Positions 1-40,565 of a DNA stretch of 40,565 bases are shown piece by piece. The stretch's first letter is position 1; every line of letters begins with the position of its first letter. The stretch lies in assembly GCA_029973975.1 (NCBI GenBank), contig JARKQF010000084.1:1-40565 (forward strand). The letters are read 5' to 3'. The position numbers and the translations under genes were made by a program. This stretch comes from Paludibacter sp. (lineage in GTDB: Bacteria; Bacteroidota; Bacteroidia; Bacteroidales; Paludibacteraceae). The notes beneath the pieces were generated by a model. It made no database searches, had not been told where the DNA came from, and saw nothing but the letters and a program-made list of their open reading frames with translations.

Positions 1-626
1 GTTGCTTTCCAGTATTCAAAGTTAACCAAATGACGACTATCAGCATCGGCAGTGTAAACGGTATTGGCAGTCAGAGCATATATTTTATTGTTGTAAATAG
101 TTGTTGATAATACTTTCACTTCTGTTGAATTAGGTCCGATGATATATGTATCTGCAATTTCTTTTTTAGCCATATTGACTAACATAATTCCAAAATCACA
201 GGATAAATAAGCAAAATCACCGGTGAAGTACACTTCATTAACACCTTTACTTGTGCTCATCTGCTTGTTGCGTAAGTCTGGGATATTATTTACACCAGAT
301 GAATGCATGATGTCAATATTCCCGTTTTGATAAATAATCAATAGTTGGTTATTTGTATTGTCAAATTCAATTTTGACGATATTGGCATCACTTAATCCGC
401 TTATTTTACTGTAATACTGTTTATCCTCAGGATCCTCTTTATTTATAGAGAACAAGGCCCCATCACTTACTGCATATATATTGTTGGATGACTGTGCTAT
501 CTGGGTAACATTATTATAAGCCAGATGAGTTCTCCATTTCCCCATAGCGATAGGTTGAGCGGTCTGGCCCGATACAACAACGACAAACAAACTGACTATC
601 GCCGTAAATAATACTCTTTTCATCAT
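1..626 (-). CDS. porZ: PorZ-like type IX secretion system protein, N-terminal part (3' end beyond window)
   Basis: Reading leftward from an ATG at 626, 208 codons are open to the window edge. Residues 1-24 form a signal peptide (MMKRV, hydrophobic core, then SGQTAQ). The mature part opens with [12 protein letters not shown] and continues with short repeats such as [14 protein letters not shown] and [12 protein letters not shown], the blade pattern of a beta-propeller. This matches the first propeller of PorZ, a cell-surface T9SS component that in Porphyromonas works with the sortase PorU in attaching cargo to anionic LPS. The start overlaps the rdgB stop in an ATGATG context (4 or 1 bp depending on which ATG is used), so translation is probably coupled to rdgB. 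The second propeller and C-terminal domain lie outside the window, so a generic propeller protein cannot be fully excluded. Confidence 0.8.
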
Positions 627-1204
627 ATCGATTGATTCAAATATTTTTTTAGTTCATTTATAGCTAACGCTCTGTGACTGATTTTATTTTTCAGTTCGCT
701 GCCAAGTTCTGCAAAAGTTTGTGAAAAACCATCCGGAATAAAAACAGGGTCGTAACCGAAACCAGCATTTCCAGCCGGAGATGTGGTAATATGTCCTTTT
801 ATAATTCCTTCGAAATAATTTATTTGCCCTTTTTCTATTAATGCGACTACCGTTCTGAATTGTGCTTTTCGATTTTCTTTACCCTCTAATTCAGACAAAA
901 GTTTTTGCATGTTTTTTACTGCATCTTGCTCTTCTCCTGCGTATCGGGCTGAATATACGCCGGGACGGCCATCAAGGGCTTCGACTTCCAGGCCTGTATC
1001 ATCAGCGAAACAATCATATCCGTACTTATCATAAATATGGCGTGCTTTCAGTAAGGCATTTCCTTCCAGCGTGTCGGCTGTTTCAGGGATTTCGTCAAAG
1101 CAATTGATTTCTTTCAGGCTTAATATTGATACTGAGCCGAGAGAAACATCCTTTACTTCTTCCAGTTTATGTTTGTTATTTGTAGCAAAAACTAATTTTC
1201 TCAT
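623..1204 (-). CDS. rdgB: XTP/dITP pyrophosphatase (RdgB/HAM1 family)
   Basis: This 193-aa protein has the usual length and motifs of the non-canonical purine NTP pyrophosphatase, which hydrolyses ITP, dITP and XTP to monophosphates and keeps deaminated purines out of nucleic acids. Visible motifs are [10 protein letters not shown] near the N-terminus (substrate phosphate contacts), [12 protein letters not shown] at 66-77 with the catalytic aspartate at 69, GFGYDPVF at 148-155 and ISHRALA at 176-182. It is cytoplasmic. A TAnnTTTG element lies 25 nt upstream of the ATG. It is the first gene of a minus-strand pair with porZ, whose start codon overlaps its TGA. Family assignment is very secure. 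Confidence 0.97.
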
Positions 1205-1228
1205 ATCTTAATGTAAATCAACAAACTG

Positions 1229-1236
1229 CAAAGATA
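1229..1236 (-). promoter_or_regulatory. Bacteroidota -7 element for rdgB-porZ
   Basis: The minus strand reads TATCTTTG here, an exact match to the Bacteroidota sigma-ABfr -7 consensus TAnnTTTG, followed by C. Transcription would start near 1224, leaving a leader of about 20 nt before the rdgB ATG. No clear -33 TTTG partner was picked out. Confidence 0.6.
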
Positions 1237-1409
1237 ATTATTTTCATGAAACCACATGACAGAATTAAATCAATTTTGACAGCCTGGAAATGATTTATCC
1301 AGTCATGTGAGTTCCGTGAAACAATATAAAAAAAGTAAAAACAGATGAATAATTATCGTTAATGTGAGGGAATCATAGCATACATATCGTTAGCAATGAT
1401 AAAAAATGT

Positions 1410-1417
1410 TATTTTTG
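1410..1417 (+). promoter_or_regulatory. Bacteroidota -7 element for the SNF transporter
   Basis: TATTTTTG matches TAnnTTTG exactly, 67 nt upstream of the transporter ATG at 1485. It is in the rdgB/transporter divergent spacer (1205-1484), which otherwise holds only AT-rich sequence. Confidence 0.55.
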
Positions 1418-1484
1418 TCGGCATATCAGGATATTTAAATGCAAGATGTTTAAAATGCCCTTTGGGGGTTAAATTGATTAAAAA

Positions 1485-2852
1485 ATGTCGAAAGAACAGA
1501 GAATAAACTTCAGTAGTAAACTCGCAGTTGTTGCTGCGGCGGCAGGCTCTGCTGTTGGTCTTGGAAATATATGGCGATTCCCCTACGAACTTGGCCAATA
1601 TGGAGGTGCAGCATTTTTAATTATATATGTTCTTTTCGTGGTACTGCTTGGTATGCCGATTATGTTGTCGGAATTTATTATTGGCAGGATGGGGCAAAGT
1701 GATACTGTAGGTTCATTCAGGAAACTTGCCCCTGGAGGAAAGTGGTGGATTATTGGTATAATGGGAGTTATTACTTCTTTCCTGATTTTAGGGTTTTATT
1801 CTGTTGTTGCAGGGTGGACGATGGAGTATATATATCAGGCAATTGCCAATCAGTTTGTCAGCAAAGATACAGCCACACTGACACAGGTTTTTGTGGATTT
1901 CAGTACAGATACCTTTCGCCCGATTATCTGGTTGATTGTATTTATAATAATTTCAGCTGGAATTATCATGTTGGGCGTGAAAGACGGAATCGAGAAAAGC
2001 ACTAAATTTTTAATGCCTTTGCTTGTGATTATTATTATTGCCCTCGGAATCCGGGCAGTTACTTTACCTGGTGGAAGTGAAGGTCTTAGATTCCTTTTTC
2101 AGCCGGATTTCAGTAAAATTACATCGGGAGTGGTGTTGAGTGCGATGGGGCAAGCGTTTTTTTCCCTGAGCCTGGGAATGGGATGTATGATAACCTATGG
2201 TTCATATATCAGTAAAAAGAATCATCTCTCTCACACGGTAGTTGAAGTAACAATGATGGATACCCTGATTGCCGTTTTGGCTGCAGTAGCCATATTTCCT
2301 GCAGTATTTTCTTTGGGTATCAATCCGGGTTTTGGACCGGAACTGGTTTTCATTACTTTACCTAATGTTTTCGCGCAAATGCCAGGAGGTTATATCTGGT
2401 CAATTTTGTTCTTTATTTTGCTGTGTGTTGCAGCATTGACTTCTGTAATTTCACTCATGGAAGTTATTGTTGCTTATCTTGTCGAAGAAATAAAACTGAA
2501 AAGAATGACTGCAACCATTTTGGTAACCATCATCATTTTGATATTGGGAGTACTTGCTTCTTTATCTATTGGTGTGTGGAAAGAAGTGAAAATATTCAAT
2601 ATGGGCTTCTTTGATTTATTTGACAGCATCACTTCTAAAATATTCATGCCACTTGGCGGATTGCTGATTTCTGTTTTTACCGGCTGGGTATTAAGCAAGA
2701 AAAGTATAAGAGAAGAACTCAGTACACATGGAAAATTTCCAACAAGATATTATAATGCATTTATATTTTTGGTAAGATATATTACTCCCATTTGTATTTC
2801 GCTTGTATTGTTAAATCAGCTGGGCCTGGGCAAGTGGCTCGGATTATCCTGA
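1485..2852 (+). CDS. Sodium-dependent transporter, neurotransmitter:sodium symporter (SNF/LeuT) family
   Basis: The 455-aa protein is hydrophobic throughout, with about 11-12 predicted membrane segments. Its start carries the LeuT-type signature: AAAAGSAVGLGNIWRFPY at about 17-34, followed by GGAAFLIIY in TM1-TM2, which forms part of the sodium and substrate site. LGVKDGIEK and the LSLGMGCMITYGSY stretch (TM6 region) are also typical of bacterial NSS proteins. It should import an amino acid or related compound with Na+ across the inner membrane; the substrate cannot be read from sequence. It heads a tight plus-strand run: the next gene starts 5 nt after its TGA. The start codon (AAAAAATGTCGAAAG) gives the expected short cytoplasmic N-terminus. 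Confidence 0.92.
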   Translation: MSKEQRINFSSKLAVVAAAAGSAVGLGNIWRFPYELGQYGGAAFLIIYVLFVVLLGMPIMLSEFIIGRMGQSDTVGSFRKLAPGGKWWIIGIMGVITSFLILGFYSVVAGWTMEYIYQAIANQFVSKDTATLTQVFVDFSTDTFRPIIWLIVFIIISAGIIMLGVKDGIEKSTKFLMPLLVIIIIALGIRAVTLPGGSEGLRFLFQPDFSKITSGVVLSAMGQAFFSLSLGMGCMITYGSYISKKNHLSHTVVEVTMMDTLIAVLAAVAIFPAVFSLGINPGFGPELVFITLPNVFAQMPGGYIWSILFFILLCVAALTSVISLMEVIVAYLVEEIKLKRMTATILVTIIILILGVLASLSIGVWKEVKIFNMGFFDLFDSITSKIFMPLGGLLISVFTGWVLSKKSIREELSTHGKFPTRYYNAFIFLVRYITPICISLVLLNQLGLGKWLGLS

Positions 2853-2857
2853 TAAAT

Positions 2858-3706
2858 ATGAGAAAAATTATTGTTCTGTTTAGTCTGGTGTGTATCGTCT
2901 TATCCTCCGATGCACAGATGGCCGGGAAAGAGCCGGTTGCTTTGACCAACGTGTCGCATCATGCAGGCATGTCTGTGGTAGAACTTGTTGATCCTTATCT
3001 ATCTATATTGAATTATAATGGTTTAGGATTGAGATTTGAATACACCGAAACCCGTTATTTTAAGCCGGCTAATCCGAAATTTATTGCTTATAGTCGGTTA
3101 ACCGGATTAGGCGCTGCAGTAAAAAATCCGCAGGCAACCGCAGGCATAACTTATGTGGGAGGGAACGCAGCCTGGGGTGTTTTATACGAATATCGAGATA
3201 TTAGTAACCTGATTTTTCATGCCGGAGGCAATATGGATGTTGATTTCGCATATAAAATGAATTCAAGGAATGTTAATAATCCGGTTAATATCGATTTGGC
3301 AACAAACCTGAATGCCATGTTAGGTATTAGATATAACTATGCAACCAAAAAGAGAATACTCAAATTAAAAGCAAATCTTGAATTTCCGCTGATCGGATAT
3401 ATGTTTGTTCCTTATCCCGGATTAACTTATTATGAAATGTATTCTTCCGGAGCCTATGGTGAGGCAATCCATTTTTCATCTTTGCATAACAAACAGGGTC
3501 TAAAAGAGGAAATATCGATTGATGTTCCTTTTAAAAAGTCGACCTGCTCGTTTGGCGTCCGTATGCACCAGTTAAAATATCAGGCAGGAGATCAGCCCTA
3601 TCGCTTTAATGAGTTTTCAATTTTTGTCGGAATTAATTACGATATCCTTCGCTTTTCCGGCAGAAGAGTAAAAATACCGGAACATTATGTCAGTCCGGGA
3701 AATTAA
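2858..3706 (+). CDS. Predicted secreted or outer-membrane beta-rich protein (DUF3316-like)
   Basis: The 282-aa product starts with a signal peptide (MRKIIVLFSLVCIVLSSDAQ, cleavage likely after DAQ). I place the start at ATG 2858 because the open frame extending upstream lies inside the transporter gene. The mature protein is rich in alternating polar/aromatic strands (GLRFEYTETRYF, AAWGVLYEYRD, FSIFVGINYDILRF), consistent with a small outer-membrane barrel. It resembles Bacteroidota proteins annotated DUF3316, but that is recalled and was not tested. No enzymatic motif is visible. It lies 5 nt after the symporter and 17 nt before the S41 lipoprotein, so the three are probably co-transcribed, with an envelope-related role. 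Confidence 0.7.
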   Translation: MRKIIVLFSLVCIVLSSDAQMAGKEPVALTNVSHHAGMSVVELVDPYLSILNYNGLGLRFEYTETRYFKPANPKFIAYSRLTGLGAAVKNPQATAGITYVGGNAAWGVLYEYRDISNLIFHAGGNMDVDFAYKMNSRNVNNPVNIDLATNLNAMLGIRYNYATKKRILKLKANLEFPLIGYMFVPYPGLTYYEMYSSGAYGEAIHFSSLHNKQGLKEEISIDVPFKKSTCSFGVRMHQLKYQAGDQPYRFNEFSIFVGINYDILRFSGRRVKIPEHYVSPGN

Positions 3707-3723
3707 CTTCAGGAATTAAGTAT

Positions 3724-4743
3724 ATGAGAACAAAGAATTTATTACCCGTTGTTTTGTTGATAGGAATGAGTTCCTGCATCGATGACCTGAATATCCCGCT
3801 CAACACCTATCGAGGCAATTTTGAAACTTTGTGGACAATTGTGGATACCCGTTATTGTTATCTTGATCTTAAAAAAATAAACTGGGATTCTGTTTATACT
3901 GTTTATGAAGGCCGGTTAGTGAATGATACGGTTGATGAAATTACCTTTTTCGATGCAATGGCTGAAATGCTGGCAGAGTTAAAAGACGGACATGTTAATC
4001 TGTATTCTTCATTTGACAGGAGCAGGTATTGGAATTGGTTTACAGATTACCCGACCAATTTTAACGAATCTCTGATTTTTAACGAGAATTATCTGAGCAA
4101 TGACTACAGAAGTGTTAATGGATTGAGATATAAAAGTATAGCCGGAGGTAAAGTCGGTTATATATACTATGAAAGTTTTGGGAGCGGATTCTCTGATGCC
4201 AATATGAGTTACATTTTTCAGCAATTTGTATCCTGTGAGAACGGATTGATTATAGATGTCAGGAATAACGGAGGTGGTTCTGCCGATTTATCCGGAAGAT
4301 TAGCATCCTACTTTTTCGAGCGGGATACAGTAAATATGTATTTACAACATAAAAATGGGCCTGGTCATAATGATTTTTCGGAACCTGTGCCTATGAAAAC
4401 ACCTGCACATAAAACGATTCGATGGACAAGGCCGGTTGTTGTGTTGGCAAACAGGGCATCATATAGTGCGACCAACTTATTTGTAAGCAGAATGAGAGAT
4501 GCTCCGCAGACAATTATTATGGGAGATAAATCCGGTGGAGGCGGAGGGATGCCGCTTTCCAATGAATTACCGAATGGATGGATGGTACGTTTTTCTGCCA
4601 GCCCTATGTATGACGGAAGTATGCAGCACATCGAGTTTGGAATTGATCCGGATATCAAGGTCGATTTGGATTCGGCTGATGTAGCAAAGGGAGAGGATAC
4701 GTTGATTGAACGAGCTGTAAGCTACTTGATTAATGGAAATTAA
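3724..4743 (+). CDS. S41-family (tail-specific/CtpA-like) peptidase lipoprotein
   Basis: The 339-aa protein begins with a lipoprotein signal, hydrophobic core then MSSC with Cys18 as the probable lipidation site. Residues about 30-105 are a helical N-terminal region (ETLWTIVDTRYC, LAELKDGHVNLY) typical of S41 proteins lacking a clear PDZ domain. The S41 core follows: GKVGYIYYESF, then GLIIDVRNNGGGSAD at about 174-188, then ANRASYSATNLF, where Ser248 is the expected nucleophile. The catalytic lysine would lie about 25 residues further on, near MGDKSGGGGGMP (K at about 268), so the dyad looks intact. It probably acts on the periplasmic side of a membrane. Substrate unknown. It is the last gene of the run starting at 1485 and is followed 5 nt later by a long palindromic repeat. 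Confidence 0.87.
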   Translation: MRTKNLLPVVLLIGMSSCIDDLNIPLNTYRGNFETLWTIVDTRYCYLDLKKINWDSVYTVYEGRLVNDTVDEITFFDAMAEMLAELKDGHVNLYSSFDRSRYWNWFTDYPTNFNESLIFNENYLSNDYRSVNGLRYKSIAGGKVGYIYYESFGSGFSDANMSYIFQQFVSCENGLIIDVRNNGGGSADLSGRLASYFFERDTVNMYLQHKNGPGHNDFSEPVPMKTPAHKTIRWTRPVVVLANRASYSATNLFVSRMRDAPQTIIMGDKSGGGGGMPLSNELPNGWMVRFSASPMYDGSMQHIEFGIDPDIKVDLDSADVAKGEDTLIERAVSYLINGN

Positions 4744-4747
4744 TAAT

Positions 4748-4897
4748 AACCACAAAAGGCACAAAAGAAAGACTGAGGAAACACAAAAGAACTAATAGCG
4801 AATAGTGATGAAAAAAAACCTCTATTAATTCTTAATTTATAATTTTTGATTTTCACTTTTGTGTTTCCTCAGTCTTTCTTTTGTGCCTTTTGTGTTT
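4748..4897. repeat. Long palindromic repeat, copy 1 (38-bp perfect arms, 68-nt loop)
   Basis: The left arm 4748-4788 and right arm 4857-4897 are reverse complements over 41 positions with one mismatch; 4751-4788 pairs perfectly with 4857-4894 (38 bp). The arms are built from CACAAAAGGCACAAAAG-like units. The AT-rich middle contains CCTCTATTAATTCTTAATTT. The segment 4804-4863 is 59/60 identical to 8736-8795 in copy 2. No open reading frame or target-site duplication is evident, so this looks like a non-autonomous dispersed element. It fills the gap between the S41 gene and the SpoU gene almost completely. Confidence 0.93.
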
Positions 4898-4909
4898 CAA
4901 AAACAAAAA

Positions 4910-5452
4910 ATGAGAAAACTTAAAATAACAGAATTAAATCGGTTAACGCCGGACGAATTTCAGCAAGAAACAAAAACCCCGTTGGTGGTCGTGCTGGACC
5001 ATGTGAGGAGCCTGCACAATGTTGGTTCGGTATTCCGGACCGGAGATGCTTTTTTAATTGAGTCGATTTACTTGTGTGGTATCACCTCAACTCCTCCTCA
5101 CCCTGAAATTCATAAAACAGCATTAGGAGCAGAAGATACGGTAAGCTGGACTTATTTTGAGGACACCTGTGATGCCGTTGAAAAACTTAAAGCAAATGGT
5201 TATAGAGTCCTGGCTATTGAACAGGCTGAAGGAAGTATCTTGCTGCAGAATTTAGTGCTTGATAGAAATCAAAAGGTTGCTGTGGTGTTTGGTAATGAAG
5301 TGAAGGGAGTACAACAAAAAGTTATTGATTTATGTGATGCCTGTATCGAGATTCCGCAATACGGAACCAAACACTCGTTGAATGTGAGTGTGACAGGAGG
5401 CATTGTTATTTGGGAATTGTTTAAAAAATTACGTCATGGACTGGAGAGATAA
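4910..5452 (+). CDS. SpoU/TrmH-family RNA 2'-O-methyltransferase
   Basis: The 180-aa protein is a minimal SPOUT methyltransferase that should use S-adenosylmethionine to 2'-O-methylate tRNA or rRNA. The three SpoU motifs are present: HVRSLHNVGSVFRTGDAF at 31-48 (Asn37, Arg43), VVFGNEVKGV at 125-134, and IPQYGTKHSLNVSVTGG at 148-164, which forms the trefoil-knot AdoMet pocket. There is no N-terminal RNA-binding extension, so the target is uncertain. I use ATG 4910 (MRKLKITELN); the 17 extra in-frame codons upstream are simply the right arm of the palindromic repeat being read through. The next gene overlaps its 3' end by 17 nt. Confidence 0.9.
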   Translation: MRKLKITELNRLTPDEFQQETKTPLVVVLDHVRSLHNVGSVFRTGDAFLIESIYLCGITSTPPHPEIHKTALGAEDTVSWTYFEDTCDAVEKLKANGYRVLAIEQAEGSILLQNLVLDRNQKVAVVFGNEVKGVQQKVIDLCDACIEIPQYGTKHSLNVSVTGGIVIWELFKKLRHGLER

Positions 5453-5810
5453 GTTAAATGCAATGAAACAGGATTTACCTGAAGGAGAAGAAATACCTGT
5501 TGTGACTGAACCTGTGAAAAAACGTCAACAAGAACCTTTGCGTGTCGAGTTGGATAAGCGTAACGGCAAACCAGCGACTATTATTTCTCAATTTGAAGGA
5601 ACTGAAGATGAATTGAAAGAATTAGCAAAAACGCTGAAGGTTAGATGCAGTTCAGGTGGCTCTTCCCGTGACGGAGAGATATTAATACAGGGAGATTTCC
5701 GTGAAAAAATAGCCGGGCTCCTTTTGGAACTCGGCTACAAAATAAAACGCATTAACTTTCCTACACCTCCCACTGCTCCAAAGAATCAATCAGGTCATCG
5801 AAAGTTTTGA
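5436..5810 (+). CDS. SUI1/eIF1-like translation initiation factor (YciH family)
   Basis: The 124-aa protein starts at MDWRDKLNAM, which fits the N-terminus I recall for Bacteroidota YciH-type proteins. A polar linker precedes the SUI1 domain at about 36-106: LDKRNGKPATIISQFEG, LAKTLKVRCSSGGSSRDG (the basic/glycine loop) and EILIQGDFREKIAGLLLELG. The family is related to eukaryotic eIF1 and is thought to act on the ribosome during start selection, though its bacterial role is poorly defined. It overlaps the SpoU gene by 17 nt, so coupling is likely. Unusually, residues 109-124 (TPPTAPKNQSGHRKF region) extend past the domain and lie entirely antisense to the end of korB, giving a 50-bp convergent overlap. 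Confidence 0.88.
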   Translation: MDWRDKLNAMKQDLPEGEEIPVVTEPVKKRQQEPLRVELDKRNGKPATIISQFEGTEDELKELAKTLKVRCSSGGSSRDGEILIQGDFREKIAGLLLELGYKIKRINFPTPPTAPKNQSGHRKF

Positions 5811-6789
5811 TACTTGATTTTTCCTGTTCTTTGGCGATTTGGTTGATAATGGCATCATTATAGGTTTCAGCAGGAACATCCCTGATAACACCGAGTGCAA
5901 TGGGGAAATCCGGACCTTCCATGTAAATGAGTTTCAGGTGGAGTGTCGGATCCTGAGTTTTTGCATCGTGAGTCAGAATATCATTTTCGGTAATACCGTT
6001 TTCGCCGATGGTAACTACTTTCAGGTTGAAACCATCAAGAACAAGCCCCTTGTTTCTCTCTTTTCCAAAGATCATTTTCTGACCGTGCTCCAATACGATG
6101 ATTCTGTCTTCACGCGACGTTTTTTCTGAAAGCCATCCGTGGGCACCATCATTGAAGATAATGCAGTTCACGAGACATTCAACCACTGAGGTGCCTTTGT
6201 GTTGTGCGGCAGCCATCATGGTCATTTGGGATGATTTGAGATCGACATCCAACACCCTTCCGAAGAAAGACCCTCTGGCTCCGATTGTTAATTCTCCCGG
6301 ACGGAATGATTGTTCTACAGTGCCGTATGGAGATGATTTGGTTTTAAATCCTTTAGGTGTTGTCGGTGAAAACTGACCTTTTGTTAACCCGTAAATCTGG
6401 TTGTTGAAAATCAGCACATTGATATCTATGTTACGGCGCACGCTGTGGATAAAATGATTTCCTCCGATAGCCAGACAGTCTCCGTCGCCGGTGATCTGCC
6501 AAACCGTCAGATCCGGATTTGCAACTTTCACACCAGTGGCCACCGCAGCACCACGGCCGTGGATGGTATGAAAGCCATAACCGCTGATGTAATAAGGCAG
6601 GCGAGACGAACATCCGATGCCAGATATTACAGCCGTATTAGCAGGAGATACGCCTAATTCAGCCATCACCTTCTGAAGTGAGGATAAAATCGCGTAGTCA
6701 CCACAAGCAGGGCACCAGCGCACATACTGATCGCTTTTAAAATCTTTGGCCGTATATTGAATTTCCTGATTTTTCTGAATTGTTTCCAT
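5761..6789 (-). CDS. korB: 2-oxoacid:ferredoxin oxidoreductase, beta subunit
   Basis: The 342-aa thiamine-diphosphate subunit has WCPACGD at 25-31, GHIG-equivalent region HTIHGRGAAVATG at 74-86, and the TPP/Mg motif GDGDCLAIGG at 101-110 closed by FNNQIYGLTKGQ at 128-139. This is the pattern of 2-oxoglutarate (or broader 2-oxoacid):ferredoxin oxidoreductase KorB. The complex oxidatively decarboxylates a 2-oxoacid to acyl-CoA, passing electrons to ferredoxin in the cytoplasm; it can also run reductively. It starts 6 nt after korA and is clearly co-transcribed with it. Its last 50 nt overlap the convergent SUI1 gene. The exact substrate (2-oxoglutarate, pyruvate or branched-chain) cannot be settled from sequence alone. 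Confidence 0.93.
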   Translation of the reverse strand: METIQKNQEIQYTAKDFKSDQYVRWCPACGDYAILSSLQKVMAELGVSPANTAVISGIGCSSRLPYYISGYGFHTIHGRGAAVATGVKVANPDLTVWQITGDGDCLAIGGNHFIHSVRRNIDINVLIFNNQIYGLTKGQFSPTTPKGFKTKSSPYGTVEQSFRPGELTIGARGSFFGRVLDVDLKSSQMTMMAAAQHKGTSVVECLVNCIIFNDGAHGWLSEKTSREDRIIVLEHGQKMIFGKERNKGLVLDGFNLKVVTIGENGITENDILTHDAKTQDPTLHLKLIYMEGPDFPIALGVIRDVPAETYNDAIINQIAKEQEKSSIKTFDDLIDSLEQWEV

Positions 6790-6795
6790 GATACA

Positions 6796-8640
6796 TTATT
6801 TTAAAAGTGAACTGATGTGGTCTTCCAGTTCAGAAGCAGAAAATGGCTGTCCCTGAACTTTGTTGTACTGAAGATATTCTCCCGGGACTTTTGTACGCAG
6901 AAACGAAGCGAACTGTCCGCTATTCAATTCACAAACAACCACTTTTTTATATTTCTGAATCACCTCTGCCGTATTTTTCGGGAGCGGATTGATGTAATTA
7001 AAATGTGCCAAAGCCACCTTTTTACCGTTCTTATTGATACTGTTGACAGCTGATATCAAATGACCGTGTGTAGAGCCCCAGCCAACAACCAATAAGTCGG
7101 CATCGGGATTTCCTTCTACTTTTACATCAGGGATTACGTTCGAAATATAATCGATTTTAGCCTGACGTGTATTCACCATTTTTTGGTGATTAACCGGATC
7201 TGTTGAAATGGCTCCTGAATCATAATCTTTTTCAAGACCACCGTTTCTTTGTTCAAATCCGGGTGTTCCCGGGATGGTCCAGTAACGCACTTTCGTTTCC
7301 GGATCGCGGGCAGTAACTTTCAGACCTTCCATACCGGGCTTTGCATAGTTAGGCTGAATTTGTTGTAAATCGGCTAATTTAGGTAATTTCCAAAGAGAGG
7401 AACCATTTCCGATGAAAGCGTCGGTAAGTAGAATTACCGGTGTCATGTGTTCCAAAGCAATTTTTGAAGCCATATAAGCATAATGGAAGCAATTCGCCGG
7501 AGTAGATGCGGCCATCACAACAACAGGGCTCTCTCCGTTTCTACCGTAGATAGCTTGTAACAAGTCCGTTTGTTCCGTTTTTGTAGGCAAGCCGGTTGAC
7601 GGTCCACCGCGCATTACGTCGACAACAACAATAGGGAGCTCCGCCATCACAGCCAGTCCGATTGCTTCTGTTTTCAGCGCCAATCCCGGTCCTGATGTAT
7701 TTGTAGCTGCCAGCGAGCCTGCAAATGAAGCTCCGAGTGCCGTGGTTATACCGGCAATTTCATCTTCTGCCTGTACCACTTTCACTCCCATATCTTTTCT
7801 GAGCGCCAACTCATGCATAATGTCCGAAGCCGGTGTAATAGGGTAGCTACCCAGAAACAATTCAAGACCTGCTTTTTTAGCAGCGGCTATCAGCCCCCAG
7901 GCAGTAGCCTTATTTCCGTTGATGCTGGTGTATTTACCTTTTGGAGTTTCCTCCGATTTGTCAACCAGATAGGTTGTTAAAGAAAGATGGATGTTATTAC
8001 CATAATTAAAACCATCAGTCAATACTTTCAGGTTAGCCTGCAAAATATCCGGTTTCTTTTTGAATTTATCAGTCAGGAAATGCATAGCCTGATCGATGGG
8101 GCGATTGAAAAGCCAACAAATCAGACCGAGCGCAAACATGTTTTTACTCCGCATAACGGTCTTATTATCCAGATCAAAATCTTTCAGACTATCCTGTGTT
8201 ACAGACGTGAGCGGTACCGGGACTAATTGTATTGTATCCGACATGCCAAGTTCCTCGAAAGGATTTTCGGTTTTAAATTCGGCCTTCTCCAAATCTCTTT
8301 TACCGAATGAATCCGCATCGAAAATAAGCACACCATGTTTTTTGAGACCTTTGGCATTCACTTTTAATGCAGCAGGATTCATGGCAACCATTACATCGGC
8401 ATCGTCGCCAGGTGTGTAGATTTTTCCTGACCCTAAATGCACCTGAAACCCTGAAACGCCTCCCAGCGTTCCCTGGGGTGCACGGATTTCAGAAGGAAAG
8501 TCAGGGAAAGTAGAAATTTCGTTCCCTAAAATCGCCGACAAGTTGGAAAATAATGTTCCGGTAAGTTGCATTCCATCACCCGAGTCGCCCGTGAAACGGA
8601 TTACAACGCTTTCCAGTTCGGTTGTTTTGTGTTTTTCCAT
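6796..8640 (-). CDS. korA: 2-oxoacid:ferredoxin oxidoreductase, fused gamma-alpha subunit
   Basis: This 614-aa protein combines the gamma domain (about 10-185; VIRFTGDSGDGMQLTG at 14-29 at the front) with the alpha pyrimidine-binding domain (from about 225; GNKATAWGLIAAAKKAG, then GSYPITPASDIMHEL). Other landmarks are QAEDEIAGITTALGASFAG and TNTSGPGLALKTEAIGLAVMAELP, typical of KorA from Bacteroidota and Archaea. It forms the catalytic complex with KorB; no separate ferredoxin-like delta subunit is encoded beside it, as usual for the two-subunit type. The gene lies downstream of asnS on the same strand, with palindromic repeat copy 2 filling the 217-nt gap. Confidence 0.93.
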   Translation of the reverse strand: MEKHKTTELESVVIRFTGDSGDGMQLTGTLFSNLSAILGNEISTFPDFPSEIRAPQGTLGGVSGFQVHLGSGKIYTPGDDADVMVAMNPAALKVNAKGLKKHGVLIFDADSFGKRDLEKAEFKTENPFEELGMSDTIQLVPVPLTSVTQDSLKDFDLDNKTVMRSKNMFALGLICWLFNRPIDQAMHFLTDKFKKKPDILQANLKVLTDGFNYGNNIHLSLTTYLVDKSEETPKGKYTSINGNKATAWGLIAAAKKAGLELFLGSYPITPASDIMHELALRKDMGVKVVQAEDEIAGITTALGASFAGSLAATNTSGPGLALKTEAIGLAVMAELPIVVVDVMRGGPSTGLPTKTEQTDLLQAIYGRNGESPVVVMAASTPANCFHYAYMASKIALEHMTPVILLTDAFIGNGSSLWKLPKLADLQQIQPNYAKPGMEGLKVTARDPETKVRYWTIPGTPGFEQRNGGLEKDYDSGAISTDPVNHQKMVNTRQAKIDYISNVIPDVKVEGNPDADLLVVGWGSTHGHLISAVNSINKNGKKVALAHFNYINPLPKNTAEVIQKYKKVVVCELNSGQFASFLRTKVPGEYLQYNKVQGQPFSASELEDHISSLLK

Positions 8641-8673
8641 ATCTATATTGGAATTTTAAATTTTAATTTTTTG

Positions 8674-8830
8674 AACCACAAAAGGCACAAAACAAAAACA
8701 AAGGAAACACAAAACCAATAATAGTGAATAACGAAAGTGATGAAAAAAAACCTCTATTAATTCTTAATTTATAATTTTTAATTTTCACTTTTGTGGTTCC
8801 TTAGTTTTTCTTTTGTGTCTTTTGTGGTTT
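8674..8830. repeat. Long palindromic repeat, copy 2
   Basis: The left arm 8674-8714 and right arm about 8790-8830 are imperfect inverted repeats built from the same AACCACAAAAGGCACAAAA-type units as copy 1. The interior 8736-8795 matches 4804-4863 of copy 1 at 59 of 60 positions. Arm changes relative to copy 1 include at least two substitutions present on both arms, so base pairing is kept. The copy is in direct orientation relative to copy 1 but opposite in sense to the asnS-korAB genes around it. Confidence 0.92.
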
Positions 8831-8857
8831 ATTGTTTTATAGCAGAGGATATAACAA

Positions 8858-10255
8858 TTAAAACTCTGCATTGTTCGGTGTTCTCGGGAACGGAATTACG
8901 TCGCGGATATTGGTCATACCGGTTACGAATAGCATAAGCCGTTCGAAACCCAGTCCGAACCCAGCGTGAGGTGCAGTTCCAAAGCGACGGGTATCCAGGT
9001 ACCACCAAATGTCTTTTTCCGGCACATCCATTTCCGCTGCGCGGGTTTTGAGCTTGGTGTAGTCCTCCTCCCTTTGAGAACCGCCGATGATTTCTCCTAT
9101 CTTCGGGAAAAGCACATCCATGGCGCGAACCGTCTTGCCGTCATCGTTTTGCTTCATATAGAAAGACTTGATTTCTTTCGGGTAGTCCGTCAGAATAACT
9201 GGTTTTTTGAAGTGTTTTTCCACCAGATAGCGTTCGTGTTCTGATTGCAGGTCGGTACCCCAACCAACAGGGAATTCAAACTTCACACCGTTGGCAACGG
9301 CTTCTTCCAATATCTTGATACCCTCCGTGTAAGTCAGACGAACAAAGTCATTGTTAACAACAAAGTTTAACCTTTCTATCAATTCTTTATCATACATTTC
9401 ATTCAGGAATTTCAGGTCATCCTGGCAATTTTCCAGAGCCCAGCGGATACAATACTGAATAAAATCCTGCGCCAGTTGCATGTTTTCGGCAATCTCGTAG
9501 AAAGCCACTTCCGGTTCAATCATCCAGAATTCGGCTAAGTGGCGGGGTGTATTTGAGTTTTCAGCGCGGAAGGTCGGGCCAAAAGTATAAATTGCACCCA
9601 TAGCCATGGCAGCCAATTCTCCCTCAAGTTGTCCCGAAACAGTCAGACTGGTTTGCTTTCCGAAGAAATCGTTATCGTAGTCAATCGAGCCGTTTTCATC
9701 TTTCTTCAGGTCATACAGGTTCATGGTGGTTACCTGGAACATTTGTCCGGCACCTTCGCAGTCGGAACCCGTGATAATAGGTGTGTGGAAGTAGAAGAAA
9801 CCCCTTTCGTGAAAAAAAGTATGGATGGCCATCGACATGTGGTGACGCATGCGAAAGATGGCTCCGAAAGTATTTGTTCTCGGACGCAAGTGTGCAATTT
9901 CCCGCAGGAATTCAAGCGTATGCCCTTTTTTCTGAAGTGGGTAGGACTCCGGATCAGCAGTTCCGTAAATTTCGATTTTATCCGCATGAATTTCTACTGT
10001 TTGACCTTTTCCAAGCGATTCGGTCAGTTTGCCGGTAACACTGATACAAGCGCCTGTGGTTATTGGTTTGAGGTATTCTTCCTCAAACTTCTCATTGTCG
10101 ACAACAATCTGGATGTTATTGATGGTGGAGCCGTCGTTGAGGGCGATAAAGCTCACGTTTTTATTACCGCGGCGGGTTCTTACCCAGCCTTTTATGTTTA
10201 CATCAGCGCCAAAGTCAGTCCTTTTGAGGGCGGCGGAAATTACAGTTCTGGTCAT
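8858..10255 (-). CDS. asnS: Asparaginyl-tRNA synthetase
   Basis: The 465-aa class IIb aminoacyl-tRNA synthetase charges tRNA-Asn with asparagine. An N-terminal OB-fold anticodon-binding domain (about 15-105; [18 protein letters not shown]) precedes the catalytic core. Motif 2 is [21 protein letters not shown] at about 220-240, and motif 3 is [15 protein letters not shown] at about 430-445. The [10 protein letters not shown] form and the end [10 protein letters not shown] favour AsnRS over AspRS. A TAnnTTTG element sits about 84 nt upstream of the ATG. The gene is followed on the same strand by a palindromic repeat and korAB, but co-transcription through the repeat is uncertain. Confidence 0.97.
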
Positions 10256-10338
10256 CTTTTTTATACGAATTAATGGTAAGTCATGTTTTCTGTGGATAAC
10301 TTACTGAATAAATTATCGTTAGAATTACAAATTGACCA

Positions 10339-10346
10339 CAAAAATA
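10339..10346 (-). promoter_or_regulatory. Bacteroidota -7 element for asnS
   Basis: The minus strand reads TATTTTTG, an exact TAnnTTTG match, giving an asnS leader of roughly 75-80 nt. No T-box or obvious attenuator was recognised in the leader. Confidence 0.5.
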
Positions 10347-10498
10347 ATCAAAAATTTTCAAGTGGCATAAATGATGTGATCAATAAATGACAAAGCGTCG
10401 TTTTGTTTGATGTTTAATAACTTTTCCCGGAGAGCTACATTATAAATGTCTGCTAACGATAGTGTGATGAATTATTATGAAAATCCGATGACTTTTTG

Positions 10499-10506
10499 TA
10501 GCTTTG
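10499..10506 (+). promoter_or_regulatory. Bacteroidota -7 element for the 2-hydroxyacid dehydrogenase-like gene
   Basis: TAGCTTTG matches TAnnTTTG, 27 nt before ATG 10533. It lies downstream of an earlier in-frame ATG (10446), which argues that 10533 is the true start. Confidence 0.55.
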
Positions 10507-10532
10507 TTTGTCTAAAAATAAAAAGAGAATTT

Positions 10533-11432
10533 ATGTTCAAGAAACTTGTTGCCATTGAGCCTGTGAGTTTGATCCCATCAGCAGAGAAACAATTATATTC
10601 GTTTGCCGGTGATGTAATTATGTACCATGATGTGCCATCAAATGATGATGAAGTCGCAGCCCGTATAGGTGATGCTGATGCGGTACTTTTAAGTTATACC
10701 TCCCGTATTACACGGTATGCATTAGAAAAATGCCCGAATGTAAAATATATTGGGATGTGTTGTTCCTTGTATTCTCCTGAAAGTGCCAACGTTGATATTC
10801 GTTATGCTGAGCAGAGGGGAATAACCGTAACCGGAATTCGGGATTATGGTGATGAAGGTGTAGTGGAGTATGTAATCAGTGAACTAGTTCGTTGCCTGCA
10901 TGGATTCGATCAGAAACCGTGGGATGGTATGGCACGGGAGATTACCGGACTCAAGGCCGGTATTATTGGCCTGGGAAAATCAGGAGGTATGATAGCTGAT
11001 GCATTGAAATTTTTTGGTGCCGATATTGCTTATTTCTCACGTTCCGAAAAAAAAGAGGCTGCAACTAAAGGGTATCGTTTCCTTCCGTTACCAGATTTGT
11101 TGGCACAATGTGAGGTTATTTGTTGTTGTTTGAATAAAAACACGATTTTATTACATGAGAAAGAGTTTGAATACCTCGGTGATAAAAAGATATTGTTCAA
11201 CACAGGCTTGTCGCCAGCCTGGGATGAAGCCCCATTTCTTAAATGGCTTGATGGCGATAATCTCTGTTTTTGTGATACAACAGGAGCATTAGGAGGAGAG
11301 TATTTGTTGGAGCAACCAAACGTTCGTTGTATGCAAGTTTCCACCGGGCGTACCCGTCAGGCTTTTGTGCGACTTAGTGAGAAAGTGCTTGCCAATATTT
11401 TAGAATACAATCGGGGAAACAATGTTTTGTAA
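10533..11432 (+). CDS. D-2-hydroxyacid dehydrogenase-superfamily protein with altered active site
   Basis: The 299-aa protein has the two-domain D-isomer 2-hydroxyacid dehydrogenase layout. The Rossmann motif GLKAGIIGLGKSGGMIADAL at about 139-158 carries GLGKSG at 146-151. The start at 10533 is chosen from the promoter at 10499-10506, the preceding AAAAAGAGA and the sense of MFKKLVAIEP as first strand. The catalytic Arg normally in an N-T/A-x-R-G context is replaced (LFNTGLSPAW at 221-230), and the TPH-type histidine motif near the C-terminus is not visible (MQVSTGRTRQA at 267-277). It may therefore not be a standard hydroxyacid dehydrogenase. I recall similar Bacteroidales proteins, some labelled 'dihydrofolate reductase', a label this sequence does not support. 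It converges on nadX with a 33-bp overlap. Confidence 0.75.
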   Translation: MFKKLVAIEPVSLIPSAEKQLYSFAGDVIMYHDVPSNDDEVAARIGDADAVLLSYTSRITRYALEKCPNVKYIGMCCSLYSPESANVDIRYAEQRGITVTGIRDYGDEGVVEYVISELVRCLHGFDQKPWDGMAREITGLKAGIIGLGKSGGMIADALKFFGADIAYFSRSEKKEAATKGYRFLPLPDLLAQCEVICCCLNKNTILLHEKEFEYLGDKKILFNTGLSPAWDEAPFLKWLDGDNLCFCDTTGALGGEYLLEQPNVRCMQVSTGRTRQAFVRLSEKVLANILEYNRGNNVL

Positions 11433-12179
11433 GGTGCTCACGATTGACCAACCGGCAATTTCCGGAGTAGCACTATAAACATCAACTATCGCATATACCT
11501 GATCATTTTTAATTTCGACACGTTGTGTGTCCCCAATAAATCCAGGTGTAGATTGCATGGTAACCTGCATGTTTTCCGGGCCGACAGAAGCAATAGAAGC
11601 AGCTACTGCAACATTAAGTCCGGTTGGAAACCAAGCTATGGCTTCACGTGCAGTTCCGGAAAAAACGATGCCTTTTTCTGTTTCCATAACCGGTTTGTAA
11701 AGGGGGTGATTACGCAGTCGGTAATGCCCTTTTTCATTGAAGAATCTTACTGATGCATTGCCCATCAGCGTCGCTGTACGAAGCACATCAAAACCACCGG
11801 TTGCTCCGGAAGCGATATATACATGTGTTCCGTGTACTTTAGCTGTAGTTTTTACTTCTTCATAAAAAGCGGTATCGGCAAAAGCTCCCATAGAGATGGT
11901 GACGATAGATGTCCCATTTTCCAATACGGGTAGAGCAATTGCTTTCATGGCTGCAGGTGATGCTGCTTCCACCAGGAAATCTGGTTTTAATGCTAATAAT
12001 TCTTTCAGGGAGGAACAGGCTTTGCAATTTCCACCTAATTTAGCTGCCAACTGCTCAGCCTTTGAGAAAGAGCGTGAATATGTTGCGATTACGTTATATT
12101 CAGGAAGTAGACCATTGATAACCGCGTCAGCAACAATATTAGCGAGATATCCGCAACCTAGTATAGCTAATTTCTTCAT
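11400..12179 (-). CDS. nadX: Aspartate dehydrogenase-like NAD(P)-dependent oxidoreductase
   Basis: The 259-aa protein begins with a Rossmann motif (MKKLAILGCGYLANIVADAV, G8-C-G-Y-L-A13), then DFLVEAASPAAMK and TISMGAF of the aspartate/homoserine dehydrogenase NAD-binding fold. The second half carries YIASGATGGFDVLRTA and SGTAREAIAWFPTGLNVAVAASIA, matching the DUF108 domain of aspartate dehydrogenase. NadX makes iminoaspartate from aspartate for NAD biosynthesis; no nadA or nadB is adjacent, so the role is inferred from family only. The gene follows the GldK-like gene by 76 nt on the same strand, and a TAnnTTTG element lies only 6 nt before its ATG. Confidence 0.82.
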   Translation of the reverse strand: MKKLAILGCGYLANIVADAVINGLLPEYNVIATYSRSFSKAEQLAAKLGGNCKACSSLKELLALKPDFLVEAASPAAMKAIALPVLENGTSIVTISMGAFADTAFYEEVKTTAKVHGTHVYIASGATGGFDVLRTATLMGNASVRFFNEKGHYRLRNHPLYKPVMETEKGIVFSGTAREAIAWFPTGLNVAVAASIASVGPENMQVTMQSTPGFIGDTQRVEIKNDQVYAIVDVYSATPEIAGWSIVSTLQNIVSPIVF

Positions 12180-12184
12180 GCCGG

Positions 12185-12192
12185 CAAAGATA
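12185..12192 (-). promoter_or_regulatory. Possible -7 element almost abutting the nadX start codon
   Basis: The minus strand reads TATCTTTG followed by CCGGC and then the nadX ATG. If used, the transcript would begin within a few bases of the start codon and be effectively leaderless. The motif is short enough to occur by chance. Confidence 0.35.
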
Positions 12193-12255
12193 ACCCTATT
12201 TTTGTAGAAATCAAAAAAAGCCGGTTAAGCTTGTTGTGCTATAAATTTTATGTAA

Positions 12256-13464
12256 TTACCGGGGAATTATGCTCATTGCGCATCTGAATCCAATATCATT
12301 AGCTGACATATTACGATCGAGATACCTGCGGGAAGCAGGGTGCAGCCAATATACAGGATCTTTCCACGAACCGCCCTTATACACACGGCTATCGGTTGAT
12401 TTGTGATAATCTGGCAGGAAAGTATCCAGCACATCCACACTGTCGATTCTGTTCAGGTTACCGCGTGTCGTATACTGATCAAATACCCATTCATTCACGT
12501 TGCCGGCCATATTGTACAAACCAAAATCATTCGGGGCAAAAGATCCTACCGGAACTGTACGGGAGAACACATTTGAGTTTATGTTTGCTCCGTTTTGATT
12601 ATAATGAGCTTGTTGTTGACTCCGTTGAAGCTGAGACAGTTTTCCCTGACTTTTCTCAGCCCAGGGATAGACTCTGATTTTGTTTTCCGGATCCGTATTT
12701 TTACGTGCATAAGCGGCAAATTCCCATTCGTCTTCTGAAGGTAAACGGAAATTGGGATACATGCCGGTATAGGTTTTTGCTAAATTATCCTGCTGGCCGG
12801 TAAAAAACTTCTTTGAAGTAAATATCGCATTTTCAACGGCTTCCAGCGTTGTCATTTCAGCAATTGCCCTGAAATTAGGCGCCTGAATGACACCAGCTTT
12901 GATTAGTAGTAGTTCGTTGGCACGATCGCTTCTCCATGCGCAATAGGCAGCTGCCTGTTCCCAGGTAATGCACACCACCGGATATTCATTGAACGATGGA
13001 TGAGTAAAATAATTCATCAGAAATGGCTCATTATCGCTCAGTCCCTTTTTCCAGGCATTGATGTCAGGTTTTGCTCTTTCGATAATCTCCGGGGCCACAT
13101 TGGCATACACAGCAGTTAACCAGTTTAAATATTCCCGCCAATCGATATTCCTGATTTCATGTTTATCTATATAGAAACTGTTTACAGACAAAGTCCTGCG
13201 TGTGTTCAGTTCGTTCGGACGAATTCTACGGTTAGCCGTTTCAAATTCATCCGCATCATCAACAACAAAACTCCCCCCTGGAATTTCAACCATACCCGGA
13301 GGAACCTGTGATGAAAAACCTGTTGATCCTCTGAAAGCATTTTCAGCTTTGTAGTCATAAGGCCAACCCGTTGTGGAACTTGAAACGCCAATACTTTTGT
13401 TACATGCAGTAAATGTAACAGCTAATGATATAATAATGAAAGCACTGATTGAGATGCGTATCAT
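12256..13464 (-). CDS. SUMF1/FGE-fold lipoprotein, GldK/GldJ-like
   Basis: The 402-aa protein has a lipoprotein signal (hydrophobic 5-18, TAC with Cys21). A formylglycine-generating-enzyme fold spans about 58-400: PPGMVEIPGGSFVVDD, SFYIDKHEIRNIDWREYLNWL, PVVCITWEQAAAYCAWRS, FRLPSEDEWEFAAYA, NMAGNVNEWVFD, VYKGGSWKDP and the ending DIGFRCAMS. This is the domain of GldK/PorK and GldJ, lipoproteins of the T9SS ring and gliding machinery. The paired active-site cysteines of true FGE near the C-terminus are not evident, so a structural role is more likely than catalysis. The gldL, gldM and gldN genes are not beside it, which argues for a GldJ-like or stand-alone paralogue. Confidence 0.8.
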   Translation of the reverse strand: MIRISISAFIIISLAVTFTACNKSIGVSSSTTGWPYDYKAENAFRGSTGFSSQVPPGMVEIPGGSFVVDDADEFETANRRIRPNELNTRRTLSVNSFYIDKHEIRNIDWREYLNWLTAVYANVAPEIIERAKPDINAWKKGLSDNEPFLMNYFTHPSFNEYPVVCITWEQAAAYCAWRSDRANELLLIKAGVIQAPNFRAIAEMTTLEAVENAIFTSKKFFTGQQDNLAKTYTGMYPNFRLPSEDEWEFAAYARKNTDPENKIRVYPWAEKSQGKLSQLQRSQQQAHYNQNGANINSNVFSRTVPVGSFAPNDFGLYNMAGNVNEWVFDQYTTRGNLNRIDSVDVLDTFLPDYHKSTDSRVYKGGSWKDPVYWLHPASRRYLDRNMSANDIGFRCAMSIIPR

Positions 13465-13492
13465 AGAGTTGATATTATTTAGTCAAACTTTG

Positions 13493-13500
13493 CAAAATTA
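13493..13500 (-). promoter_or_regulatory. Bacteroidota -7 element for the GldK/GldJ-like gene
   Basis: The minus strand reads TAATTTTG followed by C, an exact TAnnTTTG match, 28 nt upstream of the ATG at 13464. Confidence 0.55.
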
Positions 13501-13660
13501 ACGAAATTCTTGCTACTTCAGCATTTTTATCTATAAGTTATTCGCTAAAAAAACAGGAGAAATGAAATTTTATTGTTTAATTGCGAAAAATTTCCTCCTG
13601 TTTATCTGTATTTTATGTTCAAATAAACGGGAATAAGTATTATTTCGTATAATATTTTCT

Positions 13661-13668
13661 TAAATTTG
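13661..13668 (+). promoter_or_regulatory. Bacteroidota -7 element for folP-cdaA
   Basis: TAAATTTG followed by CGG matches TAnnTTTG exactly. An upstream in-frame TTG (13666) falls inside this element, so the translation start must be the ATG at 13696. Confidence 0.6.
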
Positions 13669-13695
13669 CGGAGATTAATAAAAAAATCCTTTGAA

Positions 13696-14547
13696 ATGCA
13701 AGACTCTGACTTATTTCTGAAACTGAATGGTAAATTGTATGATTTACGTATGCCTGTTGTGATGGGTATTGTAAACATCACTCCCGATTCTTTTTTTGCA
13801 TTGAGTAGATATAAGTCAGATCGCACGTTACTTCAACAAGTTGAGAACTTCTTATCGGAAGGAGCGACTATTATCGATATAGGAGGCTATTCAACACGAC
13901 CACAGGCGGAACCTGTTTCGGTTGATGAAGAAATACGAAGGATTTCGGAAGCGCTTGAAATTATTTGTAAAAAATTCCCTGAAGCGGTGCTTTCGGTCGA
14001 TACTTTCCGGTCTCCTGTCGCCCGAATGGCTGTTCAGGAGTACGGAGTGGCTATGATTAACGACATTAGCGGAGGTACGCTCGATCAGCTCATGTTTGAA
14101 ACCATCGCAGATTTACAGGTAGCCTATGTGTTGATGCATACGCGCAGTACTCCGCAACACATGCAGGAGCAAACCCAATACGAAGATGTAGTGGCTGAAG
14201 TTTTGCAGTTTTTAGCGAAGAGGGTCGCACAACTCCGGTTATTAGGGGTACATGATGTGGTTATTGATCCCGGTTTCGGATTTGCAAAAAATCTGGAGCA
14301 AAACTATGAGATGATGAGTAAACTATCACTCTTCAGGCAAATTGAGGCTCCCTTATTGGTTGGCATATCAAGAAAATCAATGATTTACAAATTGTTGGGA
14401 ATAACCCCGGAAGAAGCCCTGAACGGGACAACAGCCCTGAATATGTTGGCTTTGATGGGTGGAGCGTCTATCCTGCGTGTGCATGATGTGAAAGAAGCGG
14501 TTGAAGCCATCCGCATATTCAATGCATACAGACAATTAACCAAATAA
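13696..14547 (+). CDS. folP: Dihydropteroate synthase
   Basis: The 283-aa TIM-barrel enzyme condenses 6-hydroxymethyl-7,8-dihydropterin pyrophosphate with p-aminobenzoate in folate synthesis and is the target of sulfonamides. Signature motifs are MGIVNITPDSFF at 23-34, IIDIGGYSTRP, LSVDTFRS, MINDISGG, VVIDPGFGFAKN and LVGISRKSMI, covering the pterin and pABA sites in order. Length is normal. The ATG 13696 start is fixed by the promoter just upstream. cdaA follows after 10 nt, a folP-cdaA pairing that I recall as frequent in Bacteroidota, so both are probably one transcript. Confidence 0.97.
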   Translation: MQDSDLFLKLNGKLYDLRMPVVMGIVNITPDSFFALSRYKSDRTLLQQVENFLSEGATIIDIGGYSTRPQAEPVSVDEEIRRISEALEIICKKFPEAVLSVDTFRSPVARMAVQEYGVAMINDISGGTLDQLMFETIADLQVAYVLMHTRSTPQHMQEQTQYEDVVAEVLQFLAKRVAQLRLLGVHDVVIDPGFGFAKNLEQNYEMMSKLSLFRQIEAPLLVGISRKSMIYKLLGITPEEALNGTTALNMLALMGGASILRVHDVKEAVEAIRIFNAYRQLTK

Positions 14548-14557
14548 CATAATAACT

Positions 14558-15346
14558 ATGGGTTTTCAAATCGGATTAAAAGATATCATTGATATTGTAC
14601 TGGTAGCGATTTTGCTTTATCAGCTTTTTTTATTGTTGAAAAAATCAGGAGCACTGAATATCTTTCTGGGAATTCTGAGTTTCTTGATCATGTGGTATCT
14701 CGTATCTTATGTGTTCAAAATGGAACTACTTGGAGGTATCCTTGACCGGGTCGTGAGTGTTGGTGCTTTTGCCTTGATTGTTTTATTTCAGGATGAAATC
14801 CGGCGTTTCTTTTCCAGAATTGGGGCAAAAAGACAATGGGCCTTTGGAAACTTCATGAAAAGATTTTTTGGTAACGGGAGAACAGAATCTGAAAAAACCG
14901 ATTACAATATTGTGCAAATCGTGTTGGCCTGCAGGAGCCTGGCCAAGCGTTCAATGGGAGGACTCATCATTATTGCCCGTAAAAACAACTTAGATATCCA
15001 TGCCCAAACAGGTGAGCTTATTGACGCTACCATCAATTCCCGTTTGATAGAAAATCTGTTTTTCAAAAACAGCCCTTTACACGATGGAGCATTGATTATC
15101 AATAATGAACGTATAATTGCAGCTTCCTGTATTCTTCCCGTTTCAAAAAACCAGCAAATTCCCAAACGACTGGGATTGCGGCATCGTTCAGCTTTAGGCA
15201 TTACCGAGCAAACTGATGCTATCGCGATCATAGTTTCAGAAGAAACCGGTAAAATTTCTTATGCCATCAATGGAGAATTAACACTGAATGTAAAACCCGA
15301 AGAACTTGAAATGTTCCTGTCCGAAGCCCTGTATGCATACAAATAG
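14558..15346 (+). CDS. cdaA: Diadenylate cyclase CdaA (c-di-AMP synthase)
   Basis: The 262-aa protein has about three N-terminal membrane helices (roughly 10-90; e.g. IDIVLVAILLYQLFLLL) followed by the DAC domain. The two catalytic motifs are intact: SPLHDGALII with D176-G-A178, and GLRHRSALGI with R208-H-R210. It makes cyclic di-AMP from two ATP at the membrane; this messenger controls osmolyte and cell-wall homeostasis. It sits 10 nt after folP. No CdaR-type regulator or GlmM is adjacent. The assignment follows the TIGR00159/DisA_N family pattern. Confidence 0.95.
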   Translation: MGFQIGLKDIIDIVLVAILLYQLFLLLKKSGALNIFLGILSFLIMWYLVSYVFKMELLGGILDRVVSVGAFALIVLFQDEIRRFFSRIGAKRQWAFGNFMKRFFGNGRTESEKTDYNIVQIVLACRSLAKRSMGGLIIIARKNNLDIHAQTGELIDATINSRLIENLFFKNSPLHDGALIINNERIIAASCILPVSKNQQIPKRLGLRHRSALGITEQTDAIAIIVSEETGKISYAINGELTLNVKPEELEMFLSEALYAYK

Positions 15347-15412
15347 TTGGTTTTAGATTAGTTAGGATGATATCCCCTTCCCCAGTAACAACCTAATAAT
15401 ACAATTATCAAC

Positions 15413-15439
15413 CAAAATAAGGTAATAAGGCTTATTTTG
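15413..15439. terminator. AT-rich hairpin downstream of cdaA
   Basis: CAAAATAAG (15413-15421) and CTTATTTTG (15431-15439) form a 9-bp perfect stem with a 9-nt loop. The T-run GGTTTTTTT comes about 25 nt later, so termination is plausible but not textbook. Confidence 0.35.
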
Positions 15440-15513
15440 ATGGTGGCTACTAAGGTTTTTTTGTAAGAAAATAAGGTTGTCACTCTCTGTTGATTTTACT
15501 TGCGACAGTTATT

Positions 15514-15551
15514 AATAAAAAAGGAGACACCTTCCGGCATCTCCATTTATT
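15514..15551. terminator. Bidirectional terminator between cdaA and fba
   Basis: AATAAA..GGAGA (15514 onward) pairs with TCTCC.TTTATT (ending 15551) around a CACCTTCCGGCA-type loop. A-runs and T-runs flank the stem on both strands, fitting a terminator serving both convergent genes. Confidence 0.5.
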
Positions 15552-15568
15552 AAAATTAGCGAGAAAAA

Positions 15569-15598
15569 GCTTTCGCTTTCTGTTTTCAGTTTTCCGCT
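15569..15598 (-). repeat. Small dispersed repeat just after the fba stop codon
   Basis: On the minus strand this reads AGCGGAAAACTGAAAACAG followed by AAAGCGAAA. It matches 29311-29338, located directly after the sufB stop codon in the same orientation, at 26 of 28 positions. Confidence 0.7.
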
Positions 15599-15601
15599 AA
15601 A

Positions 15602-16594
15602 TTAAGCTTTTCCTGCACTACCCAGCACGTTTTTAGTTTTGTGCATATATAGTTTTTTCAGTTCTTCGCGAGCAGGTCCTAAGTATTTACGTGGATCAAA
15701 TTCACCGGGGTTTTTAGCAAATACTTCACGTACAGCTGCTGTCATAGCCAAACGACCGTCTGAGTCGATATTGATCTTGCATACAGCTGATGCAGCTGCA
15801 CGACGCAATTGTTCTTCAGGAATACCGATAGAATCTTTCAATGCACCGCCGTATTTGTTGATAGTTGCCACATATTCCTGTGGAACTGAAGATGCTCCGT
15901 GCAATACGATTGGGAATCCGGGGATTTTTTTCTCAATTTCTTCCAGGATATCGAAACGCAATGGAGGCGGAATCAGAATGCCATTTTCGTCACGGGTACA
16001 CTGAGCCGGAGTAAATTTGTTTGCTCCGTGTGAAGTTCCGATTGAAATAGCCAGTGAATCCACACCGGTGCGGGTAACGAAATCTATAACTTCTTCCGGA
16101 CGTGTATATGTATGGTGTTCGGCAACCACATCATCTTCCACACCGGCCAGGATACCCAATTCACCTTCAACTGTAACGTCTTTTGAATGTGCGTATTCAA
16201 CTACTTTTTTGGTCAAAGCGATGTTATCTTCATAAGAGTGATGTGAACCGTCAATCATTACTGAAGAGAAACCCATATCGATACATTCTTTGCAGAGCTC
16301 GAAAGTATCACCGTGGTCTAAGTGCAATGCAATGGGAATAGCATAGCCTAATTCTTTAGCATATTCAACAGCTCCCTGTGCCATGTAACGCAGCAAAGTC
16401 TGGTTGGCATATTTACGGGCGCCGCTGGATACTTGCAGGATAACCGGAGATTTTGTTTCAACACAAGCGGAAATAATAGCCTGTAATTGCTCCAGGTTGT
16501 TGAAATTAAATGCAGGAATAGCGTATCCGCCTTCTACTGCTTTTTTGAATAAGTCTTTGGTGTTAACTAATCCAAGTTCTTTGTAACTTAACAT
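15602..16594 (-). CDS. fba: Class II fructose-1,6-bisphosphate aldolase
   Basis: The 330-aa zinc enzyme cleaves fructose-1,6-bisphosphate to DHAP and glyceraldehyde-3-phosphate in glycolysis and runs the reverse in gluconeogenesis. Motifs: AFNFNNLEQL at 29-38, ALHLDHGDTFE at 89-99 (catalytic Asp93, zinc ligand His94), VEGELG, SIGTSHGANK and VLHGASSVP (further zinc/phosphate ligands). I choose the ATG at 16594 (MLSYKELGLV); the longer frame would begin with a TTG lying inside the promoter element at 16628-16635. It is monocistronic, bounded by a terminator and a small repeat. Confidence 0.96.
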   Translation of the reverse strand: MLSYKELGLVNTKDLFKKAVEGGYAIPAFNFNNLEQLQAIISACVETKSPVILQVSSGARKYANQTLLRYMAQGAVEYAKELGYAIPIALHLDHGDTFELCKECIDMGFSSVMIDGSHHSYEDNIALTKKVVEYAHSKDVTVEGELGILAGVEDDVVAEHHTYTRPEEVIDFVTRTGVDSLAISIGTSHGANKFTPAQCTRDENGILIPPPLRFDILEEIEKKIPGFPIVLHGASSVPQEYVATINKYGGALKDSIGIPEEQLRRAAASAVCKINIDSDGRLAMTAAVREVFAKNPGEFDPRKYLGPAREELKKLYMHKTKNVLGSAGKA

Positions 16595-16627
16595 ATACTT
16601 ATTATTTATAGTTTGATAATTTGTGTG

Positions 16628-16635
16628 CAAAAATA
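16628..16635 (-). promoter_or_regulatory. Bacteroidota -7 element for fba
   Basis: The minus strand reads TATTTTTG then CAC, an exact TAnnTTTG match, giving a leader of about 30 nt to ATG 16594. Confidence 0.6.
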
Positions 16636-16801
16636 GTCAAAATTTATCAATATGAATGCAAAAATTCTTTATTTACAACTAAAAAACAGTTGAGGTGGTG
16701 TATTTGTTCAATAAATAAACTTACATTCAGCCCGTGTGCATAATTTTGTGTTTTTTATGCTAAAAATCAGGCATTTTGTCTTCTGATGTAAAATATTATC
16801 T

Positions 16802-16809
16802 TATTTTTG
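16802..16809 (+). promoter_or_regulatory. Bacteroidota -7 element for the first endonuclease I gene
   Basis: TATTTTTG followed by C is an exact TAnnTTTG match, with TTTTG at 16774-16778 as a possible upstream element. A second match, TAATTTTG at 16741-16748, sits in a GCATAA/TTATGC inverted repeat and may be an alternative start. The rest of the 16595-16870 spacer is AT-rich without other recognisable features. Confidence 0.5.
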
Positions 16810-16870
16810 CAGGCTATTTAATTTTTTTAACGGCATAACATTTTTGCTTATAATTTAATTTCGGGAGTAC

Positions 16871-18928
16871 ATGGTTAAACATTTTTTAGTTTCAATTTTT
16901 CTGCTGATTAGTCTGACGTTGATGGCTCAACCTGACCCGGCTTATTACGAGTCAGCTATAGGAAAATCAGATAAAGCGCTTAAGACAGCATTATACAACA
17001 TCATAAAGGTTGGTAACAGATTAAGTTATGGTAGCGGAAGCAATTCAACCTGGGCAGGTTTCGAGAAAAGCGATTTACATCCTAACGGATATGTATGGGA
17101 TATGTATTCTAACAATAAGGTGTATTTTCCCGGAAACGGACAAGCTGCTGCCGGCATGAACATTGAACACAGTGTTGCAAAAAGCTGGTGGGGTGGAGGT
17201 AAAAATGACGCTTACAAGGATCTTTACCATTTGAATCCATCGAATATTCAGGCAAATTCGGCACGCGGCAGTTATCCGATGGGAATAAACAACGGAGGTA
17301 CATTTAACAATGGTGCCATAAAAGTAGGGAAGAACACTTTCGGCACTGAATATAGTGGTTTGTGCTTTGAACCGTTGGATGAATACAAAGGTGATTTTGC
17401 TCGGGCTTATCTGTATATGTTTACCTGTTATGAAAACCTATCGTGGACAGGAACCAGTGCTCCGACCATGATTAAATCGGGCGAAACATGGCCTATGTTA
17501 AAGCCATGGGCTAAAGAATTGCTTGTAAGTTGGAGCAGACAGGATCCTGTGAGTGAAAAGGAAATCAACCGTGCTAATGCCATATACGAATTTCAACGGA
17601 ACAGAAATCCATATATTGATTATCCGGAACTGGTTGAGCATCTTTGGGGAGATAAAGTTGGCCAGCCATTTAGTACAGGCGATGTGGAATATCCATATTT
17701 AAGCATGCCAACGGCAGGCTATCAGGTTAATTTTGGGACAGTAGCCTATCAGCATACTACAACTGCAGAAATAAGCATCAAAGGTCATAATTTAAATGGA
17801 GATTTAACACTCAGTATCAGTGGGGAGAATATGGAACAGTTCAGTTTACCTGCAAATAAAATATCGAAAGAAGATGCTGAAAATGGTTTTATATTACAAG
17901 TTACTTACAATGCGTCTGCGACGGGGAATCATAATGCCGTTCTCGCTATTTCCGGAGGGGGCATAACAACCAAATCAATCGCATTAAAAGCAGTTTCATC
18001 AGATAACTTCATGGCAATTCATGCAACAGAAGTGAGCCATAAAGCGTTTACCGCCAACTGGACCATTTCTGCAGGCGCCACAGGTTATGAACTGGATGTA
18101 TATACGATAAACAGCAGCAATGAGAATGAAACAATTGAGTTGGTGGCAGAAGGCTTCTCGGCCAATAAACTTCCCGGCGGATGGGCCAGCACCGGTGGGG
18201 TATATTATTTCCCAACTGATCAGGTCGATGGAGTTATCCGGTTGGCTTCGGGAAGTCAGGATGGTGCAGTTACCATTCCAGGTCTTGATTTATCAAAGGG
18301 AGAGGTGGTTCTGAGTGTTGTTGCCCAGCGTTATGGAAGCGACTCAAACGCGAATCTCACTGTCAAACTTAACGGAAATACGTTAGACACTTGGCTAACA
18401 GGAAAAGAGTTTGAAACTTTCAGTGTTAACCTGCCTCAATCCCAGATTGAATCGACAATAACGCTTTCAGCCTCAAAAAATCAACGTGTTTATGTTGATT
18501 CTGTTAATATTAGCAGTGAAGGTGAAGCATTGGTGAAAACGTCCATTGAAGGCTATCCTGTCCGGCTTGGGAATATATTGTCTTATCAGGTATCCAATCT
18601 CAATGAAAACAATTTGTATTATTACGATGTTATTCCATTAGGGAATAGCGCTGCCATATCAAATAGAATTGAGGTCAAAACGAGTGTTTTTAATAACGTA
18701 GATAATACCAAAGATAAAGGTATTTATGCTGTTCCGACTTCCGGGGGAGTCGTTATATATAATCTGGAAAATAAATCACGGATTGAAGTGTATAATATGA
18801 TTGGAGAATGTATCTTTACATCACATACTTCTGATAACTTTGCATTGATTCCGCTTTCTGAAAGAGGAATTTATATTGTTAAAACCAATGCGTTAAAGAA
18901 ATCAGAAAGTATTAAAATATTATTTTGA
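16871..18928 (+). CDS. T9SS-secreted endonuclease I-family nuclease (paralogue 1)
   Basis: The 685-aa exported protein has a signal peptide (1-19, ending LMAQ). The endonuclease I domain (about 20-265) has the His-Me motif MNIEHSVAKSWWGG and DLYHLNPSN followed by ANSARGSYPMG, matching EndA/NucM nucleases that cut extracellular DNA and RNA. Next come an Ig-like anchor-type domain (about 278-380) and an Fn3-like domain split by an inserted beta-sandwich (strands at about 385-415 and 570-605, guest between). Residues about 615-685 form a T9SS type A sorting tail (IEVYNMIGECIF, ERGIYIVKTNA). A close paralogue follows 61 nt downstream. Likely role: nutrient or phosphate scavenging from extracellular nucleic acid. 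Confidence 0.88.
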   Translation: MVKHFLVSIFLLISLTLMAQPDPAYYESAIGKSDKALKTALYNIIKVGNRLSYGSGSNSTWAGFEKSDLHPNGYVWDMYSNNKVYFPGNGQAAAGMNIEHSVAKSWWGGGKNDAYKDLYHLNPSNIQANSARGSYPMGINNGGTFNNGAIKVGKNTFGTEYSGLCFEPLDEYKGDFARAYLYMFTCYENLSWTGTSAPTMIKSGETWPMLKPWAKELLVSWSRQDPVSEKEINRANAIYEFQRNRNPYIDYPELVEHLWGDKVGQPFSTGDVEYPYLSMPTAGYQVNFGTVAYQHTTTAEISIKGHNLNGDLTLSISGENMEQFSLPANKISKEDAENGFILQVTYNASATGNHNAVLAISGGGITTKSIALKAVSSDNFMAIHATEVSHKAFTANWTISAGATGYELDVYTINSSNENETIELVAEGFSANKLPGGWASTGGVYYFPTDQVDGVIRLASGSQDGAVTIPGLDLSKGEVVLSVVAQRYGSDSNANLTVKLNGNTLDTWLTGKEFETFSVNLPQSQIESTITLSASKNQRVYVDSVNISSEGEALVKTSIEGYPVRLGNILSYQVSNLNENNLYYYDVIPLGNSAAISNRIEVKTSVFNNVDNTKDKGIYAVPTSGGVVIYNLENKSRIEVYNMIGECIFTSHTSDNFALIPLSERGIYIVKTNALKKSESIKILF

Positions 18929-18989
18929 GAATAATCAGCGTCTAACCAAATCAAGACTATCCGAAAGTTTATCATTTAAACGATGATAA

Positions 18990-21827
18990 ATGAATACTAA
19001 CGGATTCAAACGTTTATTTTTCCTGTGGTTTTTGTTCCTAATTCACACAGGTTTTCTGTCGGCGCAAATTCCTGCCGGTTATTATTATAATGCCCGAAAT
19101 AAACAAAAGGTTGCACTGAAAACAGCTTTGCATGAATTAACCAAACCTTTACGTGTATTGCGCTACGGGGGTGGAACCGGTTATACCTGGGAGGGATTTT
19201 TCTATACCGATAAGAATCAGGATGGGTCGGTAATTGATATGTATTCTCCAGTTATACGGTATTTTGATGGTTTTAAAAGTGTTTCGGGGATGCACATAGA
19301 ACATGCGTTTCCTAAAAGTTGGTGGGGTGGACATGAATGGCCGGTTTATAAAGATTTGTTTCATCTATACCCTGCCGATGGCTCCATAAACATGTCGAAA
19401 AGCAACAATCCGCTAGGAGTGGTTACCGGCACACCCACTTCTGATAACGGGATAAGCAAAGTGGGTCCGGCTACTTATCCAGGCTATTCCGGCAATGTGT
19501 TTGAGCCTGCCGATGAATTTAAAGGTGACTTTGCAAGATCTTATTTTTATGTTGTGACTGCATATCAGGATCTGGCTCCTTACTGGAATTCTCCGATGTT
19601 GAATAAGAACACTTATCCGGTATGGACACCCTGGGCAATTGAATTATTGAAACAATGGCATGAACAGGATCCGGTAAGTATTAAAGAAGCATTACGTCAG
19701 GAGGCTATTTTTAACATTCAGGGAAATCGCAATCCTTTTATCGACTATCCTGATTTGGTTCAATATATCTGGGGCAGCGACACTGTTAAGGTTTATCCTT
19801 TTCCTGTGGAAACAGCTCCTTTTATTGCATCTCCCCGGTTGGGCGAGAAAGTGAGTTTTGATGTAATTCTTCAGGGGGATTCATTGGTCAAACCAATTTG
19901 GGTTCAGGGTGTCAATATTACTTCAGGACTCAATATCTCTCTGAAAAAAAACAATCCCGGTTTTAGCCTTAAAACAACAAGTTTATCGCAACAAAATGCG
20001 CTTAACGGAACGAGTATAGAACTCATTTTTTGTCCCACATCTTCCGGAAGTTTTATCGATACCCTCATGATTAGCGGGGGTGGGCTTACACAACCACGGT
20101 TAGTCCCGGTGAGTGGAAAAGCCAGTAAAGATTTCATGGTGTTGGAAGCCGATGAACACACACCGGTTGGGGCAAAATTGAGCTGGATAGCCGACCCACA
20201 CGCAACAGATTATCAGCTAACTGTATTTCAGGGTGCTGCCAAAGCCGGAAATCTGTTGATATCTTCCTACGTGGAAGGTTCGGGTTATAACAAAGCAGTT
20301 GAATTATACAATGGAACCGGTAGGGCGCTTGATTTGTCTGATTATACCCTAATGAAGCAAAGCAATGGCACAGGTGATTTCAAAACTCCCTACCGGATGA
20401 GTGGAAGCCTGATAAATAATAAAACATATTTAATCGCACTGAACGATAGCCGGAATATACTCGAGGCAACTGCGGATGCAGTAAATGACTCGGTAATGAG
20501 TTTCAATGGGAATGATGCTATCGCCTTGTATCACAATGGAATTATGATAGATGTTGTCGGTTATTCCGATGCCGGTTCGGCTTTGATATGGGGAGAGAAC
20601 AAAACCTTAAAGAGAAAATCGTCGGTCACTCATCCGGTTACCCGTTACGATGAGTTTGAGTGGAATACGCATCCCGTCGATTACTTTGACCTGTTAGGAA
20701 GTCATCAGATTGCGTATCAAACTCCGGAAGTCCCACTTATACAATCTGTTTCAACGCAGGCAAAACCGTATTTTATTGTTGAGGGGCTAAGTCCCGAATC
20801 TACTTATAATTATCATGTTGATGTAATTGAACCGGGTAAATCTACAAGATCAGTAAATACAATTCAATTTAAAACAACAGGTTTAGCTGCTCCGGAAGTG
20901 AATGCAGCCAGAGATATTCAATCATCCGGCTTTACTGCAAACTGGGAACCGGATATCTATACGAATACTTATTTACTGGATGTTTTTGCGCTTACCGGAA
21001 CAGGTGATGTCACAGTTATTGAGGGTTTTGATAATATAGGATTAAGTGGCAAAGTAATATTTCCTGATGGATGGTTAGGTACTGCAAGTGGCAGATACAC
21101 GACGGCCGCTAGTTCAGGTATAGCCACACCGTCACTTCAACTTGCCAATGCTGGAGAGTATGTACAAACAAAAACTTACCCACATCCAGTAAAAAGCCTG
21201 TCATTTATGTACCGATTTCCATCCAGTGGAACAGGGTCATACTTTGTATTACAGGCTTTCACAGGAGAAAACTGGGAGAAAATTGATAGTGTAGCTTATT
21301 CAAATACATCAAAATACTACCCATCCTACAATTTTACAATAGAAGCTAATGTAACGGCTTTTAAAATAACATATTACAAAGTGGCTGGCAATTTTGCTCT
21401 GGATGATTTCACAATTATATACGGGAATCAGGAAGTTAATTATATTTTACAGCATGAACCGGTAACCGGAAATGAGAGGCTGGTAGATTCTCTGGAGCCA
21501 CAGACGAACTATTATTACACTGTCAGATCAACATTGGGAAACAGCGTTTCTCCCTCATCGGAACAGGTAAAAGTAACCACAAGCCTTGATACAGGGGAAA
21601 TACCCACGAAACTTCCTGTGATTAAATACTCAAACACAGCTAATGGCGTGTGTTTGACAGGACTTGCCGGGGGAGAAATAGTACGTGTTTATACTGTTTC
21701 CGGGATTTTATGTCACCAACAGGAGGTAAAAGGGAATAGTCTGAATATATCCCTGAAATCTTCAGATGTTTATATTTTGTCGGTGCAAAACGAGGATTAC
21801 TCAGCTTTCAGAAAAATTATCAGATAA
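18990..21827 (+). CDS. T9SS-secreted endonuclease I-family nuclease with lamin-tail domain (paralogue 2)
   Basis: The 945-aa protein has a signal peptide (1-25, ending LSAQ) and an endonuclease I domain (about 26-262) with MHIEHAFPKSWWGG and DLFHLYPADGSINMSKSNNPLG. An Ig-like anchor domain follows at about 280-380. An Fn3-like domain starting near 385 (GAKLSWIADPHATDYQLTVF) is interrupted by a lamin-tail domain at about 420-530 (SYVEGSGYNKAVELYNGTG, LDLSDYTL) and closes near 593-615. A second Fn3 (642-850) is interrupted by a cleaved-adhesin-like sandwich. The C-terminal about 75 residues are a T9SS sorting tail (VRVYTVSGILCHQQ, SDVYILSV). Its stop is 2 nt from the convergent tatC stop. Tandem duplication followed by domain gain explains the pair. 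Confidence 0.87.
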   Translation: MNTNGFKRLFFLWFLFLIHTGFLSAQIPAGYYYNARNKQKVALKTALHELTKPLRVLRYGGGTGYTWEGFFYTDKNQDGSVIDMYSPVIRYFDGFKSVSGMHIEHAFPKSWWGGHEWPVYKDLFHLYPADGSINMSKSNNPLGVVTGTPTSDNGISKVGPATYPGYSGNVFEPADEFKGDFARSYFYVVTAYQDLAPYWNSPMLNKNTYPVWTPWAIELLKQWHEQDPVSIKEALRQEAIFNIQGNRNPFIDYPDLVQYIWGSDTVKVYPFPVETAPFIASPRLGEKVSFDVILQGDSLVKPIWVQGVNITSGLNISLKKNNPGFSLKTTSLSQQNALNGTSIELIFCPTSSGSFIDTLMISGGGLTQPRLVPVSGKASKDFMVLEADEHTPVGAKLSWIADPHATDYQLTVFQGAAKAGNLLISSYVEGSGYNKAVELYNGTGRALDLSDYTLMKQSNGTGDFKTPYRMSGSLINNKTYLIALNDSRNILEATADAVNDSVMSFNGNDAIALYHNGIMIDVVGYSDAGSALIWGENKTLKRKSSVTHPVTRYDEFEWNTHPVDYFDLLGSHQIAYQTPEVPLIQSVSTQAKPYFIVEGLSPESTYNYHVDVIEPGKSTRSVNTIQFKTTGLAAPEVNAARDIQSSGFTANWEPDIYTNTYLLDVFALTGTGDVTVIEGFDNIGLSGKVIFPDGWLGTASGRYTTAASSGIATPSLQLANAGEYVQTKTYPHPVKSLSFMYRFPSSGTGSYFVLQAFTGENWEKIDSVAYSNTSKYYPSYNFTIEANVTAFKITYYKVAGNFALDDFTIIYGNQEVNYILQHEPVTGNERLVDSLEPQTNYYYTVRSTLGNSVSPSSEQVKVTTSLDTGEIPTKLPVIKYSNTANGVCLTGLAGGEIVRVYTVSGILCHQQEVKGNSLNISLKSSDVYILSVQNEDYSAFRKIIR

Positions 21828-21829
21828 GA

Positions 21830-22648
21830 TTATTCATCTTCTTCCAGGTCTACCGTCTTCTTTTTACAAACTAAAATACTCAGTTCGTAAAGCAGATATA
21901 GTGGCAACGCGACTACCATCATCGTGAAAGGATCGGTGGTTGGGGTAACTAAAGCGGACAAAATCAGCAAAATAACAAAAGCATAGGACCTTACTTTTTT
22001 AAGCATGTCTTTGTGTACCAATCCTAATTTCGAAAGCAGATAAGCGAGTACCGGCATTTCGAACATAACCCCCATACTGAAAGTCAGTATGTATAAAGTC
22101 CCGAGATAGGACTGAACGGCAATCTGATTAGGAACCAAAGATGAAACCTCATAAGTACCCAGAAACCTAACCGTTAACGGAAAGATAACAAAATAACTGG
22201 CAGCTACTCCCAGATAGAAAAGAACAGACGATGACAGAAATACAAATCCCACATGTGACTTTTCGTTGGGGTACAAAGCTGGTTGTACAAATCGCCAGAT
22301 TTCAAATAAAATATAAGGAATAATGAGGATAAGCGCAATACTGAATGAGGCACCAATATGTGCCAGAAACTGACCGGCTAAATTGATGTTGATTAGTTCA
22401 ATATTAAAACTTTCAGGACAGAACCCCGGCAGGTTTATTGCATTTCCAAGAGAACAAAGCGCCTGATAAAACCAAAAATCAGAACTCAGCGGAGCAAAAA
22501 CAATCTTTGTAAAAACAAATTCTTTGGCTGAAAAAATAAAAGCTACTACAAGTATTACCGCGATGAGGATACGGAAAATCGTCCACCGCAATACTTCCAG
22601 ATGCTCCCAAAAAGACAGGCCTTTTTCTCCATCAAGTTCTTCAGACAT
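21830..22648 (-). CDS. tatC: Sec-independent protein translocase TatC
   Basis: The 272-aa integral membrane protein has six predicted helices. It opens with the conserved cytoplasmic stretch LSFWEHLEVLRWTIFRI (family signature HLEELR-like) and contains the FEIWRFVQPALYPNEK loop and FGVMFEMPVL-like motif SMGVMFEMPVLAYLLSKLG. TatC is the twin-arginine signal receptor of the Tat pathway, exporting folded proteins across the inner membrane. It lies 12 nt after tatA in one operon; no separate tatB is present, consistent with a TatA/TatC minimal system or a bifunctional TatA. Confidence 0.96.
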   Translation of the reverse strand: MSEELDGEKGLSFWEHLEVLRWTIFRILIAVILVVAFIFSAKEFVFTKIVFAPLSSDFWFYQALCSLGNAINLPGFCPESFNIELININLAGQFLAHIGASFSIALILIIPYILFEIWRFVQPALYPNEKSHVGFVFLSSSVLFYLGVAASYFVIFPLTVRFLGTYEVSSLVPNQIAVQSYLGTLYILTFSMGVMFEMPVLAYLLSKLGLVHKDMLKKVRSYAFVILLILSALVTPTTDPFTMMVVALPLYLLYELSILVCKKKTVDLEEDE

Positions 22649-22660
22649 GACAATCGATGC

Positions 22661-22861
22661 TTATTTACCTTCCATGTCTTTTAACGTGGAGTTAATTTCA
22701 TCATCTACATCCTTCACTCCTTTTTTGAATTGGCTAACACCTTTTCCAAGCCCGCGCATCAGTTCGGGAATTTTTTTACCTCCGAAAATAAGTAATACAA
22801 CGAGGGCAATCAGAATGATTTCTCCTGTCCCCAATGCCCATAATGTGATTAAGTTTAACAT
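22661..22861 (-). CDS. tatA: Sec-independent protein translocase TatA
   Basis: The 66-aa protein has the TatA/E layout: one membrane helix (about 10-27, [18 protein letters not shown]), the hinge FGGKKIPEL, and an amphipathic helix ([18 protein letters not shown]) followed by an acidic tail. TatA oligomers form the size-adaptable pore for folded Tat substrates. It is the first gene of a tatA-tatC operon with a TAnnTTTG element about 30 nt upstream. Confidence 0.95.
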
Positions 22862-22890
22862 GATATAGCGTTTTTATTAATTTGAGACTG

Positions 22891-22898
22891 CAAATATA
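22891..22898 (-). promoter_or_regulatory. Bacteroidota -7 element for tatAC
   Basis: The minus strand reads TATATTTG followed by C, matching TAnnTTTG, with a leader of about 25 nt to the tatA ATG. Confidence 0.6.
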
Positions 22899-23042
22899 CG
22901 TTTTATTACACTAATTGAACATAAATATGGCTGTTTTTTTATTTGAAAACAAAATTTAACAGAAGAATTATTTCGGCATTATCATGAATCAACAAAAATA
23001 TACGATATTTGTTATAATCTTATAAATCAAAAAAATAATATC

Positions 23043-24293
23043 ATGAATACAGGAAAATTAAGGTATATATTATTGTTTTTGGCGATAAGTATATCAGCTG
23101 TGTACGCTCAGTCGGGTCATGATTATATTGAATTCAGGGGTAAAATTATAGATCGCACCTCGAGTTTACCGCTTACTTATTGTAATGTTCTGGTTACGGG
23201 GATGAATATAGCTACCGTGACCAATGCAGAAGGTGAGTTTATTATCAAAATACCGGAAATAAAGGAAGAGGTAAACTTGCTTATCAGGCATATAGGTTAT
23301 AAAAACCGTAAAATTAGTCTGAAAGAACTGAATACCATGAAAGGCGTTATTCAAATGGAGCAGGCTGCCTTTCAACTTCCCCAAATAGATGTGCTCACAC
23401 AAGATGCCAACGTGCTGGTCAGGAGAATGTTTGAAAAAGTACCTGACAACTTTTCGCTTCAGGAGGTGTTTATGACCGCATTTTACAGGGAGTCCATACG
23501 TAAGGGAAGAAATTATGTGTCTCTTTCAGAGGCTGTTGTAGATATACAAAAGCAACCGTATGATTCATATCGTAATGATTTGGCAAAGCTATACAAAGCA
23601 AGAAAACAAACAGATTACACCAAACTTGATACTCTGGTATTTAAGCTGATGGGTGGTCCGTATAATAATCTCTATCTCGATATAGTCAAACATCCGGACA
23701 TTGTGTTTACGGATGAAATGTTTCGAAAGTACTATTTTACTTTCGACCGGATTGAATGGATGGATGACCGGTTGATTTACGTGGTTAATTTCAATCATTA
23801 TCCGACAAAAGATGAGGCGCTGTACAGCGGAAAGTTTTATATTGATGCAACTACCATGGCGCTTAAAACAGCAATTTTCAGTTTAAACCTTCAAAATGAA
23901 GAAAAAGCAACCGACATGTTCATTCGAAAGAAACCGCTGAATGCGAAGGTAACGACAATTCAGGCTGATTATCGCATGGATTATATCGAAAAGGATGGTA
24001 AATGGTATTATGCATACAGCCGGATCGAACTGGGAATGAAAATCAACTGGAAGAAAAAGCTTTTCAATTCGAATTATTATAGTGCCATCGAAATGGCTGT
24101 GACTGACCGTGAAAGTGGCTCAGATAACAAAGCAATTAAATTCAGGGAGCGATTACGCTCGAATGTCATCATCAGCGAAACAGCAGATGGTTTTTCTGAC
24201 CCTGATTTCTGGGGACCGCTTAACGTAATTGAACCCGACAAGCCTATTGAAGCGGCAATCCGTAAGATTCAACGAAATCTGGACAGGAATTGA
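23043..24293 (+). CDS. Secreted protein with carboxypeptidase-regulatory-like domain
   Basis: The 416-aa protein has a signal peptide (1-22, ending VYAQ) and then a carboxypeptidase D regulatory-like beta-sandwich at about 28-110: FRGKIIDRTSSLPLTYCNVL, TNAEGEFIIKIP, IRHIGYKNRKISL. This domain also starts SusC/TonB-dependent receptors, but no plug or barrel follows here. Residues about 120-416 contain LVRRMFEKVPDNF, MTAFYRESIRKG and YSGKFYIDATTMAL, a region found in Bacteroidota outer-membrane-associated proteins of unknown function. It probably sits in the periplasm or outer membrane. No operon partner: it lies alone between tatAC and the GH57 gene. Confidence 0.75.
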   Translation: MNTGKLRYILLFLAISISAVYAQSGHDYIEFRGKIIDRTSSLPLTYCNVLVTGMNIATVTNAEGEFIIKIPEIKEEVNLLIRHIGYKNRKISLKELNTMKGVIQMEQAAFQLPQIDVLTQDANVLVRRMFEKVPDNFSLQEVFMTAFYRESIRKGRNYVSLSEAVVDIQKQPYDSYRNDLAKLYKARKQTDYTKLDTLVFKLMGGPYNNLYLDIVKHPDIVFTDEMFRKYYFTFDRIEWMDDRLIYVVNFNHYPTKDEALYSGKFYIDATTMALKTAIFSLNLQNEEKATDMFIRKKPLNAKVTTIQADYRMDYIEKDGKWYYAYSRIELGMKINWKKKLFNSNYYSAIEMAVTDRESGSDNKAIKFRERLRSNVIISETADGFSDPDFWGPLNVIEPDKPIEAAIRKIQRNLDRN

Positions 24294-24411
24294 TATCCGC
24301 TTTAACATCAAACGTTTGCAGGTAAAATCAGGTGGAATTTAGGGTTTTTCTGTGGCTTTATTTTCTGTGGTGGACTTATTTTGCAAAAATTAACCATCTA
24401 ATTTTTTTGCT

Positions 24412-27405
24412 ATGATAAGACCTTTATTGAATTTTAGTTTTGTGCTGTTTCTTGTTTTAGTCTTGAATCTTCAGTTAATTCAGGCACAGAAAGTTTATAC
24501 TACCTATCTCTGGCACATGGATCAGCCTGTTTACTGGGCCGATAAAAGTGTCGATAAGCCCGACTCAAAACAATTTGCCGAAGAATCTCACCGCTTGAAA
24601 ATGAATGGCGGTAACCGTTATTCTGGCAGTACAGTGGCACATCCTACCAATAATCTCGAAGAGATTTTCTCGAAAGCCGATCGTGTGAGTGCTTATCAAA
24701 GTTCACCGCGGGATGCCATTAGCAGCATTAAAAGTCTGACTGATGCCGGTGCTCAGTTAAGCATTTCTGCCGGACTGATGGAAAATATTCAATCTTTGGG
24801 AGTAAAAAATCAATGGGGTTATTCTGCCGCATGGATGAATCCATACAAAGAGGCCATCAGCTGGAAAACGTCCGGAGGATTTCCGCGGCTGGACATCGTG
24901 AATTTTACCTGGGATCATGCGTTGTCTCCTTTGGTAAGCGCACGTACACTCAAAAAACAGATTCAGGCACATCAATATACAAATTTAAAATACTACGGTA
25001 CGACTTCCAAGGGTTACTGGCCGGCTGAAGCAGCTTTTTCTGAAAGGATTATTCAAACTTTGGTCGAATGTGGCATTGAGTGGTCGGTGGTGCCCAACAG
25101 TAAATTAGCCCGTACATTATCTGATTATGAGCATCCTTATAATATCAATGGCAATGTGGATGCTCCCAACCGTGCCGACCAGGTGCCCATTGCCGGAAAT
25201 AATTGGTTTGACGCTACGATCGACGGCAGGGGCAGCCGGTTGGCTGTTCCTTATGCTTATCAGGCTCATAAAGCGCAATATGTCAATCCAGAAACGGGTG
25301 TGGCATACAAAATTGATGTGGTGCCGATGTGTAATTATTTTGGTTATGTGGATGGTTATAGTGGCGCTAATGTGGGTGAGGTACAGTCGAAACTGGAACC
25401 GTACAGTAATGCCGAACGTCCGACTATCCTTCTGTTGGCGCACGATGGCGACAATGCCTGGGGTGGTGGAAGCAGTTACTATTATGAGGCGGTGAGTAGC
25501 TTTACACACGGTGCAGCTAATGCCGGTTATAAACCAACCACCATTCAGCAGTTTCTGAAAGATCATCCGGTGCCGGCAAATGCCATTGCGCGGGTGGAAG
25601 ATGGTGCCTGGGTGAATGCAGAAAACGACTGGGGGCATCCGCAATACATCAACTGGTTGTGGCCATTGTACAGTAAGTTTGATTATCGCTTCAACCCGGA
25701 TGGATGGACGGAAGATGCCCGCAATTGGGCGGTAATCACAGCTACTGAGAATTATGTAACCATGGCCGAAGATCTGGAGGGAGGAAATCTCCGCATCGAC
25801 AAGATTGCAGATGGCGGGACATCAGCTACAAATGCGGAAAAAGCCTGGCATTTTTATTTCGGTGGATTGAACTCGGGTTTCATGTATTATGGAAAGGCGG
25901 AGGACATGGAGGTGAAACCGTCTATGACCGGCAATATTGCAATTGAATATGCGCAACGGGTTATTAATGCTAATTCCGGTGTTGATCAGACCCCGCCGTC
26001 GGTGTTTATTCCGCAACGCTATCCGTATAATCCTGGTTCGGTGGGATTTGGTCCCACTACCGGTTATAAAAAAGTGAATTATGCCAGCGATTTTCATGTG
26101 TGGACTTATGCTTATGATGTGAGCGGACTGGCATCAGTCACATTGAAATACCGCATTGACAATGATGGGTGGAATCCGGTGGAAAGTATTCAGAATGACA
26201 CCTATGCTGGTGGGAGTGAAGTTGGTCCCTGGCAAGAGATCGAAATGAACCGCCGTCCGATGGCTGCCGATCCGACTGGTGATGGTGAATTGAACTTTTT
26301 CATTTTGCCGGAAGCAAAAGCAGATTTGTGTTATGCTGAAATTACCGGTCAAAAAGATGTGTTGATTGATTACTATGTGGAAGCGGTCGACTCAAAGGGA
26401 AATGTGTTCAGAACACCGATTCAGCATGTGTATGTGGGTAATGGTGATGGAGATACAGGCGGTGGTACAGGCGGTGTGAGTTGGTCGCCTGAGGTTCCCA
26501 ACCAGGATAGTTTAATTGTAATTACGTGTACTACCGCAACAGCTTCCAGTAAGTTACATTGGGGTGTGAACGGGGTTGGTGGTAGCTGGACAACTCCATA
26601 CATGGCTTATCGTCCCGAAGGCACTACTGCAACAACCGGATCAGCTCTCGAAACACCCTTTGTAAAGGTTGGCGACCAATGGCAGGTAACACTTGGTCCG
26701 TTTAATAATGCAGCTCAGAAAGTCTCAGCCGTTAATTTCGTCATTAACCACGGAAACAATACCTGGGATAATAATAATGGTCAGGATTATAAAATCAACA
26801 TTAGCACCAATCTGCCTGATCCCGAACCACAGCCGGGTGGTATTACGGTTTCCTTTAAACGTCCGGGCGATTGGGGCACTGCAGGCGTTCATCTTTGGGC
26901 CTGGAATGCGGGAGGGGATGTCTTTGACGTCTGGCCGGGACAGTTGATGAATGACGTGGGGAATAACTGGTTTAGTTATACTTTCCCCGAAAGCATCACC
27001 AGTGTGAACGTAATTTTCAGTAAAAACGCGAATCCACAGTCGGTGGATGTCACGGGTATAACGCAATCTACCTGCTACGAGTACGATGCCCCCTCAGGAA
27101 ACAAATTTACGGTGAAAACTACCACTTGTCCGGCATCCTCTGTGTACAATCCGGTACAGTTACAGGCGCTCGTATATCCACAGCCAGCGACAGACCGTTT
27201 TATAGTCGATTTACCGAATATCGACATGAGCAAAACATATAAAATGACTGTGTTCGACATCAGTGGAAAACCGGTACTTATAGAGCCGGTAATACAATCG
27301 ACCACCGTGTTCGACCGGGGACAATTGTCATCGGGAATCTATTTCATCCGTGTATTGTCACAGGATGCGACACATGTTTTTACCTCAAGACTGCTGTTAA
27401 ATTAA
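24412..27405 (+). CDS. T9SS-secreted GH57-like amylase with starch-binding modules
   Basis: The 997-aa protein has a signal peptide (1-25, ending LIQAQ). A GH57-type barrel follows: HMDQPVYWAD near 35-44 (HQP-like motif 1), ISAGLMENIQSLG, then YWPAEAAFSERIIQTL with Glu206 at the expected nucleophile position, and LLAHDGDNAWGGG with Asp345/Asp347 in the motif 4 region. An Ig-like region (about 540-670) and a glycine-rich linker lead to a CBM25-like module (about 685-800) and a CBM26-like module (about 808-900; HLWAWNAGGDVFDVWPGQ). The last ~80 residues are a T9SS tail (VYPQPATDRFIVDLP, SSGIYFIRVL). Likely role: extracellular starch or alpha-glucan breakdown. The exact specificity within GH57 is not readable. 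Confidence 0.85.
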   Translation: MIRPLLNFSFVLFLVLVLNLQLIQAQKVYTTYLWHMDQPVYWADKSVDKPDSKQFAEESHRLKMNGGNRYSGSTVAHPTNNLEEIFSKADRVSAYQSSPRDAISSIKSLTDAGAQLSISAGLMENIQSLGVKNQWGYSAAWMNPYKEAISWKTSGGFPRLDIVNFTWDHALSPLVSARTLKKQIQAHQYTNLKYYGTTSKGYWPAEAAFSERIIQTLVECGIEWSVVPNSKLARTLSDYEHPYNINGNVDAPNRADQVPIAGNNWFDATIDGRGSRLAVPYAYQAHKAQYVNPETGVAYKIDVVPMCNYFGYVDGYSGANVGEVQSKLEPYSNAERPTILLLAHDGDNAWGGGSSYYYEAVSSFTHGAANAGYKPTTIQQFLKDHPVPANAIARVEDGAWVNAENDWGHPQYINWLWPLYSKFDYRFNPDGWTEDARNWAVITATENYVTMAEDLEGGNLRIDKIADGGTSATNAEKAWHFYFGGLNSGFMYYGKAEDMEVKPSMTGNIAIEYAQRVINANSGVDQTPPSVFIPQRYPYNPGSVGFGPTTGYKKVNYASDFHVWTYAYDVSGLASVTLKYRIDNDGWNPVESIQNDTYAGGSEVGPWQEIEMNRRPMAADPTGDGELNFFILPEAKADLCYAEITGQKDVLIDYYVEAVDSKGNVFRTPIQHVYVGNGDGDTGGGTGGVSWSPEVPNQDSLIVITCTTATASSKLHWGVNGVGGSWTTPYMAYRPEGTTATTGSALETPFVKVGDQWQVTLGPFNNAAQKVSAVNFVINHGNNTWDNNNGQDYKINISTNLPDPEPQPGGITVSFKRPGDWGTAGVHLWAWNAGGDVFDVWPGQLMNDVGNNWFSYTFPESITSVNVIFSKNANPQSVDVTGITQSTCYEYDAPSGNKFTVKTTTCPASSVYNPVQLQALVYPQPATDRFIVDLPNIDMSKTYKMTVFDISGKPVLIEPVIQSTTVFDRGQLSSGIYFIRVLSQDATHVFTSRLLLN

Positions 27406-27442
27406 GGGAAAATGTATATAGATAAACGATTGATTTCCGACT

Positions 27443-27493
27443 CAGAAAAAGAAAGATGCCCATGATTGATCAAAAACATACATCTTTTTTCTG
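27443..27493 (+). terminator. Hairpin downstream of the GH57 gene
   Basis: CAGAAAAAGAAAGATG (27443-27458) pairs, with a small bulge, with CATCTTTTTTCTG (27481-27493). It lies 38 nt after the stop codon and could be the first of two tandem terminators. Confidence 0.4.
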
Positions 27494-27516
27494 AAACACC
27501 TTAAACCTTTTCTTTG

Positions 27517-27558
27517 AAAGCAGGCGTGTGATTATCCTAAAGCACGTCTGCTTTTTTT
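27517..27558 (+). terminator. Rho-independent terminator after the GH57 gene
   Basis: AAAGCAGGCGTG (27517-27528) pairs with CACGTCTGCTTT (27543-27554) with one wobble pair, followed immediately by a T-run. This is a strong intrinsic terminator, placed about 112 nt after the GH57 stop and abutting a transposase relic. Confidence 0.75.
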
Positions 27559-27566
27559 ATTTGATC

Positions 27567-27764
27567 AATATCGGATGTGTTGTATGGCAACACAACTGCT
27601 ACGAAATAATTATCAGAAACGAACATGCATATAACCGGATTGCTCATTATATCATTAATAATCCTGCAAAATGGAATCAAGATAAATTTCATAAGATTAT
27701 AATTTATTTTTTAGTTCATCGAGAGTTCCATAACCTCAATAAATCGGGTAACATGTTGATTTAA
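27567..27764 (+). pseudogene. C-terminal relic of a RAYT-type (REP-associated Y1) transposase
   Basis: In one frame the 467-nt spacer 27406-27872 encodes INIGCVVWQHNCYEIIIRNE, then AYNRIAHYIINNPAKW and NQDKFH (ending about 27692), closing at TAA 27762-27764. This matches the conserved C-terminal part of Bacteroidota REP-associated tyrosine transposases (the WQ.NYYEHIIRN and YI..NP.KW.DKF pattern). The catalytic HUH histidines and the tyrosine helix, which lie upstream in the family, are absent: the sequence before 27567 is a terminator. It is therefore a decayed, truncated remnant and not a functional gene. Upstream boundary is approximate. Confidence 0.72.
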
Positions 27765-27790
27765 TTTAAAGAAACACAATTAAGTCAACA
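27754..27790. repeat. Inverted repeat at the 3' end of the RAYT relic
   Basis: TGTTGATTTAATT (27754-27766) and AATTAAGTCAACA (27778-27790) are complementary at 12 of 13 positions around an 11-nt loop. It may be a remnant of the relic's flanking hairpin or an operator upstream of sufB. The bases from here to the sufB promoter show nothing else. Confidence 0.6.
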
Positions 27791-27845
27791 ACATTAAACA
27801 AAATCGCCTCATCTTGTGTTATTTCCGTACCTATGCGATTTTTAT

Positions 27846-27853
27846 TAAATTTG
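27846..27853 (+). promoter_or_regulatory. Bacteroidota -7 element for sufBCD
   Basis: TAAATTTG followed by CAG matches TAnnTTTG exactly, 19 nt before the sufB ATG at 27873. No Rrf2/IscR-type operator was recognised. Confidence 0.6.
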
Positions 27854-27872
27854 CAGTCAATTTTATAAGATT

Positions 27873-29309
27873 ATGTCAGATACAATTATACACGAAGTAA
27901 CGCAAAGCGAATATAAGTATGGATTCACAACCGATATTGAGACGGAAGTGATTCCGGTGGGGTTGAATGAAGAAGTGGTTCGGATGATTTCTGCCAAGAA
28001 AAATGAACCGGAATGGATGCTGGAGTTTCGGCTGAAAGCATATCGCCACTGGCTGACAATGAAAATGCCGGAATGGGCGCATTTGAATATTCCTGAAATC
28101 GATTATCAGTCGATTTCTTATTTTGCGGCTCCCCGTAAGAACGCTCCCCAGAGTCTGGATGAAGTAGATCCTGAGCTGCTGGCGACTTTTGATAAATTGG
28201 GTATTCCGCTGGAAGAACAGAAGGCCTTGTCGGGCATCGCTGTAGATGCGGTGATGGACTCGGTTTCAGTAAAAACTACTTTTAAAGAAACACTGGCTGA
28301 AATGGGCATTATTTTCTGTTCATTCAGTGAAGCGGTGGAACACCACCCCGATCTGGTGAAAAAGTACATGGGAACAGTGGTGCCTCATACCGATAATTTC
28401 TTTGCTGCGCTTAACAGTGCGGTTTTTAGTGATGGTTCTTTTGTTTATATCCCGAAAGGCGTACGTTGCCCGATGGAATTATCGACCTATTTCCGTATTA
28501 ACGCAGTCAATACCGGTCAGTTTGAACGAACGCTCATCGTGGCTGACGAGGATAGCTATGTTTCCTATCTCGAAGGCTGTACAGCTCCGCAACGCGACGA
28601 AAATCAACTGCATGCTGCCATTGTTGAAATTGTGGCGATGAAAAATGCAGATGTGAAGTACTCAACTGTTCAGAACTGGTATCCGGGCGACAAAGACGGT
28701 AAAGGCGGCATCTATAATTTTGTCACCAAAAGGGGAATTTGTAAAGGTGAAAACTCACACATTTCCTGGACACAGGTTGAAACCGGTTCGGCTATTACCT
28801 GGAAATATCCTTCCTGTATTCTTCAGGGAGATAATTCGTCTGCTGAGTTTTATTCGGTAGCGGTGACTAATCATCATCAACAGGCTGATACCGGAACGAA
28901 AATGATTCACTTGGGGAAAAATACCAGTTCGCATATTTTGTCGAAAGGTATTTCCGCAGGAGTAAGTCAGAACAGCTACCGTGGTTTGGTAAGAGTCGGG
29001 GCTAATGCCGAGAACGCACGTAATTTTTCGCAGTGCGACAGTTTGTTGCTGGGCGATAAATGTGGCGCTCATACTTTCCCTTATATGGAAGTCAACAACG
29101 AATCGGCTATTGTTGAACACGAAGCCACTACCTCCAAAATATCCGAAGATCAGATTTTCTATTGTAACCAACGGGGTATCTCTACTGAAGATGCTGTCGG
29201 GCTGATTGTAAACGGTTACGCCAAGGAAGTGGTGGATAAGTTGCCGATGGAATTCGCGGTAGAAGCGCAGAAACTGCTGCAGATAACGTTGGAAGGTTCA
29301 GTGGGTTAA
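27873..29309 (+). CDS. sufB: Fe-S cluster scaffold protein SufB
   Basis: The 478-aa protein is the scaffold subunit of the SufBCD complex, on which Fe-S clusters are assembled in the cytoplasm. The N-terminal segment [22 protein letters not shown] is near-diagnostic. The beta-helix core and C-terminal region follow: [38 protein letters not shown], and [17 protein letters not shown] with Cys397 in the position of the essential SufB cysteine, then [10 protein letters not shown] with the partner glutamate. It is the first gene of sufBCD; sufC starts 88 nt downstream after a small repeat element. Confidence 0.97.
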
Positions 29310-29310
29310 T

Positions 29311-29338
29311 AGCGAAAAACTGAAAACTGAAAGCGAAA
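29311..29338 (+). repeat. Small dispersed repeat just after the sufB stop codon
   Basis: AGCGAAAAACTGAAAACTG then AAAGCGAAA begins one base after the sufB TAA. It is 26/28 identical to the element after the fba stop (15569-15598, minus strand). The 88-nt sufB-sufC gap contains nothing else notable. Confidence 0.7.
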
Positions 29339-29397
29339 AACTGGTTAATGTTATGACTTCAAAGTAAATAGTAAATATATAAATATTAAATAACCTC

Positions 29398-30150
29398 ATG
29401 TTAGAAATAAAAAACCTGCACGCCAGCATCAATGGCAAAGAGATATTGAAGGGGCTGAGTTTGTCGGTAAAACCCGGTGAAATTCATGCCATCATGGGAC
29501 CAAATGGTTCCGGAAAATCGACACTTTCTTCAGTTATTACCGGTAACCCTGCATTTGAAGTGACCCAGGGAAGCATTGTTTTCGAAGGGAAAGATTTACA
29601 GGAACTTGCACCAGAAGAACGTGCTAACGAAGGTATTTTCCTGAGTTTCCAGTATCCGGTGGAAATCCCAGGTGTAAGTATGGTCAACTTCATGCGTACG
29701 GCTATCAATGAACAACGTAAATACAGAGAATTATCTCCGATATCGGCTACCGATTTTCTACGGATCATGCGTGAGAAGAAAGCATTGGTTGAAATGGATA
29801 ACAAACTCACCAACCGTTCTGTGAACGAGGGCTTTTCAGGAGGAGAGAAGAAAAGAAACGAAATCTTCCAGATGGCCATGCTCGAACCTAAATTAGCAAT
29901 TTTAGATGAAACGGACTCGGGATTGGATATCGATGCGCTTCGTATTGTGGCTCATGGCGTTAATAAACTGAAATCACCTGAAAATGCAACCATTGTGATT
30001 ACGCACTATCAGCGTCTGCTTGAATACATCATTCCTGATTATGTACATGTGTTATACGATGGAAGAATTGTGAAATCCGGAGGTAAAGAACTGGCACTGG
30101 AATTGGAAGCCAGGGGTTATGACTGGATTAAACAGGAGGTTGCGGTTTAA
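29398..30150 (+). CDS. sufC: Fe-S cluster assembly ATPase SufC
   Basis: The 250-aa ABC-type ATPase powers conformational change of the SufB-SufD scaffold. It has Walker [10 protein letters not shown] at 34-42, Q-loop region [11 protein letters not shown], the signature [11 protein letters not shown] at 146-156 (characteristic of SufC, with KKRNE), and Walker [15 protein letters not shown]. There is no membrane domain. It lies 21 nt before sufD. Length and motif order are typical. Confidence 0.97.
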
Positions 30151-30171
30151 ACGATAACAAAATTTGCTTGC

Positions 30172-31512
30172 ATGGAAAAACAATATATTGATTTGTACAA
30201 AGCCCATCATTCGCTGATAAAGCAATATGCGGCACCCGTGATGAATAAATCGCGTGATGCTTCTTTTGCTTTGTTTGAAAAACTGGGTTTTCCGACAACC
30301 AAACTCGAAGACTATAAATATACCGATCTGAAAGAAATGCTTTCGCTGGATTACGGACTGAATGTGAGACGTCTCGATTTCCCGGTGGACCCTTATCAGG
30401 CCTTTAAATGTGATGTGCCGGGAATTCAATCTTATCTGTACTTTGTGGTGAACGATGCTTTTTATCCGGAATACAACGAACAAAATGCCGATTTACCTGA
30501 AAAAGTGATTGTTTGTAGCCTGAAAGACGCTGCGGAAAAATATCCTGATCTGGTAGCCCGATATTACGGTCGCTTGTCGACGCAAAAACAGGATGGTTTG
30601 GTTGCTTTTAACGGAGCTTTTGCGCAAGACGGTTTCTTTATGTACGTGCCGAAAAATGTGCAGCTCGACCGGCCCGTTCAGTTGGTTAACATCATGCGCG
30701 CTGATGTCGATTTTATGGCCAATGCGCATAACCTCATCATCCTCGAAGAGGGTGCAAAAGCACAATTGTTGGTTTGCGACCATACCGTTGACGATGTACG
30801 CTTTATCTCCAACCGGGTTACAGAGGTCTTTGTAGCTGAAAATGCCACTTACGAGCATTATAAACTGGAGAACACCCATATCAAAACGACCAATTTATCT
30901 ACATTACTGGTCGAGCAGCAGGCTTCATCGAATGTGCTGAGTAATGTCATAACCCTGCATAACGGCTTGACCCGTAACAGTATTGAAATTGCACTGAATG
31001 GTGAAAACTGTGAAACAGAACTGTGTGGAATGGTAATCGCGGACAAAAAACAACAGGTGGATAATTTCACTTCTGTATTGCACAACATGCCGAACTGCCA
31101 TTCGAATGAGTTATTTAAGTACGTGTTGGATGATGTTTCAAAAGGAGCATTTACCGGCAGGCTCTATGTTGCTAAAGATGCGCAGAAAACACGGGCTTAT
31201 CAGACCAACCGGAATATCCTGCTGAATCGTACTGCGAAGATGCGTACCAAACCTCAGCTTGAGATTTATGCCGATGATGTGAAGTGTTCGCATGGCGCAA
31301 CCATTGGGCAACTCGACGAGCAGGCTATGTTTTACATGCGTACCCGTGGTATTCCTTATGAAGAAGCAAGATTACTGCTGATGTTTGCCTTTACTGCTGA
31401 TGTCATCGATAACATTCGTATTCCCGCACTTGCCGACCGTATGAAAATGTTGGTAGAGAAGAGACTGAGAGGTGAGTTGTCGAAATGCGAAGGATGTACG
31501 ATTTGCCAATAA
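30172..31512 (+). CDS. sufD: Fe-S cluster assembly protein SufD
   Basis: The 446-aa protein is the SufB-like partner in SufBCD. The N-terminal helical part includes GFPTTKLEDYKYTDLKEML, and the beta-helix core ends in DDVKCSHGATIGQLDEQAMF, where His374 occupies the position important for cluster assembly, followed by MRTRGIPYEEARLLL. It ends in KCEGCTICQ, a cysteine-bearing tail I have no assigned role for. It is the last suf gene here: a strong terminator follows and neither sufS nor sufE lies downstream in the window. Confidence 0.96.
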   Translation: MEKQYIDLYKAHHSLIKQYAAPVMNKSRDASFALFEKLGFPTTKLEDYKYTDLKEMLSLDYGLNVRRLDFPVDPYQAFKCDVPGIQSYLYFVVNDAFYPEYNEQNADLPEKVIVCSLKDAAEKYPDLVARYYGRLSTQKQDGLVAFNGAFAQDGFFMYVPKNVQLDRPVQLVNIMRADVDFMANAHNLIILEEGAKAQLLVCDHTVDDVRFISNRVTEVFVAENATYEHYKLENTHIKTTNLSTLLVEQQASSNVLSNVITLHNGLTRNSIEIALNGENCETELCGMVIADKKQQVDNFTSVLHNMPNCHSNELFKYVLDDVSKGAFTGRLYVAKDAQKTRAYQTNRNILLNRTAKMRTKPQLEIYADDVKCSHGATIGQLDEQAMFYMRTRGIPYEEARLLLMFAFTADVIDNIRIPALADRMKMLVEKRLRGELSKCEGCTICQ

Positions 31513-31534
31513 ATATAGAAAGGTATCAGAAAAG

Positions 31535-31568
31535 ACAGCATGCAATTTAGGTTGTATGCTGTTTTTTT
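31535..31568 (+). terminator. Rho-independent terminator of sufBCD
   Basis: ACAGCATGCAA (31535-31545) pairs with TTGTATGCTGT (31552-31562) at 10 of 11 positions with a 6-nt loop, followed by a seven-base T-run. It lies 23 nt after the sufD stop. Confidence 0.85.
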
Positions 31569-31580
31569 GTAATATTTTTT

Positions 31581-31588
31581 TACATTTG
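31581..31588 (+). promoter_or_regulatory. Bacteroidota -7 element for the 31613 lipoprotein gene
   Basis: TACATTTG matches TAnnTTTG, 24 nt before ATG 31613 and just after the suf terminator, indicating independent expression. Confidence 0.5.
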
Positions 31589-31612
31589 TACAATTACTGA
31601 ATCAATACATAC

Positions 31613-32557
31613 ATGAAGAATCTGATATTTATCTTGTTGGTGTTTTTGCTCCATTCCTGTGCTACACTTTTGAATAACGAGTATACTATTCTGACCGTTT
31701 ATACCGATAAACCAACCCGAATCAAGTATGAAAACTTTGATTTAGCTGTCAATGAAAAACAGGGTATATTGGTAAAAAGAGGTCCGGAACCATTAATAAT
31801 TGAGGCTAAACAGGATTCTCTAGAGAAGACCTTTATACTGAGTCCACGTTTATCAAGTACTCTGTGGTTTAATGTATATAACTATGGAATAGGGTTAATT
31901 GTAGACCACTTTTCTCCTAAAAAATATGCTTACCAAAAAGAATTTTATCTGGATTTTAAGACTTCCAACCCTAAGCCGGAAAAATTCTTACCACAACGGA
32001 AAGGTCAGCTTTATCTCAATTATTCAATTCCGTTTTTTAATTGGTTTAGCATGAGTCCTATTAATGAAGGAAGGAAACAAAGTGTTGGATTTTTTGGCAC
32101 TGACTTAGGTGCTGATTACAATTATAAGAATAACAAATTTGTGAGTCTTAATTATGGATTCTTAATTGATTTTCCTATGCCCTTGCTTTTGCCATTAGAG
32201 TATTTTTATTCTTATGAATCCATGAATGCTGAATACTATTCAATTTCAGATAATATAAGGTTGAAAAACATTTCTTTGGGTTACGGACTTTCATTTAACA
32301 AAAACGACTGGAGATACCATCATATAGACTGGTTTTCTCCTGATGGCGATGTTGAGCAATCTGTTGATTATTATTCACGGGAGAAACAGCAAGGGATGTT
32401 GGGTTTGAATTTAAATATACAATGGAGACTCAAAAAACATTTTCACCTGGGACTGAATTACCGGCCGGGTATCTATCGGTTATACCCTAATTCGGGTTTT
32501 GGCTATGAACATAATGCCTCAATCGGGTTAATCTGGAAGTTTAAGATTTTGAAATGA
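31613..32557 (+). CDS. Lipoprotein of unknown function with beta-rich C-terminal region
   Basis: The 314-aa product has a lipoprotein signal (hydrophobic 4-13, then HSC with Cys16). Residues about 25-120 form a small PEGA-like beta domain (TDKPTRIKYENFDLAVNE and ILVKRGPEPLIIEA), which in other proteins sits at the cell surface. From about 125 the chain alternates aromatic strands and turns (GQLYLNYSIPFFNWFSM, LNLNIQWRLKKHFHLGLNY, SIGLIWKF), ending like an outer-membrane barrel. I do not recognise a named family. It is monocistronic, with its own promoter, and shares a terminator with the convergent pectate lyase gene. Confidence 0.7.
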   Translation: MKNLIFILLVFLLHSCATLLNNEYTILTVYTDKPTRIKYENFDLAVNEKQGILVKRGPEPLIIEAKQDSLEKTFILSPRLSSTLWFNVYNYGIGLIVDHFSPKKYAYQKEFYLDFKTSNPKPEKFLPQRKGQLYLNYSIPFFNWFSMSPINEGRKQSVGFFGTDLGADYNYKNNKFVSLNYGFLIDFPMPLLLPLEYFYSYESMNAEYYSISDNIRLKNISLGYGLSFNKNDWRYHHIDWFSPDGDVEQSVDYYSREKQQGMLGLNLNIQWRLKKHFHLGLNYRPGIYRLYPNSGFGYEHNASIGLIWKFKILK

Positions 32558-32567
32558 GGTATTTCAA

Positions 32568-32607
32568 CTTAAAACAGCCTTGTTTATGATAACAAAGCTG
32601 TTTTAAG
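32568..32607. terminator. Strong bidirectional terminator
   Basis: CTTAAAACAGCCTTGTT (32568-32584) and AACAAAGCTGTTTTAAG (32591-32607) pair at 16 of 17 positions around loop TATGAT. A-rich and T-rich edges on both strands fit a terminator shared by the lipoprotein and pectate lyase genes. Confidence 0.85.
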
Positions 32608-32626
32608 CTAAAATGCTTTCTTTAAA

Positions 32627-34912
32627 CTATTTTTTGATGATTTTCTGATTATATATTCTTTCTGTTGTTTGTGTTCTGATTAGGTAAGTGCCACTATTTA
32701 AATGGTCTACATCCAGAATTCCTGCATTGTTTCCTTCAGCTTGTATTATCATTGCTCCTGTTAAATTAAATAAAGTAATACGCTTGATAGGTGAATCTGT
32801 TAGTACATGAATCTGATCGGTAACCGGATTTGGATAGATTCTGATTTGGGCATCGCGTATAATATCCGTAGCCGATGTTGTGTCTTGTTGTACTCCGATA
32901 TAGTACAGGTTACAGGTGTCAGCTTTCGTTATCACATGATTTCCTGCATTTAATGTCACTGTTAATACCCCGTTAGAAGCGTTATAATCTGTCCCGTTAA
33001 TTCGTATTTTCCCATTAAATCCATCATTGAATATCAGCGTAACGATTGCTTCTTTTGTGGTTGAGAAGGAAACTGAAGTAGAAGATTCTATTTTCAGGCA
33101 GATGCTGAGTACCAGCCCGGCATAATTAACTGTTCCTTTCGAGTCTGAGAGATTACCGGTAATATTAAAATAAGAGCTTGTTTTGCCGGAAAGCGTAAAG
33201 TTATGTACCGTCGTGCCCGGATTGATGGTTCCATTGTTATCCCCGCCGCCATTATTATCGTCTCCACCGCCAACAGGAGTATCTTCACCTTGGATACTCA
33301 CCAGCTTGGTTCTATAACTTGTCAACGCTGACTTAAGTGCTGGATTTACATCATACGAAGTATCATCTACCGCGTTGTTAAATGTCCATTTGAAATCACC
33401 TCCATGCATACGCCCTGCAAACTGTACTACTTTGTCGCGGGCGGCTTCCGGACTATCGGGAGTATAAGCATACATCACCGAAGGGTTCGTGTCGAAATTA
33501 TTGTAAATGTTGGAGCCTCTGTATGATATTACGGCTGAAGGTACTGTTTCTTCGCGGCTGGTAGCCATGTAAGCATCAAAATCAACAGTTGAATTTGGAA
33601 AACCGGATGCCCCATAAGCCACAAACCTGCGCTGTCCCGTCATGTAATTATTGAAAGCCTTGATGGTTCCGCCATCTTCTTTCGAAAAAGTAGGCATATT
33701 AGTATAATCGTTGGCTTGTTTTGATTCATCATATACATCAGAACCTTGCATGGAAGTCAGCATAGGATATTTGCAATTGCGGAAATAATTTGCCTCCACA
33801 AAAACAGACGACCCCATGGTTGAACCTACACCGTATTTAGAAATCCCATCATAATAATTATTATAAACATGGGCTGAATAAAACCTTACCCGTGGATGAC
33901 GCGAGTCTGAGTGATCAAACCAATTGTGATGAAAAGTGATAAATAACCCTGAAGTTGAACTTTCACTCAATCCTACTAAATTAGATTTCCCCGTATCCCA
34001 GAAATGATTATAGGAGAAAGTAACATAGGTCGAACGTTTACAATCCAATGCTCCGTCACCTTTAGCCTGGTCGCCGTCACTACCTGCATGCCCATAGAAG
34101 AAATCACAATGGTGCACCCAGATATAGTCATTTTCTTGTTGCAATCCGATATTGTCTCCTTCACTGCTATTACAATTCATCGTTCCGATATTGCGGATTT
34201 CAATATTGGATGCATTTTTAATTCTGATTCCCCAACCGTCGGCAACAGCATCGTCACCAATACCTTCAATAGTGATAAAACCTGAAGAATTATTCGAATT
34301 TTCAATAACAATGTCACCATTATACAAATCAGCCGGATCAGTTATTTGTCCGATTATACGAACGATCAGCGGTCTGTTATCTTTTCCTTTTTTGAAACCA
34401 TCTATGATGGCCTGAAGTCCGATACAAGGATTAGTATTTGCACCGGTAACCTCCATTGAAATGGTGTTTTTGGTGCTCTCGGTAATGTATATAATTACGG
34501 CATTGTCTTTTGGTGTTCCATCAGCTTTATAAGCGCCAGGAATTCTGCCATTTGAAAATGTGAAACCGGTACGATCGAAGGCAATTACAGTTAATATGCC
34601 GGTAGTACTTTCCGTGGTTTCATTGCCATCAACTACTGCCACCACTTTCAGGGTGTAATTCCCGGCTTTGAGACCCGGAACATCAACCCGGTAGTATGAA
34701 CCGTAGTTTCTTATTAATTGCGTGTCGGCTTTTTTATTGTTGAGGCCTTCTCCGCTATAGTACACATTATATGAATCTGCTTCTTCTGTCGGAAGCCACT
34801 TGGCATAAACCGTTTCGAACCAACCACCCGATTCGGTGATAGTTAATGAATAGCTGAAGGAAGAAGCAACACAATAAACAGAGAGAGTAAAAAATAGTAC
34901 AAGTTTTTTCAT
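32627..34912 (-). CDS. T9SS-secreted family 1 pectate lyase
   Basis: The 761-aa protein has a signal peptide (1-20), an Fn3-like domain (about 22-110; VYAKWLPTEEADSYNVYY) and a right-handed beta-helix pectate lyase domain of the PL1 type (about 115-530). Diagnostic PL1 features are DYIWVHHCDFF, GDGALDCKRSTYVTFSYNHF (Ca2+ ligands) and TFHHNWFDHSDSRHPRVRF with the catalytic arginine, then AHVYNNYYDG. A Gly/Asp/Asn-rich linker (about 548-570) leads to a beta domain often attached to such lyases (570-680), and the last ~70 residues are a T9SS tail (IRIYPNPVTDQIHVL, NSGTYLIRTQ). It cleaves pectate by beta-elimination outside the cell. Confidence 0.93.
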   Translation of the reverse strand: MKKLVLFFTLSVYCVASSFSYSLTITESGGWFETVYAKWLPTEEADSYNVYYSGEGLNNKKADTQLIRNYGSYYRVDVPGLKAGNYTLKVVAVVDGNETTESTTGILTVIAFDRTGFTFSNGRIPGAYKADGTPKDNAVIIYITESTKNTISMEVTGANTNPCIGLQAIIDGFKKGKDNRPLIVRIIGQITDPADLYNGDIVIENSNNSSGFITIEGIGDDAVADGWGIRIKNASNIEIRNIGTMNCNSSEGDNIGLQQENDYIWVHHCDFFYGHAGSDGDQAKGDGALDCKRSTYVTFSYNHFWDTGKSNLVGLSESSTSGLFITFHHNWFDHSDSRHPRVRFYSAHVYNNYYDGISKYGVGSTMGSSVFVEANYFRNCKYPMLTSMQGSDVYDESKQANDYTNMPTFSKEDGGTIKAFNNYMTGQRRFVAYGASGFPNSTVDFDAYMATSREETVPSAVISYRGSNIYNNFDTNPSVMYAYTPDSPEAARDKVVQFAGRMHGGDFKWTFNNAVDDTSYDVNPALKSALTSYRTKLVSIQGEDTPVGGGDDNNGGGDNNGTINPGTTVHNFTLSGKTSSYFNITGNLSDSKGTVNYAGLVLSICLKIESSTSVSFSTTKEAIVTLIFNDGFNGKIRINGTDYNASNGVLTVTLNAGNHVITKADTCNLYYIGVQQDTTSATDIIRDAQIRIYPNPVTDQIHVLTDSPIKRITLFNLTGAMIIQAEGNNAGILDVDHLNSGTYLIRTQTTERIYNQKIIKK

Positions 34913-34988
34913 ACGATAAAATTAGTTCATGTTCGTTTCATAATATTAAATTAAGCAGAGCTCAAATCTGCGTGTGATTAACACACAA

Positions 34989-34996
34989 CAAAATTA
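34989..34996 (-). promoter_or_regulatory. Bacteroidota -7 element for the pectate lyase gene
   Basis: The minus strand reads TAATTTTG. Immediately downstream, at 34972-34986, is a GTGTG-ATTAA-CACAC palindrome overlapping the likely transcription start, a possible operator for substrate or catabolite control. Confidence 0.45.
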
Positions 34997-35064
34997 AGGT
35001 GACTTTCTTAAACGGAGGTGCAAAAAATGATTTTTTATGTGGAACAATTGGTGCAAGAAAGAAC

Positions 35065-35096
35065 AAACCATCCGGCAACGCTATGCCAGATGGTTT
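35065..35096 (-). terminator. Terminator of the ECF sigma/anti-sigma/DUF4252 operon
   Basis: AAACCATCCGGCA (35065-35077) and TGCCAGATGGTTT (35084-35096) pair at 12 of 13 positions with loop ACGCTA. On the minus strand the stem is followed by TTTGTTC-type T-rich sequence. It lies 42 nt past the DUF4252 stop. Confidence 0.6.
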
Positions 35097-35138
35097 GAGT
35101 CAAAAAAAATCAAAAAGTTAAATAAAAAATGGTATGGA

Positions 35139-35669
35139 TTAAATCATCAGCAAAAATGTTGCCGAACTTACTACGGCCAACGGTTTCCCCTGAATATTTT
35201 GAGAAGAAAATGTATCCATCATTTCTTCTTTGGTCATTTTCCCGGTTATCCAGATGCAGTTGAACTCATTCTGCTCTTTTGTAATGATCAGCATGTCAGC
35301 ATTATCATTGCCGGTTACCCGATAATAGATGTTGACCCTTTCTCCTTTATCACGAACTTCAACTGCCGATTCGAATTTTCCATTTGACACAATTTGTTCA
35401 ATCTCCCGGATTGTATTCCTCATAATAACAGATTCTGATGCAGCTTCAAGCGTCAGAATCTTTAACCCATTTAATTTGGAAAGATTTTTCTGGTCGGATT
35501 TGGAAATGCCGCTAACGATAGAGCCCAGATTAATCATCCCCCTGTTGATGGATACATATTGAAACCGTTCATCGTCGGCATATTTATCGTAAAATTTCTG
35601 TAAGGATTGTGCTTGTATTGTTATTGCTGTGAAAAGCAGGCTAACAAGTAATAATATTGTTTTTTTCAT
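35139..35669 (-). CDS. DUF4252 family protein
   Basis: The 176-aa exported protein has a signal peptide (1-20, ending IQAQ). The mature part (LQKFYDKYADDERFQYVSI, GLKILTLEAASE, FESAVEVRDKGERVNIYYR, TKMTKEEMMDTF-like region) matches DUF4252, a Bacteroidota family of unknown function often found beside ECF sigma factors. It lies 40 nt after the anti-sigma-like gene on the same strand and shares its terminator, so it is probably an output or feedback gene of that sigma system. Cellular location is likely periplasm; no lipobox is visible. Confidence 0.8.
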   Translation of the reverse strand: MKKTILLLVSLLFTAITIQAQSLQKFYDKYADDERFQYVSINRGMINLGSIVSGISKSDQKNLSKLNGLKILTLEAASESVIMRNTIREIEQIVSNGKFESAVEVRDKGERVNIYYRVTGNDNADMLIITKEQNEFNCIWITGKMTKEEMMDTFSSQNIQGKPLAVVSSATFLLMI

Positions 35670-35709
35670 ATTGTTGTTTGTTTTTAATTATTCTTAGTCC
35701 AATGTTAAT

Positions 35710-36213
35710 TTATTCGATGATAAGCATTTGCTTGATGCTGTTGATTTCAGTTTTGATTTCACCCATCTTTTTAACCGGTTTCAGGCTATTTTTTACCATT
35801 TGAATGCTTTCAAGTGGTTGGAGCTTGTCTCCCAGTATTTGTCCTACTTTATTAATCTTTGCCTGCGCCAGTTGTTGTGCCAGCTCATGGTCGTTGATGC
35901 GTGTTCCGTTTACAATAGCATAATCACCCTGAAAAGCTGGTGAGCCGAAAAGCCACAACGCCAGAAGAACAGCTGCAGCTACTCCGCTACCGGCATAAAT
36001 CCATTTCTGTAGGAAGAATTGCCTGGTTCTATTTTGCTGTTTGATTGCCATTGTTTCAGCGGCTTCGAGTGTAAAAGCATCAAATAAAGGTTTGAATGCC
36101 ACGTGCTCAGGAGCAATTTGGTCCGATTTGAAGTAGAGTTTCAGAATTCTTTCTTCGTCTGCAGATGTCTCGCCTTTAAAGTACTTATCTAAAATTTTAT
36201 TCAGGTGTTCCAT
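35710..36213 (-). CDS. Probable anti-sigma factor, single-pass membrane protein
   Basis: The 167-aa protein has a cytoplasmic N-terminal part (1-70; LNKILDKYFKGETSADEERIL), one membrane helix at about 72-89 (IYAGSGVAAAVLLALWLFG) and a C-terminal periplasmic part of about 75 residues. The KYFKGETSxxEE motif resembles the sigma-binding segment of Bacteroidota anti-sigma/FecR-type regulators, but no FecR domain follows. Its start overlaps the sigma gene by 13 nt, giving coupled translation. I infer it holds the sigma factor at the membrane; this is by position and layout, not by a recognised family. Confidence 0.7.
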   Translation of the reverse strand: MEHLNKILDKYFKGETSADEERILKLYFKSDQIAPEHVAFKPLFDAFTLEAAETMAIKQQNRTRQFFLQKWIYAGSGVAAAVLLALWLFGSPAFQGDYAIVNGTRINDHELAQQLAQAKINKVGQILGDKLQPLESIQMVKNSLKPVKKMGEIKTEINSIKQMLIIE

Positions 36214-36719
36214 ATTTTTTCCTCCACAAGTTTAGTCTCTTTTAAAAGTTGATCTCTGATTTTTTGTCTTGCCCTCGACAGGTTTACACTTACTGCATTT
36301 TCACTTATACCAGCTACAAAAGCTATATCTTTTAATTCCATCCCCTCTACGTCTCTCATCCTGATAATCGTCCGTTGTAGCTCGGGCAGGCTGTCAATCA
36401 TCTGACATACCCTTTTTGCCATATCTTTTTGTTCCGCACGTTCGTATGGAGTTAAGCCATCATGTATTATTTCTGTTGTTAATTCGCTGTTTTCATGTTT
36501 TTGTCTGATCATGTCCAAACATTGATTTCGCATTGATCGCATCACGAAAGCCGGAATATTTTCGACCTGATTCAACTGAATTCTTTTTTCCCACAATTTC
36601 AAATTCAGATCCTGAACAGCATCCCGCGCTGCATCCTCGTTTCGCAAAATTGATTTAGCAAGACGGAACAGTTTGTCTGTCAATGATAATATTTGATTTG
36701 TAAATTGTGTTTTTTCCAT
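36201..36719 (-). CDS. ECF-type RNA polymerase sigma factor
   Basis: The 172-aa protein has sigma region 2 (about 10-80; FRLAKSILRNEDAARDAVQDLNLKLW, the core-binding and -10 helix) and region 4 (about 108-160; LPELQRTIIRMRDVEGMEL, AGISENAVSVNLSRARQKIR) with a helix-turn-helix. No region 3 or C-terminal extension is present, so it is a small ECF type. It heads the operon with the anti-sigma-like gene and DUF4252. A GTAA-17 nt-CGTC arrangement upstream may be its own promoter. Confidence 0.93.
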   Translation of the reverse strand: MEKTQFTNQILSLTDKLFRLAKSILRNEDAARDAVQDLNLKLWEKRIQLNQVENIPAFVMRSMRNQCLDMIRQKHENSELTTEIIHDGLTPYERAEQKDMAKRVCQMIDSLPELQRTIIRMRDVEGMELKDIAFVAGISENAVSVNLSRARQKIRDQLLKETKLVEEKIWNT

Positions 36720-36729
36720 ACACTATTAT

Positions 36730-36754
36730 GACGGATAAAGTCCGGATTTCTTAC
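36730..36754 (-). promoter_or_regulatory. Candidate autoregulated ECF promoter
   Basis: On the minus strand GTAA (36754-36751) and CGTC (36733-36730) are separated by 17 nt, a layout like ECF -35/-10 elements in other bacteria, about 10 nt before the sigma ATG. No TAnnTTTG was seen in front of this gene. Confidence 0.3.
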
Positions 36755-36887
36755 ATTTGAACTAAAATATTTTTTTACTGAAGGATCCGATTTATATGTT
36801 TTTGCGTAAACTGTAAAAAAATGCAGGCAAAAAGTAAAAACATAACATTATAATTTGCAAACTGATTAATAATTAACACAAAAATAT

Positions 36888-36895
36888 TAATTTTG
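36888..36895 (+). promoter_or_regulatory. Bacteroidota -7 element for the AraC-type gene
   Basis: TAATTTTG followed by CG matches TAnnTTTG exactly, with a leader of about 75 nt to ATG 36973. The rest of the 36720-36972 divergent spacer is AT-rich. Confidence 0.5.
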
Positions 36896-36972
36896 CGTAG
36901 GAAACTGATGGCGGAGTGCTATTTTGTTTGTTTAAAGAATCTTAGTTTAATAGCTGTAAAATTATCTTGTTT

Positions 36973-37482
36973 ATGTTACAACCAGTTCAACTTACTGTTG
37001 CCTTAACCCTGTTATTTAGTGCAGTCTTGGTTATTATCCGGAATAAGAATAAGAAGAGGAGACCTATTTGTTTAAAAGAAAAGTCGCAAGAGAATAATTC
37101 CAGACAAAACGTCGAACAACTTCGTGAAATAGCTGAAAAGCTGGATTTGATTTTAAAGGAAAAGAAAATGTACACGAACCCTGAATTGACAATTCAGGAT
37201 GTTGCTGAAATGTTAGGAACAAACCGTACTTATGTTTCTACCTCTATAAATTTTTTTTACAATCAGAACTTTTGTACATATATCAATCAATTCCGGCTTA
37301 ACGAAGTAAAGGATACGATAATTGAAGAAGGCAAAGTATCACAAAAGGAACTTGCAGAGAAATGCGGGTTTGGTTCTATTGACACCATGAAAAGGGCTAT
37401 TAAGCAAAAGACCGGATTGAACATGAAAGACTGGAAAGAATACGTTTATAAAGAATATCAGCAAAACAATAATTCCAACTAG
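36973..37482 (+). CDS. Small membrane-anchored AraC-type transcriptional regulator
   Basis: The 169-aa protein has one N-terminal membrane helix (about 5-22; QLTVALTLLFSAVLVII), a basic stop (RNKNKKRR), a helical linker (about 40-60) and an AraC/XylS-type double helix-turn-helix (about 65-160): ELTIQDVAEMLGTNRTYVST and AEKCGFGSIDTMKRAIKQKTG. Typical Bacteroidota relatives have several membrane helices or a long periplasmic sensor; this one has only an anchor. The start is ATG 36973; the upstream in-frame codon is a TTG. It is divergent from the ECF sigma operon. Ligand and target unknown. Confidence 0.82.
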   Translation: MLQPVQLTVALTLLFSAVLVIIRNKNKKRRPICLKEKSQENNSRQNVEQLREIAEKLDLILKEKKMYTNPELTIQDVAEMLGTNRTYVSTSINFFYNQNFCTYINQFRLNEVKDTIIEEGKVSQKELAEKCGFGSIDTMKRAIKQKTGLNMKDWKEYVYKEYQQNNNSN

Positions 37483-37584
37483 TTTAATCATTATAGTATA
37501 CTGTTGAGCCTGTTCAACTATTTCAGGGATTGGAATTTGGTGTTTATAAATTAATACAGAATTGTAAATGCCCCGATAAAATAT

Positions 37585-37592
37585 TACTTTTG
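37585..37592 (+). promoter_or_regulatory. Bacteroidota -7 element for purD
   Basis: TACTTTTG followed by TG matches TAnnTTTG, 22 nt before ATG 37615. Confidence 0.55.
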
Positions 37593-37614
37593 TGTTCAAA
37601 ATCAAATAACCAAC

Positions 37615-38883
37615 ATGAATATATTACTTCTCGGTTCAGGAGGACGTGAACATGCGCTTGCCTGGAAGATGGCTCAAAGTCCGGCATTAAACAAATTATT
37701 TATTGCTCCGGGAAATCCCGGAACGGCTACAGTAGGGACAAATCTACCTGTTGCTGCGGATGATTTTCCATCGATAAAGGAGGTTGTGCTGGAGAATGCA
37801 GTCGACATGGTGGTTGTAGGGCCGGAAGACCCCTTGGTAAAAGGTGTTGTTGATTTCTTTAAAGCGGATAACGATCTGAAAGGAATTCCGGTGATTGGTC
37901 CGGATAAAGTTGGGGCTCAGCTTGAAGGAAGTAAGGATTTTTCCAAGCAATTTATGTTTCGACATAATATCCCAACGGCAAAATACCTGAGTGTAACCAG
38001 TATGAATTTACAGGAAGGTGTTGATTTCCTGAAAACGATGCAGGCTCCTTATGTTTTGAAAGCGGATGGATTAGCTGCGGGCAAAGGAGTGCTGATTTTA
38101 AATAATCTGGATGAAACAATTGCGGAATTGAAGAGCATGCTTGAAGGAAAGTTCGGTGCTGCCAGTAAAACCGTGGTGATTGAAGAATTTCTTTCCGGGA
38201 TTGAATGTTCTGTGTTTGTGATTACAGATGGGAAACATTATCAGATTCTACCTGAAGCAAAAGACTATAAACGTATAGGTGAAGGGGATAAAGGTCTGAA
38301 TACAGGCGGTATGGGCGCTGTTTCTCCGGTTCCTTTTGCTGATAAGGTATTCATGCAAAAAGTTGAGGAGCGTATTGTCAAGCCTACAATTGAGGGGTTG
38401 TACAGTGAAGGAATTATTTACAGAGGGTTTGTTTTTTTCGGGCTGATAAAAGTGGGTAATGAACCTTATGTAATTGAATATAATGCTCGTATGGGAGATC
38501 CGGAAACAGAAGTAGTGATGTTGCGACTGAAAACGGATTTGGTGGATTTGCTGAAAGGTGTTGCTGAAGGTAACCTGAACGAAAAAACAGTTGAATTTGA
38601 TGAGCGTACAGCCGTAACGGTGATGCTTGTTTCGGGAGGGTATCCTGAAGGTTATGAGAAAGGAAAGGTAATATCCGGTCTGGATAAAATTGATGAAAGT
38701 ATCGTTTTTCATGCAGGAACGGCATCCAAAGATGGGAATATAGTTACATCCGGGGGAAGGGTAATGACAATTAGTTCTTATGGAAAGACGAAAGAAGAGG
38801 CGCTTGCTCAGTCATTTAAAAATGCAAAAATAATTGAGTACGATAAGAAGTATTTCAGGTCGGACATTGGATTTGATTTATAA
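37615..38883 (+). CDS. purD: Phosphoribosylamine-glycine ligase
   Basis: The 422-aa ATP-grasp enzyme joins glycine to 5-phosphoribosylamine in the second step of purine synthesis. Motifs: [18 protein letters not shown] at the start, [16 protein letters not shown], the ATP-grasp loop [15 protein letters not shown], the metal/ATP region [39 protein letters not shown] and [14 protein letters not shown]. Length is normal. The response regulator gene follows after 16 nt and probably shares the transcript. Confidence 0.97.
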
Positions 38884-38899
38884 AACACAAGGCTGAATC

Positions 38900-40051
38900 A
38901 TGGCAAAAATATTAATCATTGACGACGAACGAAGTATCCGAAATACGTTGAAGGACATTCTGGAATTTGAGAAACATCAGGTGTTGTTGGCTGAAAACGG
39001 AAAGCAGGGACTCGATATGGCTTGTAACCAGCTGTTTGACGTAATTTTCTCGGACATTAAGATGCCTGAGATGGATGGAATTGAGTTGCTTTCTGCATTG
39101 AAAGAAAAAGAGGTGGAGGCGCCTGTGGTGATGATTTCAGGGCACGGTAATATCGAAACAGCGGTAGAATGTATTAAAAAAGGAGCTTTTGATTTTATTG
39201 AAAAGCCGATTGACCTTAATCGACTCCTGATAACCGTGAGAAACGCGTTAGATAAGAGTACGCTGGTTACTGAAACAAAGATTCTGAAGAAAAAAGTGGC
39301 AACAAAACACCAGATGATCGGTCAGTCGTCTGCCATACAGAAAGTCCGGGAAATGATCGAGCGGGTAGCGCCAACAGATGCCCGGGTGCTGATTACCGGT
39401 TCGAACGGAACGGGAAAAGAGGTTGTCGCCCGTTTACTGTATGAAAAGAGTAACCGTGCCGGAGCTCCTTTTGTGGAGGTAAACTGTGCTGCAATTCCTT
39501 CGGAACTCATTGAAAGTGAGTTGTTCGGGCATGAAAAAGGATCATTTACATCAGCTATAAAACAACGCATTGGTAAATTCGAACAGGCAGATGGTGGAAC
39601 TATTTTCCTCGACGAGATTGGAGATATGAGCCTGTCGGCACAAACGAAAGTACTTCGCGTATTGCAGGAAAACGAGTTGACACGTGTGGGAAGTGATAAA
39701 AGTATCAAAGTAAATGTGCGGGTTTTTGCTGCGACGAATAAAAATTTAAAAGCTGAAATTGAAAAAGGAAATTTCCGGGAAGATCTGTATCACCGGTTGA
39801 ACGTCATTCCGATTCATGTTCCGGATCTCGATGACAGGAAAGAAGATATTCCATTGCTGGTAGATCATTTTGCCGGACTAATTTGCACTGAACAGGGTAC
39901 ACAGCTGAAAAGATTTGAGGACAATGCGGTTGCCTTGTTGCAACAAAAAAGCTGGAACGGGAACATTCGGGAGTTGAGAAATGTTGTAGAAAGACTAATC
40001 ATTCTGGGTGGAAATCCCATCACGAAAGAAGAAGTGAATTTATTCGCATAA
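38900..40051 (+). CDS. NtrC-type response regulator lacking a Fis DNA-binding domain
   Basis: The 383-aa protein has a receiver domain (1-118; phospho-acceptor Asp52 in SDIKMPEMDG, Lys102 in EKPID) and a sigma-54-type AAA+ ATPase domain (about 138-365). Walker A is GSNGTGKE (167-174), Walker B GTIFLDEI (233-240), and the sigma-54 contact loop reads GSFTSA (214-219) in place of GAFTGA. NIRELRNVVERLIILGG marks the end of the AAA+ part. The chain stops at EEVNLFA with no C-terminal Fis-type helix-turn-helix, so it is about 60-90 residues shorter than NtrC. It may activate from solution or act through a partner. No sensor kinase is adjacent. Confidence 0.9.
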   Translation: MAKILIIDDERSIRNTLKDILEFEKHQVLLAENGKQGLDMACNQLFDVIFSDIKMPEMDGIELLSALKEKEVEAPVVMISGHGNIETAVECIKKGAFDFIEKPIDLNRLLITVRNALDKSTLVTETKILKKKVATKHQMIGQSSAIQKVREMIERVAPTDARVLITGSNGTGKEVVARLLYEKSNRAGAPFVEVNCAAIPSELIESELFGHEKGSFTSAIKQRIGKFEQADGGTIFLDEIGDMSLSAQTKVLRVLQENELTRVGSDKSIKVNVRVFAATNKNLKAEIEKGNFREDLYHRLNVIPIHVPDLDDRKEDIPLLVDHFAGLICTEQGTQLKRFEDNAVALLQQKSWNGNIRELRNVVERLIILGGNPITKEEVNLFA

Positions 40052-40259
40052 AATTGTTACATCTTTTTTACTATAAGTTAAATCCTTGATTGTCTTTTTT
40101 GTAAAAAGAGAGAAATCTAAGTATTGAACTTAATAAAAATGATTATCGGACGTTACTGATTTGTAATAATAAACAGTATTGAAGTTGGAAGTAATTAGGG
40201 TTATTGATTCGAAGGTATCTTTTAAAGCTATTGCACACAACAATAAAAAGAAAACTATT

Positions 40260-40565
40260 ATGAAAAATGAAAGGCTCGATGATTACAAAAAACTTGAGGA
40301 GTTGAGAAACTCAAAACTCCTCGTTTACATAACAAGCGACCGGCAAAATGCAGAAACAAATATTGGTGCAGATATTCTAGCTCCATTTGCTAATCATTTG
40401 GACACAATTGGAGATGTCGAAAAAATAAGTCTTTTCATTTATTCAAATGGGGGTAGTACTCTTGCCGGTTGGAGCTTAGTTAATCTTATACGAAGTTTTT
40501 GTAAAGACTTTGAAGTCATAATTCCTTTCAGATGCCAAAGTACAGCTACCTTAATTAGCTTGGGG
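40260..40565 (+). CDS. SDH/ClpP-class serine protease, N-terminal part (3' end beyond window)
   Basis: From ATG 40260, 102 codons are open to the window edge. KLLVYITSDRQNAETNIGAD, ISLFIYSNGGSTLAGWSLV and IIPFRCQSTATLISLG match the serine dehydrogenase proteinase (SDH_sah) branch of the ClpP/crotonase fold: SNGG forms the oxyanion region (about 62-65) and Ser94 in QSTAT is the likely nucleophile. There is no signal peptide, so a cytoplasmic or membrane-associated role is expected. The 208-nt spacer before it (40052-40259) is AT-rich and shows no clear promoter element, so this may be the edge of a new operon or accessory region. Confidence 0.75.
   Translation, partial: MKNERLDDYKKLEELRNSKLLVYITSDRQNAETNIGADILAPFANHLDTIGDVEKISLFIYSNGGSTLAGWSLVNLIRSFCKDFEVIIPFRCQSTATLISLG

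Follow-up and report, generated by a model that had tools for sequence, protein, structure and literature searches.

The window analysed here, a 40,565-nt stretch of Paludibacter sp. DNA, contains two palindromic elements, A and B. They are probably non-autonomous, MITE-like members of an intercistronic palindromic family whose complete form carries a gene for a GxxExxY nuclease. Across this family, the same arms occur with and without the gene, copies are dispersed, the two arms of a copy match, some loops are inverted between relatives, different arm families share slots and the setting is co-directional. The arms are built from spaced CACAAAAG words, and the short members keep them with an AT-rich filler in place of the gene. 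The GxxExxY family may help such palindromes to spread and change. The elements and their neighbouring genes are arranged as follows.

3724..4743, + strand: S41-type protease-like gene upstream of element A (weak profile matches, CPAF at E 3.6e-17 and TIGR00225 at E 9.5e-17, both below cut-off)
4748..4897: palindromic element A, CACAAAAG arm family, with a + strand gene on either side
4748..4789, + strand: left arm of element A, 98% of 42 nt complementary to 4856-4897
4790..4855: loop of element A (type 1), in the opposite orientation to that of the RC263 orthologue
4856..4897, - strand: right arm of element A, pairing with 4748-4789
4910..5452, + strand: RlmB/TrmH-type RNA methyltransferase gene downstream of element A (TIGR00186, E 4.9e-29, below the curated cut-off)
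6796..8640, - strand: gene for a 2-oxoacid:acceptor oxidoreductase alpha subunit (KorA), downstream of element B (TIGR03710, E 1.5e-194); the anchor for finding orthologous sites of element B
8674..8829: palindromic element B, CACAAAAG arm family, flanked by two - strand genes, asnS and that for the 2-oxoacid oxidoreductase alpha subunit
8674..8714, + strand: left arm of element B
8715..8788: loop of element B
8789..8829, - strand: right arm of element B
8858..10255, - strand: asparagine--tRNA ligase gene (asnS), upstream of element B (TIGR00457, E 2.1e-189)

The 42-nt arms of element A are 98% complementary and spaced by 66 nt. Those of element B are 41 nt long, enclose a loop of 74 nt and are identical to each other at 35/40 positions compared. 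RNA folding gives z-scores of -13.4 for element A and -7.0 for element B, with 0/200 dinucleotide shuffles folding as well; DNA folding, carried out for element A only, gives -14.0 against 200 dinucleotide shuffles. Arm complementarity and folding thus establish that the two palindromes recognized in the initial annotation are real. Its assignment of the arms to the CACAAAAGG type is correct, and both arm differences that it quoted can be read on each of the two arms in the sequence and in the arm alignment. The related 17-mer ACCACAAAGGCACAAAG, which it mentioned, is not this genome's word; as a search word it was rejected, with 10 matches (at most 3 mismatches), whereas the reversed control gave 20. 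The Rfam search of the window returned no family reaching its gathering score, and there is no recombinase among the six genes named by profile.

The two copies had been described as more conserved in the loop than in the arms, which is true only for one chosen 60-nt stretch. This segment (4804-4863 against 8736-8795) is indeed identical at 59/60 positions, but it is not all loop, as its final 8 nt lie in the right arm. The whole loops of elements A and B are 86% identical and their arms 87.5%. Mean identity over 20 loops of the A/B type is 73% for the loops and 94% for the arms, and the loop exceeds the arms in similarity in 1/190 pairs; one member of this set, L233, appears to have been included in error.

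Rather than in only two copies lacking covariation, arms of the A/B type are found at about 25 places in the genome from which the window derives, and three sister species have 13-21 such places in the sequence searched. Like MITEs, these elements are short, gene-less and multi-copy and have inverted terminal repeats. Given the copies in the own genome and in sister species, and a nuclease gene enclosed by the same arms, a non-autonomous mobile unit fits best among the options offered by the initial annotation.

In Paludibacter sp. RC263, the orthologous copy of element A (L085, taken to be G026:C25) has its loop inverted. The slot of element B is occupied by a CATATAAG palindrome in RC263 and by a CTGACAGG palindrome in STF1_158. 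More generally, a palindrome of another arm family occupies 8/14 sister-species slots without the same family (p about 1e-7). For this count, two entries that mark opposite ends of a single GxxExxY slot were merged, site B in G026 was scored as CATATAAG by sequence despite a stray CACAAAAG word in the palindrome loop, and L215, also CATATAAG, was left out as it exceeds the 700-nt gap limit. In G026, 24 slots could be placed: 21 are occupied by some palindrome or by the same arm, and three by other sequence, none being a clean empty site. The search for empty sites in relatives suggested by the initial annotation yielded no clean one, and no target-site duplication was seen in orthologous slots of relatives or at the GxxExxY loci of further genomes. 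Inspection of site B by eye at the other 27 of 30 KorA loci found no CACAAAAG, CATATAAG or CTGACAGG palindrome. Some of these 27 loci carry other short hairpins.

Arm pairing was counted by script across 34 elements. The left and right arms are identical at 40/40 positions in 19/34 elements, yet arms vary between copies, with a mean of 1.29 arm differences within an element and 2.86 between elements. Departures from the arm consensus affect one arm only in 44 cells and both arms alike in 40. Comparison of 23 orthologue pairs shows loops in inverted orientation in seven, in the same orientation in eight and in unclear orientation in eight. The loops of L005 and L221 are 99% identical once one of them is inverted, and a 16-mer taken from them is present only in these two of 417 loci. 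As in invertons, the segment is found in both orientations, here between species and not within a population. Pairing is frequently retained, as noted initially; with the loop inversion that accompanies it, this points to hairpin processing at the DNA level at least as much as to selection on RNA.

In a sister species, arms of the A/B type enclose a GxxExxY gene (G023:C8, L227), which matches TIGR04256 and PF13366 (PDDEXK_3) above the curated cut-off (E 1.6e-39 and 5.7e-38). GxxExxY is a PD-(D/E)XK nuclease family of roughly 130 residues, for which the descriptions of these two profiles give no role. Its conserved PD-(D/E)XK residues E30, D70, E80, K82 and Q94, which are catalytic in the family, are invariant in 7/7 aligned GxxExxY proteins. 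Similarity to Cas4 is weak (PADLOC, E 6.6e-4; Pfam Cas4, E 0.01, below cut-off), and a search for relatives with solved structures gave none that was convincing. In viral contigs, a search with a single GxxExxY protein retrieved no relative and an alignment search retrieved two loci, with matching arms at L375 (score 23.5) and not at L376 (7.5). The AlphaFold model of the GxxExxY protein of a viral contig has a pLDDT of 37.

The sister genome G026 contains a GxxExxY gene, 61% identical, in the same slot as the L227 gene but within CATATAAG arms, and a further 23 CATATAAG palindromes without the gene in 1.63 Mb. The assembly containing the window (85.7% complete) yielded no GxxExxY gene, and its matching contig stops about 95 nt short of the slot. 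Three GxxExxY genes of G041 have similar arms, which give 100 BLAST matches in G041 and 73 in G043 (both strands, the genes themselves included); among 14 other G041/G043 loci inspected, a gene-less palindrome with these arms was found in only three. For the arms of L148, another GxxExxY element, no dispersed match was found in G009 (E<=1e-3).

GxxExxY genes occur in 39/48 genomes searched of the genus and in 28/61 genomes of a phylum sample. With an arm threshold of score >=16, inverted arms flank 28/48 usable genus loci compared to 4/472 control genes (Fisher p 3e-29, with loci treated as independent) and 45/1500 pairs of a swapped-flank null. The phylum sample gives 13/29 loci against 6/800 swapped. 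Loci below the arm threshold number 20/48 in the genus and 16/29 in the phylum sample. Eight further genomes have a score >=15 at 9/13 loci, including 5/6 in Planctomycetota, as raw counts without a null. Arm sequences vary from locus to locus. The gene is co-directional with both neighbours at 39 of the 41 genus loci that could be resolved, out of 51.

A complete member would comprise two long inverted arms around one GxxExxY gene. We infer that the nuclease acts on the arms when they form a hairpin or cruciform. After cutting, hairpin-templated repair or copying would spread the element, and the same cutting and repair could also produce arm homogenization, loop flips and the replacement of one palindrome by another. 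More tentatively, prokaryotes might have a superfamily of mobile palindromes, so far undescribed, whose enzymes are the GxxExxY proteins, a reading that we regard as possible rather than probable.

It is also conceivable, though rather unlikely, that GxxExxY is a passenger, settled inside or captured by palindromes that are made and changed by another mobiliser or by host processes such as replication template switching and intra-palindrome recombination. The private arms of L148 and the differences in arm sequence between GxxExxY loci are in line with this, as are small inversions between short inverted repeats in chloroplasts, which one report ascribes to homologous recombination in stem-loops (PMC12928735). 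However, a passenger leaves unexplained why GxxExxY, but few controls (4/472), has matched arms, why it recurs within arms in other families and phyla, and why its orientation follows the operon. Intercistronic RNA hairpins that function in mRNA processing, attenuation or stability, in slots that keep some hairpin as its sequence turns over, appear distinctly unlikely to us. In one relative, 28/31 palindromes do sit between co-directional genes, compared to 400/606 background spacers (p 0.002); slots retain a palindrome while the arm family changes, the folds of both elements are very stable, and one-arm mismatches on the sense strand lean towards G-U (14) over A-C (8), a difference that is not significant. 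Yet loops can vary freely in content and orientation, inspection by eye showed none of the three palindrome families at site B of 27/30 KorA loci, and no Rfam family reaches its gathering score in the window.

Mobilization as REP/REPIN elements by RAYT, a Y1 transposase, is very improbable. Y1_Tnp genes are present in 5/5 genomes searched, but of the 12/13 usable RAYT loci (one was dropped at a contig end) six have clear inverted repeats (score >=35), none with CACAAAAG or CATATAAG arms, and the flank of L186 contains only one stray CACAAAAG word. A palindrome family common to the RAYT flanks was found in 0/12 usable loci, and RAYT was rejected as the partner. A protein-binding site with the loop as its specific sequence, suggested by the near-identity of the chosen segment in the two window copies, is scarcely credible: the loop varies more than the arms do, is not the same in several orthologues and flips.

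Palindromic intergenic repeats of the A/B kind are common. REP/REPIN-RAYT systems combine short dispersed extragenic palindromes with a small nuclease gene that has related flanking repeats (PMC6006769, PMC3733652). To that extent the A/B family is similar, with short dispersed palindromes outside genes and a nuclease gene between related repeats. In contrast, its proposed partner is a PD-(D/E)XK GxxExxY protein and not a Y1 HuH enzyme, and the RAYT genes in these same genomes have different repeats or none. Among MITEs, another report describes a Correia element of 204 bp, inversion of Correia elements, and ERIC at 3' ends of genes (PMC10969869). On that description, the A/B family resembles them in being gene-less and mainly intergenic with inverted repeats. 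Unlike in Correia and ERIC, the arms make up a large share of the element, the two arms of a copy are often identical, slots are common to different arm families with no target duplication seen, and the nuclease proposed as partner is not among known transposases. Chloroplast genomes also have loops that flip between relatives where they lie between short inverted repeats (PMC12928735), as does the loop in the A/B family; the A/B palindromes differ in being members of a dispersed family that includes a nuclease-bearing version. The literature searched contained no link between GxxExxY and palindromes.

The placement of the gene inside a palindrome gives GxxExxY genes and palindromic repeats a testable role, and the link suggests a second nuclease-palindrome pairing besides RAYT/REP. 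Families of the A/B type offer bacterial cases for measuring arm homogenization, loop flips and palindrome exchange. If the superfamily reading is true, a distantly Cas4-like nuclease would cut hairpins or cruciforms of word-built arms, and repair would copy palindromes over each other, so that arms homogenize, loops flip and families displace one another in fixed intercistronic slots. In environmental genomes, the many palindromes of the types CACAAAGGCACAAAG, CGCAGAG, CGCGGAT and CACGAAT, as yet unassigned, would then be non-autonomous offspring of such elements.

The window contains two palindromic elements, both identified by inverted-repeat search and from the sequence:

4748-4897, palindromic element A
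8674-8829, palindromic element B

They are the only inverted repeats scoring above 30 with our own finder in the 40.6 kb, and both fold far more strongly than shuffled sequence. The two palindromes of the initial annotation are real. Its 59/60 segment shared by the two elements was confirmed, and the two arm differences that it quoted occur on both arms, as seen in the sequence and in the arm comparison. Its proposal that the loop is more conserved than the arms fails for the family: among 20 loops of one type, mean identity is 73% for loops and 94% for arms, and the loop is more alike than the arms in just 1 of 190 pairs. The initial annotation saw a real feature and misplaced the emphasis. 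Another short-word repeat, a 29-nt inverted pair of type CTGAAAACTGAAAG, lies at 15571-15599 and 29310-29338.

In our preferred reading, the window palindromes belong to an element family whose complete form carries a GxxExxY nuclease; they themselves lack the gene. At locus L227 of the genus genome G023, a GxxExxY gene is enclosed by the same arms as the window elements. The orthologous intergenic position (slot) in G026, taken to be Paludibacter sp. RC263, holds a GxxExxY gene, 61% identical, within CATATAAG arms, and that in G030, taken to be STF1_158, a CTGACAGG palindrome; GGTTTAAAAATATTAAAATGG at the right end is common to all three versions. The enclosed protein matches the profiles TIGR04256/PF13366. 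Seven aligned sequences share invariant E, D, E-x-K and Q residues, and the last motif, which we take to be a RecB-like QxxxY, has its Y in six of the seven. The protein weakly resembles Cas4 (E 6.6e-4, with a second profile match below the cut-off), as well as a phage family associated with CRISPR/Cas (E 0.0019).

The association of gene and arms recurs beyond this slot. Inverted arms scoring at least 16 were found at 28 of 48 genus GxxExxY loci (51 less three at contig ends). The same score is reached by 4 of 472 ORFs of at least 100 aa from named KorA loci, which are mostly of other genera, and by 45 of 1500 pairs with swapped flanks. In a phylum sample, arms occur at 13 of 29 loci (one of 30 left out) versus 6 of 800 swapped pairs. 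PF13366 is present in seven of eight further genomes, with 16 matches; arms score at least 15 in 9 of the 13 examined, including 5 of 6 from Planctomycetota, a count with no computed null. The arm words vary by locus (CACAAAAG, CATATAAG, CGCAGAG, CGCAAAG, CACGAAG, CGCGGAT, CGCAAAT, CACTAAG) and look alike, as though built on a common grammar. Both neighbouring genes run in the same direction as the GxxExxY gene at 39 of the 41 genus loci that could be resolved (51 in all), at 21 of 25 in the phylum sample (30 in all) and at 8 of 11 in the further genomes (13 examined). Three GxxExxY genes of G041 have similar arms, which match many other places in G041 and G043, and a gene-less palindrome stands at 3 of 14 other loci inspected in these two genomes. 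In G009, the tested GxxExxY arms are confined to one locus, with no dispersed match. On the viral contig IMGVR_UViG_3300032770_000220 (L375), the N-terminal residues of a GxxExxY frame overlap CACAAAG-type arm words, and a matching inverted arm lies downstream.

RAYT genes, encoding the Y1 transposase of REP elements, were compared at 12 usable loci of the 13 in these genomes. Clear inverted repeats surround the gene at six, none with CACAAAAG or CATATAAG arms. At L184 and L188, RAYT genes lie between long repeats of type AACCTTATTTTCTTACAAAACAACCTTAGTAGC; palindromes of this type, with loops of ~90-105 nt, occur elsewhere in G026 (1.63 Mb census).

The family is dispersed within a single clade. 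The window's own genome (358 contigs, 85.7% complete) has 61 BLAST matches, and 25 of its places are among the loci collected (13 two-armed, 12 one-armed). Some match occurs in 21 of 48 genus genomes, with a best E < 1e-40 only in G000, G023, G026 and G031. Collected places number at least 21 in G023, 18 in G026, 13 in G031 and 4 in G030.

Different palindrome families occupy the same slots. At site B the arms are CACAAAAG in the window and CATATAAG in RC263, and STF1_158 has a CTGACAGG palindrome there; site A has CACAAAAG in the window and RC263, and CTGACAGG in STF1_158. Thirty of 63 elements from other genomes could be placed in G026 (1.63 Mb used), giving 24 slots after both ends of one slot were joined: the same family in 10, CATATAAG in 8, CTGACAGG in 2, another palindrome in 1 and none in 3. 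In the G026 sample, 21 of the 400 spacers of at least 60 nt between co-directional genes contain a CATATAAG palindrome; at that rate, the chance of finding them in 8 of the 14 slots without the same family is ~1e-7. In the same sample, with genes called by a simple ORF caller written for this analysis, 28 of 31 single-spacer palindromes of both families sit between co-directional genes (background 400/606, p 0.002), and many occupy most of their spacer. One slot has a single CACAAAAG palindrome in L215 (G023:C71:6200-10400) and two CATATAAG palindromes ~1.3 kb apart in G026:C36:40695-42222, indicating that the segment between palindromes was gained or lost. At L008, L225, L230, L011, L019 and L024, CATATAAG arms lie within or directly beside CACAAAAG arms, and some copies retain a single CACAAAAG arm; the nesting looks as if palindromes had inserted into or overwritten one another.

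Of the two-armed elements collected, 45 had a suitable length, and arm evolution was compared in the 34 whose arms are both full and ungapped. The arms are identical across 40 positions in 19 of the 34, and the mean number of differences is 1.29 within an element versus 2.86 from one element to another. Where cells depart from the consensus, 40 show the same change on both arms and 44 a change confined to one arm; a few decayed copies contribute many of these 44. Since changes on one arm are no less frequent than shared ones, our confidence in the nuclease-family reading, and in the wider superfamily proposal given below, is slightly reduced. Among 11 orthologue pairs, both arms changed jointly at five independent places (two in L003/L219, and one each in window A/L192, L205 and L223 versus L238, and L214/L233). 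One-arm differences occupy 17 positions in the same pairs, eight of them in L206/L224, where the mismatches are common to both orthologues. Loop orientation was compared in 23 orthologue pairs: 7 pairs, from 6 slots, have opposite orientations, 8 pairs, also from 6 slots, agree, and the other 8 are unclear. The loop of element A is inverted relative to its RC263 orthologue; the clearest flip is L005/L221, whose loop is 99% identical once inverted; of the 417 loci collected (loci, not whole genomes), just these two contain a 16-mer taken from it. The joint arm changes and loop flips are consistent with a process acting on DNA hairpins. On the sense strand, mismatches confined to one arm (G-T 14, A-C 8, p 0.29; four elements of unclear orientation excluded) argue neither for nor against selection on RNA.

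In the literature searched, which covers few subscription journals, we found no link between GxxExxY (PF13366, PDDEXK_3, TIGR04256) and palindromes, and no relevant paper on the arm words; the evidence that the link is unreported is weak because of this coverage. We hypothesize that the GxxExxY nuclease mobilises the palindromes. That the window elements are gene-less members of a GxxExxY-carrying family and that the family spread through its nuclease seem to us, taken together, somewhat probable. More tentatively, and with the balance leaning against it, GxxExxY proteins may be the enzymes of an undescribed superfamily of prokaryotic mobile palindromes.
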